From: Quadrisphaera setariae | GTDB lineage: Bacteria; Actinomycetota; Actinomycetes; Actinomycetales; Quadrisphaeraceae | NCBI RefSeq assembly: GCF_008041935.1 | Contig: NZ_VKAC01000001.1 | Coordinates: forward strand, 434,001-498,000 | Direction of reading: 5' to 3' | Length of the DNA: 64,000 nucleotides | Shown here: in pieces, positions 1 to 64,000 of the stretch | How the letters are laid out: every line of letters starts with the position of its first letter | Numbering within the stretch: the stretch's first letter is position 1 | The notes under the pieces: model-generated | Database searches by the model: none | Told to the model about the DNA's origin: nothing | Seen by the model: only the letters and a program-made list of their open reading frames with translations | Translations under genes and position numbers: made by a program

Positions 1-1
1 G

Positions 2-637
2 CGCTGGTGGACCGCCGGGCTGACCGTGCACCACCTCGGGCTGCTGCAGATGCTCTTCGGCCCGCCTGAGCAGGTGCACGCCATGACCGGTCACGACGTC
101 TCCCAGCCCGGCGTCACCTCGGACGGCTGGGGCCACCTCGCCCTCCGCTACCGCAGCGGCCTCCAGCTGGTGCTCGTCTCCACGGGCACCTACTACGGCA
201 CCGAACCGGTCCCGCACGGGAACGAGGCCGTGTGGGTCCAGGGCCCCGAGGGGCTCGTGGACTGGCGCCCCGAGGGTGACGTGGTGGTCTCCACCCGGGT
301 CGGCGGCGGCAGCCAGGTGGAGCGGCGCTCCATCGCCCCGCACGTGCGCGGCACCTGGTTCCCGCACGCGTTCGGCCTGACCATGGCGCACCTGCGGCAG
401 GCGCTGGCCGCCGGCCGCACGCCCCTGTGCTCGGTCCAGGACAACCTCGCGGTGATGGCCGTCCTGGAGGCGACGTACACCTCCGGCCAGCAGCGGCGCG
501 TCGTCGAGGTGGCCGAGGTCATGGGTGACCGCTACGACCCCGCCTACGGCAGCGGCTGGTCCCACGGCTTCTCCGGCTGGGAGCCTCCGCTGCCGGTCAC
601 GGCCCCCGAGACCGCCGCGGCCCAGGCCCTCGCATGA
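2..637 (+). CDS. Gfo/Idh/MocA-type oxidoreductase, C-terminal part (5' truncated)
   Basis: The frame is open to the left edge of the window, so the N-terminal Rossmann NAD(P)-binding half lies outside. The visible ~210 residues resemble the C-terminal alpha/beta substrate-binding domain of Gfo/Idh/MocA sugar dehydrogenases: an opening HHLGLLQMLFG helix, then beta strands and a final helical segment (AHLRQALAAGRTPLCSVQDN) typical of the family's C-terminal NAD-enzyme fold. The stop overlaps the ATG of the next gene (ATGA), so the two are translationally coupled. With the downstream PmoA-like protein and sugar ABC importer, an oxidative sugar or inositol-type catabolic role is likely; the substrate cannot be told from the sequence. 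An internal GTG at 26 is not the true start. Confidence 0.8.
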   Translation, partial: RWWTAGLTVHHLGLLQMLFGPPEQVHAMTGHDVSQPGVTSDGWGHLALRYRSGLQLVLVSTGTYYGTEPVPHGNEAVWVQGPEGLVDWRPEGDVVVSTRVGGGSQVERRSIAPHVRGTWFPHAFGLTMAHLRQALAAGRTPLCSVQDNLAVMAVLEATYTSGQQRRVVEVAEVMGDRYDPAYGSGWSHGFSGWEPPLPVTAPETAAAQALA

Positions 638-1563
638 GGGCCGGCCTGACGTGGGAGCCGGGTCCGGGGGAGACGGGCGCCCTGGTCGGCCCTTCCGGCC
701 AGCCCCTGGCCACGTTCCACTGGGGCAGCCGCGCCAACCACCCCTACGTCGACGACCTGCGCCCCCTGGCGCACCGCGGCGTGCTGACGGCGCACGCCCC
801 GCACGACCACCGCTGGCACCACGGCCTGTGGTGGTCGTGGAAGTTCGTCGACGACGTCCTGTTCTGGGAGGACCACCCGGGGTACGGGGGCAACCGCACC
901 GGCCTCGGGCGGAGCCTCGTGCGCGAGCACGCCGTGCACGAGGACGACGGGCGGGTCCGCGTGACCGAGCGCCTCGACTGGGTGGTCGACGCCACCGGGG
1001 AGGTCCTCCTCTCCGAGCAGCGCGTGGTGACGGCGGGTCTCGACCCGGTGCTGCCGGGGGCGTGGGTGCTCGACTGGGACCAGCGCTGGCGGGCCACCCG
1101 CGAGGTGGTGCTGTCCACCACCCCCTGGCCGCAGACCAGCTGGGGCGGGTACGCCGGCCTCAGCTACCGCGCCGCCCGCGCCATGGTGGGCGAGGAGGAG
1201 GTCCTCGCCTCCGGAGACCGCCGAGGCGCTGCAGCGGTGCACGGCGAGCGAGCCGCGTGGGCCGCGTACACCGGCCTCGTGGACGGCGCCGAGGTGGACG
1301 AGCCCGCCGTCCCCGGCCGCGGTGGGGTGGCGCTGCTGCCCCACCCCGACGACGAGGGGACTCCGCACCCCGTCTACGCCGCGACGGCCACCGACGGCTT
1401 CGGCTTCCTCGCCACCGCCCCCCTCATGCACGGCGACCGGACGCTCGCCGCGGACGAGGACCTGCGGCTCCGCACCCGCGTCGTCGTCCTGCCCGGCCGC
1501 GCCGATCCCGACGTCCTGGACGCGGCGCTCACCGCCTGGTCCGGGCGGGCCGTCCCCGCCTGA
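634..1563 (+). CDS. PmoA-like family protein (DUF6807)
   Basis: This 309-residue protein matches the family named PmoA or DUF6807, which occurs beside Gfo/Idh/MocA dehydrogenases in sugar loci and is not a methane mono-oxygenase subunit in this setting. Recognisable features are the His-rich segment HAPHDHRWHHGLWWSWK near residues 52-68, a second conserved stretch around VFWEDHPG, and a beta-rich C-terminal half. There is no signal peptide or membrane segment. The ATG overlaps the previous stop by 4 nt and the gene ends 48 nt before the ABC binding-protein gene. The reaction is not established; the His cluster hints at metal or sugar binding, by inference only. Confidence 0.75.
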   Translation: MRAGLTWEPGPGETGALVGPSGQPLATFHWGSRANHPYVDDLRPLAHRGVLTAHAPHDHRWHHGLWWSWKFVDDVLFWEDHPGYGGNRTGLGRSLVREHAVHEDDGRVRVTERLDWVVDATGEVLLSEQRVVTAGLDPVLPGAWVLDWDQRWRATREVVLSTTPWPQTSWGGYAGLSYRAARAMVGEEEVLASGDRRGAAAVHGERAAWAAYTGLVDGAEVDEPAVPGRGGVALLPHPDDEGTPHPVYAATATDGFGFLATAPLMHGDRTLAADEDLRLRTRVVVLPGRADPDVLDAALTAWSGRAVPA

Positions 1564-1611
1564 GCGGCCTCCACCGCTCACCCTCCACCAGCACCACCAC
1601 CCGAGAGGTCG

Positions 1612-2847
1612 ATGATGACTCGCACCAGCCCCCGCCGCGCCGTCCTGGCCGCCGTGCTCGCCCTGCCGCTCGTGCTCGGAGCCTGCTCCGGGTCCTCCGG
1701 CGGCAGCGACGACGGCGGCCCGCTCGAGCTGACGGCCCTGGACTACTACACCGACGAGCCCTCGCACAGCGACACCGAGAAGCGCCTCAGCGACTGCGCG
1801 GAGCAGGCGGGGGCCACCATCTCCCACTCCAGCGTCCCCTCCAGCCAGTACAACGCCAGGGTCCTGCAGCAGATCTCGGCGAAGACCGTGCCCGACGTCG
1901 TCATGGTCAACAACCCGGACCTGCCGCAGTTCGCCTCCACCGGGGCGCTGGCGCCGCTCACGGACCTCGACGTGGACACGAGCCGGTACCTGCCGTCGGT
2001 GCTGGAGACGGGCACCTACGACGGCGAGCTGTACGGGCTCGCGCCCAACGTCAACACGCTGGTGCTCTTCTACAACGAGCAGATGCTCGCCGACGCCGGC
2101 GTCGCCGTGCCGACCACCTGGCCCGAGCTCGAGGCAGCCGCCGCGAAGCTGACGACGCCGGAGCACCACGGGTTCGCCTACGCCGCGGCCTCCGGCACCG
2201 AGGGCACGTGGACCTTCATCCCGTTCCTGTGGGGCAACGGCGGCTCGCAGCTGGAGCTCACCAGCCCGCAGGCGCAGGAGGCCGTCACCTTCTACACCGG
2301 CCTGGCGGCCAAGGGCTACGTCTCCACCTCCGCCGTCAACTGGACCCAGGCCGACGCCAAGGACCAGTTCGCCGCCGGCAAGGCCGCGATGATGATCAAC
2401 GGTCCGTGGCAGATCCCCAGCCTGAACGCGACGCAGGGCCTGCGGTGGGCCAGCACGACCATCCCCGTGCCCGCAGCGGGCGACACCCCGGTCGCCCCGC
2501 TCGGCGGTGAGCTCTGGTCCGTCGGACGCAGCACCCCTGAGCGCGAGAAGGCCGCGGCGAGCGTCGTCACCTGCCTCAACGCCCCCCAGACCCAGCTGGC
2601 GACCGCGCTGCAGAACAACACCGTGCCCAGCGACTCGGACTCCGCGAAGGAGCTGGCGGCGCAGCAGCCGCAGATGGCGCCGATCGTCGACACGGTCACC
2701 ACCGCCAAGTCGCTCACCTCCGACTCGGGGCTCAAGTGGCCGGCCGTCGACGCCGCCCTGTCCACCGCGCTGCAGGCGGTCATCAGCGGTCAGTCGAGCG
2801 TCCCCGACGCGCTCGCGGCCGCACAGGCCGACGTGGAGGGCCAGTGA
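1612..2847 (+). CDS. Sugar ABC transporter, lipoprotein substrate-binding protein
   Basis: The 411-residue family 1 extracellular solute-binding protein delivers a carbohydrate to the two permeases encoded next. The N-terminus has a basic stretch, a hydrophobic core and the lipobox LGAC with the lipidated Cys at residue 25, followed by a Ser/Gly linker. The body has the usual binding-protein landmarks: PDVVMVNNPD, YGLAPNVNTLVLFYNEQML, FAAGKAAMMINGPWQ. An AGAGGT-like site lies before the ATG, and a second ATG follows immediately. The stop overlaps the GTG of the first permease. The protein belongs to the same family as the binding protein at 23229-24515 but is clearly divergent. The ligand is unknown. 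Confidence 0.9.
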   Translation: MMTRTSPRRAVLAAVLALPLVLGACSGSSGGSDDGGPLELTALDYYTDEPSHSDTEKRLSDCAEQAGATISHSSVPSSQYNARVLQQISAKTVPDVVMVNNPDLPQFASTGALAPLTDLDVDTSRYLPSVLETGTYDGELYGLAPNVNTLVLFYNEQMLADAGVAVPTTWPELEAAAAKLTTPEHHGFAYAAASGTEGTWTFIPFLWGNGGSQLELTSPQAQEAVTFYTGLAAKGYVSTSAVNWTQADAKDQFAAGKAAMMINGPWQIPSLNATQGLRWASTTIPVPAAGDTPVAPLGGELWSVGRSTPEREKAAASVVTCLNAPQTQLATALQNNTVPSDSDSAKELAAQQPQMAPIVDTVTTAKSLTSDSGLKWPAVDAALSTALQAVISGQSSVPDALAAAQADVEGQ

Positions 2848-3827
2848 CCACATCGGCGACGACCGTCCCGAGCAGCGCCCACCGAGCCGGCGCACCAGGT
2901 GGGGGTGCCCAGGCCGCCGGCCGGCAGGAGCGCCGCGTCGGCACCGGGGCGAGGCGCCGGTGGGCGATGTGGTGGTTCGTGCTGCCCGCGGCGCTGTACG
3001 TGCTGGCCTTCTTCGCGGTGCCGGTGGTCAACAACATCACCACCAGCTTCCGCGAGTACACGACCGCGACCTTCTACACCGGTGAGGCGCCCTTCGTCGG
3101 TCTCGCCAACTACGTCGACGTCATCAGCTCGCGGACCTTCGGCCGGACCACCCTCAACACCGCCGTCTTCACGGTGGTGTCGCTGGCGGCGACCTTCGTG
3201 ATCGGCCTCGCCCTCGCGGTGTTCTTCAACGCGCACTTCCGGTTGAACTCGGTGCTGCGCTCCCTCGTGCTGCTGCCGTGGCTGCTGCCGCTGATCATCT
3301 CCTCCGCCGTGTGGCGGCGGATGATGGAGGGCACCTCGGGGGTGCTCAACGAGCTGCTCGGGCTGGTGGGGCTGGGGGCGGTGCCCTGGCTGACCGACCC
3401 CGCCGTGGCGCTGTACTCCGTGATCATCGTCAACGTCTGGGTGGGCATCCCGTTCGTCATGGTGATCCTCTACGGAGGGCTGCAGGAGATCCCGCGGGAC
3501 CTGTACGAGGCGGCCTCCCTGGACGGCGCCACCGGCCTCCGCGCCTTCCGCAGCATCACCTGGCCCCTGCTGCGGCCCGTGGTGGTCATCGTGCTGATGC
3601 TCGGCTTCATCTACACGGTCCGCGTGCTCGACATCGTCCTCGCGCTGACCGGCGGCGGCCCCGCTGGAGCGTCGGACACCTACGCCACGCAGGCGTACCA
3701 GCTCTCGTTCCGCGACTTCCAGTTCGGCACCGGAGCCGCCCTGAGCAACATCCTCATCGTCGTCACGCTGCTGGTGGCCGCCCTCCAGCTGCGGGCGAAC
3801 CGCAGAGCGAACGACCTGGCAGGCTGA
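2844..3827 (+). CDS. Sugar ABC transporter permease, MalF type
   Basis: Inner-membrane permease of 327 residues with six predicted helices. The start is the GTG whose last two bases begin the preceding stop (GTGA overlap). A longer open frame upstream is only read-through over the binding-protein gene. The cytoplasmic EAA loop that contacts the ATPase is clear (EAASLDGATGLRAFRSITWP, about residue 224). The N-terminal ~45 residues are Ala/Gly/Arg-rich and cytoplasmic. It pairs with the permease starting at 3830. No ATPase gene lies nearby, so a shared MsiK-type ATPase is likely used, as is known for actinobacterial sugar importers. Confidence 0.9.
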   Translation: MTTSATTVPSSAHRAGAPGGGAQAAGRQERRVGTGARRRWAMWWFVLPAALYVLAFFAVPVVNNITTSFREYTTATFYTGEAPFVGLANYVDVISSRTFGRTTLNTAVFTVVSLAATFVIGLALAVFFNAHFRLNSVLRSLVLLPWLLPLIISSAVWRRMMEGTSGVLNELLGLVGLGAVPWLTDPAVALYSVIIVNVWVGIPFVMVILYGGLQEIPRDLYEAASLDGATGLRAFRSITWPLLRPVVVIVLMLGFIYTVRVLDIVLALTGGGPAGASDTYATQAYQLSFRDFQFGTGAALSNILIVVTLLVAALQLRANRRANDLAG

Positions 3828-3829
3828 CC

Positions 3830-4726
3830 GTGACCACACCCACCGCACCCGCGCCCACCTCCGCCCCGGCTGCTGGTCGCGCCCCAGCGACGCCCCGTCC
3901 GCGGGCCACCCGGCGAAGAGCGCTGTCGGCGCTGCGCACCGCGTTCGGCGTCGTCGTCGTCGGGGTGCTGCTCTTCCCGGTGTACTGGATGGTCAACACG
4001 TCCCTGCAGGGCAGCGAGAACCTGCTGAGCACCCAGTGGTTCCCGCTCCAGGTGGACCTGGGCGGCTACCGCGAGGCGATCAGCTCCCAGCTGGGCAACC
4101 TCGGCACCAGCCTGGTGGTCGCCGTGGGGGCGGTGGTGGTCTGCCTGGCCGTGGCGGCGCCCGCCGCCTACGGCCTCTCACGGGCCGCCCTCCCGCTGCC
4201 GGGGGGCGCGGTCCTGCTGACGCTGCTCGTGATCACGCAGATGATCCCCGGCATCGTCATCGCCAACGGCCTGTACTCCCTCTACAACGACCTCGGTCTC
4301 ATCGACTCCTACGTCGGGCTGGTGCTGGCCGACGCGTCCCTGGGGGTGCCGTTCTGCATCCTGCTCATGCGCTCGTTCATGACCAACATCCCGGCGTCCC
4401 TCATCGAGGCCGCCAAGATCGACGGTGCCAGCGAGTGGCGCGTCTTCCGGTCGATCGTGCTGCCGCTGAGCCGCAACTCCCTCGTGACCGCGGCCGTGTT
4501 CGCGTTCCTCTTCGCGTGGAGCGACTTCCTCTTCGCCCTGACGCTCACGACGGGTCAGCAGGTCGTGCCCATCACCCTGAGCATGTACACCTTCATCGGC
4601 GCCCACACGCAGAGCTGGGCGGCCCTCATGGCCACGGCGACCATCGCCAGCATCCCGGCCGCCGCGCTCCTCGTGGTGGCGCAGCGCTACATCGCCGCAG
4701 GCGTCACCGGGGGTGCCGTGAAGTGA
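3830..4726 (+). CDS. Sugar ABC transporter permease, MalG type
   Basis: Second permease of the importer, 298 residues, six helices. The GTG start lies 2 nt after the stop of the MalF-type gene. The EAA loop reads EAAKIDGASEWRVFRSIVLP and the C-terminus ends in the family-typical AQRYIAAGVTGGAVK. The N-terminus carries ~35 residues of Pro/Ala/Thr-rich cytoplasmic sequence. The stop overlaps the GTG of the next gene, making binding protein, permease, permease and hydrolase one translationally coupled unit. The related permease in the second importer (21363-22214) shares the same ending. Confidence 0.9.
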   Translation: MTTPTAPAPTSAPAAGRAPATPRPRATRRRALSALRTAFGVVVVGVLLFPVYWMVNTSLQGSENLLSTQWFPLQVDLGGYREAISSQLGNLGTSLVVAVGAVVVCLAVAAPAAYGLSRAALPLPGGAVLLTLLVITQMIPGIVIANGLYSLYNDLGLIDSYVGLVLADASLGVPFCILLMRSFMTNIPASLIEAAKIDGASEWRVFRSIVLPLSRNSLVTAAVFAFLFAWSDFLFALTLTTGQQVVPITLSMYTFIGAHTQSWAALMATATIASIPAAALLVVAQRYIAAGVTGGAVK

Positions 4727-5853
4727 GCGCCCTGCGGGTCCACGCCCTGGCGGACGGCTACGGCGAGCTGGCCGACCTCGCCACCTCCTTCGTCGCGCAG
4801 GACCCGGGCTGGCCCTTCCAGCTGGCCGTCCACGCCGACGGCGGCCTGCTGGCGGACCTCGCGGCCGGCGCGGGGTACGACGACCCGGACCACCGCGCCC
4901 TGCACCTGCAGGCCTCCGCCACCAAGGGCGTCGCCGGCGTCTCGCTGGCCCTCGCCCTGCAGGACAGCGGCGCGAGCGCCGACGACGCCGTCTCCCGCTG
5001 GTGGCCCGAGTTCGCCGCCGGCGGCAAGGAGCGGGTGACGGTCGCCCAGCTGGCCTCCCACCAGGTCGGACTGCTCGCGGCCCGCGGCCGCCCGTCCCTG
5101 GACGACTGGGGACGCAGCGGAGCGGTCGCTGCGGACCTCGCCGCTCAGAGCCCCGCCTGGGCGGCGGGCGCCGGACACGGGTACCACGCCCTGACCGTCG
5201 GCCCCCTGGTCGACGAGCTGGTCCACCGGCTGAGCGGGCTGTCCGTCGTGGAGCACCACGAGCAGCGCGTGCGGGCCCCCACCGACATCGACTTCTGGCT
5301 GCGACTGCCGGCGGAGCAGCTCCCCCGGCTGCACCCCGTCGAGGTGCCCGGAGGCGGGGGAGGACCGGGCCCGTCTCCGGGGAGCCTGACGGACCTCGCG
5401 ACCGGTCAGCTCGACGCCATCGGCCCGGGGAACGCGTGGGTGGCCTCGCGGGCGCTGCTGGACGCCGGTGTCGCCTCCGTCTCCGGGGCCGGTTCCGCTC
5501 TGGGACTGAGCCAGGTCTACGCCCGGGCGACCGGCGTGGACGGCCGGGCGGCGCTGTTGAGCGCTGACACCACCGCCGAGGTCGCGCGCCTGCGCACGGC
5601 CGGCACGGACCTGGTGCTGGGGGTGGAGACCCGCTTCGCCGTCCTCTTCCAGAAGCCTTCGCCGCGCCACGACTTCGGGACCGCCGAGGCCTTCGGGCAC
5701 GACGGAGCGGGCGGTGCTCTCGGGTTCGCCGACCCGGGCACCGGTGTGGCGTTCGGGTTCACCACGGGGCGGGTGCCGCAGCCTGCTGGCGCGGACCGAC
5801 GAGCCCTGGCCTTCGCCGCGGTCCTGCGGCGCCTCCGGTGGCGTCGCAGCTGA
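4723..5853 (+). CDS. Serine hydrolase of the beta-lactamase / EstB-like family
   Basis: This 376-residue serine hydrolase begins at the GTG overlapping the permease stop (GTGA). The three elements of the class C beta-lactamase / DD-peptidase fold are visible: S65-A-T-K68 (SxxK nucleophile and base), Y154-H-A (Tyr of the YxN-type motif, with His-Ala instead of Ser-Asn) and H326-D-G, at the place of the KTG box. The YHA variant resembles EstB-type esterases more than true beta-lactamases. No signal peptide is evident, so a cytoplasmic esterase or deacylase acting on imported, acylated sugar is plausible by inference. It ends 16 nt before the convergent blh gene, with no obvious terminator between them. 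Confidence 0.8.
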   Translation: MSALRVHALADGYGELADLATSFVAQDPGWPFQLAVHADGGLLADLAAGAGYDDPDHRALHLQASATKGVAGVSLALALQDSGASADDAVSRWWPEFAAGGKERVTVAQLASHQVGLLAARGRPSLDDWGRSGAVAADLAAQSPAWAAGAGHGYHALTVGPLVDELVHRLSGLSVVEHHEQRVRAPTDIDFWLRLPAEQLPRLHPVEVPGGGGGPGPSPGSLTDLATGQLDAIGPGNAWVASRALLDAGVASVSGAGSALGLSQVYARATGVDGRAALLSADTTAEVARLRTAGTDLVLGVETRFAVLFQKPSPRHDFGTAEAFGHDGAGGALGFADPGTGVAFGFTTGRVPQPAGADRRALAFAAVLRRLRWRRS

Positions 5854-5869
5854 AGTGGGACGCGCTCGC

Positions 5870-6937
5870 TCAGGCGGACGTCCTCACCACCCCGTGAGGG
5901 GGAGGTGGTGCCACCACCACGCGGGCGTCGGCGCGGGCCACGGCCACGGCGTGCGGCACCGTCAGGCACAGCACCGCGGCCAGGCCCGTGACCAGCACTT
6001 GCGCTCCGCCGAGGGTCACGAGCGCCACCAGGCCGACCACCGACACCGCGGTGGGCAGCGCCGCCTGCCGCACGAAGCCGCGCAGCGCCGCGCGGGTGCC
6101 GAGGTGGTCGTGCGCGGCGTCGGAGGCCACCATCCGCGCCACCTGGCGCCAGGAGTGCCACAGGCCGAAGTAGACGGCGAAGGCCAGCAGGGGCGTGACC
6201 ACGGCGCACAGCGCCACGAGCAGCAGCGGCTCCAGCGCCGCGGCAGGTCGGCGCTGCAGCGCAGCGGCCACCACCACCGCGGCCGCGGCCGCGAGCACCA
6301 CGGGCACCGCCGCGCGCGCCACGGAGGCCACGGCCGCGCCGCGGCCCCCCGACAGCCCGTCGAGGACGGCGGACACCGCACCGCCGTGCAGCCCGAGGGT
6401 GAGGACGACGGGTGGACCGCCCAGCGCCACCACCCGGACCGCCCGCAGCACGCGGCCGGGGCCGGGGGTGGCGGAGCCCGTCCACCTGGCGGTGACCGCG
6501 TCGGCGGTGCCGAAGTGCACGACCGCCAGCGCCAGCAGCCCCAGCAGGACGGGCAGCGGCGCCACCAGCCAGGCGGTGAACGCCGCCGCGGCGGTGAGCA
6601 GGTAGACCGCGGCGGCCGCGGCGCGACGACCGCGGGACCCGGTGGCCCCGGTCTCGGGGCGCACCAGGTCGACGGCGCCGTGGGGCAGTCCCACCAGCAG
6701 GCTCACCACCAGCAGCGGGGCGAGCGCCGGGCCGGCCGACAGGCCCGGACCCGCCAGCTGGGGGAGCAGCCGGCCGGGCGGCGTCGCAGCGGCTGCGACG
6801 AGCGTGCAGCCCGCCGCGGCCGCCCACGGGACGTGCAGGACGGCGACCCGCCACCTCGCCGCGCGCGGCAGCACCTGGGAGACCGCGGGCGCGTGCGTGA
6901 GCGGCGCGGCGCTGGCGGTCGCCGTCCTGGTGGTCAT
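5870..6937 (-). CDS. blh: Brp/Blh-type beta-carotene 15,15'-dioxygenase
   Basis: Polytopic membrane enzyme of 355 residues that, in characterised homologues, cleaves beta-carotene to two retinals, the rhodopsin chromophore. Family signatures with conserved His are present: GLPHGAVDL in the second helix, VVHFGTADAV mid-protein, YFGLWHSWRQVAR and the late VPHAVAV. The ATG overlaps the rhodopsin stop (ATGA on the minus strand), so opsin and chromophore supply are co-translated. No lycopene cyclase or other carotenoid gene is in the window, so the beta-carotene precursor must be made elsewhere. Confidence 0.93.
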   Translation of the reverse strand: MTTRTATASAAPLTHAPAVSQVLPRAARWRVAVLHVPWAAAAGCTLVAAAATPPGRLLPQLAGPGLSAGPALAPLLVVSLLVGLPHGAVDLVRPETGATGSRGRRAAAAAVYLLTAAAAFTAWLVAPLPVLLGLLALAVVHFGTADAVTARWTGSATPGPGRVLRAVRVVALGGPPVVLTLGLHGGAVSAVLDGLSGGRGAAVASVARAAVPVVLAAAAAVVVAAALQRRPAAALEPLLLVALCAVVTPLLAFAVYFGLWHSWRQVARMVASDAAHDHLGTRAALRGFVRQAALPTAVSVVGLVALVTLGGAQVLVTGLAAVLCLTVPHAVAVARADARVVVAPPPPHGVVRTSA

Positions 6938-7905
6938 CGGCGGGTCTGGCGGTGGCCGTTCGCGGACGGAGCGCCGGCGCCGGCGCCGACGGGCGCCTCG
7001 GCGGAGACCAGTCGCGGCGTGGAGACGAGCTCACCGGAGATCCACACGACCCCGGCCACGGAGTCCGGGGCGGTCGAGGCGACGGCCTCGTCGGCGCCGC
7101 CGCCAGCTCGGCGGGCGTCCTCGGCGGTGCGCAGCTTGGCGACCTTGTGGATCAGCACGCCGAAGCCGGCCTTGGCGGCGATGTCGGCGAAGGTGAAGAC
7201 CAGCTGCTCGGTGGTGCCCCAGGCGCCCGGGTTCGAGCTGGCCCACACCGGGACCAGGTAGGCCAGCGGGTAGGCGCCGAAGACGCTGAAGAGGAGCACG
7301 AGCGCGTTGCGGTAGCTGGTGCGGGCCTCGTCGCCGACGGCCGGGGCCGTGGCGCGGTACGCCTGCCAGGCGACGACGTAGAGCACCACGAAGAAGACGG
7401 TGCTGATGGCGCCCCAGACCCACAGCGCCGCGGTGGTGCTCCCGCCGCCGGCGCCGTAGACCACACCGAGGTAGCCGGTGGCGATCATGAGGAACGCCGA
7501 GGCGATGCCGACGGTCCGCCAGCGCAGGGCCTGCGCCCGCGTGAGGACGGCGACCGCCAGGAGCTCGCACACGAGCATCGGCACGGTGACCGACCAGTCC
7601 ATGTACCGCAGTTCGGTGACCACGGTGCCGGGGTCGGGCGTGTAGGTGGAGCCGTCAGCCGAGGCGGTGAAGCCCAGCACCCACTCCAGCAGCAGCGCGA
7701 GGTAGGCCAGCGAGGCCACCCAGCAGATGGCCGTGCTCGCGACGGCGGCACCGCGGTACTGGCGCGCCACCTCGTTGCGCGTGCTGGCCCCGTAGAGCCC
7801 GGTGGCGAAGAGCGCGAAGAGCGCGACGACGAAGCCGTACAGCACCAGGTGGTACTGGGCGGCGGTGTAGGTGGTGGTGGCGGTGAACTCGGCGGAGGTG
7901 AGCAC
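6934..7905 (-). CDS. Microbial rhodopsin, predicted green-absorbing outward proton pump with antenna fenestration
   Basis: Seven-helix retinal protein of 323 residues. Helix C has R100, D103 (Schiff-base proton acceptor), T107 and E114 (donor), the DTE set of proteorhodopsin-type proton pumps. Helix G has D241 and the retinal-binding K245 (DIAAKAGFG). L111 sits where residue 105 of proteorhodopsin tunes colour; Leu there goes with green absorption. In helix E, WVWGAIST aligns with WWAIST of bacteriorhodopsin, placing G165 where bulky W138 would be; this matches the glycine opening that lets xanthorhodopsin bind an antenna carotenoid. No His is visible in helix B. About 65 residues follow helix G. 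The GTG start is preceded by GAGGGG with 6-nt spacing. It is coupled to blh and divergent from the MarR-PP2C gene. Confidence 0.95.
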   Translation of the reverse strand: MLTSAEFTATTTYTAAQYHLVLYGFVVALFALFATGLYGASTRNEVARQYRGAAVASTAICWVASLAYLALLLEWVLGFTASADGSTYTPDPGTVVTELRYMDWSVTVPMLVCELLAVAVLTRAQALRWRTVGIASAFLMIATGYLGVVYGAGGGSTTAALWVWGAISTVFFVVLYVVAWQAYRATAPAVGDEARTSYRNALVLLFSVFGAYPLAYLVPVWASSNPGAWGTTEQLVFTFADIAAKAGFGVLIHKVAKLRTAEDARRAGGGADEAVASTAPDSVAGVVWISGELVSTPRLVSAEAPVGAGAGAPSANGHRQTRR

Positions 7906-7965
7906 GGTCTGCCCCTCGGTGGTCGGGCGGCCCGCGTCTCTGGAGCCGTTCGGTGCAGCAGGGCA

Positions 7966-7986
7966 ACTTTTGCGATGTGCAAAGGT
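7966..7986. promoter_or_regulatory. 21-bp inverted repeat, candidate operator between rhodopsin and MarR-PP2C genes
   Basis: ACTTTTGC-GATGT-GCAAAGGT: 8-bp arms with one mismatch, the core TTTGC/GCAAA being perfect. It is a markedly AT-rich island in otherwise very GC-rich DNA, between two divergent genes, one of which encodes a MarR-type DNA-binding domain. The size and symmetry fit a MarR-dimer site. Binding is inferred. Confidence 0.6.
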
Positions 7987-8055
7987 CTCCGCAACTCGAG
8001 GTCGAGGGCTGCCAGCCGGCCGTCAGCAGGGCGTCATCCGCGCAGGCCGGGATGG

Positions 8056-8070
8056 CACAGTGCGGTGGTG
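8056..8070 (+). promoter_or_regulatory. Candidate leaderless -10 box for the MarR-PP2C gene
   Basis: CACAGT, then GCGGTG (6 nt), then the GTG at 8068. There is no Shine-Dalgarno. The arrangement matches the other putative leaderless starts in this window and favours 8068 over the adjacent in-frame GTG at 8065. Confidence 0.45.
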
Positions 8071-9798
8071 GACGACGACGACGAGCGGATCCTCGGGGCT
8101 GCCGCGGGCCGGGTCGTCGACCTCGTCACCGCCGCCGCAGCCGAGCTCGACGCAGGTCTGACCCCGCCCCAGCTGCGCGTGGTGGCCGTGCTGCACGAGC
8201 AGGGGCCGAGCAGCGTCTCCACCGTCGCCGCGGCCACGCGCTCGTCGGTCTCGACCGCCTCGCGCACGGCCGACCGCCTCTCCGCCCTGGGCCTGCTGGA
8301 GCGCGTCGAGGCCCCGGATGACCGCCGGGAGGTGCTGCTGCGGCTCACGCGCCGCGGCAGGTCGACGGCGCAGGAGTGGGTGCAGCGGCGCTCCGACGCC
8401 GTCGCCGGCGCCCTGCAGGCGTGGCCGCCCGAGCACCGGGCGGCGCTGGTCGGCCTGCTGAGGAGCGACCCGGCCGTGCCGGCCGTGCCGGCCGTGCTGC
8501 CGGGCGGTGCGGGTGGACCCGTCGCGCCCGCTGCGCTGCGCTCGGCGATGCTCGAGGCGGTGCACGCCGCCGAGCCCCACCGGGCGCTCGCGGCGCTGTG
8601 TGCGGCCGCCGCGGCCGCCCTGGGGGCGAGGGCAGCGCAGCTGCTGCTGCTCAGCCGCTCCGGCTCCGAGCTGCTGCCGGCCCCGCCCGCCGGGACCGGC
8701 CCCCTCGACGGGCTGCCCACGGCACCCGTGCCTGTCGACAGCGGCTCCCGCGCGGCGGAGGCGCTGCGCGGCAGCACCCCGCTGCTGGAGCACGACGGGC
8801 GGCGTCGCCTCGCGCACGCGCCGGTCCTCGGGCGGCGGGAGGTGGTCGGCGTCCTCACCGCGGTGCTGCCCGGCCGCCCGGGCGGGGCGGACGGCGCCCA
8901 GAGGGCCGACGGCGGAGACGGCGAGGACGGTGAGGACGCCGCCCTGCTCGACGCGGTGCGGGTGTGCGCGGACGCGGTGGCCCTGCTGCTCCCGGCGGCC
9001 AGCGCGGGCGACCGCCGCCTGGAGCAGAGCCGTCGCGACCACGAGTGGACCGTCTCGGCCGAGGTGCAGGACCGCCAGCTCGGGCCCAGCCGCCTGGCGA
9101 CGCCGGCCGTGGTGGCGGCAGCGCAGCTGCAGCCGGCGTGGTCGGTCTGCACCGACGCGCACGACCTCGACGTCGTCGCCACCGGGGCCGACGCCGGCGC
9201 CGTCGACGCCGTGCTGCTGGACTGCCGCTCGGGCCGGCGCACCGCGCCGCTGGCCGCGGCGGTGGCGCTCGCGGCGCTGCGCCACGCGCGCGGGCTCGGA
9301 CGGGACCTCTCCCGCGCGGCGTCCCTGGCCGACGAGGCGGTCTTCGACGCCTTCGGCGGCGCGGCGGCCGTCGACCTGGTGCTCGTGCGCGTCGCGAGGG
9401 ACGGGGGCTCCGCGGTGGTGCTGGCCACCGAGCTCTTCACCGCGCACCGGCTCCGGGACGGTGTGGTCGAGGAGCTGCCGCTCGCGGTGCACGAGGCGGC
9501 GGGTGGCACGGGCGGCGCCCAGTACGTCGAGCATCCCCTCGACCTCCGGGAGGGTGACCGCCTGGTGCTGGTCGGGGACGGCGCAGGCCGCCGGACCGCT
9601 GCCGGGGGCGGGACCGCCGAGGACGCGTCTGCGGTGGAGGGCCTGCTGCTGGAGACCGCCGCAGCCGCCCCCCACGAGGTGGTCCGGCGGCTGGCCCTGG
9701 CGCCCGCGTCCCACGACCCCGAGCCCCAGGAGGACGCCACCGCGGTCTGCCTCGACCTGCTCGGTGACGGCGGGGAGGTTGCGGTCCTGCAACGATGA
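8068..9798 (+). CDS. MarR-type regulator fused to a GAF-like and PP2C/SpoIIE-like domain
   Basis: Protein of 576 residues. Residues ~5-120 form a MarR winged helix: LTPPQLRVVAVLHEQG, recognition helix around SSVSTASRTADRLSALGLLER, wing APDDRREVLLRLT. Residues ~150-310 look like a GAF or related sensor fold. Residues ~330-570 resemble a SpoIIE/PP2C phosphatase, but degenerately: the GGDxYD motif is CTDAHDLD (Asp residues kept), the GHG motif is replaced by SGRR, and a terminal EDATAV resembles the metal-binding DD-x-T. Catalysis is therefore uncertain; it may bind a ligand or a protein instead. It is divergent from the rhodopsin operon with a shared inverted repeat. MarR and PP2C modules are usually separate proteins, so this fusion is unusual. 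The weakest call is the GAF region. Confidence 0.75.
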   Translation: MDDDDERILGAAAGRVVDLVTAAAAELDAGLTPPQLRVVAVLHEQGPSSVSTVAAATRSSVSTASRTADRLSALGLLERVEAPDDRREVLLRLTRRGRSTAQEWVQRRSDAVAGALQAWPPEHRAALVGLLRSDPAVPAVPAVLPGGAGGPVAPAALRSAMLEAVHAAEPHRALAALCAAAAAALGARAAQLLLLSRSGSELLPAPPAGTGPLDGLPTAPVPVDSGSRAAEALRGSTPLLEHDGRRRLAHAPVLGRREVVGVLTAVLPGRPGGADGAQRADGGDGEDGEDAALLDAVRVCADAVALLLPAASAGDRRLEQSRRDHEWTVSAEVQDRQLGPSRLATPAVVAAAQLQPAWSVCTDAHDLDVVATGADAGAVDAVLLDCRSGRRTAPLAAAVALAALRHARGLGRDLSRAASLADEAVFDAFGGAAAVDLVLVRVARDGGSAVVLATELFTAHRLRDGVVEELPLAVHEAAGGTGGAQYVEHPLDLREGDRLVLVGDGAGRRTAAGGGTAEDASAVEGLLLETAAAAPHEVVRRLALAPASHDPEPQEDATAVCLDLLGDGGEVAVLQR

Positions 9799-9877
9799 CC
9801 GCCGCATCGTGCCTGGTCACAGACGGGTGACCTCCCAGGCGGGTGGCGACCGACCGGCGGCGCAGGGCCCTGGCGGC

Positions 9878-9892
9878 TAGCGTCGCCGGGTG
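9878..9892 (+). promoter_or_regulatory. Leaderless promoter of the BCCT gene
   Basis: TAGCGT (-10), CGCCGG (6 nt), then the GTG start. No Shine-Dalgarno precedes it. The 15-nt string TAGCGTCGCCGGGTG recurs exactly at 11729 before thrE. Confidence 0.6.
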
Positions 9893-11653
9893 ATCGAAGC
9901 TCCCGGCACCGCGCAGGACAGCCCACCGAGCACGCCTCCCGCACCGCCCCCGGCGGTAGGACGCGACCTCTCCGGGAAGCGCGTCGTCCGGTGGGTCTTC
10001 TGGCCGGCGGCCGCCGTCGTCGTGGGGCTGAGCGTCTTCGCGATGGTCCTCCCCGACAGCGCGAACACCTTCTTCGGCGCCGCCTCCTCCGCCGTCGTCG
10101 CCACCTTCAGCTGGTACTACGTGCTCATCGCCGCCTTCTTCGTGGCGTTCGCGCTGGCCATGGGCTTCAGCCGCTTCGGCGACATCAAGCTGGGGCGCGA
10201 CGAGGAGGAGCCCGAGTTCTCGGCCCTCGCGTGGTTCGCCCTGCTCTTCGCCGCCGGCATGGGCATCGGGCTGGTCTTCTACGGCGCCAGCGAGCCCCTC
10301 AGCCACTACGTCGACCCGCCGCCGGGCAGCACGGCCACCACCGGTCCGCAGCAGGCCCTGGCCGCCCTCTCCCAGACCTACCTGCACTGGGGCCTGCACG
10401 CCTGGGCCATCTACGTGGTGGTCGGCCTGGCGCTGGCGTACGCCATCCACCGACGCGGCCGGCCGATCTCGCTGCGCTACGCGCTGGAGCCGCTCCTCGG
10501 CCGTCGGATCCACGGGGGCTGGGGCAACGCCATCGACGCCCTCGCGCTGATCGGCACCGTGTTCGGCGTGGCCACCTCCCTCGGCCTGGGCGTGCTGCAG
10601 ATCGGCAGCGGTCTGGAGGTCGTGGGGCTGCCGGAGCTCGGGGCCTGGGCCAACGTCGGCATCATCGCCGTGATCACCGTCTTCGTGCTCGCCTCGGTGC
10701 TGTCCGGGGTCACCAAGGGCATGAAGTGGCTCTCCACCGCCAACCTGCTGCTCGCCGCCGCGCTGCTGGTGTTCGTCCTCTTCGCAGGTCCCACCGTGAC
10801 CGTGCTCCGCGAGATGGTGCAGTCCCTGGGCGCCTACCTCCAGGGCTTCGTCGGGCTGGCCTTCAGCGTCAGCGCGCTCCAGGGCCCCGAGGGGGAGGCC
10901 TTCCAGGGCGGCTGGACCTCCTTCTACTGGGGCTGGTGGATGTCGTGGGCGCCCTTCGTGGGCGTCTTCATCGCCCGCGTCAGCCGAGGCCGTACCGTCC
11001 GCGAGTTCGTCCTGGGCGTGCTGCTGGTCCCCACGCTGCTGACGGTCGCCTGGTTCTCCGTCATCGGCGGCACCGCGGTGGTCCGCGAGCTGCGAGAGCC
11101 CGGGTCGATGCTCACGCCCGAGGGGACCGTGGACCTGCAGGGTGCGCTCTTCCAGCTCTTCGAGGCCCTGCCGGGCGCCCCGGTGCTCGTGGTGGGCGCG
11201 ATCCTGCTCATCGTCGTCTTCTTCGTCACCTCCGCCGACTCCGGCGCGCTGGTCATGGGCATGATCGCCACCGGCGGGTCGGCCGAGCCGGCGCGCTGGG
11301 TGCGCGTGTTCTTCACCCTGGCCACCGCCGTCCTCGCGAGCGCGCTGCTGGTCGCGGGCGGCTCGGACGGGCTGACCGCGCTGCAGAGCGCGGCGATCAT
11401 GGTGGCGCTGCCGTTCAGCGTGGTGATGCTGCTCATGTGCTGGGCCACCGTCATCGCCTTCCGCCGCGAGCGGCGCCTGTACGACAGGGCGCAGCGCGGC
11501 CAGCTGCTGGCGCAGATCGGCGACCACTACGGCCTGGAGGTCGAGGGGCCCAACGAGGGCGGCTGGGGCACTCCCCGGTGGACGCGCCGCCGTGCGCCGC
11601 GCCCGCCGCGCGGCACCCGCGCCGCGTCGGACGCTCCGGACCAGCGAGACTGA
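9890..11653 (+). CDS. BCCT-family glycine betaine / osmolyte transporter
   Basis: Sodium-coupled secondary transporter of 587 residues with about 12 helices. The glycine-rich unwound helix reads GMGIG (123-127) followed by FYGASEPLSHY, as in the Na+-coupled betaine carrier BetP; the proton-coupled or antiport members (BetT, CaiT) have Asp at the last position. The Trp-rich segment SFYWGWWMSWAPFVG and the GRTVREFVLGVL loop are also typical. The basic C-terminal tail (RWTRRRAPRPPRG) could be an osmosensing extension like that of BetP, by inference. The leaderless GTG start follows a TAGCGT box. It stands alone, probably for osmotic-stress uptake. Confidence 0.93.
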   Translation: MIEAPGTAQDSPPSTPPAPPPAVGRDLSGKRVVRWVFWPAAAVVVGLSVFAMVLPDSANTFFGAASSAVVATFSWYYVLIAAFFVAFALAMGFSRFGDIKLGRDEEEPEFSALAWFALLFAAGMGIGLVFYGASEPLSHYVDPPPGSTATTGPQQALAALSQTYLHWGLHAWAIYVVVGLALAYAIHRRGRPISLRYALEPLLGRRIHGGWGNAIDALALIGTVFGVATSLGLGVLQIGSGLEVVGLPELGAWANVGIIAVITVFVLASVLSGVTKGMKWLSTANLLLAAALLVFVLFAGPTVTVLREMVQSLGAYLQGFVGLAFSVSALQGPEGEAFQGGWTSFYWGWWMSWAPFVGVFIARVSRGRTVREFVLGVLLVPTLLTVAWFSVIGGTAVVRELREPGSMLTPEGTVDLQGALFQLFEALPGAPVLVVGAILLIVVFFVTSADSGALVMGMIATGGSAEPARWVRVFFTLATAVLASALLVAGGSDGLTALQSAAIMVALPFSVVMLLMCWATVIAFRRERRLYDRAQRGQLLAQIGDHYGLEVEGPNEGGWGTPRWTRRRAPRPPRGTRAASDAPDQRD

Positions 11654-11728
11654 GCCGGGGCCCCGCGCTTCCGGCGGACCCTCCCCGTGCCACGGCGGGC
11701 CGGGGTGCGCGGGGCGCTCCCCGGCCCC

Positions 11729-11743
11729 TAGCGTCGCCGGGTG
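11729..11743 (+). promoter_or_regulatory. Leaderless promoter of the thrE-like gene
   Basis: TAGCGT, CGCCGG (6 nt), GTG start. It is identical over 15 nt to the site at 9878. Confidence 0.6.
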
Positions 11744-13270
11744 ACCTCCCGCCCGGTCGAGCGCCGAGGTGGCCGCGCGGCGCCGGTCGCGCGCGGCTCC
11801 CACGCCGCCGACCCGCCTCCTGCGGACCCCCGCGGTCGCCGCCGGCAGCTGCTGGCGCGCCTCGGCGAGCAGATGAGCGGCAGCGCCCCCGTCAGCCCGG
11901 TCGGACGGCGGGCCCAGCGGGCCCGGCTCGTCGAGCAGCAGGTGCGCGAGGTCCTCGAGGTGTCCGTGCGTTTCGGGGAGGCGATGCTCTCCCTCGGCGC
12001 CACGGCCTCCGCCTCCGTGGAGGTGATCCGCCGCACCTGCGCCGCGTTCGGGCTCGAGTGCCAGGTGGACATCACCTTCACCGCCATCCTCGTGGCCCAC
12101 GACGGCGCCGACGCCGGCACCGTCAGCGTGCTGCGGGTGGTGCAGAGCCGCGCCGCCGACTACCACCGCCTGTCCCGGCTGGCGGCCCTCGCGCACGACG
12201 TGCAGGCAGACCCCGGTACGCCGGTGGGAGACGCTGCGGACGACCCCGACGCCCGCGAGGCGGTGCACCAGCGCCTGGAGCGCGTGCACGCCCGCCTCGA
12301 CGAGGTGCTCGGCGCCCCGCACCGCTACCGTCCCGCGCTGGTCACCGCGTCGCTGGCGCTGATGGCCGCGAGCGTGGCGGTGCTGCTCGGCGGTGGCGTG
12401 CCCGTGGTGCTGCTCTCGGCCGCCACCACCGCCGCCGTCGACCTCGTGCTGCGCCGCCTGGGCAGCTGGGGGCTGCCGTCGTTCTTCCTGCAGGCGGCGG
12501 GCGCCGCGATGGCCACCACCGTGGCGGTGGCGCTGCTGGCGCTGCCCGGCCTGCCGGTGGAGCTGCAGGCGCTGCCACCGTCGCTGGTGGTGGCCTCCGG
12601 GATCATCGCGCTGCTGGCGGGGCTGTCGCTGGTGGGCGCCGCCGACGACGCCATCAACGGCTTCCTCGTCACCGCCAGCGGCCGCCTGCTCGAGGTGCTG
12701 CTGCTGACGCTCGGCCTGGTGGTCGGCATCGGCGGGGTGCTCGACGTGGCCAACCGCCTGGGCGTGCAGCTGGTCATCTCCGACACCTCCGCCGCCCCGT
12801 GGCCGCTCGCGGTGCAGGTGGTGGCCGCGGCCGCGGCGTCGGGTGCGTGGGCGGCGTCGTCGTTCGCCGGACCGCGCGCCGCCGCCCAGGCGGCGGCGTG
12901 GGGCGCGCTCGGCTACGTGGTCTCGGCGCTGCTCGTCGGGGCGGGGGCTGCGGCGGCGGTGGGCGCGGCGCTGGCCGCGCTCGTGGTCGGGTACGGGGCG
13001 GAGTCGCTGGCGCTGCGCACCCGCGTCCCCGCCGCGGTCACCGCGACCTGCGCGATCGTGCCGCTGCTGCCGGGCCTGACCATCTACCAGGGGCTGTTCG
13101 CGATGATCAGCGGCGCTCCTCCCGGCACGGGTGGCGGGCTGCTGCTGCGGGCCGCCATGATCGGCATCGGGCTGGCCGCTGGCACCACGCTGGGCACCAC
13201 CCTGGCCGACCGCGCCCGCGCCGCGCGCCGGCGCCGCCCCGCGGACGCCGCCGCCCCCGGCGCCGGCTGA
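11741..13270 (+). CDS. thrE: Threonine/serine exporter, ThrE family (fused ThrE and ThrE_2 halves)
   Basis: Membrane exporter of 509 residues. About 130 residues of hydrophilic N-terminus (conserved FGEAMLSLGATASASVEVIRRTCAAFGL, given here in part: FGEAMLSLGA) precede roughly ten helices in two half-domains, the arrangement of Corynebacterium ThrE. The second half contains the characteristic TCAIVPLLPGLTIYQGLFAM-type segment (VPLLPGLTIYQG). The gene starts at a GTG with a TAGCGT box 6 nt upstream and ends 13 nt before a convergent small gene. Likely exported substrates are L-threonine and L-serine or small peptides, from family knowledge. Confidence 0.9.
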   Translation: MTSRPVERRGGRAAPVARGSHAADPPPADPRGRRRQLLARLGEQMSGSAPVSPVGRRAQRARLVEQQVREVLEVSVRFGEAMLSLGATASASVEVIRRTCAAFGLECQVDITFTAILVAHDGADAGTVSVLRVVQSRAADYHRLSRLAALAHDVQADPGTPVGDAADDPDAREAVHQRLERVHARLDEVLGAPHRYRPALVTASLALMAASVAVLLGGGVPVVLLSAATTAAVDLVLRRLGSWGLPSFFLQAAGAAMATTVAVALLALPGLPVELQALPPSLVVASGIIALLAGLSLVGAADDAINGFLVTASGRLLEVLLLTLGLVVGIGGVLDVANRLGVQLVISDTSAAPWPLAVQVVAAAAASGAWAASSFAGPRAAAQAAAWGALGYVVSALLVGAGAAAAVGAALAALVVGYGAESLALRTRVPAAVTATCAIVPLLPGLTIYQGLFAMISGAPPGTGGGLLLRAAMIGIGLAAGTTLGTTLADRARAARRRRPADAAAPGAG

Positions 13271-13283
13271 GCCCGTCAGCCGG

Positions 13284-13520
13284 TCAACCGTCCGAGCCGC
13301 CCGTCCAGCTGAACAGGGCCCCGAGCACCTCAAGCACACCGACCAGAAGCCCCAGCACCCCCGACACCGGGCCGGTCGTGGCGTCCGGGTCGAGCGAGCG
13401 CGCGTCGCTGCGCGACTCCCACGTGCTGGCCGCCCGCTGAGGACGACGACGACGGCTCCGGCCGCCGCCGCGTCCGGGCTGCGCCTGCGCGGGCTGGACA
13501 GCGGGCTTCGTCGTCGTCAT
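13284..13520 (-). CDS. Small protein with one C-terminal hydrophobic helix
   Basis: A 78-residue protein I do not recognise. The start is well supported: GGAGG lies 6 nt before the ATG. The N-terminal half is Gln/Pro/Arg-rich with a very basic patch (GGGRSRRRRPQR); the C-terminal half carries a single hydrophobic stretch (GPVSGVLGLLVGVLEVLGAL) ending in SWTGGSDG. It could be a small membrane-anchored, nucleic-acid- or lipid-facing peptide. It is convergent with thrE (13 nt apart) and divergent from the PPOX gene. Confidence 0.6.
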   Translation of the reverse strand: MTTTKPAVQPAQAQPGRGGGRSRRRRPQRAASTWESRSDARSLDPDATTGPVSGVLGLLVGVLEVLGALFSWTGGSDG

Positions 13521-13647
13521 AAGTGACCTCCGGGGCCGTCGGATCCGGCGGAGCACCTGCCCCGCCTCCGGCCACGGTGGTCCGCGCCGCTTGCAGCGGG
13601 CTTGCGGGGGCCAGCGCCGTGCGGATGCCCCGCCGACCGAGGGCGAG

Positions 13648-13662
13648 CACGATGTCTGCATG
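13648..13662 (+). promoter_or_regulatory. Candidate leaderless -10 of the PPOX-family gene
   Basis: CACGAT, GTCTGC (6 nt), then the ATG at 13660. There is no Shine-Dalgarno before that ATG. Confidence 0.4.
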
Positions 13663-14139
13663 GCGGGGGACGCGACGACGGGCGCCGGGAGCGGCGCGCA
13701 GGCCGAGGGACCGCGGGTGCTCGCCGCCGCGGAGTGCTGGGCGCTGCTCGGCGCCCGTTCGGTGGGAAGGATCGGCGTGGTGGTGAGCGGGTACCCGGTG
13801 GTGGTGCCGCTGAACTACGCCGTCGACCACGGCAACCTCGTGGTGCGGACCGGTGGGGGAGAGGTCCACGCCGCCGCCCAGCACGCCAACGTCACGTTCC
13901 AGGTGGACGAGCTCGACGAGCGCGGCCACGGCGGGTGGAGCGTGCTGGTGCGGGCGCTCGCCGAGGAGGTCGGAGAGGACCACACCGCCGACGTGGTCCG
14001 CCGCACCCTCGAGAGCGGGGTGCAGCCGTGGGCGCCGGGGGAGCGCGACCACTGGCTGCGGCTCGTCGTGCACGGCGTCACCGGCCGGCAGGTGGTGCCG
14101 ACGCAGCTCGACGACGGCGGGACCGCAGGCTACCTGTAG
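13660..14139 (+). CDS. Pyridoxamine 5'-phosphate oxidase-like flavin-binding protein
   Basis: Protein of 159 residues with the split-barrel flavin fold of the PPOX-like superfamily. The conserved opening WALLGARSVGRIGVVVSGYP and the strand VVPLNYAVDHGNLVVRT are typical of short actinobacterial members, which bind FMN, F420 or haem. The C-terminus ends ITGR-like (VTGRQVVPT). Which cofactor and substrate are used cannot be judged. The start is taken at 13660, because upstream in-frame codons give a low-complexity extension. It is convergent with the MFS gene, with a strong hairpin between them. Confidence 0.75.
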   Translation: MAGDATTGAGSGAQAEGPRVLAAAECWALLGARSVGRIGVVVSGYPVVVPLNYAVDHGNLVVRTGGGEVHAAAQHANVTFQVDELDERGHGGWSVLVRALAEEVGEDHTADVVRRTLESGVQPWAPGERDHWLRLVVHGVTGRQVVPTQLDDGGTAGYL

Positions 14140-14155
14140 CCGGTTCCGCGGCCGC

Positions 14156-14210
14156 CGTGGTGGAGAACAGGGTCACAGGAGGGCAGTTCCTGACCCTGTT
14201 CTCCGCCACG
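14156..14210. terminator. Bidirectional hairpin between convergent PPOX and MFS genes
   Basis: Arms 14156-14175 and 14191-14210 pair at 19 of 20 positions (the exception is a T/C wobble) around a 15-nt loop. There is no T-run, as is common for actinobacterial terminators. It lies 16 nt after each gene end. Confidence 0.75.
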
Positions 14211-14226
14211 GCGAAGCGGGCGGGGG

Positions 14227-15534
14227 TCAGTGGGCGGCGTGGCCCATCTCGACGGCCTCCGCGTCCACCGGGTCGAGCCGCCACGGGCGCACCACGACCA
14301 GCAGCACCGCCGTCGCGGCGAGCGCGGAGCCGAGGATGACCACCGCCATGGCGGTCGCGTCGTTGCCGAGCACCCCCACCAGCGGGGAGACGAGCGCCCC
14401 GACCCCGAACTGCACCGCCCCCAGCAGCGCCGCGGCCGAGCCGGCGGCCTCGCCGTGGCGCGACAGCGCCAGCGCCGGCGCGTTGGGCAGCGCCAGGCCC
14501 CCGGCGAACAGCACCGCCCACAGCGGCAGCGCCACGCCCCAGATGCCCCCGAGCCCCGAGGTGGCCAGCAGGACCAGCACGACGGCGGCGCCGAGCGCGG
14601 CCAGGTTGCCGCCCAGCAGCACCTGCGCCGGCTCGAAGCGGCGCAGGAACACCGGGTTGAGCTGCGTGGCGCCGATCAGCCAGACCGCCCCCGCGCCGAA
14701 CAGGAAGGCGAACTGCTGCTGGTCCAGCCCGAACTGCTCCTGGTAGACGAACGACGCGCCCGACACGTAGCTGAACAGGCTCGCCATCGTCAGGCCCGCC
14801 ACCCCGACCAGGCCCAGGTAGGCCCGGTCGTGCAGGAGCGCCCCGAACGTCCTCACCGTCGACCGGACCCGCAGCGGCTGGCGGCGCTCGCGGGGAAGCG
14901 TCTCGCGCAGCGCCAGCGAGCCCAGCACCAGCAGCGCGACGCCGTACACGGCCAGCACGGCGAACACCCCGCGCCAGGACGTGACGCCCAGCACCAGGCC
15001 GCCGATGGTCGGCGCGAGCACCGGCGCCGCCCCGATGACGAGGAACAGGCGGGACAGCATCGTGGCGGCGGCGCGCCCGGACAGGCTGTCGCGGACCACG
15101 GCCAGGGCGATGACCGCGCCCGCGGACGTGCCGACGCCCTGCAGCACCCGCAGCACCCCGAGGGTGGCGATGTCGGGGGCGAAGAGGATGAGCACCGAGC
15201 TGACCACGTGCAGCGCCGTGCCGGCGAGCAGCGGGCCCTTGCGGCCCAGGGCGTCTGAGAGCGGCCCGAGGACCAGCTGGCCGAGGGCCAGGCCCACGAG
15301 CGTGCCGGTCAGCGTCAGCTGCACCGCCGCCTCGGTGGTCTGCAGCTCCGCGGTGATGGTCGGCAGCGCGGGCAGGTACATGTCGATGGTCAGCGGGCCG
15401 ATGGCCACGAACGCGCCGAGGACGAGCACCGTGCCGAGCAGGCTGCGCTGGGTGGGGGGCGCGCTCGTCGTCGTCGCTCCACCGGGCGCGGCGGGGGCGG
15501 TCGTGGGCGCGGAGCGGTCCTCGCGCAGCGTCAT
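14227..15534 (-). CDS. MFS multidrug efflux transporter, Bcr/CflA family
   Basis: Proton-driven drug exporter of 435 residues with 12 helices. Family signatures are TIDMYLPALPTITAEL at the first helix, GLALGQLVLGPLSDALGRKG (motif A between helices 2 and 3) and GAAPVLAPTIGGLVL (motif C of antiporters) in helix 5. The ATG is preceded by GGAAGGA with 5-nt spacing. The gene stands alone on the minus strand; no adjacent regulator identifies its substrate. Bicyclomycin- or chloramphenicol-type resistance is the family association only. Confidence 0.9.
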   Translation of the reverse strand: MTLREDRSAPTTAPAAPGGATTTSAPPTQRSLLGTVLVLGAFVAIGPLTIDMYLPALPTITAELQTTEAAVQLTLTGTLVGLALGQLVLGPLSDALGRKGPLLAGTALHVVSSVLILFAPDIATLGVLRVLQGVGTSAGAVIALAVVRDSLSGRAAATMLSRLFLVIGAAPVLAPTIGGLVLGVTSWRGVFAVLAVYGVALLVLGSLALRETLPRERRQPLRVRSTVRTFGALLHDRAYLGLVGVAGLTMASLFSYVSGASFVYQEQFGLDQQQFAFLFGAGAVWLIGATQLNPVFLRRFEPAQVLLGGNLAALGAAVVLVLLATSGLGGIWGVALPLWAVLFAGGLALPNAPALALSRHGEAAGSAAALLGAVQFGVGALVSPLVGVLGNDATAMAVVILGSALAATAVLLVVVRPWRLDPVDAEAVEMGHAAH

Positions 15535-15645
15535 CGTGGTCCTTCCGGTGACCGGGGCAGTGCGGTGGCGCGCGAGCCGGGACCCGCTGCTGCCACCCAG
15601 CCAGAGCCCAGCCGGCGTCGGGCTTGTTCCCGGACCCGCCCGGTG

Positions 15646-17184
15646 TCACGCACTGTTCACACGGGCACCTGCTCCGCCTCCTCCGGGAGCGGCGGCCAGG
15701 AGGCACGCGGCGACGACCACGCCGACGGCCGCGGGGAGGCTGCGGTAGGTGAAGAACGCGTGCACCTGGGAGTGGTTGCTCAGCACCTCGTACCAGGCGG
15801 GCACCACGAGCGCCGGCGCGGCGAGGACCGCCGCGACCAGCAGCCGCCCGGCTCCGCCGCGCAGCACCGCCACCACCAGGCAGACCAGGACGACGACGGC
15901 GGCCACCGCGAGGACCGTCCAGGCGGTCGGCGCGGTGCCGAGCCAGCGCTCGACGTTGGCGGCGGTCGGGGCGCCGAACGACGGGTCGACGGCGCTGCTG
16001 GCACCGTCGAGGCGCTCGGCGGACTTGTCGCGGACGGCGGTGAAGACGCCCGGGCCCTGGACGGCGGCGGCGACGAGCCACCGCGACACCCACGTCACGC
16101 CGTAGGCGACGGGCCAGGCCGCGCCCGCGGCGAGCACGGACACCAGCACCGGCCTCAGGGCTGGCGCCCCCACTGCCGTCGGCGTGGACGTCCGTGCCGC
16201 CGGGGAGGAGCCGCGCAGCGGGAGGGGGGCGTCGTCGTCCCGGTCCTCCCCGCCGGTGCGGTTGCGCGCGGTGCCCCGGGCGACCGCGCCGGCCGCCGCG
16301 GCGCACAGGCACCACGACATCGCCGGTGTGGTGAGCAGGTCGGTGTAGGCGAGCAGAGCGCCCGCCCCGCCGGCGCCCACCGCCGCACCGCGCCAGCCGC
16401 GCAGGCGCTCGGAGCCGGTGGCCACCGCGGTGAGGGCCACTCCGGCGGCGATGGACGCCAGCGCGAGCGCGTGGGTGAAGGCCAGCGCCGGCATGGCGAG
16501 GGCGTTGGTGGACACCGCCACCGGCAGCACCAGCGCGCACGCCGCGGCGGCGCCGGCGCGGCGGCGCAGGGCCGCCCACGCCGCCAGGCCAGCAGCGGCC
16601 AGCAGCGCGCCGGAGACCATCCGGGCGCCGGGGACGCCGAGGGTGGCGAGCACCGGACGGGTGACGAGGGCGTACCCGTTCCAGTAGCGGTAGTAGGTGG
16701 CCGGTGGCAGCACCTGCACGCCCGCCGCCATCGCCCTGACCTGGGCGGCGCCCTCCCCGCACGACTCCAGGCGCGGCCCTCCGGTGGCGCGGAACCACAG
16801 GCTGCGGGGGTCGTCGGGGGAGCTGACGCCGTAGCCGAGCTCCACGCACTCGGTGAACCTGTCGGCGCGACCCCCCATGCCGTCGGGCAGGTAGGAGGGG
16901 CCGTAGTCGCCGTCGGCCACGGCTTCGGCCAGGTGGCGGATGATCGGCGCGTTCGGCACCGCCTGCGCGCCGATGAGGCCGGCGAGCAGCACCACCTGCA
17001 GCAGCAGGAGCGCCACCAGGCCCTCGACGGCGAAGCGCCCCACCGACCGCACCGCGCCCGGTGGCAGGCCGCCGGTGCCGCGGCGGTGGGCGTGCCCGTC
17101 GGGGTGCCTGCCGGCGCGCGCCGCTCGCCGCGCGCCCACCGCGCCGGCCGCGCCCGTGGCAGGCGCCCGGTCGGGCGCGGCCAT
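15646..17184 (-). CDS. Polytopic membrane protein, possible glycosyltransferase-type (unknown family)
   Basis: Protein of 512 residues with about ten hydrophobic helices. The N-terminus is basic, and a large extracytoplasmic loop after the first helix contains FTECVELGYGVSSPDDPRS and YYRYWNGYALVTRPVL. The Tyr/Trp-rich loop and the final YRSLPAAVG helix recall GT-C-fold or O-antigen-type membrane proteins, but I cannot assign a family. The ATG overlaps the stop of the GT2 gene upstream (TGATG), so the two form an operon. A role in handling lipid-linked sugars made by the GT2 enzyme is inferred from that coupling. Confidence 0.65.
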   Translation of the reverse strand: MAAPDRAPATGAAGAVGARRAARAGRHPDGHAHRRGTGGLPPGAVRSVGRFAVEGLVALLLLQVVLLAGLIGAQAVPNAPIIRHLAEAVADGDYGPSYLPDGMGGRADRFTECVELGYGVSSPDDPRSLWFRATGGPRLESCGEGAAQVRAMAAGVQVLPPATYYRYWNGYALVTRPVLATLGVPGARMVSGALLAAAGLAAWAALRRRAGAAAACALVLPVAVSTNALAMPALAFTHALALASIAAGVALTAVATGSERLRGWRGAAVGAGGAGALLAYTDLLTTPAMSWCLCAAAAGAVARGTARNRTGGEDRDDDAPLPLRGSSPAARTSTPTAVGAPALRPVLVSVLAAGAAWPVAYGVTWVSRWLVAAAVQGPGVFTAVRDKSAERLDGASSAVDPSFGAPTAANVERWLGTAPTAWTVLAVAAVVVLVCLVVAVLRGGAGRLLVAAVLAAPALVVPAWYEVLSNHSQVHAFFTYRSLPAAVGVVVAACLLAAAPGGGGAGARVNSA

Positions 17185-18164
17185 CAGCGGCGAGCGGGGA
17201 CGCGCGGGCGCGGCGCGGAGGTCGGGCCCGTCGTGCTCGCCGCGGGGACGGTGGCGCCGCGGTGCCTGCGCAGGGCCAGCGCCGGGGCGCCGCCGGGCGC
17301 GGGCAGCTGCAGGTAGGCCAGCCGCAGGGCCTCCTGCCGGCCGCGGCGCACCCCGTCGAGCACGAGACCCGAGGCCACCGCGACGCCACCGAGCAGGGCC
17401 GCCGCCAGCGGGGACCCGACCACCAGCGCGGCCACCACCACGGCGGCCGCGAGCGGCGCGTGCAGCACGAGCGGACGCTCGGCGTGCGCCAGGCGCACCA
17501 CCCAGCCGAGGATGCGCAGCCCGTCCCGGACCGTGCGCAGCTTGCTCTCGCTGCCCGCCGGGCGGTCCCGGAAGCCCACCGGCACCTCCACCTGCGGCAC
17601 GCGCATCGTCGAGGCGTGCACGGTGATCTCGGTCTCCACCTCGAAGCCGCGGCTGCGCGCCGGGAACGTCTTGACGAAGCGCCGCGACATGACGCGGTAG
17701 CCGCTGAGCATGTCGGTGGTGTCCGTGCCGAACAGCAGCCCCACGAGCCGGTTGAGCCCGCGGTTGCCGGCGGCGTGCCCCGGGCGGTAGGCGGTGCCGG
17801 AGCGGGCGCGGCGCGCACCCACCACGTGGTCGAACGGACCCGACAGCAGCACCTCGACGAGGTCGGCCACGGCGCGGGCGTCGTAGGTGTCGTCCCCGTC
17901 GACGAGCACGTACACGTCCGCCTCGACGTCGGCGAACGCCCGCCGCACCACGTTGCCCTTCCCCGGCGCCGGCTCGCGGCGCACCACCGCGCCGCGTGCG
18001 GCGGCGACGGCGGCGGTGCCGTCGGTGCTGGCGTTGTCGTAGACGTAGACGGTGGCGTCCGGGAGGGCTGCGCGCAGGTCGTCGACGACCGCGCCCACGG
18101 CCGCCGCCTCGTTGAAGCAGGGGACGACGACGGCGACCCGTCCGGCGCTGGGGGGCCACGTCAC
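17184..18164 (-). CDS. Family 2 glycosyltransferase (dolichol/polyprenyl-phosphate sugar synthase-like) with two C-terminal helices
   Basis: Protein of 326 residues. Residues ~8-230 form a GT-A domain: VAVVVPCFNEAAAVGAVVDDL at the nucleotide-binding start, NASTDGT, VLVDGDDTYD (metal-binding DxD type) and SGYRVMSRRFVKTFP, as in DPM1/GtrB-like polyprenyl-phosphate glycosyltransferases. Two helices near the C-terminus (~235-285) anchor it. The GTG start at 18164 has TAGGTT 5 nt upstream and TTGGGC 16 nt before that. A longer upstream open frame adds an implausible Arg/Pro-rich extension. It is coupled to the membrane protein downstream; it probably loads a sugar onto a polyprenyl-phosphate carrier. 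Confidence 0.88.
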   Translation of the reverse strand: MTWPPSAGRVAVVVPCFNEAAAVGAVVDDLRAALPDATVYVYDNASTDGTAAVAAARGAVVRREPAPGKGNVVRRAFADVEADVYVLVDGDDTYDARAVADLVEVLLSGPFDHVVGARRARSGTAYRPGHAAGNRGLNRLVGLLFGTDTTDMLSGYRVMSRRFVKTFPARSRGFEVETEITVHASTMRVPQVEVPVGFRDRPAGSESKLRTVRDGLRILGWVVRLAHAERPLVLHAPLAAAVVVAALVVGSPLAAALLGGVAVASGLVLDGVRRGRQEALRLAYLQLPAPGGAPALALRRHRGATVPAASTTGPTSAPRPRVPARR

Positions 18165-18197
18165 ACCGCAACCTAGCGCCGCGGACGCGCCGCCCAA
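18162..18197 (-). promoter_or_regulatory. Promoter of the GT2 gene (leaderless)
   Basis: Minus strand: -35 TTGGGC (18197-18192), 16-nt spacer, -10 TAGGTT (18175-18170), then 5 nt to the GTG at 18164. One of the few leaderless sites here with a recognisable -35. Confidence 0.55.
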
Positions 18198-18378
18198 GGG
18201 GGTTCGCCGCAAGTGCCCGCAGGACCTCGCAGCGATGTCGCCGACCGCTGCGGCGTGGCGCCGCAGCGCGGGGCCGTCGGTGTGCCACGGTCGAGGGGAG
18301 GTCCACCTGGGTGGTCCCGCCCGGGCTGGGACCGCGTCGACCAGGCGCCACCCCAGCACCACGTCAGGAGGACGGGCT

Positions 18379-19446
18379 GTGCGAACCACCGGTGTGAGGG
18401 TCGCGGCGATGGGCGCTGCCCTCCTCGCCTCGACCGTGCTGGGGACCGCCGGCGCCGCCAGCGCGGACACCACCACCACGACGGCGACGGCGACGGCGGG
18501 TGCGCCGGAGGTCCAGCGCCTCGCCGGTGACGACCGCATCGGCACCGCCATCGCCGTCAGCCAGGCCGTCTTCAGCGACGCCGACGGCGCCTACGCCGCC
18601 TTCGTGGCCTCCGCCGCCAGCTGGCCCGACGCGCTGGCCGCCAGCGCGCTCGCCGCGCAGTACGGCGCGCCGCTGCTGCTGGTGCCCGCCGACGGGCAGC
18701 TGCCCGCGTCCGTGCGCACCGAGCTGCACCGCCTCAAGGTGGAGCAGGTGTACGTGCTCGGAGGCGACAGGTCCGTCAGCGACAGGATCAGCGCCCAGCT
18801 CAGCGACCTCGCCGAGGTCAAGCGCTTCGACGGCAACGACAGGTACGACACCGCCGGCTACGCCGCCAGCGTGCTGGCCGACCCCGGCAAGCCCCTGTAC
18901 GTGGCCTCCGGCACGGGCTTCGCCGACGCCCTGGGCGGGGGCGCCGCTGCCGGCTCGGTCGGCGGGGCGCTCGTGCTCACCGACCCCGCGCGCCTGCCGT
19001 CGTCGCTGGCGGCCGACATCAAGACCCTCGCCCCCAGCAGCGTGGTCGTGCTCGGCGGGCCCGGCACCGTCTCCGATGCGGTGGTGGGCCAGATCAAGGC
19101 GCTGCTCCCCGGCACCTCCGTGACGCGCACCTACGGCGCTGACCGGTACGAGACCGCGGCGAGGGCCAGCGCCCAGGTGCACGTGGACGGCAGCCCGTCG
19201 ACGAAGGCCGCCGACGGCACCGAGACCCTCTCCGCGGTGATGCTCGCCAGCGGCACGAGCTTCCCCGACGGGCTGGCGGGCGCCGCCGTGGCCGGGCCCA
19301 GCGGCGTGCCGCTGCTCCTCACCACCAAGGACTGCGTGCCGGCCGCCACGCTGGCGGAGATCCGCCGGCTGCACGCGCAGCGCGTCGTCGTCCTGGGTGG
19401 CCCCACCGTGGTCGGCCCCGCGGCAGCCGCTCTCACCCCCTGCTGA
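18379..19446 (+). CDS. Secreted cell-wall-binding repeat 2 protein
   Basis: Protein of 355 residues made almost entirely of three cell-wall-binding repeat 2 (CWB2) units after a signal peptide (residues 1 to ~33, ending SAAS-type ASADT). Each unit shows the family pattern: R-L-x-G-x-D-R-x-x-T-A start (RLAGDDRIGTA, RFDGNDRYDTA, TYGADRYETA), a mid FPDALA-like motif (WPDALAASA, FADALGGG, FPDGLAGAA) and a closing VVLGG. In clostridial relatives this module anchors proteins to surface polymers. There is no catalytic domain. The GTG start has AGGAGG with 7-nt spacing. It faces the glycosidase gene, with a strong terminator between them. Confidence 0.9.
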   Translation: MRTTGVRVAAMGAALLASTVLGTAGAASADTTTTTATATAGAPEVQRLAGDDRIGTAIAVSQAVFSDADGAYAAFVASAASWPDALAASALAAQYGAPLLLVPADGQLPASVRTELHRLKVEQVYVLGGDRSVSDRISAQLSDLAEVKRFDGNDRYDTAGYAASVLADPGKPLYVASGTGFADALGGGAAAGSVGGALVLTDPARLPSSLAADIKTLAPSSVVVLGGPGTVSDAVVGQIKALLPGTSVTRTYGADRYETAARASAQVHVDGSPSTKAADGTETLSAVMLASGTSFPDGLAGAAVAGPSGVPLLLTTKDCVPAATLAEIRRLHAQRVVVLGGPTVVGPAAAALTPC

Positions 19447-19453
19447 GACGCGC

Positions 19454-19492
19454 CGACGGCCGAGGTCACCCCGGGGGTGGCCTCGGCCGTCG
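19454..19492. terminator. Bidirectional hairpin terminator
   Basis: Perfect 12-bp arms (19454-19465 with 19481-19492) extend inward through TCACCCC/GGGGGTGG to a very short loop. It lies between the convergent cell-wall-binding and glycosidase genes. Confidence 0.8.
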
Positions 19493-19503
19493 CCGTCAGG
19501 GGG

Positions 19504-21213
19504 TCAGCTCTTGGTGAGCGTGATGCTGTCGAGCTCGGCGTAGCCGCTGCCGCCCGCGAAGTTCGGCGAGCCCTTGGCCAGGCGGATGACGTTGTAGCCG
19601 GCCTTGAGGTCCAGACCGGCGCTCGCCGTGGCGTTCGTGGTGAAGGTGCCCCACGAGCCGGTGGGCGGGTAGGAGATCGTCGAGAAGGCGCTGCCGTTGT
19701 AGGCCAGGCCCTGCGTCGCGGTGGAGGTGCCGCCGTTGGCGTAGCGGACGCCCATCGTGTACTTCCCGGCGGTGGGCACGTTGACGACGAAGTCGACGAA
19801 GCTGTCCTTGCGGGCGTCCCCGGTGCCGTCGATGCGGCCGACGTAGCCGCCGTTGGAGGCGCTGGCCGAGGTGAGGCGCTCGGCGTTGACCACGGTGGCG
19901 TTCTCCGCCTCGTACGTCTGCGTGCTCACCGCACCGCCGACCGGGGTCACGAGCACCTGGTAGGCGCCGAGGTAGTCCTGGTCCTTGATCGGCACCGTGA
20001 TGGACCCGTTGGTCACCGTGTACGTGGACGACGAGACCTGCGTGGGTGCGTCGACGTTGCTCTTGCGCCCGGACTTGGGCGTGTAGTTCACGGTCACCTG
20101 CACCTGGGAGCCCAGCGGCGCCAGGCCGTTGATCTTGACGTTGTTGGTGCCGTACACGCCACCGGCCACCACGTTCACGGTCTTGCGGACGGCGTCGTAA
20201 GAAGCGACGCCGTCGAAGTCTCCTGAGGGAGTGGTCTTGACGACGTTGCCGCTCTGGTCGGCGAGCCACTTGTAGACCCAGTAGCTGCCGGTGGGCTTGT
20301 CGTTCCAGATCAGGCCGCCGATGGTCCCGGACTCGTACCAGTAGGCGCGCTCGGCGTCACGGACGCCGCTGCGCTCGAACGCGGCCACCAGGTGGACGGC
20401 CACGGACGGGTCGTCGACCTGGTTGGGAGAGCCGTACTCGTTGATGGAGATGGGCCGGGGGGAGATGCCCAGCTGCTTCTCGATGGCGCGGTAGTCGGCC
20501 ACGTGGGCCGCCACGGAGTTCCAGCCGCCGTCGTCGAGCTCGTGCCACGAGGCGACGTCGGGGACGGTGCCGCTGGCCTTCTGCGCGGTCATGAAGCTGA
20601 GCATGAGGTCGTGGTCGTACTTGCTGAAGCTCGGTCCGACGATCGGGGTGACGGCGTCCTTGGCCCTCACGATCTTCGCGATCCGCGCGAAGCCGTCGTT
20701 GAAGGGACCGGCCTTGGCGGTGTCCCAGGTCCAGTCGGGCTCGTTCCAGAGCTCCCACCCGTTGACGTTGGTGAGGTCCTGGCGGTCGAGCCGCTGCTGG
20801 ACCATCGTGTTCACCTTGGCGGTGAGGTCGTCCCAGCTCACCCACTTGTAGGGGAAGTCCGGGTAGATGTCCGGGACGCGGATCTGCTGCTGCGCGCCGG
20901 CGCTCACGGCGGTCTGGCCGATCTTCAGGGCGTCACCCGTGGGCGTGGTGGCGCCGTTGCCCAGCTGCTGCACGCCCGGTGGTGGCTGCGTCAGCTGGTT
21001 CAGGTGCAGCGCCGGCAGCAGCGACGGGTCGGGGTCGGTGGGGGTGGCCAGGGCGTACAGACCGCCGTTGCCGACGCGGGTGACGGTGCGGACCGAGCTG
21101 CCGACGTCGACGGTCAGGGTGTTCCCGTCGGCCAGCGCTGCGGGCGCGGGGACGAGGAGGGCTGCGGCGAGCAGTCCGGTGGTGGCCAGAGAGGTGGTGG
21201 TGTGCTTCCTCAT
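19504..21213 (-). CDS. Secreted clan GH-A glycoside hydrolase with C-terminal CBM6/35-like domain
   Basis: Protein of 569 residues. The signal peptide ends at ...PAALA-DG (about residue 29). Residues ~40-330 look like a (beta/alpha)8 glycosidase: WNEPDW supplies the acid/base E158 and SINEYG the candidate nucleophile E259, the clan GH-A arrangement (GH39/GH5-like; exact family not assigned). A linker beta domain follows (~330-430). From YEAENATV (about 437) to the C-terminus is a carbohydrate-binding module of the CBM6/35 type (GYVGRIDG, VRYANGG, LDSITL). The ATG is preceded by AAGGAG. As last gene of the LacI-controlled locus it probably releases the sugar the ABC importer takes up. Two hairpins separate it from the permease gene. 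Confidence 0.82.
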   Translation of the reverse strand: MRKHTTTSLATTGLLAAALLVPAPAALADGNTLTVDVGSSVRTVTRVGNGGLYALATPTDPDPSLLPALHLNQLTQPPPGVQQLGNGATTPTGDALKIGQTAVSAGAQQQIRVPDIYPDFPYKWVSWDDLTAKVNTMVQQRLDRQDLTNVNGWELWNEPDWTWDTAKAGPFNDGFARIAKIVRAKDAVTPIVGPSFSKYDHDLMLSFMTAQKASGTVPDVASWHELDDGGWNSVAAHVADYRAIEKQLGISPRPISINEYGSPNQVDDPSVAVHLVAAFERSGVRDAERAYWYESGTIGGLIWNDKPTGSYWVYKWLADQSGNVVKTTPSGDFDGVASYDAVRKTVNVVAGGVYGTNNVKINGLAPLGSQVQVTVNYTPKSGRKSNVDAPTQVSSSTYTVTNGSITVPIKDQDYLGAYQVLVTPVGGAVSTQTYEAENATVVNAERLTSASASNGGYVGRIDGTGDARKDSFVDFVVNVPTAGKYTMGVRYANGGTSTATQGLAYNGSAFSTISYPPTGSWGTFTTNATASAGLDLKAGYNVIRLAKGSPNFAGGSGYAELDSITLTKS

Positions 21214-21239
21214 CGGTGGCTCCTTCGCCAGTCGGTGCT

Positions 21240-21259
21240 GGCGGCGCGAGAGCGCCGCC
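21240..21259. terminator. Short GC hairpin in permease-glycosidase gap
   Basis: Perfect 8-bp stem GGCGGCGC/GCGCCGCC with a 4-nt loop. Together with the hairpin at 21301 it may terminate part of the operon transcript or stabilise the upstream mRNA. Confidence 0.45.
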
Positions 21260-21300
21260 TGGCCTCGCGCCCGCTGGGGGAGGACGCGAGGGGTGTGAGG

Positions 21301-21348
21301 GCCGCCGGGCGGGGAGCGAGCCTGGGGGACGGCGTCCCGCCCGGCGGC
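21301..21348. terminator. Hairpin after the MalG-type permease gene
   Basis: Perfect 13-bp arms (21301-21313 with 21336-21348) around a 22-nt loop, 15 nt after the permease stop on the minus strand. Probably a partial terminator or RNA-stability element before the glycosidase gene. Confidence 0.6.
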
Positions 21349-21362
21349 GGCCTGGGGGGCCG

Positions 21363-22214
21363 TCAGTCCTTGACGGCTCCGGCGGTGACGCCGGCCGCGA
21401 CGTAGCGCTGCGCCAGGACGAGCAGCACGGCGGCGGGGACGGAGGCGACCACGGCGGTGGCCATGATCGAGCCCCACTCCTGGTTGTTGTTGCCGATGTA
21501 GCGGTAGATGCCCATGGTGATCGGCTGCAGCTTCGAGCCGGACGCGAGCGTCGAGGCGAAGATGAAGTCCGACCACGCCCACAGGAACGCGAACAGCGAC
21601 ACCGTCACGGTGGCGTTGCGGCTGACCGGCAGGACGACGGACACGAAGGTGCGCCAGGTGCTGGCGCCGTCGACGCGGGCGGCAGCCATGAGCTCGTCGG
21701 GGATCCCGCTCATGAACGCCGTGTAGATGAGCACGCCGAACGGCACCGCGATGGTCGAGTCGGCCAGCACCAGCCCGGGGATCGTGTTGAGCACGCCCAG
21801 CTTGATGAAGGCGGCGTAGAACCCGATCGCCATGATGATGCCGGGGATCATCTGGGCCACGAGCAGCGCGAAGTTCAGCACCCCCCCTCCGCGGGGGCGC
21901 AGCTTGGCCAGCGCGTACCCGGCGGGGGCGGCGAGCACCAGCGTCAGCGCCACGGTGGCCACGCCGATGAGCAGGCTGGTGCCGAGGTAGGGCAGCTGGT
22001 CGCGCAGCACGGCCCGGTAGCCGTCGAGGGTCCCGTGCAGCGGGAACAGCGCCGGAGGGGTGCGGCGCATGTCCTGGGTGCGGGTGAAGGAGACGTTCAC
22101 CATCCAGTAGACGGGGAAGAGCATCACCGCGGTGAGGACCAGGCCGAGCGCCGTCTTGGCGCCGCGCCGGGTGGCGGGGGACAGCGTGCTCCCGCGGCTG
22201 GTGGTGGTGCTCAC
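21363..22214 (-). CDS. Sugar ABC transporter permease, MalG type (second importer)
   Basis: Permease of 283 residues with six helices; the EAA-type loop is AAARVDGASTWRTFVSVVLP and the end is RYVAAGVTAGAVKD, matching the permease at 3830-4726. The GTG start overlaps the stop of the MalF-type gene. It forms the importer with the next two upstream genes, again without a local ATPase. The gene is followed by a 13-bp hairpin, so its transcript end may be separate from that of the glycosidase gene. Confidence 0.9.
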   Translation of the reverse strand: MSTTTSRGSTLSPATRRGAKTALGLVLTAVMLFPVYWMVNVSFTRTQDMRRTPPALFPLHGTLDGYRAVLRDQLPYLGTSLLIGVATVALTLVLAAPAGYALAKLRPRGGGVLNFALLVAQMIPGIIMAIGFYAAFIKLGVLNTIPGLVLADSTIAVPFGVLIYTAFMSGIPDELMAAARVDGASTWRTFVSVVLPVSRNATVTVSLFAFLWAWSDFIFASTLASGSKLQPITMGIYRYIGNNNQEWGSIMATAVVASVPAAVLLVLAQRYVAAGVTAGAVKD

Positions 22215-23227
22215 GAGTTCTCCTGCCGGTGCTGGGCGCGGATGTAGACCAGGCCGGCCACGAGCGCCATGAGGATGAGCAGGGTGCTGATCGCGGACCC
22301 GGTGCCGAAGCGGGGGAGGACGTTGCCGAAGCTCTCCTGGTAGGACCAGGTGGCGAAGGTCTGCGAGGAGTCGCCAGGCCCGCCCCGGGTCATGATCCAG
22401 ATGATGTCGAAGACCTTGAGCGTGTAGACGAGGCCCAGGAGCAGCGTGATGGCGCTGACCGGGCGCAGCAGCGGGAACGTGATGCGCCAGAACTTCTGCC
22501 AGGCGCCGGCGCCGTCCAGCGAGGCGGCCTCGTAGATGTCACCGGGGATCGACTGCAGCCCGCTGTAGACGATGACGAGGTTGAACGGGATGCCGATCCA
22601 GATGTTCGCCACGATCACCGAGACCAGCGCCCACTGCGGCGACGTCAGCCAGTTCACCGGGCTGACGCCCACCAGGGAGAGGGCGTAGTTGACGACGCCG
22701 GAGTCGCTGTTGAGCATCCACGCCCACGTGGAGGCCGAGACGATGAGCGGCAGCAGCCAGGGCACGAGGAACAGCGCCCTCAGCGTGGTGGAGAGCTTGA
22801 AGTTCTGGAAGAAGAACACCGCCAGCGCCATCCCGAGGGCGAACTGCACGCCGATCGAGACGAACGTGAAGACCAGCGTGTGTCCCAGGGCCGGCCAGAA
22901 GGTCGGGTCCTGGAAGACCTTGACGTAGTTGGCGAAGTCGTTGAACTGCGCGCCGCCCTGCACGAACGACCTGACGGTGTAGTCCCGCAGGGACAGGTCG
23001 AAGTTGCGGTACAGCGGCACCGCGTAGAACGCGACCAGGTAGACCACCACGGGGGCGGCGAACGCCCACGCGGTGAGCTGGCTGACCGACGCGGGCGAAC
23101 GACGCCTGCCGCCCGCCCGGGGACGGGACCCGCCGGAGCGGGTCCCGTCCTGCGACGCCCGGCCGGACGGCTGAGCGCCGGCCCCCTGGCGGGAGCCCGC
23201 GCCCCCGCCCTGCTCGAGCGTCCTCAT
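22211..23227 (-). CDS. Sugar ABC transporter permease, MalF type (second importer)
   Basis: Permease of 338 residues. About 45 residues of Gly/Arg/Ser-rich cytoplasmic sequence come first, then six helices with the loop EAASLDGAGAWQKFWRITFP. The ATG starts 1 nt after the stop of the binding-protein gene. The sequence is recognisably homologous to the permease at 2844-3827 (shared LVPWLLPLI and IWIGIPF/VWVGIPF segments), so the two importers are paralogous systems. Confidence 0.9.
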   Translation of the reverse strand: MRTLEQGGGAGSRQGAGAQPSGRASQDGTRSGGSRPRAGGRRRSPASVSQLTAWAFAAPVVVYLVAFYAVPLYRNFDLSLRDYTVRSFVQGGAQFNDFANYVKVFQDPTFWPALGHTLVFTFVSIGVQFALGMALAVFFFQNFKLSTTLRALFLVPWLLPLIVSASTWAWMLNSDSGVVNYALSLVGVSPVNWLTSPQWALVSVIVANIWIGIPFNLVIVYSGLQSIPGDIYEAASLDGAGAWQKFWRITFPLLRPVSAITLLLGLVYTLKVFDIIWIMTRGGPGDSSQTFATWSYQESFGNVLPRFGTGSAISTLLILMALVAGLVYIRAQHRQENS

Positions 23228-23228
23228 G

Positions 23229-24515
23229 TCAGCTGGTCGCCGAGGCTGCGGCGGTCTGCGCGTCCGACATCGCCTGCTGCGGGGTTTTCGAGCCGGACAG
23301 CGCGGCCTGCACCGCGTCCCACAGCTGCTCGGAGATCTTGGGGTACTTGGTGCCGAGGTTGTCGCTGGTGCGGCCCTTGGCGCCCTGCACGGCCTCGACC
23401 CACGGCTTGAGCTCGGGGTCGGCCGCCTGCTTCTCCTGCACGGCCTGGGTCGCGCCGATGTACGACAGCGTCGTGTCGGTGGCCAGGGCGTTGTCGGGGC
23501 TGGTCAGGCAGCTGATGAGCTTGCTGGTGGTGGCGTACCGCGCCGTGTCGGTCTGCACGGGCGCGGCGGCGAACTCGCCACCGGTGGGGGCGGGAGCCAC
23601 ACCGCCGTTCTCGGCGGGGATCGGGATGACGCCCCACTCGAAGCCGGTCTTCTTGGCGTTGCCCAGCTGCCAGGTGCCGTTCTCGGAGAAGGCGTAGTCG
23701 CCGGTGGCGAACTCCTGCCAGCTGGTGGTCTGGGTGTTGTTGAGCACCGAGTTGGGGGCGTAGCCCTTGTCCAGCCAGTCCTTCCACAGGCTCAGCGCCG
23801 CGACGCCCTGGCTCGAGTCGAGCTTGGTCAGGTCGGCGCCGGAGCCCCAGAACCACGGCAGGAACTGGAAGGAGCCCTCCTCGGTGCCGATGGCGGAGAA
23901 GGTGATGCCCTTCTTGCCGGCGGCCTTCACCTTCTCCAGCGCCGCGGTCAGGCTGGCCCAGTCCTTGACGCTGGCCGGGTCGACCCCGGCGGCGTCCAGG
24001 ACGGCCTTGTTGTAGTAGAGCGACAGCGTGTTCGCCCCGATCGGCACGCCGTACGTCTTGCCGTCCACCTCGCCCGCGGCGATGAGGTTCTTCTCGAAGG
24101 CGGAGGTGTCCAGGCCGAGGGTCTGGGTGTCGGTGAGCGCGCCGGCGTCGGCCAGCGTGGAGATGACGGGGTTGTCGATGAGGATGACGTCGGGCGAGGT
24201 GCCCTGCTGGGCAGCGAGCAGCGCCTTGTTGGTGAGGTCCGTGGTGTCGTACCCGGTGCGCTTGACGGTGACGCCGTTGTCGGTGCCGCACTTCTGCAGC
24301 AGCTTGACCCAGTCCGAGGAGTCGTCGAACTGGGGGTACGGGTCCCAGACGGTGTAGGTGCCGCTCGCGGCGGCTCCGGATCCGGAGGCACCGGCGTCGC
24401 TGGTGCCGGTGGAGCCGCCGCCGCAGGCCGACAGGGCCAGGGTGGTCACGGCGGCCAGGGCGACGGCCACGGAGGTCCGGCGCGCCCTGCGGGTGGGGGA
24501 GGTCTGCGTCTTCAC
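23229..24515 (-). CDS. Sugar ABC transporter, lipoprotein substrate-binding protein (second importer)
   Basis: Family 1 solute-binding lipoprotein of 428 residues with lipobox LSAC (Cys31) and a Gly/Ser/Thr linker. Landmarks include PDVILIDNPV, YGVPIGANTLSLYYNKAVLD and FATGDYAFSENGTWQ. The GTG start at 24515 is chosen for AGAGAGGA about 8 nt upstream; the longer open frame lacks such a site. It lies 93 nt downstream of GH127. The neighbouring GH127 suggests an arabinose- or arabino-oligosaccharide-type ligand, by inference. Confidence 0.9.
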   Translation of the reverse strand: MKTQTSPTRRARRTSVAVALAAVTTLALSACGGGSTGTSDAGASGSGAAASGTYTVWDPYPQFDDSSDWVKLLQKCGTDNGVTVKRTGYDTTDLTNKALLAAQQGTSPDVILIDNPVISTLADAGALTDTQTLGLDTSAFEKNLIAAGEVDGKTYGVPIGANTLSLYYNKAVLDAAGVDPASVKDWASLTAALEKVKAAGKKGITFSAIGTEEGSFQFLPWFWGSGADLTKLDSSQGVAALSLWKDWLDKGYAPNSVLNNTQTTSWQEFATGDYAFSENGTWQLGNAKKTGFEWGVIPIPAENGGVAPAPTGGEFAAAPVQTDTARYATTSKLISCLTSPDNALATDTTLSYIGATQAVQEKQAADPELKPWVEAVQGAKGRTSDNLGTKYPKISEQLWDAVQAALSGSKTPQQAMSDAQTAAASATS

Positions 24516-24607
24516 GGTGTTTCCTCTCTGAAACAAGGTGGTGCGGTGCTGGTCGAGCAGGGCGCTCGCAGCGTTCGTGGGGCCGGGTGGCGCAGCGGCG
24601 AGCTGGG

Positions 24608-26602
24608 TCAGCCGGCGGAGGTGTCGGACAGGGGGAGCCAGACCCGCATCGCTCCCGGTGAGCGGTTGGCCCACCGGTGGTACGGGACGAGCCGCACGAC
24701 GTGCACGTCGGTGTCGTGGGACCGTGGGGCGCTGCTGTACAGCGCGGTCTCATGGGGGTGCTGGACCTCGACCTCGGCCTCGACCAGCACAGGGGCCAGG
24801 GCGGCAGCGGGGCCGGAGGAGCGCGCCGCGCCGATGACCCGCCGCAGGCGCACGTCCTCGAGGACGGTGCCCTCGGGCAGGTCGGCCTGCTCCAAGGCGT
24901 AGACCACCGGGCCGCGCGCCAGGGCGACGCAGCCGCGCACGGCGTCCACCCGGGGGTGGGGGGTGAGCTGGCGGACGGTGACCCCGACGTTCAGGACCAC
25001 CTCGTGCTGCCCCGCCCAGGAGCGCCGCAGCCGCACGTACCCGTCGGCGGCCTCGGCGTCGACGGGGGCGCCGTCCACGCTGACCGACCAGTCCCGCGCC
25101 CAGGCGGGCACCCGCAGGGCGAGCTCCCACGCGTCGTCGTCCTCGGTGGTGACCACCACGCGGGTGGTGCCGGCCCAGGGCTGGTCGGACTCGACCTCCA
25201 GGTGCGCGTGCGCGCCGCTGGGGAGCGCGGCGTCGACGACGGCGCTGGCGTGGTGCTGCAGCTGGACTCCGGCGGGAGACCGGGTGAGCAGGTAGTCGTG
25301 CGCGGACGTCAGCAGCCGGGCGATGTTGGGCGGGCAGCACGCGCAGGTGAACCACGCCAGGCGCTGGGTGGGGGCGTCCTCGTGCTCGCCGCCGTGGCCG
25401 GTGCGCAGGTGCAGCGGGTTGGAGTAGAAGAACTCGGTGCCGCTCAGCGACGTGGACGCGGCCAGCGCGTTGTGCAGCACGTGCTCCATCGCGTCGGCGT
25501 AGTGCGCTTCGCCGGTGGCCAGCAGCAGGCGCCACGCCAGGTGGAAGGTGGCGATGGCCGCGCACGACTCCGCGTAGGCGCGGTCCGGCGGGAGCTCGTA
25601 GGCGTCACCGATGGACTCGTCCCGGTGGCGGGACCCGTGGGCGCCGGTGACGTACGTCTTGGTGGAGTCCAGGTCGTCCCAGACGCGCACGGCGGCGGCG
25701 AGCAGCTCGGCGTCCCCGGTCTCGACGGCGACGTCGACGGCGCCGGTCAGCAGGTACAGCTGGCGCACGGCGTGTCCGGTGGCCTCGTGGGCCTCGCGCA
25801 CCGGCACGGCGTCCTGGAAGTAGGCGGAGCCGAACCTGTCCTCCCCGAGCCAGCCGTGGCCGCGGACCTCGAGCTGGCGCGCAGCGGTGGCCAGGTAGGG
25901 GGCGTGCCCGGTGAGGCGGTACAGCTCCACGAGGGCGGTCTCGACCTCGGGGTGGCCCTCGACGTACCCGGGGCGGCCGGTGCCGTCGGGGCCGAAGAGG
26001 GCGACGACGAGGTCGGCCAGCGCCCGTGCGGTGTCGAGCGCTCCGGGCAGCGAGCCGGTGCGGGCGGCGGCCACGGCGGCCTGCAGCAGGTGGCCGGCGG
26101 TGTAGAGCTCGTGGCCCCACTGCGGGTCGCTCCACCGCTCGACGGCGGGGTCTCCCTGGACGCGGCTGTTGACGTAGCCGTCGGGCTCCTGCACCCGGCG
26201 CACCAGGTCGACGAGGGCCTGGGCCCGCGCCAGCAGCGGGTGGTCGGCGGGCAGGCGCGTCGACGCCCAGGCGACCGCCTCGACGGCCTTGTAGACGTCC
26301 GTGTCGGTGAAGAACATGCCGGTCAGGGGCGCGTCGCTCTCGCCGACGAGGCGGGCGAGGTTGCTGCGCGCCTCGCCCTGCTCGACCCGGTCGAGCACGT
26401 GGGGGAGCGTCGAGGTCAGCGTCAGCTGCTGCCAGTCGTGCAGCCAGCCGGCGGTCAGCTCCGCGGCGTCGTGCGGCAGGGGCTGCAGCTGCGACAGCGC
26501 CGCCGGCGTCGGGGCCACCGGGCCCGCGCCACCTGCTCCTGCGGCGCCCGCTCCTGAGGGGGCCTGAGCGGCCGTGGCGGGGCGCTCCACCAGATCCGTC
26601 AC
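24608..26602 (-). CDS. Glycoside hydrolase family 127 (beta-L-arabinofuranosidase-like)
   Basis: Protein of 664 residues with an (alpha/alpha)6 barrel and C-terminal beta domains, the GH127 (former DUF1680) architecture. The zinc site and nucleophile of the studied enzyme HypBA1 are conserved: E345 and C347 (AYAESC), C422-C423 (ACCPPN), with E329 aligning with the acid/base Glu. No signal peptide is seen, so it acts in the cytoplasm on imported oligosaccharides. The GTG start at 26602 has GAGAGGA 8 nt upstream, the same type of site as the following binding-protein gene; the open frame extends 30 nt further. It is the first gene of the operon behind three operator-like sites. Confidence 0.9.
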   Translation of the reverse strand: MTDLVERPATAAQAPSGAGAAGAGGAGPVAPTPAALSQLQPLPHDAAELTAGWLHDWQQLTLTSTLPHVLDRVEQGEARSNLARLVGESDAPLTGMFFTDTDVYKAVEAVAWASTRLPADHPLLARAQALVDLVRRVQEPDGYVNSRVQGDPAVERWSDPQWGHELYTAGHLLQAAVAAARTGSLPGALDTARALADLVVALFGPDGTGRPGYVEGHPEVETALVELYRLTGHAPYLATAARQLEVRGHGWLGEDRFGSAYFQDAVPVREAHEATGHAVRQLYLLTGAVDVAVETGDAELLAAAVRVWDDLDSTKTYVTGAHGSRHRDESIGDAYELPPDRAYAESCAAIATFHLAWRLLLATGEAHYADAMEHVLHNALAASTSLSGTEFFYSNPLHLRTGHGGEHEDAPTQRLAWFTCACCPPNIARLLTSAHDYLLTRSPAGVQLQHHASAVVDAALPSGAHAHLEVESDQPWAGTTRVVVTTEDDDAWELALRVPAWARDWSVSVDGAPVDAEAADGYVRLRRSWAGQHEVVLNVGVTVRQLTPHPRVDAVRGCVALARGPVVYALEQADLPEGTVLEDVRLRRVIGAARSSGPAAALAPVLVEAEVEVQHPHETALYSSAPRSHDTDVHVVRLVPYHRWANRSPGAMRVWLPLSDTSAG

Positions 26603-26675
26603 CGTCGACGTCCTCTCTGCGCCTCCCGCCACCAGGCCGGGAGGTCCGTCTGCCGCCGGAGGTGCCGGCGGCGGT

Positions 26676-26691
26676 GAGGAAAGGTTTCCTC
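26676..26691. promoter_or_regulatory. Operator-like site 1 of the GH127/ABC operon
   Basis: GAGGAAAGGTTTCCTC, a near-perfect palindrome with 7-bp arms. The symmetry and position (between lacI and the operon) fit a LacI-family operator. Confidence 0.65.
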
Positions 26692-26709
26692 GCGAACGGA
26701 GGTGGCGTC

Positions 26710-26721
26710 AAGGGTTTCCTC
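26710..26721. promoter_or_regulatory. Operator-like site 2 (one conserved half)
   Basis: AAGGGTTTCCTC keeps the right half GGTTTCCTC exactly; the left half is degenerate (GTCAAG). Confidence 0.45.
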
Positions 26722-26763
26722 GAACGAGTTGCCCCATCCGCTCATCGCTGCTGCTCAGAGGCG

Positions 26764-26778
26764 CGGAAAGGTTTCCTC
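26764..26778. promoter_or_regulatory. Operator-like site 3
   Basis: CGGAAAGGTTTCCTC, with 5-bp arms GGAAA/TTTCC round GG and the same right half as sites 1 and 2. It lies 49 nt after the lacI stop. Confidence 0.6.
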
Positions 26779-26826
26779 ACGCGTGGCGTGCGGGATGCGC
26801 CTCGGCGCGGGGGGAGGAGGGTGCCG

Positions 26827-27867
26827 TCAGGAAGCGGGGTCGGCGGACGGGTCCGTGGACCCGCGCACCACCAGCGTGCACGGGTGGGAGCGCACACCCG
26901 CGCCCACGCTCACGCCGCTGTCCACGCCGTCGATGACGGCGAAGAGGTCGCGCACCGCCGAGGCGCCCAGCACGTCGAGCTCCATGTCGACGCTCGTCAG
27001 GTGCGGGTCGGTCTCCAGGGCGAACGCGTTCCAGTTGTCGAAGCCGGTGACCGCGACGTCGTCGGGGACGCTGCGCCCGGCCGCCTGCAGCGCCATGACC
27101 ACGCCGTAGGCGATCTGGTCGGACCCGCACAGCACGGCGTCGACGTCGGGGTGGTCCTCCAGCAGCCGCTCGGCGGCCTGGCGGCCCCACCGCTGCGACC
27201 AGGGGCCCTCGAGGACCTCGCCCACCAGCTCCACCCCGAGCGCCGCGCTGCGCTCGCGCGCGCCCGTCGCGCGCTCGGTGACCGCGCGCACCCCGGCGGG
27301 CCCGGTGATGTGGGCGATGCGCCGCCGCCCCAGGGAGTGCAGGTGCTCCAGCGCGAGGGCCGAGCCGCCGCGGTCGTCAGGGACGTGGCACACGTCGCGC
27401 GGGTCGCCGGTCTCGCCGTGGAGGTAGACGACCGGCAGGGACACGTCGTCGCCCAGCCGCGGCGTGGGGGAGTTGTTGTCTCCCAGCACCAGCAGCCCGT
27501 CGACCTTGCGCGCCTGGTAGAGCCGCGCGAGCTGGCGCAGCCGGTCGGGGTCCCCCTGGGCGTCGGCCGTCACCATCGACAGCTCCACGCGGTTCAGGGC
27601 CGACTCGGCGCCCAGCATCGCCGGCACCGCCCAGCGGCGGGACAGCGTGTCGACGATGAGCATCGCCACGGTGCCGCTGCGCCCGGAGAGCAGGCTGCGC
27701 GCCAGGGGGTTGGGCGTGAAGTCGAGCTCCTTGGCGGCCCGCAGCACCTTCGCGCGCGCCTCGGCCGACACGCGGGGCTGCCCGTTGATGGCCTTCGACG
27801 CCGTGGTGAGCGAGACCCCCGCCCGGCGCGCGACCTCCACGAGGGTGGGGGGGCGCTGGCTCGACAC
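26827..27867 (-). CDS. LacI-family transcriptional regulator of the glycan-use operon
   Basis: Protein of 346 residues: N-terminal LacI helix-turn-helix (PTLVEVARRAGVSLTTASKAINGQPRVS, seen as VARRAGVSLTTASKAINGQ), hinge helix PNPLARSLLSGRS, then a periplasmic-binding-protein-like sugar sensor ending with the family's VAVTGFDNWNAFALETDPHLTSVD region (TGFDNWNAF). The GTG at 27867 gives the normal family length, and CAGCAT sits 6 nt upstream (leaderless type). A longer start at 27966 would add a Pro/Arg-rich tail overlapping the next gene. It lies upstream of and co-directional with GH127, whose promoter region carries three palindromes it probably binds. Confidence 0.9.
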   Translation of the reverse strand: MSSQRPPTLVEVARRAGVSLTTASKAINGQPRVSAEARAKVLRAAKELDFTPNPLARSLLSGRSGTVAMLIVDTLSRRWAVPAMLGAESALNRVELSMVTADAQGDPDRLRQLARLYQARKVDGLLVLGDNNSPTPRLGDDVSLPVVYLHGETGDPRDVCHVPDDRGGSALALEHLHSLGRRRIAHITGPAGVRAVTERATGARERSAALGVELVGEVLEGPWSQRWGRQAAERLLEDHPDVDAVLCGSDQIAYGVVMALQAAGRSVPDDVAVTGFDNWNAFALETDPHLTSVDMELDVLGASAVRDLFAVIDGVDSGVSVGAGVRSHPCTLVVRGSTDPSADPAS

Positions 27868-27879
27868 GGGCAGATGCTG
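27865..27879 (-). promoter_or_regulatory. Candidate leaderless -10 of the lacI gene
   Basis: Minus strand CAGCAT (27879-27874), CTGCCC (6 nt), GTG at 27867. Confidence 0.4.
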
Positions 27880-27949
27880 CCAGGCGCGCCGCCGCCGTGG
27901 CGAGGGGCGTCCGGACGCGGCACCGGACGGCGGCTCGGCGGACGGCGGC

Positions 27950-30511
27950 TCAGCGGGCGGTGGCACCGGGCGCCGCGTGCCAGCGGAAGGTCGAGGCGTC
28001 GAGCTGGTCGGCGGGCAGGGGGCGGCTGATGACGTAGCCCTGGATGGTGTCGCAGCCCAGCTCGCGCAGCCGCTCGAGCACGTGCAGGTCCTCCACGCCC
28101 TCGGCGACCACCCGCAGGCCCAGCGCGTCCTTGAGCGCCGTGATGCTGCGGATGAGAGCTGCGCTCACGGCCGCGTCCCCGGCGGACGACGACGCCTCCA
28201 GGCCGCGCACGAAGCTCTTGTCGATCTTCAGCTCCTGGACCGGCAGGCGCTGCAGGTAGGACAGGCTGGAGTAGCCCGTCCCGAAGTCGTCCAGCGAGAT
28301 GGTCGTCCCGATCGCCGCCAGCCGCTCCAGCACCTCGATGGTCCGCGCCGGGTCCTCCGCCAGGGAGCTCTCGGTCATCTCGAGCGTCAGGCGCGACGCC
28401 GGCACCCCGGCGCGGGCGAGCGCGGCGGCCACCCGCTCCGGCAGCGACGGGTCCTGCACGTTGCGGGCCGAGAGGTTGACCGCCACGGACAGGTCGATGC
28501 CCTGGTCCTGCCAGGTGCGGCACTGGTGGAGCGCCTTGCCCAGCAGGTGGTGGGTGAAGGGGTCGATGAGCGCCGTCGACTCGGCCAGGGGCACGAAGAG
28601 GTCCGGCGCCAGCCGGCCGAGGCGGGGGTGCTCCCAGCGGACGAGCGACTCCACCGACGTGACCAGGCCGGAGGCCAGGTCGAGCTTGGGCTGGAAGTGC
28701 AGGGACAGCTCGTCGCCGTCGAGGGCGCCGCGGAGGTCGGCCAGCAGCTCCACGCGCTCCGCCCGCCCCTCGTCCATCGACGAGGTGTAGACCACCGGGC
28801 CGTCGGCGCGCCGCGACGTGCGGGCCGTGTCGGCCCGTCGCAGCGCGTCGCCGAGGTCGTCCCCGGGCTGCGCCAGCGCCACCCCCGTGCTGGCGGCGGT
28901 CGAGACCGAGGTGGAGGTCAGCTGCACGGGGGCGTCCAGCGCGCGCTCGACGCTGCCGGCGGCGAGCAGCGCGTCGTCGAGGGCCGACCCGCCCTCGGGC
29001 GTCGGAAGGACCACGGCGAACTGCCATCCGCTGAGCCGGCCCACGAGCGCCCCGGGCAGGGCCAGCTCCAGGCGGCGCGCCACCAGCACGAGCAGCTCGT
29101 CGCCGGCGCGGTGGCCGAGCACGGCGTTGACCTCGTCCGCGCGGTCCAGGGAGAGCACGAGCACCGCCGGCGGCCGGTCGCTGGCCAGGGCCGCTGCGGC
29201 CTGCTCCGACAGGCCCAGCAGGTTGGGCAGCCCCGTGAGGGGGTCGTGGCGCGCGTCGTGCCGGAGCCTGTCCACCAGCCACGCGCTGCGCAGCGCGACC
29301 TCCAGGTGGCCCGCGAGGGTCTGCAGGAGGGAGAGGTCGTCCCGGCCGAAGGTGGCCGTGTCGCCGAGCCGGTCCGCCACGACCACGAGCCCGCGCCGTC
29401 CCTCGACCTCCACCGGGCAGGCCATGGCCTCGCGCAGGCCGTGGGCCGCCAGCCACTGCTGGTGCAGGCGGTCCCCCGTGCGCGGGCCGACGAGGGTCCC
29501 GCCCTGCGCGAGAGCGGCCTCGACCAGCGCGGTGTCGTGCGCGCGGCGTCCGGTGCGCTGGAGCGTCGGCTCGGCGTCGTCCTCCTGCGACTGCGCCAGG
29601 GCCGTCCAGCCCCCCTCGCCGTCGCCGTCGTCGGCCGCGGGCACGAGGATCGAGGCGCGCTCGGCGCGCACGTCGGTGCGCAGGCGTCCGAGGAGCACCT
29701 CCGCCAGCTCCCCGCCCTGGGCCGCGGTGTGCGCCCCCAGGTCCACGAAGTCCTTGACCACCTGCAGCGACGCGTGGCGGCGCCGGAGCACCAGGTGGAC
29801 CCTGTAGACGGCAGCCACCAGGACGACGACGGCCGCCAGCAGCGTCCACCCCAGCGCGCCCGAGGCCGCCAGCAGCGCCACGAGGAGGCCGGTGGCCACG
29901 TTGATGACCACGAACACGACGGCGGGGACCACCGAGTCGACGACGTCGACGACCTCCAGCGGACCGCTGTTGATGCGGATCACGAGCAGCACCAGGCACG
30001 TCATGAGCAGGTCCACCACGGCCATCGCGGCGTAGACGGCGAGCGCCAGGGCCACGTCGAGGTGCTCGCGCGGACCGGTGAGCAGGTGCGCCACCAGCAC
30101 CACCAGGGAGACGTCGAGCAGGTAGGCGCCGAGGTTGAAGGCGAACTTGACGGGGCTCACGCGCTGCAGGGCGAAGGCGAGGGCCGCAGCTCCCACGCGC
30201 ACGGCGACCAGCACCTCGGGTGGGCAGAAGAGCAGCCCCAGCAGCAGGGGGACGCCGGTGAGGGAGAAGCTGTAGGCCTGGCGCCGCACCTCGACGTGGG
30301 CCTGGGCGAGCTCCGCCACGACCAGCGCGACCGCCAGGACGGCCAGCCCGGCCCACCCGCCCAGCGGCGGCTCCGGCAGCAGGGCGCGGTGCGGCAGGTG
30401 CGCGGCGGCTGCGGCGCCCGCCGACGCGATGGCTGCGGTCAGCGCCAGGGTGAGCCCGCCGGGCCCGCAGGCCCAGCTGCGGAGCCTCGCGGCGGCACCG
30501 ACCAGCGTCAC
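27950..30511 (-). CDS. Membrane GAF-GGDEF(degenerate)-EAL c-di-GMP phosphodiesterase
   Basis: Protein of 853 residues. Residues ~1-240 hold seven or so hydrophobic helices (MASE-like sensor), ~265-420 a GAF-like domain, ~425-590 a GGDEF domain whose signature is degenerate (SGWQF in place of GGDEF), and ~600-840 an EAL domain. The EAL residues needed for hydrolysis are kept: ESLVRW (E-x-L), NLSARN, EMTES, DDFGTGYSSL, LKIDKSFV, VAEGVED and IQGY. It should therefore be a phosphodiesterase with a regulatory, inactive cyclase domain. The GTG start has AGGAGGT 5 nt upstream. The last codons abut the lacI region. Confidence 0.88.
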   Translation of the reverse strand: MTLVGAAARLRSWACGPGGLTLALTAAIASAGAAAAAHLPHRALLPEPPLGGWAGLAVLAVALVVAELAQAHVEVRRQAYSFSLTGVPLLLGLLFCPPEVLVAVRVGAAALAFALQRVSPVKFAFNLGAYLLDVSLVVLVAHLLTGPREHLDVALALAVYAAMAVVDLLMTCLVLLVIRINSGPLEVVDVVDSVVPAVVFVVINVATGLLVALLAASGALGWTLLAAVVVLVAAVYRVHLVLRRRHASLQVVKDFVDLGAHTAAQGGELAEVLLGRLRTDVRAERASILVPAADDGDGEGGWTALAQSQEDDAEPTLQRTGRRAHDTALVEAALAQGGTLVGPRTGDRLHQQWLAAHGLREAMACPVEVEGRRGLVVVADRLGDTATFGRDDLSLLQTLAGHLEVALRSAWLVDRLRHDARHDPLTGLPNLLGLSEQAAAALASDRPPAVLVLSLDRADEVNAVLGHRAGDELLVLVARRLELALPGALVGRLSGWQFAVVLPTPEGGSALDDALLAAGSVERALDAPVQLTSTSVSTAASTGVALAQPGDDLGDALRRADTARTSRRADGPVVYTSSMDEGRAERVELLADLRGALDGDELSLHFQPKLDLASGLVTSVESLVRWEHPRLGRLAPDLFVPLAESTALIDPFTHHLLGKALHQCRTWQDQGIDLSVAVNLSARNVQDPSLPERVAAALARAGVPASRLTLEMTESSLAEDPARTIEVLERLAAIGTTISLDDFGTGYSSLSYLQRLPVQELKIDKSFVRGLEASSSAGDAAVSAALIRSITALKDALGLRVVAEGVEDLHVLERLRELGCDTIQGYVISRPLPADQLDASTFRWHAAPGATAR

Positions 30512-30526
30512 GGCCCACCTCCTGTG

Positions 30527-30578
30527 GATGCTCGAGTCCCCCTGTCCTTCGGGGGAAGGGCAGGGGGACTTGAGCATC
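30527..30578. terminator. Long inverted repeat after the subtilase gene
   Basis: 24-nt arms (30527-30550 and 30555-30578), a GGGG loop, 22 of 24 bp Watson-Crick. It sits between the subtilase gene (ends 30608, minus strand) and the start of the EAL gene, so it probably terminates the former. Confidence 0.7.
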
Positions 30579-30607
30579 CGGGGGTCAGGCGCCCAGCGCG
30601 GCCCGCG

Positions 30608-32356
30608 TCACGACCAGCGCGCGCTGTCGTAGCTGGAGCTGCTCCACCGCGCCCGGCTCCAGCGGGCGCTGTCCCAGCCGGCGGCCGACCAGCGGGCCCG
30701 CTGCCAGGCGGCGTCGCTCCAGCGGGCGCGCTGCCAGGACCCGGAGGAGGCCCAGGTGTCGCCGCTCCAGCGCTCGCCCAGGTACAGCCCGCCGGACCAC
30801 GTGGCGTCCTGCGCGGCGGCCGCCGACCAGACCCGGCCGTCCCAGGCGCGGCCCTGCACGTCGACCTCGCCGGTGAGGGCGGCTCCCGTCTCGGGGTCCA
30901 CGAGGTGGGCGGTGCCGCGGGCGGCGTCGAGGCTGCCCAGGCCCGTCGACCGGGGGAACGACTGCCGCGCGGACAGCGCGGCCCGGGCCCGGAGGTCGCC
31001 GGCCTTCGCGGCCTTCACGGTCCGCAGCGCGGCGGCCACGTCGACCTGGCCGGCACCGACGCTGCGCCGGTCCGCGCCCCAGACGGGGTCCGCCGTCGAG
31101 GTCAGGGCCGCCTTGACGGCGTCGGGCGTCAGGGACGGGTCCGCCTGCAGCAGGAGCGCGGCGGCACCGCTGACCACGGCCGCGGCCTGCGACGTGCCGC
31201 TGCCGCGCAGGAGGCGGGCGCTCGCGTCGTTGGCGACGCGCCCCTCGGGGTGCTCGGTGTCGACGAACGAGCCGGGGGCCCGCAGGCCCACCACCGAGGT
31301 GCCCGGTGCGGCGATGTCGACGGGCCGCTCGCTGGTGCCCCGGGAGGAGAAGGACGCCGACGACGGCGTGCTCCAGGCGCTCCACGCCTGCGCGGCGCCG
31401 TTCGTCACCGACGAGAGCACCGAGGTGCTCGGCGACGTCGCTCCGACGGCGATGACGTAGGGGTCGATGGCGGGGTTGCTCAGGCCGCCCGAGTCGGGCC
31501 CCTCGTTGCCGGCGGAGACGACCACCACGACGCCGCGCTGCCAGGCGCGCTCGACGGCGGCGGCGAGCGGGTCGACCTGGTAGCTCTGCAGACCGTCGGT
31601 GCCGAAGGAGAGGTTGACGACGCGCACGTCCATGCCGTTGTCGCGGCGGTGCTCCACCACCCAGTCGAGCCCGGCGATGACCTGGCTGACGTCGGTGCTG
31701 CCGTCGGTGTTGGCCAGCTTCAGGGCCAGGAGGCCGGCGTCGGGCGCCACGCCCAGCTGGGAGGTGCTGTCCAGGACGGACGGCGCGCCGGTGCGGGTCC
31801 GCGACGCGGCGTCGGCCGTCCCGATGATGCTGGCCATGTGCGTGCCGTGGCCGTAGGAGTCCGGTGACAGCGGTGAGGCGCTGTTGGCCTCGATCGACAG
31901 GTCCGGTCCCTGCACGAGCTTCCCGGCCAGGCCCTGCACGGGGGCGACGCCGCTGTCGACGACCGCCACGGTCACGCCCTTGCCGGTGAGGGCGGCGCCG
32001 CGCGCGTCGGTCTGCTGCCAGACGTCGCGGGCGCCGATGGCGGTGGTGATGGAGTAGAGCGACCCCGGGTCGCGCCGTGCGTCGTACTTCCCGGTGAGCG
32101 GGTTGCGCGCGAGGTCGTCGGTCTTGCGGTCGCCCCACAGGGTGCCGAGCACCGAGCTGAGGAGTCCGGGCTGCAGGGTGGTCGGTGCCGCCACCGCTGC
32201 GACCCCGGTGCCCGCGTCGCCGGGAGAGGCGGCGAGGGCGGGGGCGGCGGGCACGAGGGTGGCGGCCGCGACGAGCGCCGTGCCGGCGAGGGCGGTGCTC
32301 CTGAGGCGCTGGCGGGTGGGACGCCGGTCACGGCGCCGCTGGAGGTCACTGGTCAC
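30608..32356 (-). CDS. Secreted S8 subtilisin-like protease with Trp-rich C-terminal repeats
   Basis: Protein of 582 residues. A signal peptide (basic n-region, hydrophobic 20-42, cut near PALA-AS) precedes an S8 catalytic domain with D134 (VVDSG), H170 (GHGTHMA) and S389 (GTSQAAA), plus the oxyanion region SAGNEG. The last ~75 residues form a Trp/Ser/Arg-rich tail with repeating ARWS units (QRARWSDAAWQRARWS and similar), a pattern seen in some actinobacterial subtilases. The start is uncertain: the GTG at 32356 is used, with another GTG at 32377 and an ATG at 32434 in frame. It is divergent from the deacetylase gene and ends in a strong hairpin. Confidence 0.88.
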   Translation of the reverse strand: MTSDLQRRRDRRPTRQRLRSTALAGTALVAAATLVPAAPALAASPGDAGTGVAAVAAPTTLQPGLLSSVLGTLWGDRKTDDLARNPLTGKYDARRDPGSLYSITTAIGARDVWQQTDARGAALTGKGVTVAVVDSGVAPVQGLAGKLVQGPDLSIEANSASPLSPDSYGHGTHMASIIGTADAASRTRTGAPSVLDSTSQLGVAPDAGLLALKLANTDGSTDVSQVIAGLDWVVEHRRDNGMDVRVVNLSFGTDGLQSYQVDPLAAAVERAWQRGVVVVVSAGNEGPDSGGLSNPAIDPYVIAVGATSPSTSVLSSVTNGAAQAWSAWSTPSSASFSSRGTSERPVDIAAPGTSVVGLRAPGSFVDTEHPEGRVANDASARLLRGSGTSQAAAVVSGAAALLLQADPSLTPDAVKAALTSTADPVWGADRRSVGAGQVDVAAALRTVKAAKAGDLRARAALSARQSFPRSTGLGSLDAARGTAHLVDPETGAALTGEVDVQGRAWDGRVWSAAAAQDATWSGGLYLGERWSGDTWASSGSWQRARWSDAAWQRARWSAAGWDSARWSRARWSSSSYDSARWS

Positions 32357-32680
32357 GCTCCGAGGTTGCGCCTTCACTTGAGGTAGTCGTGAGTGCTGCG
32401 GCGTTCTGATCATCCGCCTGGCCCAGCACCGCACCCGGGTGGCCGATCAGTGGTGAGGCGGGACGGCCTCCAGGGGCGGGTGCAGAGCCGCGCCACGGGC
32501 GGTGGAGATCGTCCGTGGGAATCGCGCTGGGCGACGGGATCCGCAGCGAGGTCTCATCGCGCGGCGCGGATCCGTGCCCAGGGTCTTGTGGGTGACCCGA
32601 AGGCGCCCCTAGGGTCCGGTGCACCCCGCGACGGCGCCGTCACCGCGCGCTGCGGGCGGATCCGTCGACGGGGAGGGCGC
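32357..32680. other. Intergenic region between divergent subtilase and deacetylase-like genes
   Basis: About 320 bp without a supported gene. It holds a plausible plus-strand promoter (32586-32615) for the deacetylase-like gene and GGGAGG at 32671. A GTG at 32619 opens an out-of-frame reading frame that looks like a shadow. No convincing minus-strand promoter was recognised. Confidence 0.5.
32586..32615 (+). promoter_or_regulatory. Promoter of the deacetylase/APC operon
   Basis: -35 TTGTGG (32586-32591), 18-nt spacer, -10 TAGGGT (32610-32615). It predicts a leader of about 60 nt carrying GGGAGG before the ATG at 32681. Confidence 0.5.
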
Positions 32681-33802
32681 ATGCGCACCGGGTACGTGTG
32701 GGAAGAGCTCTACGGCTGGCACGACACCGGCACCCACGCCGCCTTCGTGGCGCCCGGTGGCCTCGTGCAGCCCCACCGCCACGTGGAGTCGGCCGAGTCC
32801 AAGACGCGCTTCGCCGCCCTGGTGGAGGTCAGCGGGCTGGGGGCGAAGCTCGACAGGATCCGCGCGGTGCCGGCCGCTGAGGACGACGTGCTCGCCGTCC
32901 ACACCGCCGAGCACCTGGAGCGCATCCGCGCCGGCAGCGCCGCCCCGCGCGGCGGCGACGCCGGCGACGGCACCTCCCCGTTCGGCCCCGGGGGCCTGGA
33001 GATCGCGCTGCTGGCCGCCGGGGGCGCCGTCCAGGCGGCGTCAGCCGTGGTGACCGGCCGGGTCACCAACGCCTACGCCCTCGTCCGGCCGCCCGGTCAC
33101 CACGCCCGCCCCGAGACCGGCATGGGCTTCTGCGTGTTCGCCAACGCCGCGATCGCCATCCAGCACGTGCGCCGCCACCACGGGGTGGAGCGCGTGGCGG
33201 TGGTCGACTGGGACGTCCACCACGGCAACGGCACCGAGGAGGTGTTCGCCGAGGACCCCGACGTGCTGACGATCTCGGTCCACCAGGACCAGCTCTACCC
33301 CAAGGGCACCGGCCGCCTCACCGACCGCGGCCGCGGCGCCGGAGAGGGCTCTGCGATCAACGTCCCGCTGCCCGCGGGCACCGGCAACGACGGCTACCTG
33401 CACGCCGTGGAGCAGGTGGTGCTGCCGGCGCTGGAGCGGCACCGGCCCGACCTCGTGGTGGTCGCCTCCGGCTTCGACCCCGCCGCGCTCGACCCGCTCG
33501 GCGGCATGGTGGTGACGACCACCGGGTTCCGGCGGATGGCCCGGGCCGTGCTCGACGCCGCCGACCGGCTGTGCGACGGGCGGGTCGTGATGACGCACGA
33601 GGGCGGCTACAGCCCCGTCTACGCGCCCCTGTGCGGCGTCGCCGTGCTGGAGGAGATGTCGGGGGAGCGCACCGAGGTCACCGACTTCCTCGCCGAGGAG
33701 TACGAGGACCTCCCCGACCAGGCGCTGCGGCCCCACCAGGCCGAGGCCGTGGCGGCCGCGGCGGCCGCCGCCGGGCTCCAGCGGGCAGGGGCGGCGCTGT
33801 GA
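32681..33802 (+). CDS. Class II histone-deacetylase-family amidohydrolase (acetylpolyamine deacetylase-like)
   Basis: Zinc deacetylase of 373 residues. The active site is complete: tandem His H140-H141 (PPGHHARPE), metal ligands D178 and H180 (DWDVHHGNGT) and D266 (SGFDPAALDPLGG), and the transition-state Tyr Y310 (EGGYSP). Bacterial members deacetylate acetylpolyamines or acetylated small molecules. GGGAGG stands 4 nt before the ATG. The stop overlaps the GTG of an amino-acid/polyamine permease (GTGA), which supports uptake followed by deacetylation of an acetylated polyamine or similar amine, by inference. Confidence 0.85.
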   Translation: MRTGYVWEELYGWHDTGTHAAFVAPGGLVQPHRHVESAESKTRFAALVEVSGLGAKLDRIRAVPAAEDDVLAVHTAEHLERIRAGSAAPRGGDAGDGTSPFGPGGLEIALLAAGGAVQAASAVVTGRVTNAYALVRPPGHHARPETGMGFCVFANAAIAIQHVRRHHGVERVAVVDWDVHHGNGTEEVFAEDPDVLTISVHQDQLYPKGTGRLTDRGRGAGEGSAINVPLPAGTGNDGYLHAVEQVVLPALERHRPDLVVVASGFDPAALDPLGGMVVTTTGFRRMARAVLDAADRLCDGRVVMTHEGGYSPVYAPLCGVAVLEEMSGERTEVTDFLAEEYEDLPDQALRPHQAEAVAAAAAAAGLQRAGAAL

Positions 33803-35184
33803 GCACCGTCGACCGCAGCGGGGCGGACCGCCAGGAGAAGCCGCACGGCGTGGTGGTGGACGGCCAGCTGCGCCGGGTGCTCGGCACGCCGTCGCTGGTG
33901 CTGTTCGGCCTCGCCTACCTCGTGCCGCTGACCGTCTTCACCACCTACGGGCTCATCACCCAGCAGACCAGCGGACACCTCGCCACCGCCTACCTCGTGA
34001 CGACGGTGGTCATGGCGTTCACGGCGGTCAGCTACGCCCTGAACGTGCGCGCTCACCCCTCGGCCGGCTCGGCGTACACCTACGTGCAGCGGAGCTTCGG
34101 CGCGCACGCCGGCTTCATCACCGGCTGGGCGCTCATGCTCGACTACCTGCTCCTCCCGATGATCAACTACCTGCTCATCGGGATCTACGTCAACGCGCAG
34201 TTCCCGTGGGTCCCGGCCTGGCTCGTCGTCGTCCTCGCCATCGCCCTGGTCACCGCGACGACGATCGTCGGCATCACCGTGGTCGACAAGGCCAACCTCG
34301 TGCTCGTCGGGGCCCAGCTGGTCTTCGCGGTGGTGTTCGTGGCCCTCGTGGTGGCCCAGCTCACCGGCGCCTCCCAGCGCCCGGGCCTGCTGGAGCCGTT
34401 CGTCTCCTCCGACCTCGCCTGGCCGGCGGTCTTCGCCGGCGCGGCCGTGCTGGCGCTGTCCTTCCTCGGCTTCGACGCCATCTCCACGCTCTCGGAGGAG
34501 GCGAGGGACGCCCGGCGCTCCGTGCCGCGGGCCATCGTCATCACCACCGCGCTCGGCGGCGTGATCTTCGTGGTGCTCTCCTGGGCCTCGCAGACGGCCC
34601 TGCCCGACTGGCAGTCCATCACCGACCCCGACTCCGCCGGCCTGCAGGTCATGACCGAGGCCGGCGGGCAGCTCCTGGCGAACTTCTTCCTCGCCGCCTA
34701 CATCGCGGGCTGCTTCGCCTCCGCGACGGCCAGCCAGGTGTCCGTGGCGCGCATCCTGTTCGCCATGGGCCGCGACGGCGTGCTGCCGCGCGGCGTCTTC
34801 GGCGCCCTGTCCGCCCGCTTCCGCACGCCGGTCGGGGCCACGCTCGTGGTGGCGGCCGTGTCGCTGCTGGCCCTCGTCATCGACCTCGCCACGCTCGCCT
34901 CCGTCATCAGCTTCGGCGCGCTGGCGGCGTTCTCGCTGGTCAACCTCACCGTCGTCAAGGGATACGTCATCGACGGCAGGCGTCGTTCACCGCGTGACAT
35001 CGCGCTGTACGGCGTCGTCCCGGTGATCGGCTTCGTGCTGACGCTGTGGCTGTGGACCAACCTCACCGCCGAGACGTTCGTCGTCGGTGGGGCCTGGGCC
35101 CTGGTCGGCGTGGCCTACCTCGCGGTGCTCACCCGCGGGTTCCGCAGGCCGCCCCCGCAGCTGGCCGTCGACCACACCCCCTGA
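33799..35184 (+). CDS. APC-superfamily amino acid / polyamine permease
   Basis: Permease of 461 residues with 12 helices, starting at the GTG that overlaps the preceding stop. Family signs are the first helix GLAYLVPLTVFTTYGLI, PSAGSAYTYVQRSFG (the conserved Gly-Ser-x-Tyr region) and LSFLGFDAISTLSEEARDARR in helix 6, close to putrescine-importer-like (PuuP) members. Tight coupling to a deacetylase of the acetylpolyamine type makes an amine or N-acetylpolyamine the favoured substrate; amino acids remain possible. Confidence 0.85.
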   Translation: MSTVDRSGADRQEKPHGVVVDGQLRRVLGTPSLVLFGLAYLVPLTVFTTYGLITQQTSGHLATAYLVTTVVMAFTAVSYALNVRAHPSAGSAYTYVQRSFGAHAGFITGWALMLDYLLLPMINYLLIGIYVNAQFPWVPAWLVVVLAIALVTATTIVGITVVDKANLVLVGAQLVFAVVFVALVVAQLTGASQRPGLLEPFVSSDLAWPAVFAGAAVLALSFLGFDAISTLSEEARDARRSVPRAIVITTALGGVIFVVLSWASQTALPDWQSITDPDSAGLQVMTEAGGQLLANFFLAAYIAGCFASATASQVSVARILFAMGRDGVLPRGVFGALSARFRTPVGATLVVAAVSLLALVIDLATLASVISFGALAAFSLVNLTVVKGYVIDGRRRSPRDIALYGVVPVIGFVLTLWLWTNLTAETFVVGGAWALVGVAYLAVLTRGFRRPPPQLAVDHTP

Positions 35185-35263
35185 GGGGGCCGATCCGGCG
35201 ACCCGGGCGTCCCGCTGACCGGGGGGCGTCAAGGCAGGACAGCGCCCCGTCGATGGAGCGCTC

Positions 35264-37621
35264 ATGACCTGGCGCTGGAGCGCGGTGCTCGCGGCAGTGG
35301 GCAGCACAGCGGTGCTGCTCACCGCCGCGGGCGGCGGCGTGCCCCCGGCGCTGTACTTCGGGTGCTACCTGCTCGGCATCGCCGCGGTGCTCGCCGGCGC
35401 GCTGCGCCACCGCGGCGCAGTGCGCTCGGGGTGGGTGTGCATCGGCCTCGCCCAGGTGCTGTGGCTGCTGGGAGACGTCGTCCACGACGCGGCCTACGGG
35501 CTGCAGGCCCTCCCCGCGGGCGCTCTCTCCCCCGGGACCCCGGCGTACGTCGCGGGGTACGTCCTGCTCACCGCCGGGCTCGTGGTGCTGGGGCGCAGCA
35601 GCGGCGCGGAGGACTGGCGCGCCGGCGCCCTGGAGGGCGCCATCGTCTCGGTGGCCATGGCCCTGCTGGTCTGGGTGCTGGTGGCGGGTCCCCAGATGGA
35701 GACCCCCGGCGGCGGTTGGCAGGCCACCTTCGGCTACTTCGTCGGCGACGTGGTGCTCGTCTCCCAGGCGGTGCACCTGCTGTCCGTCTCCGGCTGGCGC
35801 TCACCGAGCCACCTCCTGGGCGCCTCGGCCACCCTGGTGCTGCTCAGCTGCGACGCCCTCTCGGTGCTCGCACCGGGTGACGGGGTGTGGACGACGGTGC
35901 TCTCGTTCGGAGCCGTCGCCAGCAACCAGCTGTGGGCCCTGGCCGCGCTGCACCGCAGCAGCAGCGGCCCACCGGCCGGCGCCCCGCGGACCTCGGGCAT
36001 CTCCGCAGGGCGCCTGGGAGCCCTCACCGGCGCGCTGGTCCTTCCCCCGACCCTGCTCGGCGTCCTCGTCCTCACCGACACCGCGCCCGGGTGGGCCGCC
36101 GCCCTCCCCGCGTGGCAGGCCACCTCGATCGTCGCCGCCGGGGTGCTGGTCTCGCTGCTCGTGGGCGCTCGCGTGCTCGAGGCGAGGCGCACGGCGGCGC
36201 GCGCCCTGGGCGAGATGGCGGGGCTCAGCCGCTCGCTCGAGCACCAGGCCACCCACGACCCGCTGACGGGTCTGGCCAACAGGGCCAGCAGCGGTACCCG
36301 CCTCGCGGAGGCGCTCACGGCCGCGCGCGGCGCGCGGCGGTCGCTGGGACTGCTCTTCGTGGACCTCGACGGGTTCAAGGCCGTCAACGACACCCACGGC
36401 CACCGCGCCGGCGACGAGGTGCTTCGCACCGTCGCGGGCAGGCTGCGCTCGTGCGTGCGCTCCGGCGACGTGGTGGGCCGTCTCGGCGGTGACGAGTTCG
36501 TCGTCGTGCTCGTGGACGTGGCCGACGAGAGCGAGCTGCTCGCGTGCGCGCAGCGCGTCGTCGACCACCTCGGCGCGCCGCTGAGCGCCGGCGGCCAGCA
36601 GGTGGCGCTCGGCGCCAGCGTGGGCGTCGCCTTCACCGCCGACGGCTCCACGGCACCCGAGGTGCTGCTCCACGAGGCCGACACCGCCGCCTACCGCGCC
36701 AAGGCGGGCGGACGGGGCTGCGCCGTGCTCTACGACGACGCGCTCCGCCGCGAGGAGCAGGCGCGCACCGAGCTCGAGGACGACCTGCGCCGCGCCATCG
36801 CGGCGGACCAGCTCGAGCTGCACTACCAGCCGGTGGTGAACCTCGGCGGCGGGCTCGGGGCCACCGGCGGCGTCGAGGGCTTCGAAGCCCTGGTGCGCTG
36901 GGACCGCCCCGGCCACGGACCGGTGCCGCCCTCGGAGTTCGTGCCCGTGGCCGAGGCGTCGGACCTGGTCTGCGAGCTCGGGCGCTGGGTGCTGCGCACC
37001 GCCGCGCGCCAGCAGGTGGCCTGGGCGCGGCTGCGCGCCGACGGCACCGCGCCCATCATCGGCGTCAACCTCGCCCCCCGGCACCTGGGCCGCCCCTCCG
37101 TGGTCGAGGACGTCGCCTCCGCGCTGCGCGACGCCGGGGCCGACCCCCGTCGCTTCCTCGTGGAGGTCACCGAGACCGACGTGGTGGACACCGCCGCTGC
37201 GGTGGAGCACCTGCGTCGGATCCGGGCGCTCGGGGTGGGGATCGCCATCGACGACTTCGGCACGGGCTACGCCTCGATCCAGCACCTGCGCCGCCTGCCC
37301 TGCGACCACCTGAAGATCGACAGGAGCCTGGTGGTGTCCACCGAGCCCGGCGCCGCCGAGCTCCTCGCGCTGGCCGTCAGCTCCGGGCACGCCTTCGGCA
37401 TGCTCGTGCTCGCCGAGGGCGTGGAGACCCCCGAGCACGAGGCCGCCGTCCTCGCCGCCGGAGCCGACCTCGGCCAGGGCTGGCTCTGGAGCCGCGCGCT
37501 GCCCGCGTCCCAGCTCGACGAGGTGGTGCTGACGAGGTCGACGCCCCGGCTCCGCGCCTCCTCGCCCGGTCCGGGACCGCTGCTCCCCGTGGGTGCTGCT
37601 CGTCCGGAGGGAGCCCGGTGA
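35264..37621 (+). CDS. Membrane GGDEF-EAL protein (bifunctional c-di-GMP enzyme candidate)
   Basis: Protein of 785 residues. The first ~300 contain eight or so helices. The GGDEF domain (~330-485) is intact (GRLGGDEF) and has an inhibitory I-site RxxD (R-S-G-D) five residues before it. The EAL domain (~505-755) is also intact: FEALVRW, NLAPRHL, EVTETD, DDFGTGYASI, LKIDRSLV, LAEGVET, LGQGW. Both cyclase and phosphodiesterase activities are possible. The ATG start has a weak GGAG site. The stop overlaps the next GGDEF gene, suggesting joint function. Confidence 0.9.
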   Translation: MTWRWSAVLAAVGSTAVLLTAAGGGVPPALYFGCYLLGIAAVLAGALRHRGAVRSGWVCIGLAQVLWLLGDVVHDAAYGLQALPAGALSPGTPAYVAGYVLLTAGLVVLGRSSGAEDWRAGALEGAIVSVAMALLVWVLVAGPQMETPGGGWQATFGYFVGDVVLVSQAVHLLSVSGWRSPSHLLGASATLVLLSCDALSVLAPGDGVWTTVLSFGAVASNQLWALAALHRSSSGPPAGAPRTSGISAGRLGALTGALVLPPTLLGVLVLTDTAPGWAAALPAWQATSIVAAGVLVSLLVGARVLEARRTAARALGEMAGLSRSLEHQATHDPLTGLANRASSGTRLAEALTAARGARRSLGLLFVDLDGFKAVNDTHGHRAGDEVLRTVAGRLRSCVRSGDVVGRLGGDEFVVVLVDVADESELLACAQRVVDHLGAPLSAGGQQVALGASVGVAFTADGSTAPEVLLHEADTAAYRAKAGGRGCAVLYDDALRREEQARTELEDDLRRAIAADQLELHYQPVVNLGGGLGATGGVEGFEALVRWDRPGHGPVPPSEFVPVAEASDLVCELGRWVLRTAARQQVAWARLRADGTAPIIGVNLAPRHLGRPSVVEDVASALRDAGADPRRFLVEVTETDVVDTAAAVEHLRRIRALGVGIAIDDFGTGYASIQHLRRLPCDHLKIDRSLVVSTEPGAAELLALAVSSGHAFGMLVLAEGVETPEHEAAVLAAGADLGQGWLWSRALPASQLDEVVLTRSTPRLRASSPGPGPLLPVGAARPEGAR

Positions 37622-38700
37622 TGCGCCGGGTGGGCCCCTGCGCGGTAGCGCCCCTGGGGGTGCTGGTGGTCATCCCCGCGCTCGTCGTGCTGCAGGTCAG
37701 GGGTGCCGCGCACGGCTGGCCCTGGGGCGTGCAGCTGGTGGTGTGGGCCGTCTTCTCCGCGAGCCGCGACGACGCCGTGCAGCGCGTGCTCGGAGGAGGG
37801 TCCCTGGAGCGTCGGGTCGTGGCCCGCACGGTGCTCGGCTGCCTGCTCGGCGCGCTGGCGGTGTTCAGCTCCGGCGCCCCCGAGCTGGCCCCGGTGGTCT
37901 GCACCCTGGTCACCGCGGTGCACCTGCGGTGGGCGGCCCGCTGGTCCCTGCCCGCGGGCCTCGCCGGCATCTGCCTCTCGGTGCCCGCCGGCGTCGTCCT
38001 CGACCACCTGGGCGGGGTCCACCCCATGGCGGGCCCCTACAGCCTCTGGATCTCCGTGGCGCTCATGGGTCTGGGGGCGGCCACGGTGGGCAACCTCGCG
38101 CTGCTCTCGGCCCAGCAGGAGGAGGCCCAGCAGCGCGCCGCCCGCGCCCAGCAGCTGCGCGAGGAGCTCCTGCGGCGCGCCGCGGAGCACGACGTGCTGA
38201 CGGGGCTGCTCTCCCGCTCGGCGGTCACGGCGCGCCTGGCCGCAGGCGCCGCGCGTGCGCGGCCCGGCTGCGCCACGGGGGTGCTCTTCTGCGACCTCGA
38301 CGGCTTCAAGGCCGTCAACGACGGGCACGGGCACGCCGCCGGTGACGCCCTGCTCGTGGAGGTCGCCGCGCGGCTGGTCGAGGCGGTCGGAGCCAGCGGC
38401 GAGGTGGGGCGCGTCGGCGGTGACGAGTTCGTCGTCGTCCTGCAGGGGCTCGAGCGCCCGGCGGAGGCGCACGACGTCGCCGAGCGGGTGCGCTCGGCGG
38501 TGGACGCGCCCGTCGCCGTGGGCGACCGGCTCGTGGCCACCGGGGTGAGCGTGGGGGTCGCCGTGACCACTGGGCGCACCAGCGCCGACGACCTCCTCGA
38601 CGCCGCCGACGCGGCCATGTACGCCGACAAGGCCGAGCGCCGCCGCGCCCGCACCGCAGCGGGTGCAGCGACCTCCGCGGAGGTTCCGACCGGCACGTGA
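37618..38700 (+). CDS. Membrane-bound diguanylate cyclase (GGDEF)
   Basis: Protein of 360 residues with five or six helices (to ~165), a short coiled linker (QQEEAQQRAARAQQLREELL) and a GGDEF domain (~190-345) with intact VGGDEF. The RxxD I-site is absent (ASGE at that position), so product inhibition of the classical kind is unlikely. The GTG at 37618 overlaps the previous stop and is 7 nt after GGAGG; an ATG at 37621 is the alternative. Paired with the preceding GGDEF-EAL protein. Confidence 0.88.
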   Translation: MMRRVGPCAVAPLGVLVVIPALVVLQVRGAAHGWPWGVQLVVWAVFSASRDDAVQRVLGGGSLERRVVARTVLGCLLGALAVFSSGAPELAPVVCTLVTAVHLRWAARWSLPAGLAGICLSVPAGVVLDHLGGVHPMAGPYSLWISVALMGLGAATVGNLALLSAQQEEAQQRAARAQQLREELLRRAAEHDVLTGLLSRSAVTARLAAGAARARPGCATGVLFCDLDGFKAVNDGHGHAAGDALLVEVAARLVEAVGASGEVGRVGGDEFVVVLQGLERPAEAHDVAERVRSAVDAPVAVGDRLVATGVSVGVAVTTGRTSADDLLDAADAAMYADKAERRRARTAAGAATSAEVPTGT

Positions 38701-38731
38701 TCCGGCTCCACGAGGGAGCACTGCGCGCAAC

Positions 38732-38759
38732 GTTGCACTCAGTGCATGATGGACCCGTG
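38732..38759 (+). promoter_or_regulatory. TetR operator palindrome overlapping a leaderless -10
   Basis: TGCACTCAGTGCA (38735-38747) is a perfect palindrome with a single central base. It overlaps CATGAT (38745-38750), which lies 6 nt before the GTG at 38757. Autorepression of the tetR-mmpL unit is the natural reading. Confidence 0.65.
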
Positions 38760-39446
38760 CTCTCGACCGTCCAAGACCGGCGGGCGGCCCTCAAGGGCCG
38801 CCACCGCGCCGCCCTCGTCACCGCGGCCCGCGAGCTGCTGGACGAGCGCGGTGGCGCCGGCTTCACCACCGAGGACCTCGCCGCACGCGCCGACGTCTCG
38901 CGTCGCACGGTCTTCAACCACTTCTCCCACCTGGAGGACGTGGTGGTCGCGTGCGTGGAGGCCGAGCTCGAGACGGCCATCGCCGCCGTCGAGGAGGACC
39001 TCGCCGCCTCCGTGGTGCGCGCCAGCCCCCTCGACGACCTCGAGGCCACCCTCGGCACCTCGGAGGTCGCCACGGTCCTGAGCTGGCTGGGGCGCACCCT
39101 GTCGGCACCGGGCCGCGAGACCGCCGCCGAGCGCGTCCGCCAGCGGGCCATGCACCGCTTCGGCGCGGGCGCCGCCGAGCGCCTGGCCGAGCGCTACCCC
39201 GGCACCAGCCCGCTGGAGCTGGCCCTCCTCACCACCACCGTCATGAACGGCATGGCCGTGGTGGGGGAGGCCTGGCTCGAGGAGACCGGCGGCACCCTCG
39301 ACGAGCGCAGCCGGCGCCGGTGGGCCGACCTGCTCGACCTCCTCTTCTCCGCCGTGCGCCACGGCTTCGCCCCGCGCGCCGCTGATCCCTCCCCGGTCTC
39401 CTCGACCCCCTCGACTCCTCCGACCTCCCCGACGGAAGGCTCCTGA
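38757..39446 (+). CDS. TetR-family repressor of the adjacent MMPL transporter
   Basis: Regulator of 229 residues. The N-terminal TetR helix-turn-helix is clear: RAALVTAARELLDERGGAGF and TTEDLAARADVSRRTVFNHF with the closing NHFSHLEDVV. The C-terminal ligand domain ends in a Ser/Thr/Pro-rich tail of about 20 residues. The GTG at 38757 is preferred over an earlier ATG at 38697 because the palindrome and -10 box lie just upstream of it and the earlier codons have no family match. One base separates its stop from the MMPL start, so the pair is co-transcribed. Confidence 0.9.
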   Translation: MLSTVQDRRAALKGRHRAALVTAARELLDERGGAGFTTEDLAARADVSRRTVFNHFSHLEDVVVACVEAELETAIAAVEEDLAASVVRASPLDDLEATLGTSEVATVLSWLGRTLSAPGRETAAERVRQRAMHRFGAGAAERLAERYPGTSPLELALLTTTVMNGMAVVGEAWLEETGGTLDERSRRRWADLLDLLFSAVRHGFAPRAADPSPVSSTPSTPPTSPTEGS

Positions 39447-39447
39447 C

Positions 39448-41979
39448 GTGGCCCGCTGGCTGTCCGCGCTCGGCTCCCTGGTGGCGCGCCGCCCCCGCAC
39501 GACCATCGGCACCTGGCTGGTGCTCCTGGCCCTGGGGGTGACCGGCTACCTCACCCTCGGCGGCACCCTGTCGTCCACGGTGAGCCTGCCCGGGACGCCG
39601 ACGGCGAGGGTCGCCGAGCAGCTGCAGCAGGAGTTCCCCGACGCCAGCGGCGGCAGCGGCACGGTGGTGTTCCACGCCGAGGACGGCGCCGCCCTCACCG
39701 ACGCCCAGCGCTCGGAGATCTCCGCGCTGCTCGCCCGCGTCGCCCAGACCCCCGGGGTCAAGGGCACCGTCGACCCCTTCACCACCACCGCCCAGCGGGA
39801 CCAGCAGGCGCAGCAGCTGGAGGGCGGCCAGCAGCAGATCGACGCTGCACGCGCCCAGCTCGACGCCGGGCAGGCGCAGCTCACCGCCGGCCGGGCGCAG
39901 CTGGAGGCGCTGCCGGCCGCCGCGCAGCAGAGCCCGCGCGTGCAGGCCCAGCTGGCGGCGCTGGAGCAGCAGCAGACCCAGCTCGACGCCGGCAGGGCCC
40001 AGCTGGAGGAGCAGGCCCGCCAGGCGGACCTCGGCAGCCGCCTGGTCGCCGTGTCCGAGGGCGTCCGCCAGGTCTCCGCCGACGGCGGCACCGCCCTCGG
40101 CGTCGTGCAGTTCGCGCTCCCGCAGGACCAGGTCACGCCCGAGACCAAGGAGGCCGTGGTCAGCCAGCTGCAGAGCGACGAGGGCCGTTCGACCATCCCC
40201 GGCGTGCAGGTGGCGCTCAGCCAGGAGCTGGTCCAGGAGGTCCCCGAGGTCTTCGGCCCCGGGGAGGCCGTCGGCCTCGTGATCGCCGCCGTGACGCTGC
40301 TCGTGGTGCTCGGCACCGCCATCGCCGCGGCCGTGCCGATCGTCTCGGCCGTCGTGGGGGTGGGCGTCGGCGTCACCGCGGCGCTGTCCCTGTCCGGCGT
40401 CGTCGACATGATCTCCGTGACGCCGATCCTCGGGGTCATGCTGGGACTGGCGGTCGGCATCGACTACTCCCTCTTCCTCATCAACCGCCACCGCCGCCAG
40501 CTGCTCCACGGGATGCCGCTGCGCGCCTCCATCGCCCTGGCCACCGGCACCGCCGGCAACGCCGTCGTCTTCGCCGGCCTCACCGTGGTCATCGCGCTCG
40601 CGGCGCTCAACGTCACCGGCATCGGCTTCCTCGGGCTCATGGGCACCGTCGGCGCCTTCTGCGTGCTCGTGGCCGTGGCCATGGCCGTGACGTTCACGCC
40701 CGCCGTGCTCTCCCTCCTGGGCGCCCGGGTGCTGCGGCGCAAGGAGCGGGCGTTCTACGACCGGCACGACGCCGCCGCCGAGCAGCAGCGCCACGACGAC
40801 GACGCGGCCGAGGCGGCCGCCCAGCGGGCCCTGAGGCCCATGCGCACCGGTCGCGCCGTCGTCACCGTGGTCCTCGGCGTGGCCGTGCTGGGGCTGCTCG
40901 CCGTGCCCGCGGCCTCGCTGCGCCTCGGCCTGCCCGACGGCTCCTCGGAGTCCGCCGACTCCACCCAGTACCAGGCGTTCGAGCTCACCGAGCGCGCCTT
41001 CGGCGCCGGCGCCAACGGGCCGCTGCTCGTGGTGGCCGACCTGCCCCAGCCCCTGACCGGCACCGACCAGCTCGCCGAGCAGGTCCGCGTGGCCGAGCAG
41101 CTCAAGGGGCTGGCCGACGTCGCCGCCGTCGCCCCGATCGGCGCCTCCGCCGACTCGCGGCTCCTGGCGTTCCAGGTGGTGCCGGTGAGCGGACCCACCG
41201 CCGAGGCGACCGAGGTGCTCGTCCAGGACATCCGCGCCCTGCCCGAGGGGTACGGGGTCGCCGGGGTGGCCAGCGGCAACATCGACGTCTCGGAGAAGCT
41301 CGCCGGCGCGCTCCCGGGCTACCTCGGTCTGGTGGTCGGGCTGTCGCTGCTCATCCTCGTCGTCGTCTTCAGGTCCCTGCTGGTGCCCCTCACGGCGACG
41401 CTGGGCTTCGTTCTCTCGCTGTTCGCCACCCTCGGCGCCATCACCGCGGTCTACCAGTGGGGCTGGCTCGCCTCCGTCTTCGGCGTCACCACGCCCGGCC
41501 CGGTGCTGAGCTTCCTGCCGACGATCGTCATCGGGATCATGTTCGGGCTGGCGATGGACTACCAGCTCTTCCTCGTGTCCGGCATGCGAGAGGCCTACGC
41601 CCACGGCGCTCACGCGCGCACCGCCGTCACGGCGGGCGTGAAGGCGGGGCGCCGCGTGGTGGTCGCCGCGGCGATCATCATGATCTCGGTGTTCGCCGGC
41701 TTCATCGGCTCCGACTCGGTGATCATCAGGTCGTTCGGGTTCGGGCTGGCCTTCGGCGTGCTGGCCGACGCCTTCGTGGTGCGGCTGCTCGTCATCCCCG
41801 CCGTCATGCACCTCCTCGGCCGCAGCGCCTGGTGGCTGCCGGGGTGGCTGGCCCGGGTGCTGCCCGACGTGGACGTGGAGGGTGCCTCCCTCGAGCGCTC
41901 CCACGCGGGGGCAGGCGCGGGGGCCGGCGCAGGCGCGACCGTCGCCGGGGGCGCTGCGGAGGCTGCTCCGACCAGGTGA
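39448..41979 (+). CDS. MMPL/RND-family exporter
   Basis: Exporter of 843 residues with two 6-helix repeats. The first extracytoplasmic loop includes a Gln/Ala-rich coiled coil (~112-200, e.g. AQLDAGQAQLTAGRAQLE) like those in many actinobacterial MMPL proteins. Motifs of the family are GLAVGIDYSLFLINRHRRQL in repeat 1 and GLAMDYQLFLVSGMREAY in repeat 2, the Asp-Tyr pairs being the proton-relay residues known from MmpL3. The cargo (lipid or drug) is unknown. The Gly/Ala-rich tail after ~815 is low-complexity. Expression is probably controlled by the TetR gene immediately upstream. Confidence 0.9.
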   Translation: MARWLSALGSLVARRPRTTIGTWLVLLALGVTGYLTLGGTLSSTVSLPGTPTARVAEQLQQEFPDASGGSGTVVFHAEDGAALTDAQRSEISALLARVAQTPGVKGTVDPFTTTAQRDQQAQQLEGGQQQIDAARAQLDAGQAQLTAGRAQLEALPAAAQQSPRVQAQLAALEQQQTQLDAGRAQLEEQARQADLGSRLVAVSEGVRQVSADGGTALGVVQFALPQDQVTPETKEAVVSQLQSDEGRSTIPGVQVALSQELVQEVPEVFGPGEAVGLVIAAVTLLVVLGTAIAAAVPIVSAVVGVGVGVTAALSLSGVVDMISVTPILGVMLGLAVGIDYSLFLINRHRRQLLHGMPLRASIALATGTAGNAVVFAGLTVVIALAALNVTGIGFLGLMGTVGAFCVLVAVAMAVTFTPAVLSLLGARVLRRKERAFYDRHDAAAEQQRHDDDAAEAAAQRALRPMRTGRAVVTVVLGVAVLGLLAVPAASLRLGLPDGSSESADSTQYQAFELTERAFGAGANGPLLVVADLPQPLTGTDQLAEQVRVAEQLKGLADVAAVAPIGASADSRLLAFQVVPVSGPTAEATEVLVQDIRALPEGYGVAGVASGNIDVSEKLAGALPGYLGLVVGLSLLILVVVFRSLLVPLTATLGFVLSLFATLGAITAVYQWGWLASVFGVTTPGPVLSFLPTIVIGIMFGLAMDYQLFLVSGMREAYAHGAHARTAVTAGVKAGRRVVVAAAIIMISVFAGFIGSDSVIIRSFGFGLAFGVLADAFVVRLLVIPAVMHLLGRSAWWLPGWLARVLPDVDVEGASLERSHAGAGAGAGAGATVAGGAAEAAPTR

Positions 41980-42109
41980 GCCGGCGGCACCCGCCGCGGA
42001 CCGCCCGAGGGGGCTGCCCTCAAGGTCGCCGCGGCGACCGCCGAAGCACCGGGGAGACGCTGGCCCCCCCCCGGGGGAGGCCGCCGCACCACCCCCGGAG
42101 GAGGCAGCC

Positions 42110-42985
42110 GTGCCCCAGCTCCCCGCCCACCGCGCCGCCCTGCGCGAGCCGGCTGGCTGGGACGTGGCTGACCTGCGAGAGCTGGTCGCCGGCGGGCGGT
42201 CCGCAGGACAGCTCCTGGTCCGCTACCAACCCGTGGTCAGCACCGCCACGTCCGAGCCCCTCGCGGTGGAGGCGCTGGTCCGCTGGCAGCGCCCCGACGG
42301 CTCGCTGGTGCCGCCCGACCTCTTCATCGGCGCCGCCGAGGCCGCCGGGCTGGGGGCCGCGCTGGACGAGGTCGTCCTCCACGAGGCGCTGCACCAGGTG
42401 CTGCGCTGGGACGCCGCCGGCATCCGCGTGCACCGCGTGGGCGTGAACCTGGGCCGCAGCAGCATCGAGCGCACGGACCTCGTGGACGCGGTGGCCCGCG
42501 CCTGCGCGTGCGCCGGCACCGGACCCGACCGGCTGGCGCTGGAGGTGCTCGAGCACGAGCGGCTCCACCTCGACGACGGCGTGCTCGACCGGCTGCAGGC
42601 GCTCGTCGACGCCGGCACCACCCTCGCCGTGGACGACTTCGGCTGCGGCTACGGCGACGTGGGCCGCCTCGCCCAGCTGCCGGTGGGCCTGGTCAAGCTG
42701 GACCGCTCGCTGCTGCCCGGCAGCGGCACCCCGCTGGCGCGCACCGCCCCCGACCCCGAACGGCTCCTCGCCGCCTCGGTCGCCCTGGCCCGAGCGGTCG
42801 GCGCCGAGGTGACCGCCGAGGGCGTCGAGACCCCCGAGCAGCGCGACGCCTGCGCCCGGGCGGGCGTCGGGCACCTGCAGGGCTGGCTCTTCGCGCCCGC
42901 GCTGGAGCCCGACGCCGTGGTCGCGCTGTGGCGCGCCCACGCGGCGCAGCTGCCCGAGCAGCGGCTGGCCGCGTCGTCGTCCTGA
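42110..42985 (+). CDS. Stand-alone EAL-domain c-di-GMP phosphodiesterase
   Basis: Soluble protein of 291 residues made of an EAL domain only. Motifs: VEALVRW, GVNLGRSS, LEVLEHE, DDFGCGYGDV, VKLDRSLL, TAEGVET and LQGWLF; most residues for metal binding and catalysis are present, though the EVTE-type segment is changed to EVLE. No sensor or membrane region is seen. GGAGGAGG ends 5 nt before the GTG start. It is the fourth c-di-GMP gene in 15 kb. Confidence 0.85.
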   Translation: MPQLPAHRAALREPAGWDVADLRELVAGGRSAGQLLVRYQPVVSTATSEPLAVEALVRWQRPDGSLVPPDLFIGAAEAAGLGAALDEVVLHEALHQVLRWDAAGIRVHRVGVNLGRSSIERTDLVDAVARACACAGTGPDRLALEVLEHERLHLDDGVLDRLQALVDAGTTLAVDDFGCGYGDVGRLAQLPVGLVKLDRSLLPGSGTPLARTAPDPERLLAASVALARAVGAEVTAEGVETPEQRDACARAGVGHLQGWLFAPALEPDAVVALWRAHAAQLPEQRLAASSS

Positions 42986-43009
42986 ACCTCCCCGACCCCC
43001 GCGGGTGGG

Positions 43010-43480
43010 TCAGGAGGCGGCGCGCACGTCGCGCGGAGGGCGGCGCTTCCCCACGACCAGGCCCAGCCCGACCATGCCGACCGCGAGCACCAGGTGGAGC
43101 CGGTTGTCGGCGCTGTTCAGCGGCACGAGGTTGGCTGCGCTGTCCTGGTCGACCAGCAGGCCGTAGACCCACAGCACGGCGTACACGAGGCCACCGCCCA
43201 CGAGGTAGACCCGGGCGGCCGGTCGCGTGCGGGACATGGCCAGCCCCACCACGCCGTACAGCAGGTGCACGACGTTGTGGAGCACCGAGACCTGGAACAC
43301 CCCCAGGAGCATCGCTCCGGAGTGGTGGCCGGCCGCGGCCATCGCGTCGTACTGCGTGGTGACCCCCGGCACGAAGCCGAGCACCCCCACGAGGAGGAAG
43401 ACGACGCCGACGACGCGCGTGGTGCTGCGCAGCTCGTGGTGGCCGCCGGTGGCGGAGACGTCGGTGCGGGGTGCGGACAC
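43010..43480 (-). CDS. DUF4383 small membrane protein
   Basis: Protein of 156 residues with four helices matching DUF4383: VGVVFLLVGVLGFVPG in helix 1, VLHNVVHLLYGVVGL in helix 2 and NRLHLVLAVGMVGLGL at the end. Function is unknown for the family. The GTG start has GGGAGG 6 nt upstream. It is convergent with the EAL gene (25 nt between stops). Confidence 0.85.
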   Translation of the reverse strand: MSAPRTDVSATGGHHELRSTTRVVGVVFLLVGVLGFVPGVTTQYDAMAAAGHHSGAMLLGVFQVSVLHNVVHLLYGVVGLAMSRTRPAARVYLVGGGLVYAVLWVYGLLVDQDSAANLVPLNSADNRLHLVLAVGMVGLGLVVGKRRPPRDVRAAS

Positions 43481-43565
43481 GGGGGACCTCCCGGGGCGCT
43501 GGAGCGCTCGGGAGCTGAACGCCGGACCGCCGCGGAGGGCGGCCCGCGTCCACCGTGGCACGCCG

Positions 43566-43679
43566 TCAGCGGCGGCGCAGCACCAGGCGCAGGAGGGTCC
43601 CGCCCACCGAGACCGCCGCCGCGGCGACGGCGAGGGGGCTGCTGGGGGTGGTGCTGGGGGTGGCGGCGCTCTGCGACAC
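43566..43679 (-). CDS. Small 37-residue single-pass membrane protein
   Basis: GTG start with GAGGAG 6 nt upstream and a TAGCGT -10 about 45 nt upstream (43727-43722). The peptide has a Ser/Thr/Pro-rich N-terminus, one hydrophobic helix (LAVAAAAVSVGGTLLRLVL) and a tri-Arg end, i.e. an inward-facing positive C-terminus. I do not recognise a family. It lies 86 nt upstream of the DUF4383 gene in the same direction and may share its transcript. Confidence 0.5.
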   Translation of the reverse strand: MSQSAATPSTTPSSPLAVAAAAVSVGGTLLRLVLRRR

Positions 43680-43971
43680 GGGGTGCTCCTCGTCGAGCAG
43701 GGGGGACGGACGCGCACGACGCTAGGGCCGGGAGCGTCCCGGTCGCGGGGGATCCACTGGACCGGAGCGGGCGACGACGGCGCGGCGCGACGACACGCGC
43801 GGCCGCTCCCACCAGCCGCGACGGCGGTCAGCCGGCGAACCGGACGAACCGGGCAGAGCGCGTCCGTGCGGTGCCAGCGGCCCTGCTCCGGCCGGGTGAC
43901 CGCGGACGCTCCGGCGGGCGTCATCCGCCCGCGGGCTGTACCGGACGCCCGGCGCCACCGATGCAGAGGGG

Positions 43972-44355
43972 GTGAACCGGCGCAACGACGCACTGAAGGG
44001 CGTGGAGCAGCAGCTCCTCGCCCTGGTGACCGTGCCCGGCCGGTCCGTCGACCCGTCGTCGCTGGCAGGCCCCCGGCACCTCTTCCGCGCCGTCGCGTAC
44101 ATCCAGCGCGACGGCGACCCCCAGCCCCAGGTGGGCATCGACTCCGACGGCGACCTCCAGTGCCGCTGGGCGGCCGACGGCCTCGAGCTGGTCGTCACCG
44201 TCGAGGAGCGCGGCGCCGGCTACGTGTGGGCGCTCGACGCCGCGGGCTCCGAGCTGCTGTACGCCGAGTGGAAGCCCAGCGACCAGCCCCACGAGCTGTG
44301 GGGGACCGCGGCGCAGCTGCTCAGGTCCCCGCGGGAGATGGCCGACGCCTGCTGA
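43972..44355 (+). CDS. Hypothetical soluble protein
   Basis: Protein of 127 residues that I do not recognise. It is rich in Trp, Glu and Asp, lacks a signal peptide or membrane helix, and has segments FRAVAYIQRDG, VGIDSDGDLQCRW and LLYAEWKPSDQPHELWG suggesting a compact beta-rich fold. The GTG start has GAGGGG immediately upstream. It is convergent with the cell-wall-binding gene, 38 nt between stops. Confidence 0.6.
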   Translation: MNRRNDALKGVEQQLLALVTVPGRSVDPSSLAGPRHLFRAVAYIQRDGDPQPQVGIDSDGDLQCRWAADGLELVVTVEERGAGYVWALDAAGSELLYAEWKPSDQPHELWGTAAQLLRSPREMADAC

Positions 44356-44393
44356 GGCGCGGCCCCCGCCGCCGTCGTCGTCCTCATCCGCTG

Positions 44394-46988
44394 TCAGCGG
44401 GTGGCGCCGCTGGTGAAGTCGTTGGCGGTGCCGGTGGAGACCACCGACGAGCCGCCGAAGACCAGTGCCGACGTGGGCCGGCCCTTCTTGGCCAGCGCGG
44501 TCAGCGCCGACGACGTGGACGGCGACAGCGCGCCCGACGGCGTCAGCAGCAGCGGACCGTCGAGGTTGCCCATCGCCGCCGCACCGGCCAGCGCGTCGGG
44601 CCAGTTGTCGCCGGTGGCCAGCCCCACCGACCGCACCGGCGCCGACCCCGTCGGAGCGGTGAAGAGCTCGGCCACGCGGCGGGCGGTGTCGTACCTGTCG
44701 GTGCCGATGACGGCCCGGTCGGCTCCGTGGCCGCTGGTGGCCTTCGCCGCCGGCCCGCCGACCGCCACGAGGAGCTCGCTGTTCGGGTCGTAGGTCTGCA
44801 GGTACTTCAGCGTCGCGTCGGGCATCTTCGACCCGTCCGTGAGCAGCACCACGCCGCCCGTGCGGGCCGCCAGGGCAGCCACGGCCAGGCCGTCGGGGTA
44901 GTTGGTGCCGCTGGCCACGTAGATGGGGGCGCTCGCCCCGCCGTCGTCCGCCGCCGTCTGCGCCGCGATCTTCACCGCGGTGTCGAACCTGTCGGTGCCG
45001 GAGATGCGCGTGACCGTGTACTTGGCGTTGACCGCCTTCACCGCGGTCTCGACGGCTGCTGAGACCGCCGACGTGCCGCCGAGCAGGTACACCGTGCCGA
45101 CGGCCGTCTGCGACGGAGCGCTGCCGGCGCTCGCGGCGGGGGTGGAGCCGGCGGCCGCTGCGGCCGGTACGGCCAGCACCCGCGCCACCTCGGAGGCGAC
45201 CTCGGTGTTCAGCGCCAGGGGGTCGGTGAGCAGCAGCGGACCGCCGACGGCCGACGCCAGGCGGGCCCCGGCCAGGGAGTCGGCGTAGTTGGTGGAGGAG
45301 GCGATGACCACCGCGCGGCTGCTGCCGGTGCCGGGGAAGAGCTTCTGGGACACCGACACCGCGGTCTGCACGCGGGTGCCGCCCTCGTAGCGGGTCAGCC
45401 CTGCCGCGGGCTGCACGAAACCGCCGAACGGCGTCACCGCCGTCGACGCCGCCGACGCAGCACCGGCGCCGAAGGCGTTGGTCGCCGCGACGGTGAACGT
45501 GTACGCGGTGCCGGAGGTCAGGCCCGAGACGACGGTGCTCGTGGCACCGGCTGCCGCGGTGACCGGTGTCCCGGCAGTGGTGCCGACGTAGGGAGTGATC
45601 GTGTAGCCGGTGACGGCCTCGCCCGCGACCGAGCTGGCCGTCGGAGCCGTCCACGTGACAGTCGCGCTGCCCTGTCCGGGGGTCGCCTTGGGGGCAGCCG
45701 CCGGCGCCGCCGGCACGGCCCCGACGTTCAGCGTGATGGTCTTGTCGTAGTAGGCCCCGGAGCTGCCACTCGCCCTCACGACGACCGTGTAGGAGCCTGC
45801 GGTCGGCGCCGGCCAGGTGAGCGTCCCTGTCGTCGCGTTGCTGAAGCCCAGCCCGCTCGCCGCAGGGGTGGCGCTGAGGAGCTGCCATCCCGTGGGTGAG
45901 CCAGTGGCCGTCAGTGTGCGGCTCAGCGCGGTGCCGGAGGGCGCGGTGAGCGTGGACGGCGACGTGATGACCGGTGCGCCAGCGCTAGCCGCAGGGGCGA
46001 TCTTCCACACCTTGGACGAGCTGCCGTTCGCGTCCGCCACCCACACCGTGCCGTCAGCGCCGAAGGTCACCGCGTCGGCGGACATCATTCCCGTGGCGAT
46101 GGAGGTGGCGCTGCCTCCCGAGGCAGCATCCAGGGCCACGACGCCCGTCCCGCTGGTGACGGCAACGGTGCCCGAGGAGACGTCCAGGGAGGTCGCGCCG
46201 GCGACGGACCCGAGTACCGACAGGGTGGTCCCCGTCGAGTCGATCTTGTCGATCCGGCCGCTGTTGCCGGACTCGGCCACGTAGACCACGCCCGACGCGT
46301 CGACCGCCACGTCCTCGGGGGTGGACAGGGAGACGTTCCCCGGCTGGGTCGGGGGAGTGGTGCCGCCGCTGCTGCTGCCGTTACCGGCGATGATCGACAG
46401 GGTGGTGCCTGTGACCTTGAGCACCTGGTTGTTTCCAGTGTCGGCGATGTAGAGATTGCCGCTGCCGTCGACGTCGATGCCGCGCGGTCCGCGCAGACCG
46501 GCCCCGCCGGCTCCCGAGGTGCTCACGGTCCCTGGCACGGGCACGCCCGGTGCTCCGCTGGTGTTGCCCACGACGACCGTGAGCGCTGGCGTCGTGGTGC
46601 CGCTCACCGGCATGGTGAAAGAGGCGATCTGGTTCTTGCTGCTGTCTGCGACGTACATGGTCGTTCCGTTGACTGCGATGTCGGAGGGTGACGTCGTCAA
46701 GCTCGACAGATCGGCCACGGCGGTGACCGCTCCGCTCGCGTCCAGGGCGATCACCTTCTTGGCCGTACCGTCCAGCACGTACGTGGTGCTCCCCGCCACG
46801 GCGATGCCGTCGGCGTCTCCGAGGGTGCCGCCTGCGATCGCCAGCGAGGCGGGCGCGCCGAAGGCGGTCACCGCGGCCAGCGCTGGTGCGGAGCTCGTCA
46901 GTGCGAGCGCGGACACGATCGCGGCAGCGGTGACTGCGACGCCGAGCGGGGCTCGGTGGCGGGCGGGGCGCGGCAGTCGGCAGTCCAC
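44394..46988 (-). CDS. Secreted surface protein: NHL-type propeller, Ig/FN3 domains and cell-wall-binding repeats
   Basis: Protein of about 864 residues. After a signal peptide (cut near APALA-AV) come NHL-like repeats (~40-330; GPRGIDVDGSGNLYIADTGN and similar) forming a probable beta-propeller, a putative Ig-like region, a fibronectin type III domain (~440-535; PGQGSATVTWTAP, TAYTFTVAATNAFG) and three CWB2 repeats (~545-864; TRYEGGTRVQTAV, RISGTDRFDTAV, VIGTDRYDTA). It probably attaches to the envelope and binds or displays ligands. The start is uncertain: GTG 46988 has GACCAT 6 nt upstream, whereas GTG 47033 gives a longer basic n-region. Confidence 0.85.
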   Translation of the reverse strand: MDCRLPRPARHRAPLGVAVTAAAIVSALALTSSAPALAAVTAFGAPASLAIAGGTLGDADGIAVAGSTTYVLDGTAKKVIALDASGAVTAVADLSSLTTSPSDIAVNGTTMYVADSSKNQIASFTMPVSGTTTPALTVVVGNTSGAPGVPVPGTVSTSGAGGAGLRGPRGIDVDGSGNLYIADTGNNQVLKVTGTTLSIIAGNGSSSGGTTPPTQPGNVSLSTPEDVAVDASGVVYVAESGNSGRIDKIDSTGTTLSVLGSVAGATSLDVSSGTVAVTSGTGVVALDAASGGSATSIATGMMSADAVTFGADGTVWVADANGSSSKVWKIAPAASAGAPVITSPSTLTAPSGTALSRTLTATGSPTGWQLLSATPAASGLGFSNATTGTLTWPAPTAGSYTVVVRASGSSGAYYDKTITLNVGAVPAAPAAAPKATPGQGSATVTWTAPTASSVAGEAVTGYTITPYVGTTAGTPVTAAAGATSTVVSGLTSGTAYTFTVAATNAFGAGAASAASTAVTPFGGFVQPAAGLTRYEGGTRVQTAVSVSQKLFPGTGSSRAVVIASSTNYADSLAGARLASAVGGPLLLTDPLALNTEVASEVARVLAVPAAAAAGSTPAASAGSAPSQTAVGTVYLLGGTSAVSAAVETAVKAVNAKYTVTRISGTDRFDTAVKIAAQTAADDGGASAPIYVASGTNYPDGLAVAALAARTGGVVLLTDGSKMPDATLKYLQTYDPNSELLVAVGGPAAKATSGHGADRAVIGTDRYDTARRVAELFTAPTGSAPVRSVGLATGDNWPDALAGAAAMGNLDGPLLLTPSGALSPSTSSALTALAKKGRPTSALVFGGSSVVSTGTANDFTSGATR

Positions 46989-47000
46989 CAGTCGATGGTC
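46986..47000 (-). promoter_or_regulatory. Candidate leaderless -10 of the NHL/FN3 protein gene
   Basis: Minus strand GACCAT (47000-46995), CGACTG (6 nt), GTG at 46988. First base of the box departs from TAnnnT. Confidence 0.3.
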
Positions 47001-47274
47001 GTGGGCCGGGCGTCGCTCTCGCGGGACCGACACGCGCGCGACCGTCGTCGTCCTGAGGGACCGATCATCGGTGGGGTCCGCGCGGAGGCGCCCGCGCCTG
47101 CTCAGAACGGCGGTGTGCTGGCCGCCGTGACGCCCCTGTTCTGCACAGGTGCGGTGGAGATGTGGCGCGCAGGCGCGTGATCGTCGCGCTGGTGGGGGCG
47201 GGGGTGCGGCGGGGGAGGGAGCGGGTGACGATCGGCGGTGAGCACCTCGACGCCGTGAGACCTGGGAGACGACC

Positions 47275-47766
47275 GTGCAGCTGGACCTCGACGACGTGCC
47301 CGTCACCACGCTCCAGGGCGAGCCGACCACCTTCGGGGAGCTGCGCGGCGGCGGCGCCGCGCTGGTGGTGAACGTCGCCTCGCGGTGCGGGCTGTCGCCG
47401 CAGTACGAGCAGCTGGAGGCGCTGCAGCGCACCTACGCCGACCGAGGCTTCACCGTGGTCGGCTTCCCCAGCAACCAGTTCCTGCAGGAGCTCGGCTCGG
47501 AGGAGAAGATCGCCGAGTACTGCTCGGCCACGTGGGGCGTCACCTTCCCCATGTCGGAGAAGATCAAGGTCAACGGCCGCAGCGCGCACCCGCTGTACCA
47601 GCGCCTGACCACCGTGCCGGGAGCCGACGGGAAGGCCGGGCGGGTCTCGTGGAACTTCGAGAAGTTCGTCGTGGCGGCCGACGGGGCGGTCACGCGGTTC
47701 AGCCCGCGCACCCGCCCCGACGACCCCGCGGTGGTCGCAGCGATCGAGGCGGCGCTCCCCGGGTGA
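47275..47766 (+). CDS. Glutathione peroxidase-family thiol peroxidase (Cys type)
   Basis: Protein of 163 residues. The GPx triad elements are present: peroxidatic C38 in NVASRCGL (Cys, not selenocysteine), Gln68 in GFPSNQF and Trp in SWNFEKF. Actinobacteria lack glutathione, so the physiological reductant is probably thioredoxin or a mycothiol-linked system, from family knowledge. Cytoplasmic, no signal peptide. The GTG start has GGGAG 6 nt upstream. The gene ends 30 nt before the convergent ADP-ribosylglycohydrolase-like gene. Confidence 0.92.
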   Translation: MQLDLDDVPVTTLQGEPTTFGELRGGGAALVVNVASRCGLSPQYEQLEALQRTYADRGFTVVGFPSNQFLQELGSEEKIAEYCSATWGVTFPMSEKIKVNGRSAHPLYQRLTTVPGADGKAGRVSWNFEKFVVAADGAVTRFSPRTRPDDPAVVAAIEAALPG

Positions 47767-47796
47767 GGGAGACCCCGCTCGTCCCGAGCGCGCTGG

Positions 47797-49176
47797 TCAG
47801 GGGAGGGCGAGCGCCAGGCGGGAGGTGCGCCCGGCCAGGTCGCTGATCCGCGACCCGTCGAAGCCGAACAGCGCCGACCTCACGGTGTCGTGCAGGGGGT
47901 CGACGAGGTGACCGGGCAGCCCGGCGGTCCCGGCGATGACCCCGGCCACGGACCCGGCGGTCGCGCCGTTGGAGTCGGTGTCCCACCCGCCCATGACCGT
48001 GTACCCGATGCTCGCGGCGACGTCGCCGTCGCCGTGGAGCAGCCCGAGGGCCACCAGCCCGGCGTTGTTGACGGTGTGGATCCACGACAGCCCGGCGGTG
48101 AGCCGCTGGACGGCGGCGAGCCCGGCGTCCCACGACTCACCGGCGGCGTGGGAGCCCAGCACCAGGCGGAGCACCTCGGCCAGGCGCGAGCGCGGCGGCA
48201 CGTGCTCCAGCGAGGCCTCCAGCGCCTCCCGCGCGTCCGCGGCGGTGAAGGCGCACGCCACGAGCGCCGCTGCCCACGCCTCGCCGTACGCGCCGTTGCC
48301 CGTGTGCGACAGCGCCGCGTCCTGCAGGGCCAGCGCAGCGGCCGCGCGCGGGCGCCCGGGGTGCGTCCAGCCGAACGCGTCGGCGCGGATCTGAGCGCCG
48401 ATCCACTCCCGGTACGGGTTGCGCCGGGTGGCCGCCCGGCTGACCGGAACACCCTCCACGAGGTTGCGGTAGGCGGCGCGCTCGGCCGTGTAGACCTGGT
48501 GGAAGGGCAGCAGGTCCAGCCAGGCCCGCGCCACGTGCACCGTCCGCAGGCCCGGACCGTGCTGCTCCAGCAGGTGCAGGCCGAGGAGGGAGTAGTCGAC
48601 GTCGTCGTCGCGAGCTGGACCGTCGACGCGACCCAGGGTCGTCTGCCGCCAGCAGTCCTCCCGCAGCCGCGCCCACTCCGGCAGCGGGTCGAGCACCGGG
48701 ACGTACGTGGTGAGCGGCCACGCCCCGGCGTCGCGGAGGTAGCGGCGCAGCAGGTCGGAGGTCCACACGTCGCCGTCCTCGACCGGCTTGCCGACCACGC
48801 AGCCGGCCACCCTGCCCAGCCACCCGGCGTGGACCTTGTCCACGACGACGGCGTCGGCCAGCGCCGGCCGCCGCTCGGCGGTCTGACGTGCGGCGGGCAG
48901 GGCGGCGAGCACGTCCGGGATCCCCTCGGGCTCCTCGTAGGGCCAGCCGGGGGAGCGGGGGACGTCGGCGAGCTCGTCGACGAGAGCCCACCAGCGCGCG
49001 CTGTCGAGCGGGTCGGTCGCCTCGGCGCTGCGGACCGCTGCGGTGACGGCCCCGGGGTCGTGGCCGGACTCGAGCAGCTGCGCGACCTCGGCGCGGAAGA
49101 CGACGCGCGGGTCGGTGGGGTCGAACGCCCTGTCGAGGTCGTGGGTGATGGAGTCGCCGCTGTCGGAGGGGGCCAC
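47797..49176 (-). CDS. ADP-ribosylglycohydrolase-family protein
   Basis: Protein of 459 residues. The C-terminal two thirds match the all-helical ADP-ribosylglycohydrolase fold: VHAGWLGRVAGCVVGKPVE near residue 130, an acidic metal motif DDDVDYSLLGLHLL and the second metal site GGWDTDSNGATAGSVAG. The N-terminal ~120 residues are extra compared with DraG-like enzymes. The GTG at 49176 has CAGCGT 7 nt upstream; the frame continues further but through a hairpin repeat. Whether it removes ADP-ribose from protein, nucleic acid or a small molecule is unknown. Confidence 0.85.
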   Translation of the reverse strand: MAPSDSGDSITHDLDRAFDPTDPRVVFRAEVAQLLESGHDPGAVTAAVRSAEATDPLDSARWWALVDELADVPRSPGWPYEEPEGIPDVLAALPAARQTAERRPALADAVVVDKVHAGWLGRVAGCVVGKPVEDGDVWTSDLLRRYLRDAGAWPLTTYVPVLDPLPEWARLREDCWRQTTLGRVDGPARDDDVDYSLLGLHLLEQHGPGLRTVHVARAWLDLLPFHQVYTAERAAYRNLVEGVPVSRAATRRNPYREWIGAQIRADAFGWTHPGRPRAAAALALQDAALSHTGNGAYGEAWAAALVACAFTAADAREALEASLEHVPPRSRLAEVLRLVLGSHAAGESWDAGLAAVQRLTAGLSWIHTVNNAGLVALGLLHGDGDVAASIGYTVMGGWDTDSNGATAGSVAGVIAGTAGLPGHLVDPLHDTVRSALFGFDGSRISDLAGRTSRLALALP

Positions 49177-49189
49177 GGGACCAACGCTG
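49174..49189 (-). promoter_or_regulatory. Candidate leaderless -10 of the ADP-ribosylglycohydrolase-like gene
   Basis: Minus strand CAGCGT (49189-49184), 7 nt, GTG at 49176. Confidence 0.35.
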
Positions 49190-49201
49190 CCACGGCAGGG
49201 T

Positions 49202-49278
49202 GTGACGGCCGACGTGCAGAAGTCGACCAGAGGGCCGCCTGGAGGTGGCGCGGCGGACTTCTGCACGTCCGGCGTCAC
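49202..49278. terminator. Hairpin repeat, copy 1 (downstream of the TauE-type gene)
   Basis: 23-nt arms at 49202-49224 and 49256-49278, 21 of 23 paired. The outer arm shares GACGTGCAGAA with the hairpin at 57290-57366. It lies after the TauE-type gene stop and before the start of the ADP-ribosylglycohydrolase-like gene. Confidence 0.7.
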
Positions 49279-49325
49279 GAGGCCCGGGGTGGCGGACGTC
49301 CATGATCACGGACGGGGGCGGGTGG

Positions 49326-50126
49326 TCAGAGGAGGAGCAGGGCCACGGCCGACGCCGCCGTCAGCACGAGCGTGAGGTTGGTGAACAGCTGCTGCGGCAC
49401 GCGGCGCAGCACCTTCACCCCGATGAACGCGCCGAGGAGCAGCGCAGGGACCAGCACCAGGTCGAGCAGCAGCGACTGGGGGTTGATGAAGCCCAGCTGC
49501 ACGCTGAACGGCACCTTGGTCACGTTGACGATGGCGTACAGCCATGCGGCCGTGCCCACGAAGGCCATCTTGCTGACCCGCATCACCAGCAGGTACATCG
49601 ACGAGATCGGCCCCGCGGCGTTGGCGACCATGGTGGCGAAGCCAGCGCCACCACCGGCCAGCGCCGCCGTCGCGCGCCGGCGCACCGGCCCCCACGTCTC
49701 CGGTCCGCTGGGTGCCGTGACGACCCCGGGTCCCTCGGTCGGGGCGGCCGGCCGCAGCAGCGAGCGCAGCTGCATCGCCGCCAGCACGAGCAGAAGCACG
49801 CCGAGGAAGCGGCGCAGGACGACGTCGTCCACGGAGTCGAGGAAGACGACGCCGAGGAGCAGCCCGCCGATGAGGTACGGCAGGAGCCTGACCAGCAGCT
49901 TCCAGTCCGCGTGGCGGCGGTAGAGCGACACTGCGATGACGTCGCCGACGATGAGCAGCGGCACGATCGCACCGGTGGAGGCGCGGGTCGGCAGGACCAG
50001 CGCGAAGATGACCGCCACCAGGGTGCCGAGGCCGGAGAACGCCGTCTTGGAGAAGCCGATGGTCAGCCCGCCGAGGGCGAGCAGGGCCCAGTCGAACGCC
50101 GTGAGCATCGAGAGGTCGATGCTCAC
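49326..50126 (-). CDS. TauE/SafE-family anion permease
   Basis: Permease of 266 residues with eight helices. The two TauE/SafE half-repeats are visible: GGLTIGFSKTAFSGLGTL at the N-terminus and AGGGAGFATMVANAAGPI in the second half. Members export or import sulfite, sulfoacetate or related organic anions; the substrate here is not known. The GTG start overlaps the stop of a possible four-codon leaderless reading frame just upstream. No sulfur-metabolism gene is adjacent. Confidence 0.88.
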   Translation of the reverse strand: MSIDLSMLTAFDWALLALGGLTIGFSKTAFSGLGTLVAVIFALVLPTRASTGAIVPLLIVGDVIAVSLYRRHADWKLLVRLLPYLIGGLLLGVVFLDSVDDVVLRRFLGVLLLVLAAMQLRSLLRPAAPTEGPGVVTAPSGPETWGPVRRRATAALAGGGAGFATMVANAAGPISSMYLLVMRVSKMAFVGTAAWLYAIVNVTKVPFSVQLGFINPQSLLLDLVLVPALLLGAFIGVKVLRRVPQQLFTNLTLVLTAASAVALLLL

Positions 50127-50149
50127 GGGGTGCTCACCGCTCGACCCTA
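50123..50149 (-). promoter_or_regulatory. Leaderless promoter with four-codon upstream reading frame before the TauE-type gene
   Basis: Minus strand TAGGGT (50149-50144), 6 nt, then GTG at 50137 opening V-S-T-P-stop. Its TGA (50125-50123) overlaps the real GTG start at 50126 as GTGA. Confidence 0.45.
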
Positions 50150-50196
50150 AGGGCTGGTCGGTCCCCCGGGCTCGGCAGCAGGGCCGGCGGACGGGG

Positions 50197-52785
50197 TCAG
50201 CAGCGGTTCAGCGCCGCAGCGGCGTCGGAGACCGAGCGCGTGCCGCCCAGCACCGTGCTCGTGGTGGCGCCGAGCTTCTTCACCTCGTCCACCACCGGCC
50301 CCGGCGCGCACGTGGGCTGCACCAGCAGCAGCGGCGCGCGCAGCGACACGGCCAGGGGACCGCCGGTGAGGGCGTCGGGGAAGTCCGCGCCGGTGGCGAG
50401 CACCACGCTGCCGGCGCCCTGCGCGGCCGCGGTGTCGGCGACGAGGGCGGAGGTCTCGTAGCGGTCAGCTCCCGCCAGCCGCTTCACGGCGGCACCGGGC
50501 GCGGCGGAGGTGACCTGGCTGACCACCGCGTCGGAGATGCCGCCGCCCAGCACGTACACGCGGTTCGGCCTCAGCGCGGTCAGCGCGCTCAGCGTAGGGC
50601 CCGACAGCGCCCCCGGGTCGGTGAGCAGCAGCGAGCCGCCCAGCTGGCCCGCGGCCGCGGCTCCGGAGAGGGCGTCGGGGAAGTCCCGGCCCGTGGCCAG
50701 GAAGACCGGGCCGCCGCCGCTGCCGGAGTCCCTGGCGACGGCGGTGGCGAGCGCTGCTGACGTGCCGTAGCGGTCGTCGCCCTGCACCCTGTCGACGGTG
50801 CCCGCGTAGGCGCGCAGCTGGCCGAGCACGCCGTCGTCCACGGCCTTCGCCCCGCCCACCACGGTGATCCGCGAGGCCGACAGGCGGCGCAGCTCGGCGG
50901 CCACGGCGTCGGGCAGCGCACCGCTGGCGGGGACGAGGACGACGGGGGTCGGAGAGCCGGCGCGACCGGCCGCCGCACCCGCGGCGAGCGCGTCGGGGAA
51001 GGTGGACCCGGAGGCGACGAACACGCGCTGCCCGCTGGCCGGTGCCTTGACCAGCGCACCGGAGACGGCGGCGGCGGTGCCGTACCTGTCGTCGCCCTGC
51101 AGGCGGGCGGTCACCGAGGTGGCCGGCGCCTGCCAGTGCTCCTGGCCGGCGGCCGCCACCGACACCTGCGCGGTCACCGAGCCGTCGGCGTTGCTGGTGG
51201 TGCGCACCGCCACGCCACCGGCGGCGCTGGTGAAGGTGCTGCCGGGGGCCACCGCCACGTTGGAGTCCGTGCCGGTGGTCGGCGTGGGGTCGAGCAGGAG
51301 GCTGCCGCCGTCGTCGTTGGCCTTGAGCACCCGCAGGCCGTAGGTGACGCGCGTCGAGCCGCCCCAGCCGAACGTGTCGCGACCGCTGTTCGCGCGGACC
51401 TCGAGGTCGTAGACGTCACCGCTGCGCGGGTCGGTGACGAGCACCGAGCGCAGCCCGGACAGCGACGACAGCGGCTGCACGGTCCAGCTGGTGGTGCCGG
51501 TGGAGGTGACGGTGGCCCGCCCGCCGGAGCCCAGCAGGCCCATGCGCGCCAGCTCGAAGGCGGAGGCGCTGCCGGTCGCCTGGACCGGGGTGCCGTCCGA
51601 GCGCGCCGCCGCGCTGGACATGACGTCGGTGCGGTCGCCGTACTCCTGCACGCTGCAGGAGCGGTAGCTGGCGGACGTGCCGACGGCCTCGTCCACCGCC
51701 GAGCCGCACTGCAGGCGGTTCGCGTGCAGCAGCGACATGTTGTGCCCGAGCTCGTGGGCGATGGCCGGCCAGCTGGCGTCGGTGACGTAGGTGACCCCGC
51801 CAGCGCCCGGCGAGGCGCCCACCGAGCCCAGCCCGTAGGAGCAGCCCGAGGCGTACGCCTGCGGCGGCAGCAGCAGGAGCAGGTGCTTGCCGGCGCCCTG
51901 GGTGAAACCGGCGCGCTGGGCGGCCTCGCTCCACAGGGCGTTGGGGTCGGAGCAGCCCATCGAGCTGGAGTAGCGCGTGACGGCCCCGTCGCGGCGGAAG
52001 CCGACGGCCCCCCCGGTCTGCTCGCCCCAGTAGTCGCTCGCGGACGACAGCAGCGAGTCGACCGTCGAGTCGCTGTAGTACGAGTCCGAGCCGCCCAGCA
52101 TCGAGACGGCCACCACCGTCACAGGCTGCGACGAGGTCACGCCGGTGGCGGCGGGCTTCGTGGCCGTCACCACCTGGGCGGCCACGGGCGTCGCGGCCGC
52201 CGCCGCGGCCACGGCGCTGGCGCCGGCCAGCGGCGAGGAGGAGGCGGCGGAGGTGTCGGCGGCGGCGTCCAGCGTCCGCTCGCTGATGGCGGTGGTGGCG
52301 GAGGCGCGGCCGTCGGGCACCGCGTCGAGGCGCTCGCCGCCCTCGACCGCCTGCACGACGGGCTCGGGCACCTGCACGCGGACCGTCACCGCGCTCCCGG
52401 GGGCCACGTCGGCGACGGCGCTGGCCCGCAGCGGCACCCACACGCCCCCCACCTGCAGGTACGGCGCCACGGGGTCGAGCCGGCGGTCGGGGCCGCTGGC
52501 CGGCCCCATCGCCCCGCCGAGGGAGGCGGCGGCCTGGCGGCGGGCCGTCTCCAGGGAGCCCGCGCTGACGTGGTCCACGTCCGCGAGGACGCGGAGGGTG
52601 CCGCTGAGCAGGGCGGTCGGTGCGTCGTCGTCGACGGTCTCCGCAGCCGGCGGGGCCGCGGGGCCGGCGGCTGCGGTCACGCCCAGGTCGTCGGCCCAGG
52701 CCGGCAGCACGAGGGCGCCGGCGCCCAGCAGGCCTGCGGCGGCCGCGGTGGCCGTCGTGGCCAGAGCGGGCAGGGCGCGGCGCAT
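50197..52785 (-). CDS. Secreted metzincin metalloprotease with C-terminal cell-wall-binding repeats
   Basis: Protein of 862 residues. A signal peptide (cut near LPAWA-DD) and a ~200-residue propeptide-like region precede a reprolysin-like zinc protease domain with HELGHNMSLLH at 344-354 (HExxHxxxxxH) and a later DVMSS Met-turn candidate. A beta region follows (~430-560), then three CWB2 repeats to the C-terminus (RLQGDDRYGTAAA, RVQGDDRYGTSAA, RLAGADRYETSA). It should be a wall-attached endopeptidase. The ATG has GGAGG 5 nt upstream. It belongs with two other CWB2 proteins in this window. Confidence 0.92.
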   Translation of the reverse strand: MRRALPALATTATAAAAGLLGAGALVLPAWADDLGVTAAAGPAAPPAAETVDDDAPTALLSGTLRVLADVDHVSAGSLETARRQAAASLGGAMGPASGPDRRLDPVAPYLQVGGVWVPLRASAVADVAPGSAVTVRVQVPEPVVQAVEGGERLDAVPDGRASATTAISERTLDAAADTSAASSSPLAGASAVAAAAAATPVAAQVVTATKPAATGVTSSQPVTVVAVSMLGGSDSYYSDSTVDSLLSSASDYWGEQTGGAVGFRRDGAVTRYSSSMGCSDPNALWSEAAQRAGFTQGAGKHLLLLLPPQAYASGCSYGLGSVGASPGAGGVTYVTDASWPAIAHELGHNMSLLHANRLQCGSAVDEAVGTSASYRSCSVQEYGDRTDVMSSAAARSDGTPVQATGSASAFELARMGLLGSGGRATVTSTGTTSWTVQPLSSLSGLRSVLVTDPRSGDVYDLEVRANSGRDTFGWGGSTRVTYGLRVLKANDDGGSLLLDPTPTTGTDSNVAVAPGSTFTSAAGGVAVRTTSNADGSVTAQVSVAAAGQEHWQAPATSVTARLQGDDRYGTAAAVSGALVKAPASGQRVFVASGSTFPDALAAGAAAGRAGSPTPVVLVPASGALPDAVAAELRRLSASRITVVGGAKAVDDGVLGQLRAYAGTVDRVQGDDRYGTSAALATAVARDSGSGGGPVFLATGRDFPDALSGAAAAGQLGGSLLLTDPGALSGPTLSALTALRPNRVYVLGGGISDAVVSQVTSAAPGAAVKRLAGADRYETSALVADTAAAQGAGSVVLATGADFPDALTGGPLAVSLRAPLLLVQPTCAPGPVVDEVKKLGATTSTVLGGTRSVSDAAAALNRC

Positions 52786-52905
52786 CAGGACCTCCGGGAG
52801 GGGTGGACCTTCACCGTAGGTAGCGGCACCCGGGGATCGGGGGAGAACACGCCCAACCGCGAGAGGTTCAGCGACCTCTCAGGGAGGGCGTTCGCGTGCG
52901 GTGGG

Positions 52906-53379
52906 TCAGCTGCTGATGACGTGGCAGGACGTGGCGCGCGCCGTCTTCTCGCCGTTCACGTACAGCTTCACGCAGGCGCGACCGGGCTCGACGTCCACCG
53001 GCATGTCGGGGTTGCTCAGGCGGATGCCCAGCGTGCGGCAGCCCGACAGCGTCTGGGACACCGGGTCGGTGGACCGGCCCGCGGTGTCGGTGAAGACGAA
53101 GCTGACCCTGACGTCGCAGAAGAGCCCGTCCCGCATGGCCGCCCAGCCGGCGCAGTCGACCGAGGCGGTCTGGGCCGTGATGTTGGTGCCCTCACCGATG
53201 ACGCTGTGCACCAGCGCGCAGCCGTAGGGCACCGACTTGGCGGCCCCGGCGGACGTCGTGTAGCTGAACGGCTGGATCGGTGACGCGCCGTAGGCCGAGG
53301 CCTGAGCAGCGCCAGCGCTGGCGACGCCCATGACCCCCGCTGCGGCGAGCGTCATGACAGCGCGGGTGGCGCGGCGCAT
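52906..53379 (-). CDS. Small secreted protein with four cysteines
   Basis: Protein of 157 residues, not assignable to a family. A signal peptide (VMTLAAAGVMGVASAGAAQA) is followed by a ~125-residue mature domain with cysteines in CALVHS, DCAGW, FCDVRV, GCRTLG, ACVKLY and SCHVIS; counting these there are six, enough for three disulfides. Alternating hydrophobic strands suggest an Ig-like or beta-sandwich fold. The ATG has GAGAGG 6 nt upstream. It is divergent from the first GT4 gene. Confidence 0.7.
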   Translation of the reverse strand: MRRATRAVMTLAAAGVMGVASAGAAQASAYGASPIQPFSYTTSAGAAKSVPYGCALVHSVIGEGTNITAQTASVDCAGWAAMRDGLFCDVRVSFVFTDTAGRSTDPVSQTLSGCRTLGIRLSNPDMPVDVEPGRACVKLYVNGEKTARATSCHVISS

Positions 53380-53525
53380 GGGTGGCCTCTCGTCTGGACG
53401 GTTGAGCCTTTGATAGTCGAGGTCAGCCGCTCCCGGCAAGTAGGCGGCCGCGTGGCGGTGCGGAACCGCCGCTGAGTTCACACGCCGTCACACGCCGTGG
53501 TCATCATGGCTCGGACGGAGGTGCG

Positions 53526-53540
53526 TACGGTGCTCCCGTG
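53526..53540 (+). promoter_or_regulatory. Leaderless promoter of the first GT4 gene
   Basis: TACGGT (53526-53531), GCTCCC (6 nt), GTG at 53538. No Shine-Dalgarno. Confidence 0.55.
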
Positions 53541-54770
53541 CGCACGGTCGTGGTCACCCGCGCCTACGCCCCCGAGCCGGCAGCGGCCGCCTGGCGCCAG
53601 GCAGCCCTCGCCCGCGCGCTCGCGGGCGCCGGACACGCGGTGGAGGTCCTCACCTCCCGGCCCCCCGCGGGGACCGCCCCGGCCGCCGCGCCTCCCGGCG
53701 ACGACGACGCCGGACCCTCCCCGCGCGTGCGCCGCTGGCCCGTGCTGCGCGACGCCAGCGGCAACGTCCGCGGGTACGTCCAGTACGCCAGCTTCGACCT
53801 GCCCGCCGGCCTCCGGCTGGCCGCTCGCGTGCTCGGGCCCCGTGCGGGCCGGCCCGACGTCGTCGTCGTCGAGCCCCCGCCCACCACGGGCCTCGTGGTG
53901 CGCCTGGTCTGCGGCCTGCGGCGCGTGCCCTACGCCTACTACGCCGCCGACCTGCTCTCCCTGGCCGCCGCCGAGGCCGGCCTCCCTGGCCCGGCGCTGC
54001 GGCTGCTCACGGCGCTGGAGGCGTGGGTGCTCCGCGGCGCCGCGCGCGTCATGACCGTGGACGAGGGCTACGCGGCGCGCGTGCGCGCGCTCGGCGTGCC
54101 CGCCGAGCGGGTGGTGGTGGTCGGCACCGGGGTCGACACCGACCAGCTGCGCCCGCCGGACCCCTCCCCGGGCGCCGTGGACGACGACGGCGCCGACGAC
54201 CAGCCACCCGCGTTCGTCTACGCCGGCACGATGTCGGAGGTGCAGGGCGCTGGCGTGCTCGTGGACGCCCTGGCCCGCGTGCTGCCCGAGCACCCGGGCG
54301 CCCGCGCCGTGTTCTACGGCGGCGGCGTGCAGGCCGGCGAGCTCGCCGAGCGCGCCGCTCGCCTGGCGCCGGGGCTCATCGCCTTCCCCGGGCTGGTGGC
54401 CCCCTCGGTGATCGCCCGCGCCACCGCCACCGCCCGCGCCGGCCTGGCCAGCCAGCGGCCCGACACCGCCTACGCCTTCGCGTTCCTCGTCAAGCCCCTC
54501 GCGGCCACCGCGTGCGGGGCGCCCGTCGTCTACGCCGGTGCCGGACCGTTCGCGCAGCTCGTGGGGGAGCACCGGCTGGGGTGGGCGGTCCCGTGGGACG
54601 TCGACGCGGTGGCCGCCGCCCTGCGCGAGGCCCTCGAGCGACCCGCGCCGACCGGGCAGGAACGGGCCCGGCTGGTGGCGTGGACCCGCGAGCACCACTC
54701 GCTGCGCTCCGTGGCGCGCCGCGCTGCCGCCGTCGTCGAGGCCGCCGTCTCCCCACCCTCCCGTTCGTGA
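53538..54770 (+). CDS. GT4-family glycosyltransferase
   Basis: Cytoplasmic, membrane-associated sugar transferase of 410 residues with two Rossmann domains (GT-B). The N-terminal half starts with RTVVVTRAYAPEPAAAAWRQ, the usual acceptor-side opening; the C-terminal half has the linker FVYAGTMSEVQGAGVLVDAL and the donor-binding region with E-x7-E replaced by a looser KPLAATACGAPVVYAG-type segment. The stop overlaps the next glycosyltransferase gene (GTGA). Likely builds a surface polysaccharide with its partner. Confidence 0.85.
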   Translation: MRTVVVTRAYAPEPAAAAWRQAALARALAGAGHAVEVLTSRPPAGTAPAAAPPGDDDAGPSPRVRRWPVLRDASGNVRGYVQYASFDLPAGLRLAARVLGPRAGRPDVVVVEPPPTTGLVVRLVCGLRRVPYAYYAADLLSLAAAEAGLPGPALRLLTALEAWVLRGAARVMTVDEGYAARVRALGVPAERVVVVGTGVDTDQLRPPDPSPGAVDDDGADDQPPAFVYAGTMSEVQGAGVLVDALARVLPEHPGARAVFYGGGVQAGELAERAARLAPGLIAFPGLVAPSVIARATATARAGLASQRPDTAYAFAFLVKPLAATACGAPVVYAGAGPFAQLVGEHRLGWAVPWDVDAVAAALREALERPAPTGQERARLVAWTREHHSLRSVARRAAAVVEAAVSPPSRS

Positions 54771-55831
54771 TCATGGGGGATCGTCCACCCGCCGCGGTCT
54801 TCGTGCTCTCCCAGGCCACGCCGCTGCGCGGCATGGAGCGCGCGGCGGCCGACACCGTCGCCGCGCTGCAGGCCGACGGGCTCGACGTGGCCCTGCACGC
54901 CCTCGTGGAGCACCCGCGCCCCGGGCGGGCCGGGCGCCTGCTCGACCTGGCGGCGTCCTTCGCCGCCGCGCGCCGGCTCGTGCGCCGGTCGGGACCGCCG
55001 CTGGTGCTCGTGGGCATCTGGGTGGGACTGCGGGTGCTGCCGTTCCGGCGGCCCTCGGACCGCGACGTCATCGCCTGGGAGCACTCCCTCACGCGCGAGC
55101 GACGTGCGGCGCTGCGCTCCTTCGACGCGGTGGCCCGCCTGGTGCTCCCGCTGTACGCGCGCCGGGCGCGAGGCGTGGTGGCGGTCAGCGCAGCGGTCGC
55201 CGGGGCGCTGGCGGAGCAGCCGGGTGTGGCCGAGCGGGTCGTCGTCGTCCCCAACCCGGTGGTGGAGCGGCCGCCGGCGGCCGCGGGACCGCGGGAGCCG
55301 CAGCCCGGCCCCGACCGGGCAGCCGGCCCCCGCCTGCTCTGCGTCGGCGGGCTGGAGCCGCTGAAGAACCCCGAGCTGGCGCTGGAGGCGCTGGCGCTGC
55401 TGCCCGCCGCCCACCTCGACGTGGCCGGCGGGGGAGCGCGCCTGCCCGTCCTGCGGCAGCTCGCCGAGCGGCTCGGCGTGGCGGACCGGGTCACCTGGCA
55501 CGGCCACACCGACCGGGTGCCCTCGCTCCTCGAGGCCTGTGACGCCCTCGTGCACACGTCCCGGTCCGAGACGTTCGGGTACGCGCTGCTCGAAGCCGCC
55601 GCCGCGCACCGGCCGGTGGTCGCGGTGGCCACCGAGCAGGCCCGCCACCTCGTGCCCACCCTCGTCCCGGGGACCACGACGACGGCGGACGCGGCGGCGC
55701 TGGCCGCAGCCGTGCGCGCCGTGCTCTCGAGCCCGCCGACGGCGGCCGAGCTCGCGGCCGCGGACGCCGCGCGAGCCGCCGCCTTCGGCCGGGAAGCCCT
55801 CCTGGCCGGCTGGCGCGCGGTGCTCAGCTGA
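54767..55831 (+). CDS. GT4-family glycosyltransferase (second)
   Basis: GT-B glycosyltransferase of 354 residues. Clear GT4 C-terminal signatures: LLCVGGLEPLKNPELALEAL, VTWHGHTDRVPSLLEACDAL and the donor-binding HTSRSETFGYALLEAAAAHRPVV (ETFGYALLEA gives E-x7-E). The N-terminal half is shorter than in the preceding enzyme. The GTG at 54767 overlaps the previous stop; an ATG at 54773 is possible. The two transferases and the flippase downstream form a polysaccharide set. Confidence 0.87.
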   Translation: MIMGDRPPAAVFVLSQATPLRGMERAAADTVAALQADGLDVALHALVEHPRPGRAGRLLDLAASFAAARRLVRRSGPPLVLVGIWVGLRVLPFRRPSDRDVIAWEHSLTRERRAALRSFDAVARLVLPLYARRARGVVAVSAAVAGALAEQPGVAERVVVVPNPVVERPPAAAGPREPQPGPDRAAGPRLLCVGGLEPLKNPELALEALALLPAAHLDVAGGGARLPVLRQLAERLGVADRVTWHGHTDRVPSLLEACDALVHTSRSETFGYALLEAAAAHRPVVAVATEQARHLVPTLVPGTTTTADAAALAAAVRAVLSSPPTAAELAAADAARAAAFGREALLAGWRAVLS

Positions 55832-55885
55832 CCCGTCATCCATGATCACGAGGGGAAAGCAGGCCCGCAGGACGGCGTGCGCCCG

Positions 55886-55902
55886 TAGCGTCGAGACCCG
55901 TG
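55886..55902 (+). promoter_or_regulatory. Leaderless promoter of the flippase gene
   Basis: TAGCGT (55886-55891), 8 nt, GTG at 55900. No Shine-Dalgarno. Confidence 0.5.
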
Positions 55903-57195
55903 GCAGCAGCTGACGTCCAGTCGCCGGGCGCGGTCGTCGACGGCAGCACCTCCGGGCTGCGGCGCAGCAGCGCCAGCATGCTGCTCGGCCACGGCGGGCG
56001 CGCCGCCTTCGCCGGCCTGACCTTCCTGCTCGTGGCCCGCGAGCTGGGCCCTGAGGGGTTCGGTGCGGTCGGCGCCGTCATGGCCGCCGCAGCGCTGGCC
56101 CTGCCGTTCGCCTCCCTCGGAGCGGTCCACCTCCTGGTGCGCTCCGCGGTGCGCTCACCGGAGCGGCTGCCCGGTGGGTTCGCCGCCGCCGCGAGCGTCA
56201 CCGCGGGCGGCGGGCTCGTCGCGACGGCGCTCGCGGCGGCGGTGTGCCTGCTCGTCGTGCCGTCGGTGCCGCTGCCCGCCGTGCTCGCGCTGCTCGTGGC
56301 CGACCTCGTGGGCTCCGCGCTGCTCGAGCTGGCCGCGGGCGTGCAGGTCGCCCGGCACCGGGCGATGGGCGCGGCGCAGGCCCAGCTGGCCTTCCACGGG
56401 CTGCGGTTCGCCGCGGCGGTCGCGCTGGCGCTCACACCGGCCGGGCTGACGGTCGGCGGCTGGGCAGCCGCGTACGCGGCGACCTCCCTGGCGGGCGGCG
56501 TCGCGGCCGTCGTCGTCGTGCGGCGCCAGCTGGGCAGCGGCGGTCTCGGGCTGGCCGCCGAGGTCCGCGGGCTCCTGGCCCAGTGGCGCGACGGGTTCCA
56601 CTTCTCCGTGGGGCTCGGCGCGCAGGCGCTCTACAACGACCTCGACAAGCTCATGCTCACCCGGCTCGGCTCCGAGGCCGCCAACGGCGCGTACACGGTG
56701 GCGTACCGGCTGGTCGACATGGCGCTCGTCCCGCTGAGGGCGGTGCTCGCGGCGGCCTACCCCCGCTTCTTCGCCGCCGGCGCCGCCGGCGGGACGGCCG
56801 GGCTGCGCGCCGCCGTCGGGCTGGCGCGCAGCATCGCGCCGACGACGGTCGGCTGGTGCGCCGTGGCGTCGGTGGCGCTGCTGGCGGGCGCCGACCTCGT
56901 GCCGCTGCTGCTGGGGGAGGACTACGAGCCGGCCGTCGGCGCCCTGCGGTGGCTGGCCCTCCTGCCGCTGCTGAAGGTGGCGCACTACCTCGCCGCCGAC
57001 GCGCTCACCGGCGCTGGCCAGCAGCGCGTCCGCAGCGCCTGGCAGCTGGGCGTGGCGGTGGGCAACGGGCTGCTCAACCTGTGGCTGATCCCGGCGTTCG
57101 GGCTGGCCGGGGCCGTGGCGGCGAGCCTCGTCTGCGACGGCGTGCTGGCGCTGGCCCTCTGGGCCGTCGTGTGGGGGCGGCTGCGCCGCGCCTGA
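55900..57195 (+). CDS. Polysaccharide flippase (Wzx/MATE-like)
   Basis: Integral membrane protein of 431 residues with about 12 helices, of the MOP superfamily oligosaccharide-lipid flippases. Family landmarks: FAGLTFLLVARELGPEGFG in the first helix pair, YNDLDKLMLTRLGSEAANGAYTVAYR (the segment with Asp and Lys central to the seventh helix) and LALLPLLKVAHYLAADALTGAGQQ. It probably moves lipid-linked glycan units across the membrane for the GT4 products. It ends at two hairpins shared with the convergent PRC-barrel gene. Confidence 0.88.
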   Translation: MAAADVQSPGAVVDGSTSGLRRSSASMLLGHGGRAAFAGLTFLLVARELGPEGFGAVGAVMAAAALALPFASLGAVHLLVRSAVRSPERLPGGFAAAASVTAGGGLVATALAAAVCLLVVPSVPLPAVLALLVADLVGSALLELAAGVQVARHRAMGAAQAQLAFHGLRFAAAVALALTPAGLTVGGWAAAYAATSLAGGVAAVVVVRRQLGSGGLGLAAEVRGLLAQWRDGFHFSVGLGAQALYNDLDKLMLTRLGSEAANGAYTVAYRLVDMALVPLRAVLAAAYPRFFAAGAAGGTAGLRAAVGLARSIAPTTVGWCAVASVALLAGADLVPLLLGEDYEPAVGALRWLALLPLLKVAHYLAADALTGAGQQRVRSAWQLGVAVGNGLLNLWLIPAFGLAGAVAASLVCDGVLALALWAVVWGRLRRA

Positions 57196-57212
57196 CCCGC
57201 CCGGCGGCCCGC

Positions 57213-57275
57213 CGAGCATGCAGAAGTGCGAGCGGCGAGGCTCACAGCGCCGTTCGGCCGACTTCTGCATGCTCG
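57213..57275. terminator. Hairpin A after the flippase gene
   Basis: Perfect 15-bp arms (57213-57227 with 57261-57275), 18 nt past the flippase stop. Carries TGCAGAAG/CTTCTGCA like the other repeats. Confidence 0.75.
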
Positions 57276-57289
57276 ACGGGACGCAGCGT

Positions 57290-57366
57290 GTGACGCCGGA
57301 CGTGCAGAACCCCGCCCGGAGCGGCCGCGGAGCCATCAGGGCGGGGTTCTGCACGTCGGGCGTCAC
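57290..57366. terminator. Hairpin repeat, copy 2 (convergent gene pair)
   Basis: 28-nt arms (57290-57317 with 57339-57366), 27 of 28 paired. Its outer arm GACGTGCAGAA matches the hairpin at 49202-49278. It lies between flippase (+) and PRC-barrel (-) genes, so it can stop transcription both ways. Confidence 0.8.
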
Positions 57367-57430
57367 GCGATCAGGGCCGCCGCAGAGGGGGACGGCGGCC
57401 CAGACCGCGCCAGCCGGTCACACGGTCAGG

Positions 57431-58738
57431 TCAGCGGGAGGTGCCGCCGTCCTTCTGCGCCGCGAGGCGCTCGGCCTCCTCGGCCGGCACCTCGATGACG
57501 TCCTCCTTCTTCACCAGCACCCACTGGGTCAGGCGGGGCTTGCGCTCCGTGCTGGTCGACGACGACGAGCGGCCCGCCGCGTAGCCACCGGCTGCGCCAG
57601 CCGCAGCGCCCGCGCCCGCGGCCAGCGGGGTGGAGCCCAGGCCCGAGGAGGAGCGGTCGTCGCGACGGCCGATGTCCTCGCCGTCGGCGAAGCGGTCGTC
57701 CCGCGCTGCCGCGGTGTCCGTCCCGGTGCGTCCGTCGTGGCGCGCGTCGGTGCGGTAGCCGTCACGGACGTCGTCGCGGCGGTCGTCACCGTCGAGCTTG
57801 TCCTTGATCTTGTCGACGACGCCGCGGTCGTCGTCACGGCGTTCGTCGTCACGGCGTTCGTCGCGGAACCCGTCGCGCCGGTCGTCGGTGGAGTCGCCGG
57901 GACGGTCGTCGCGGTAGCTGTCGCGGCGGTCGTCGCGGTGCGTGGCGGCAGCGGCGGCCAGGCCACCGACGCCCGCACCAGCGGCACCAGCGGCGGCAGC
58001 GGTACCCGCGCCGTGGCCGCGGTCGTCGTCGCGCCGGTCGTCGCGGAACCCGTCGCGGCGGTCGTCGCTGTAGCCGGCCGGGCGGTCCTCGCGGCGGACG
58101 TCGTCCCTGATGCCGTCGCGCCGGTCGTCGCGGTAGCCGTCGCGGCGGTCGTCGTCACCGTCGAGCTTGTCCTTGATCTTGTCGACGAAGCCCCGGTCGT
58201 CGCGTCGGTCGTCCGCGTAGCCGGCGGCCCGCTCGTCGCGGTGGTCGTCGCGGTGGGCCGCGGCTGCGCCCAGACCCGCCCCTGCCGCCCCGGCACCGGC
58301 GGCAGCCGTGCCAGCGCCCACGCCGTGACCAGCCCGGTCATCGCGACCGTCACGGTCGACGCTGCGGTCGCGGTCGTCGAAGCGGTCGTCGCGGGCGTCG
58401 GTCGCTGCGGACCCCTGGGGTCCGGCGTTCCCCACGCCGTAGTACTCGAAGAGCCGGTCCTCCTCGGAGATGTCCAGGTGGCCCTCGTCGTCGACGCGCG
58501 GGGCGTCCTTGACCTTCGCCTTGTCGTAGGGGACGCGCAGGTCGTCCCCGTCGAAGTCGGCCTGCGCCAGCGGCACGAAGCTCTCCGACGTGCCGAACAG
58601 GCCCGTCTGCACGGTGACCCACTCCGGCCGACCTGTCTGGTCGTCGCGGTACACGGCACCGGCCTTGCCGATCTTCTCCCCGTCAGCCCCGTACACGGCG
58701 GCTCCGGGGATCCGCTCCACCTCAGCGTCGGTGATCAT
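57431..58738 (-). CDS. PRC-barrel protein with duplicated Asp/Arg-rich glycine-zipper repeats (DUF2382-like C-terminus)
   Basis: Protein of 435 residues. Residues 1-100 are a PRC-barrel (VYGADGEKIGKAGAVY, FVPLAQADFDGDDLRVPYDK). The middle is a duplicated unit of ~123 residues: a Gly/Ala-rich hydrophobic stretch (GAGTAAAGAGAAGAGLGAAA), runs of DDRRDG/YRDD, and the amphipathic helix VDKIKDKLDGDD (twice). A third Gly/Ala-rich stretch precedes a C-terminal region (LTQWVLVKKEDVIEVPAEEAE). It may self-assemble or bind membranes or polymers. The ATG has GAGGAG 5 nt upstream. It is an unusual low-complexity protein; PRC proteins of stress or envelope type are the nearest analogy. Confidence 0.7.
   Translation of the reverse strand: MITDAEVERIPGAAVYGADGEKIGKAGAVYRDDQTGRPEWVTVQTGLFGTSESFVPLAQADFDGDDLRVPYDKAKVKDAPRVDDEGHLDISEEDRLFEYYGVGNAGPQGSAATDARDDRFDDRDRSVDRDGRDDRAGHGVGAGTAAAGAGAAGAGLGAAAAHRDDHRDERAAGYADDRRDDRGFVDKIKDKLDGDDDRRDGYRDDRRDGIRDDVRREDRPAGYSDDRRDGFRDDRRDDDRGHGAGTAAAAGAAGAGVGGLAAAAATHRDDRRDSYRDDRPGDSTDDRRDGFRDERRDDERRDDDRGVVDKIKDKLDGDDRRDDVRDGYRTDARHDGRTGTDTAAARDDRFADGEDIGRRDDRSSSGLGSTPLAAGAGAAAGAAGGYAAGRSSSSTSTERKPRLTQWVLVKKEDVIEVPAEEAERLAAQKDGGTSR
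57782..57819. repeat. 38-bp direct repeat, copy 1
   Basis: Identical to 58151-58188; encodes VDKIKDKLDGDD on the minus strand. Offset 369 bp, in frame (123 codons). Confidence 0.85.
58151..58188. repeat. 38-bp direct repeat, copy 2
   Basis: Identical to 57782-57819. The pair marks an internal tandem duplication of the coding unit. Confidence 0.85.
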
Positions 58739-58860
58739 GGCCGCTCCTCGCGATCGTCGGATGGTGCGCTGCTCTGCGCACCGCCGTCCTGCTACCCCGC
58801 CGCTCGCCCCTCACACGTGGTGCAGGCCCATCGGCGGCGTGGCGCTCGCGTGTCGCCGGG

Positions 58861-58876
58861 TAGCGTCGAGGTGATG
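58861..58876 (+). promoter_or_regulatory. Leaderless promoter of the GH3 lipoprotein gene
   Basis: TAGCGT (58861-58866), then GTG at 58871 or ATG at 58874, both in frame. The +1 probably falls at one of these codons. Confidence 0.5.
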
Positions 58877-60121
58877 GCACCAGCGCAGCTCGCCCACCCG
58901 CCCCGCGCCGCCCGCGCGCTGGTGCCGCTGGTCGCGCTGCTGGCCTGCCTGGTGGCGCTCACCGGCTGCTCCGCCCCGGCGTCTCCGGCCGGTCCCGGCA
59001 CCGGTGGGAGCGAGGCCTCCGGCGCGAGCGGGACGGCGGCCCCCAGCCCGTCGCCGTCGTCGTCCCCCGTCGACCCCCACGTCGCCGCCGCGCAGCGGGC
59101 CCTGGCACCGCTGGACCTGCGGGCGCGGGCCGCGCAGCTGCTCGTGGTGGGCGTGCCCGCCGCCGACCTCGCCGCCGGAGGCGCCCTGCTCGCCCAGGCC
59201 CCCTACGGCGGCGTGTTCATCAGCGGGCGCTCGACGGCGTCCGCTGCCGGCGTCGGCGCGGTCACCGGGCCGTGGGCCGACCGCGCCCGCCAGGCCGGCC
59301 AGCCCGTGCCGTGGGTGGCCGCCGACCAGGAGGGCGGCGCGGTCCAGACCTTCTCCGGCCCCGGCTTCGAGGACCTGCCCACCGCGCGCCAGCAGGGCCG
59401 CGAGGCGCCGGCCGCTGTGCAGGAGAGGGCCCGCGGGGTGGGGGTGTCGCTGCGCGCCGCCGGCATCACCCTCGACCTGGCGCCCGTGGCCGACGTCGTC
59501 CCGGCCGGCACCGCACGCGGCAACGCGCCCATCGGCAAGTACGGGCGCGAGTACGGCGCCACCGCCGAAGAGGTGGTCGAGGACGCCGGCGCCGTCGTCG
59601 CCGGGCTCGGCGAGGCCGGGGTGGTCGCCACCGTCAAGCACTTCCCGGGCCTGGGCCGGGTGACCGGCAACACCGACCTGGTCTCGGACGTCCGCGACGC
59701 GAAGACCACCGCCTCCGACCCCGACGTCGCCCTGTTCGGGCAGCTGGCGGCGCTGCCGCAGCGGCCGTTCGTCATGACGTCCTCGGCGGTGTACGAGCAG
59801 ATCGACCCGGGCGCACCGGCCGCGTTCTCGTCCGCGGTGGTGACCGGGCTCCTGCGCGAGCAGCTGGGCGTGGACGGCGTGGTCATCTCCGACGACCTCG
59901 GACGCGCGAAGGCCGTCGCCTCGGTGCCACCCGCCGACAGGGCGACCCGGTTCATCGACGCCGGCGGCACCCTCGTGCTGACCGTGGACCCGGAGCTGGC
60001 GCCGACCATGCTCGACGCCCTCGTGGCGAAGGCGCAGGCGGAGCCGGCGTTCGCCGCTGAGGTCGACGCCGCCGCGCTCGTGGCGCTCGAGGCGAAGTCC
60101 CGGGCGGGACTGCTGCCCTGA
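58874..60121 (+). CDS. GH3-family lipoprotein (beta-N-acetylglucosaminidase NagZ-like)
   Basis: Lipoprotein of 415 residues with lipobox LTGC (Cys32) and a Ser/Pro-rich linker, then a single GH3 barrel of NagZ size. Motifs: VAADQEGGAVQTF, K255-HFPGLGRVTGNTD and the nucleophile region VISDD (D340). In NagZ the loop after KHFPG supplies a catalytic His (Asp-Ser-His); here that position reads Asn-Thr-Asp, so the acid/base may differ. It probably acts on peptidoglycan-type amino sugars outside the membrane. The stop is 23 nt before the next start, so the DUF6541-like gene is likely co-transcribed. Confidence 0.85.
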   Translation: MAPAQLAHPPRAARALVPLVALLACLVALTGCSAPASPAGPGTGGSEASGASGTAAPSPSPSSSPVDPHVAAAQRALAPLDLRARAAQLLVVGVPAADLAAGGALLAQAPYGGVFISGRSTASAAGVGAVTGPWADRARQAGQPVPWVAADQEGGAVQTFSGPGFEDLPTARQQGREAPAAVQERARGVGVSLRAAGITLDLAPVADVVPAGTARGNAPIGKYGREYGATAEEVVEDAGAVVAGLGEAGVVATVKHFPGLGRVTGNTDLVSDVRDAKTTASDPDVALFGQLAALPQRPFVMTSSAVYEQIDPGAPAAFSSAVVTGLLREQLGVDGVVISDDLGRAKAVASVPPADRATRFIDAGGTLVLTVDPELAPTMLDALVAKAQAEPAFAAEVDAAALVALEAKSRAGLLP

Positions 60122-60144
60122 CCGGACCGCCGGCGCTGCTCGCG

Positions 60145-62220
60145 GTGCTGCCGGTGGCGGCCGCGCTGCTGTGGGTGCCCGGGGCGCTGCTCGGGCGGGC
60201 GCTGGGCCTGGGGCCGCGCTGGGCGCTGGCCGCGGCGCCGGCCCTCACCTGGGGGCTGGTGGCGCTCGGGGCGGTGGCCGTGCCGCGCGCCGGGCTGCGC
60301 TGGACGACGACGACGGCGACCGGCGTGCTGGTGCTCGCGCTGCTCGCCGCCCTGGCGCTGGGGCTGCTGCCCCGGCGGCCCCGGCGGCGGGGCTCGCCCG
60401 CTCCGGCCGGACCTGACGGTGCCCGGGCCTCCCTCGCGGGGCCGGCGCTCGGCGTGGCGGTGGCGGCGCTGCTGGTGGTGGCGGTCGCCTGGCGGGCCGG
60501 GCACCGCCTCGGGTCCGTGGCGCAGACCTGGGACGCCGCCTACCACGCCAACCTCACCACCCTCATCGCCGGCTCCGGCGACAGCGACCCCGTCAGCGCC
60601 CCCAGCGCCCTGGCCTCGGCCGGGTGGCGCGACGTCTCCACCTACTACCCCGATGCCCTCCACGCCCTCGCCGCCCTCGTCGTCCGCAGCACCGGGGCGG
60701 GCTCCGCGGTGGTCCTCGACGTGCTCGCCGCGCTCGTGGTGGGCGGGGTCCTGCCGGTCGCCGTCGCCGCCCTGGCCGGGTCGGTCGCGCCGTCGCGACG
60801 CGGCGCGGCCGCCGCGGTGGGCGCCGTCGTCGCCGTCCTCCCCGTCGCCGCGCCCTGGGACCAGTGGTGGCGCGGGGTGTGGAGCTACGGCGCGGCCCTG
60901 GCCACCGCCCTCCTCGTCGCAGCCCTCGCGGTGCGGGCCCTGGAGGGGTGGCTGGTGCCCCGGCGGCCGGTCTCGGCGGCCGCGGCGGTGCTGCTCGGGG
61001 CGGTGGGCGTCGCTGGCCTGCAGCCGGCCGGTGTGGTGCTGGCGGGGGTGCTGGTGCTCGGGTGGGCGCTGTCGCGCCTCACGGTGGCAGCCCTCGCGAC
61101 GCCGCCCGCTGAGCCGGCAGACGCAGCACGGGCGGGCGCGCTGCGGGTCCGCGGCGGCCTGGCGGCCGCGGTGGTGGGCACGCTCCTGCTGCCGCCCCTG
61201 GTGCTGGCGCTGGCGCGCTGGTCTCCGGCGCTCGGCAGCCTGGCCGGCTACGACTACACCACCCGACCGTCCACCTGGACCGGTGTCGGCCAGGCGCTGA
61301 CCTCGGTGCTGGGCGGCGTGCGGCGCATCAGCGGCGGCTACGGCTTCGGGCTGCCGCCGCAGGGCGGGCAGTGGCTGCTGGCCGCGGTGGTGCTGGCGGC
61401 GGTGGTGCTGCTGGCCACCTCGCGCGCCACGGCGTGGCTCGCTGCGGCGTGGGCGCTGGCCGTGGTGGCGGCCGTGGCGACGGTGGTCCCGCTCGGCCCG
61501 GTGCTCGCCCAGGTGGTCGGCCCTGCGGGTGGCGCGGCGGCCGACCTGCTGCGCTCGGTGACCCTCTTCTTCTACAACGCGCCGTTCCGCCTCATGGCCG
61601 TGGTCGCCGCGGTCGGGTCGGTGGTGGTGGGCGTGGCGGCCGCCCGCGCGGCCGACCTCCTCGACCGGCACGTCCCGCGCCCGCGCCGCTCGGTGGTGCG
61701 GGCCGCGGCCGCCGGGGCAGCGGTGCTGCTGGCGGGCTCCGCCGCGCTCAGCACCCTCGAGGTCGCCGCGCCCCGCCTGGCCGCCGGCTACGCGCCCCGC
61801 GTCACCGCGGCCGACCAGCGCGCCGTCATGGACCGGCTGGCCCAGGTGGTGCGCGAGCAGCCGCTGCCCGCCGGCGCGACCGTCGCCAACGACCCCGTGG
61901 ACGGCTCCGCCTGGCTGTACTCCCTCCACGACCTCCCGGTGCTCTTCCGCCACTACGCCCCGGGACCGCTCACGCCCGACGCGCAGCTGCTGCTGTCCAG
62001 GCTCGACGACGTCGACACCGACCCGGGCGTCCAGCAGGCGCTGCGCGACCTGCGCGTCTGCTACGTCTACTCCGGCGGCCGCCCGGTGTACGCCTCGATG
62101 CGCCTGGCCCCCGGGTTCACCGACCTCGACCTGGCCGCGTCGCTGGAGCCGGTGGCGCGTTCGGGCAGCGCTTCGGCGTACCGGGTGCTCGTGCCCGGTA
62201 CGCCCTGCGCCCCGGCCTGA
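60145..62220 (+). CDS. DUF6541-like polytopic membrane protein
   Basis: Protein of 691 residues with about 14 helices. It matches the pattern of DUF6541 actinobacterial membrane proteins: LLWVPGALLGRALGL at the start, WDAAYHANLTTLIAGSGDSDP in the first large loop, YPDALHALAALVV and a long external C-terminal domain after ~510 (YVYSGGRPVYASMRLAPGFTDLD). The architecture recalls GT-C enzymes, but no function is established. The GTG at 60145 is the first usual start; a CTG at 60118 overlapping the GH3 stop cannot be excluded. It is a paralogue of the gene starting at 63490. Confidence 0.78.
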   Translation: MLPVAAALLWVPGALLGRALGLGPRWALAAAPALTWGLVALGAVAVPRAGLRWTTTTATGVLVLALLAALALGLLPRRPRRRGSPAPAGPDGARASLAGPALGVAVAALLVVAVAWRAGHRLGSVAQTWDAAYHANLTTLIAGSGDSDPVSAPSALASAGWRDVSTYYPDALHALAALVVRSTGAGSAVVLDVLAALVVGGVLPVAVAALAGSVAPSRRGAAAAVGAVVAVLPVAAPWDQWWRGVWSYGAALATALLVAALAVRALEGWLVPRRPVSAAAAVLLGAVGVAGLQPAGVVLAGVLVLGWALSRLTVAALATPPAEPADAARAGALRVRGGLAAAVVGTLLLPPLVLALARWSPALGSLAGYDYTTRPSTWTGVGQALTSVLGGVRRISGGYGFGLPPQGGQWLLAAVVLAAVVLLATSRATAWLAAAWALAVVAAVATVVPLGPVLAQVVGPAGGAAADLLRSVTLFFYNAPFRLMAVVAAVGSVVVGVAAARAADLLDRHVPRPRRSVVRAAAAGAAVLLAGSAALSTLEVAAPRLAAGYAPRVTAADQRAVMDRLAQVVREQPLPAGATVANDPVDGSAWLYSLHDLPVLFRHYAPGPLTPDAQLLLSRLDDVDTDPGVQQALRDLRVCYVYSGGRPVYASMRLAPGFTDLDLAASLEPVARSGSASAYRVLVPGTPCAPA

Positions 62221-62252
62221 AGGAGCGGCGGCCCCTGTTCACCCGCGGGCCC

Positions 62253-62268
62253 TACAGTCCGGGCCATG
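62253..62268 (+). promoter_or_regulatory. Leaderless promoter of the acidic membrane-anchored protein gene
   Basis: TACAGT (62253-62258), 7 nt, ATG at 62266. No Shine-Dalgarno. Confidence 0.5.
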
Positions 62269-63423
62269 GCCCCCGGGCAGCGCGGCGACGCAGCCGGCGA
62301 CGCCGACCAGCTCGACCTCGACGAGCCCGTCGACGACCTCGACGACGTCGACGACCTCGACGACCTCGACGACGACGAGCCGCCCGCGCGGTCCCTGCGC
62401 GGTGCTCCCGGCTCGACGGCGTCGCGCTGGTCGCGGTGGCCCGAGGTGGTGCCGGGATGGGCCCGCGGACCCGCCGCCGTCGTCGTCCTCGTGCTCGCGG
62501 CGGGGCTCGGCGGCGCGGCCGTGGGCAGCTCCCACCGCGACGCCCTCGACGCCCGGTCGGCGCTGCAGCGCGCGCTGACCGTGGGGTACGCCTTCGTGGC
62601 CGCGAGCGACGATCGTGACGGCAGCCTCTCCGCTCAGGTGCGCGTGGTGCTGGTCAACCACAGCGACACCGCGCTGGACGTGCGGCTGCAGGGCCTGTCC
62701 ACCCCGCACCAGGGCACCACCGAGCCACCCGACGAGGTGCAGGTCGACCCGGGGGAGCAGGCCGTGGCGCCGGTCGCGGTGCGGGTCGACTGCGCGGCGG
62801 TGCGCGGTGACGCTCGCATGCTCGCCGCCGCGGAGGAGGGGGACGTCGTCCTCGACCCCGACACCGGCGACGAGGTGGAGGGGGCGTCGGCGCAGCCAGC
62901 GGCGTCGTCCGGGGGACCCTCGGGGACGGCGAGCACCCCGACCGTGGTGCTCGCCTCGGTGCGCCCGGTCGGTGGCGGGTCGGCTCTGGACGTGCAGCTC
63001 CCGGTGGTCGGGTCCATCGCCGACTCCATCGACAGGAGGCTCGGCCAGGCGTGCGGTGCCTCCGGCCCGCCGGAGCTCCAGACCGGCTGGCTGTGGCAGG
63101 ACGACGGCGCGCTGCGCGTCAGCGTCACCGCGCCCGCCGGCGCCGAGCCCGTGCGCCTGCAGCTCGAGAGCACCAACGGCCTGGGCGCCACCTCCGACCC
63201 GCCGCTCCCGCGCGACCTGCGCCCGGGCGAGACCGCCGTCATCGACATCGAGGTCCACCCCCGCTGCTCCGTGGTGGGAGACGGCGCGCTGAGCCGGCTC
63301 GACCTGCAGGCGGTGGACGGCAGCGGCGCCACCGACTCCCTCGGCCAGGGGTTCGACGCCACCACGCCGGCGGCCGGCACCCCGCAGTGGCTGGCCCGCC
63401 AGGTGGCGCTCGCCTGCGGCTGA
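62266..63423 (+). CDS. Membrane-anchored protein with acidic repeat N-terminus (unknown)
   Basis: Protein of 385 residues, family not recognised. The cytoplasmic N-terminus has a very acidic Asp-Leu/Val repeat (about residues 16-38), followed by one membrane helix (AAVVVLVLAAGLGGAAVG, ~70-88). The ~300-residue exported part has two beta-sandwich-like halves (VRVVLVNHSDTALDVRL; LRVSVTAPAGAEPVRLQL), each with a paired-Cys possibility (VDCAAV and VHPRCSVV). It sits between two DUF6541-like genes, which suggests it works with them. Confidence 0.6.
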   Translation: MAPGQRGDAAGDADQLDLDEPVDDLDDVDDLDDLDDDEPPARSLRGAPGSTASRWSRWPEVVPGWARGPAAVVVLVLAAGLGGAAVGSSHRDALDARSALQRALTVGYAFVAASDDRDGSLSAQVRVVLVNHSDTALDVRLQGLSTPHQGTTEPPDEVQVDPGEQAVAPVAVRVDCAAVRGDARMLAAAEEGDVVLDPDTGDEVEGASAQPAASSGGPSGTASTPTVVLASVRPVGGGSALDVQLPVVGSIADSIDRRLGQACGASGPPELQTGWLWQDDGALRVSVTAPAGAEPVRLQLESTNGLGATSDPPLPRDLRPGETAVIDIEVHPRCSVVGDGALSRLDLQAVDGSGATDSLGQGFDATTPAAGTPQWLARQVALACG

Positions 63424-63477
63424 GACCCTCGCGGGACGGGCCTGCGCGTTCGCCCGCGCCGGAGGGGCGCTCCTGGT

Positions 63478-63492
63478 TACCGTCGGCGGGTG
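63478..63492 (+). promoter_or_regulatory. Leaderless promoter of the second DUF6541-like gene
   Basis: TACCGT (63478-63483), CGGCGG (6 nt), GTG at 63490. Confidence 0.5.
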
Positions 63493-64000
63493 GTCGGCTG
63501 GTCGGGTGCGGTCGCGCCCGCAGCAGTCGCCGCCGCCGTCCTCGTGGTGCCGGGCTTGCTGGTGGGGCGCGCTGCCGGCCTGCGCGGGCTCGTGTGGAGC
63601 GGGGTCGCCCCGGCGCTGTCCACCGGCGTGGTGGCGCTGGCCGCCGTCGGCGCCGCCGTCTCCGGGGTCCGCTGGGGCCTGCTGCCGCTCGCGCTGGCCA
63701 CCGCGCTCACCGTCGTCATCGCCCTCCCGGTGGGGCTGCTGACGGGCGGCTTCGGCAGCGGGCGCGGCAGCCGGGCCGGCGACGGCTCGCGGCTGCGGGG
63801 GCTCGGCCACCGCGACGCCGCCGTCGCGCTCGGCGCCGCGGGTGGCCTCCTCGGCGGTGGGCTGCTCGCCGGACGGCGCCTCACCTCCGCGCTGTGGGAC
63901 CCGACCGCCGTCTCGCAGAGCTACGACGCGGTGTTCCACCTCAACGCGGTCCGCTGGGTGCTCGACACCGGCGACGGATCCTCCCTGCACCTGGGCCGCC
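63490..64000 (+). CDS. DUF6541-like membrane protein, N-terminal part (3' truncated)
   Basis: The frame from the GTG at 63490 is open to the right edge (170 codons). It repeats the paralogue's features: LVVPGLLVGRAAGLRGL at the start, alternating hydrophobic helices, then the loop WDPTAVSQSYDAVFHLNAVRWVLDTGDG, aligning with WDAAYHANLTTLIAGSGDSDP of the protein at 60145-62220. The C-terminal two thirds lie outside the window. Confidence 0.75.
   Translation, partial: MVGWSGAVAPAAVAAAVLVVPGLLVGRAAGLRGLVWSGVAPALSTGVVALAAVGAAVSGVRWGLLPLALATALTVVIALPVGLLTGGFGSGRGSRAGDGSRLRGLGHRDAAVALGAAGGLLGGGLLAGRRLTSALWDPTAVSQSYDAVFHLNAVRWVLDTGDGSSLHLGR

Follow-up and report, generated by a model that had tools for sequence, protein, structure and literature searches.

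We report a one-chain fusion of a MarR DNA-binding domain, a GAF-like region and a SpoIIE/PP2C-like domain, encoded divergently from the opsin operon of Quadrisphaera setariae. The MarR/PP2C-like fusion is real. That it regulates the opsin operon we judge quite probable from the sequence comparisons below, and a dedicated switch for the pump is probable because the same gene pair and a common DNA site recur in relatives. The PP2C-like domain, judging by its motif residues, is probably non-catalytic. The full reading, in which the fusion would be a dedicated regulator of the opsin operon that also regulates its own gene and has a non-catalytic PP2C-like domain, is the one that we favour with moderate confidence.

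A MarR/PP2C-like fusion divergent from the opsin operon

We analysed a stretch of 64,000 bases (contig NZ_VKAC01000001.1, positions 434,001 to 498,000), hereafter the window, whose features are collected in Table 1. The regulator gene is a single open frame of 576 codons plus stop. The N-terminal MarR winged helix recognized in an earlier note on this DNA was confirmed by two Pfam models: in addition to MarR_2, MarR matches the same residues at 4.3e-11, and both scores exceed the curated cut-offs (47.6 bits versus 27 for MarR_2, 43 versus 24.6 for MarR). The wing motif DDRREVLLRLTRRG overlaps the end of this stretch. The C-terminal PP2C motifs, which the earlier note had called partial, were likewise borne out. 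In the alignment, CTDAHDLD takes the place of the GDxFD motif of SpoIIE-type phosphatases and EDATAV that of their DDAT motif; SpoIIE (PF07228) matches at 3.1e-8 over profile positions 19-190 of 192, which amounts to a whole-domain match. Motif residues D363 and D385 lie just ahead of the Pfam stretch, and D504 and E555 lie within it. A profile built from 15 C-terminal proteins (4 fusions and 11 standalone) finds solved SpoIIE-type phosphatases in the PDB with a best value of 1.7e-12, and all 15 match SpoIIE in Pfam. The assignment of the middle region to GAF is weak: this region has no Pfam match in the window protein, the GAF domain is matched by three of the 15 aligned proteins (best 4e-5), and from this we infer the label GAF-like. 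An AlphaFold prediction from the single sequence, without relatives, gave a pLDDT of 37.

Table 1 Coordinates of the fusion regulator, its domains and its neighbours in the window, with the standalone W-type loci used for comparison
Feature	Position	Strand	Basis
MarR / GAF-like / SpoIIE-PP2C-like fusion regulator	8068..9798	+	GTG start, 576 aa; 3 full-length relatives
MarR winged helix, residues 30-89	8155..8334	+	Pfam MarR_2 1.9e-12; PDB MarR matches, best 5e-13
GAF-like middle region, about residues 152-310 (edges approximate)	8521..8997	+	homologous standalone proteins; GAF matched by 3 of the 15 aligned
SpoIIE/PP2C-like domain, residues 393-563	9244..9756	+	Pfam 34.2 bits, cut-off 25; motif alignment
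opsin, bacteriorhodopsin-type	6934..7905	-	Pfam 3.9e-30; DTE-type residues (RYMDWSVTVPMLVCE); retinal-Lys segment KAGFG
blh, Brp/Blh beta-carotene 15,15'-dioxygenase (retinal supply)	5870..6937	-	TIGR03753 1.8e-39, above cut-off; Pfam 2.3e-35
candidate operator TTTGCGATGTGCAA	7969..7982	.	TTGC-N5-GCAA at 7970-7982
W-type standalone loci	L064-L085, L087-L089, L112, L113, L116, L118, L128, L135, L143, L150		

A chance overlap of reading frames is ruled out by three full-length relatives, 39-41% identical to the window protein; together with the Pfam matches to both parts, they establish the fusion that the earlier note had proposed. A search of the window's own genome returned five matches including the fusion itself. 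The other four fall within query residues 3-174, the MarR part, and no paralogue of the fusion was found there.

The regulator gene is divergent from opsin and blh, with 162 bases between it and the opsin start, and the start of blh overlaps the end of opsin by 4 bases. By alignment, the opsin retains the Asp, Thr and Glu of the helix-C motif and the helix-G lysine segment, residues whose roles we take to be those of an outward proton pump. Actinorhodopsins of Quadrisphaera and Kineococcus are named as proton pumps in an excerpt of PMC5974397.

Two transporter genes lie downstream of the regulator on the same strand. Window 9890-11653 (+) encodes a BCCT betaine/carnitine/choline transporter (Pfam 3.9e-176), and window 11741-13270 (+) encodes a ThrE-type threonine/serine exporter (Pfam 1.7e-49).

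Linkage of the fusion to opsin genes

A survey of 396 genomes of the order gave five matches to the fusion at 1e-15. Four are full length (the window's genome, G011, G176 and G111) and span two families and two genera (f1/g1 and f14/g17); the fifth, in G060, covers the PP2C-like part alone. All four full-length fusions, the window's and its three relatives, are divergent from an opsin gene that is followed by blh. Since three other genomes repeat gene order and orientation, with proteins 39-41% identical, the association of fusion and opsin is not due to chance. The divergent arrangement described in the earlier note therefore holds throughout, and the check that it had proposed, conserved adjacency to opsin genes in relatives, came out positive for the regulator (four of four), although 17 of the 21 opsin loci of the order, found in 19 of the 396 genomes, are without it. 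Some of these opsin loci are truncated at contig ends; the fusion search of the order covered whole genomes. In a single-sequence search with the window opsin, the four regulator-linked opsins score above 430 bits versus 193 or less for 16 of the other 17; one locus, L096, was not picked up by this search and was found by Pfam and by profile.

At the family level, the fusion matches at 1e-15 in 2 of 13 genomes of the window's family, its own included. Within the window's genus the regulator occurs in two of six genomes, and the same two have the opsin. Opsin genes occur in 6 of 12 genomes from the family of G111, including both that carry the fusion. No further full-length fusion was seen among the matches listed from a class draw (394 genomes, threshold 1e-20) and a phylum draw (396 genomes, 1e-44), which overlap; the best non-self match among those listed covers model positions 157-562 only. 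With three candidates scored per genome in the order, class and phylum surveys, further fusions may exist beyond the four found. In at least 28 Streptomyces loci a contig scan showed matches confined to residues 38-170, and three scans of viral contigs found no relatives.

The patchy co-occurrence in the window's genus is compatible with transfer or loss of the gene pair. It would also suit a reading in which the fused MarR regulates only itself or distant genes, and the opsin linkage reflects hitch-hiking of a small, horizontally moved cassette. We consider this quite unlikely, given that the regulator stays beside the opsin and divergent from it in all four members at about 40% protein identity, and that the intergenic repeat described below is missing from the opsin loci without a regulator. 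Regulation of the opsin operon by the fusion is the reading that we keep.

Several further features of these loci were observed. The stretch of opsin residues 83-104 (window 7594-7659, -; ADGSTYTPDPGTVVTELRYMDW), before and into helix C, is well conserved in the four regulator-linked opsins; the other six aligned opsins have a different sequence there, of much the same length. In G060, the metal-intact GAF-like/PP2C protein at L041:1369-2625 (+) is the sole partial match of the order search at 1e-15, and the opsin of that genome is on another contig (G060:C101). Plain MarR genes are divergent from opsin at two fusion-free loci, L097:6788-7276 (+) and L101:5336-6130 (-), where the opsins are actinobacterial ones of another clade; in the MarR tree these two MarRs are sister to each other (support 100, starred).

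A candidate operator between the two genes

DNA binding between the opsin and regulator genes, as the earlier note had supposed, is supported by a conserved inverted repeat that probably marks the binding site. TTGC-N5-GCAA is present in all four opsin/regulator gaps, which measure 162, 326, 153 and 210 bases and hold TTGCGATGTGCAA, TTGCGACGTGCAA, TTGCGAGGCGCAA and TTGCGTCGCGCAA, respectively, read towards the regulator. Among common 21-mers, the best has 49 of 63 matches against the window (star score). With the window gap as reference and the other three gaps randomised with dinucleotides kept, 500 shuffle trials averaged 41.1 (sd 1.1, maximum 45), and none was as good as the real score. For the window and two other gaps only, the score was 34 versus a shuffle maximum of 31. 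A single match to TTTGCGNNGNGCAA, a string that three of the four loci fit, is present in the window (0.01 expected) and a single one in the whole 4.9-Mb genome. The looser TTGC-N5-GCAA likewise has one match in the window, against 0.08 expected. The palindrome was found in none of the 17 opsin loci without the regulator and in none of the 30 W-type loci that have a MarR gene within 700 bases (see below).

Across the four genomes TTGC-N5-GCAA occurs at 6, 5, 10 and 5 places, versus 2, 2, 25 and 11 for a reversed control. It is thus commoner than the control in two genomes and rarer in two, so that a regulon of such sites is not established and none is claimed. The repeat lies 32-218 bases from the opsin start and 85-165 bases from the regulator start in the four loci; because its position varies in this way, promoter occlusion is not established either. 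No sigma-70-type promoter was found by consensus.

As the repeat was identified by comparison only, it could be the site of another factor, such as a light-responsive regulator, with the fusion acting as a co-regulator or having lost DNA binding. This seems quite unlikely to us: the four fusions have identical recognition-helix and wing positions (VSTASR, DRLS, RREV, LTR), and the repeat tracks the presence of the regulator among the opsin loci. Binding of the repeat by the fusion itself is the reading carried forward here.

The PP2C-like domain and its metal site

An excerpt of PMC5468089 gives D628, D746 and D795, together with the G629 carbonyl, as the putative metal ligands of SpoIIE. By our own matching of SpoIIE residue numbers to fusion columns, the equivalents are D385, D504 and E555 (Q, R and E in the three relatives), with C386 at G629. 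All four fusions keep two of the three metal aspartates, D385 and D504, and the third reads E, Q, R and E; the three aspartates plus G629 that characterize an active SpoIIE-type phosphatase are therefore not all present in the fusion. In addition, the DxMGHG loop is lost in all four (DCRSGR, DCRTHR, DCRSQG, DCRSRG), and the GDxFD motif reads TDAHD, TDAHD, AEAHD and AEAHD. The altered third metal Asp, G629 equivalent and DxMGHG loop argue against normal catalysis, although they fall short of proof. At the third metal column the mildest change is the window's E555, which could still hold metal.

An active PP2C phosphatase would, with Mn or Mg, act on a STAS anti-anti-sigma factor or another phosphoprotein, with the MarR part positioning it or autoregulating. 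Such activity would fit the retention of D385 and D504 in four of four members, the acidic residue 363 in all four (D, D, E, E) and the acidic E555 column in two of four; STAS proteins, moreover, are common targets of SpoIIE-type domains according to an excerpt of PMC11418112. We nonetheless regard it as unlikely: two members have Q and R at the D795 equivalent, the G629 equivalent is Cys, the loop is gone, and no STAS gene is present among the six window proteins scanned by Pfam. A non-catalytic domain is the reading that we prefer. The earlier suggestion that light-driven pumping is regulated through DNA binding coupled to a phosphatase thus survives in part. Its link to the opsin operon stands in four of four members, and its DNA binding is made probable by the repeat; its phosphatase output, judged by the metal site and loop that are degenerate in the four fusions, is probably to be given up.

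Standalone MarR and PP2C-like gene pairs

The C-terminal two thirds of the fusion are homologous to standalone actinobacterial GAF-like/PP2C proteins. The class survey gave matches at 1e-20 in 99 of 394 genomes, some of them through the MarR part only. We compared 71 PP2C-like ORFs from 70 loci, comprising 29 from the class survey, one from the survey of G111's family and 40 selected down the class match list (not all listed). They were assigned by the residue after the second Asp to a W type (Trp, 34 ORFs) or a Y type (without Trp, 37 ORFs, one of whose rows reads X). Adjacency was taken as a match, within 700 bases of the domain, to a MarR model (E 1e-4) built from six MarR sequences including the four fusions, and all 71 ORFs were kept in the pairing count. 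A MarR gene was adjacent to 30 of the 34 W-type ORFs versus 2 of the 37 Y-type ORFs (Fisher p 2e-13, a value that overstates independence because a single genus contributes many of the rows). At the bridging metal position, 29 W-type ORFs have N, 4 have D and 1 has G; all 37 Y-type ORFs have D. For the 31 W-type ORFs whose locus has any MarR match, an automatic assignment, which may misplace some, classed 23 pairs as divergent, 6 as convergent and 2 as same-strand.

The earlier note held that MarR and PP2C-like modules normally belong to separate pathways. The MarR genes near 30 of 34 metal-altered GAF-like/PP2C genes speak against this for these bacteria and link the two modules independently of the fusion. 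W-type genes with a nearby MarR possibly form a two-gene MarR/pseudo-phosphatase module. A profile search found no opsin in any of the 70 standalone loci (3.4-6.1 kb each), while it recovered all 21 opsin loci.

The fusions resemble the W type in having a MarR partner, here in the same chain, and an altered metal site, though one altered differently: they keep the bridging Asp that the W type has mostly lost, and they lack the W-type GD(N/S)FDW and DDAL-type motifs, reading TDAHDL or AEAHDL (TDAHDT in L038) and (E/Q/R)DAT. In profile-profile comparison, the fusion profile matches eight W-type proteins at 2.8e-43, more closely than eight Y-type proteins at 5.1e-37. In the tree, which additionally includes L041, support is 37 for fusions with the W type and 90 for fusions with the Y type, the two values describing two sides of branches in one unrooted tree; the fusions group together on a long branch of their own (100, starred). 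Derivation of the fusion from a W-type pair was considered and is not demonstrated, given the separate clade and MarR parts that fall outside the W-paired MarRs in a poorly resolved tree. The fusion may be the one-chain form of a wider MarR/PP2C-like module, a point on which the trees do not decide.

Proposed mechanism and its meaning

We infer from these comparisons a one-component transcription factor dedicated to the opsin-blh operon, which would combine site binding by the fusion, repression, signal input and loss of activity. A MarR dimer, formed as in the family through N- and C-terminal helices, would occupy TTGC-N5-GCAA in the 162-base gap and control both its own gene and the opsin operon. 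Its action is probably repression, as assumed from MarR practice; most MarR proteins are repressors. The GAF-like and PP2C-like module would serve as the input by binding a small ligand or a partner protein, the signal perhaps being retinal or carotenoid status, metabolism or a protein partner. The signal would then pass via the helices joining the module to the MarR part and alter DNA binding, and the PP2C-like domain would most likely no longer dephosphorylate anything.

The open-licence literature yielded no account of MarR-family control of rhodopsin genes, of MarR/SpoIIE with rhodopsin or of opsin expression regulators, and none of divergent MarR/PP2C in Streptomyces; the fusion or MarR/PP2C pairing is not described in the excerpts of PMC12088040, PMC13118837 and PMC5468089 that we consulted. 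Bacterial control of opsin genes seems little described. Here it becomes directly testable, since one protein and one 13-base site can be named and four loci compared. More broadly, the frequency of nearby MarR genes among metal-altered PP2C-like proteins (30 of 34) suggests a phosphatase fold turned into a transcription-factor partner. If true, this would be an undescribed kind of one-component regulation, the PP2C fold having given up catalysis. The most general form of this idea, a non-catalytic PP2C fold as the sensor of a MarR repressor, existing as a two-gene pair across Actinomycetota and as one chain recruited to a light-driven proton pump with a dedicated operator, is tentative, and we would put it somewhat short of even.

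Comparison with known systems

The W-type systems share the domain order of the fusion after the MarR part. They consist of two genes without an opsin, whereas the fusion is one chain, and the fusion clade is not nested inside the W type with support. The plain MarR genes of L097 and L101 are alike in being divergent from opsin; unlike the fusion, they have no GAF-like/PP2C part and no TTGC-N5-GCAA site, and their products are set apart from the fusion MarRs in the poorly resolved tree.

With the SpoIIE/RsbU-type PP2C (PPM) phosphatases (PF07228; PDB 3t91, 5mqh, 5ucg), the fusion has in common the profile match and two of the three metal aspartates. It differs from them in its unconserved third metal Asp, the Cys at G629 and the lost DxMGHG loop, and it carries a DNA-binding domain.

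With the MarR family (PF01047/PF12802; E. coli MarR and Rv1404, PDB 2nyx), the fusion shares the winged helix, the divergent neighbour and a TTGC...GCAA repeat in the gap. The candidate TTGC-N5-GCAA site is similar to TTGC-N4-GCAA, which is present in the DNA of the E. coli MarR complex 5H3R according to an excerpt of PMC6480146. The PDB-matched MarR chains are about 140-210 aa long, whereas the fusion adds more than 400 residues in the form of a GAF-like/PP2C-like module.
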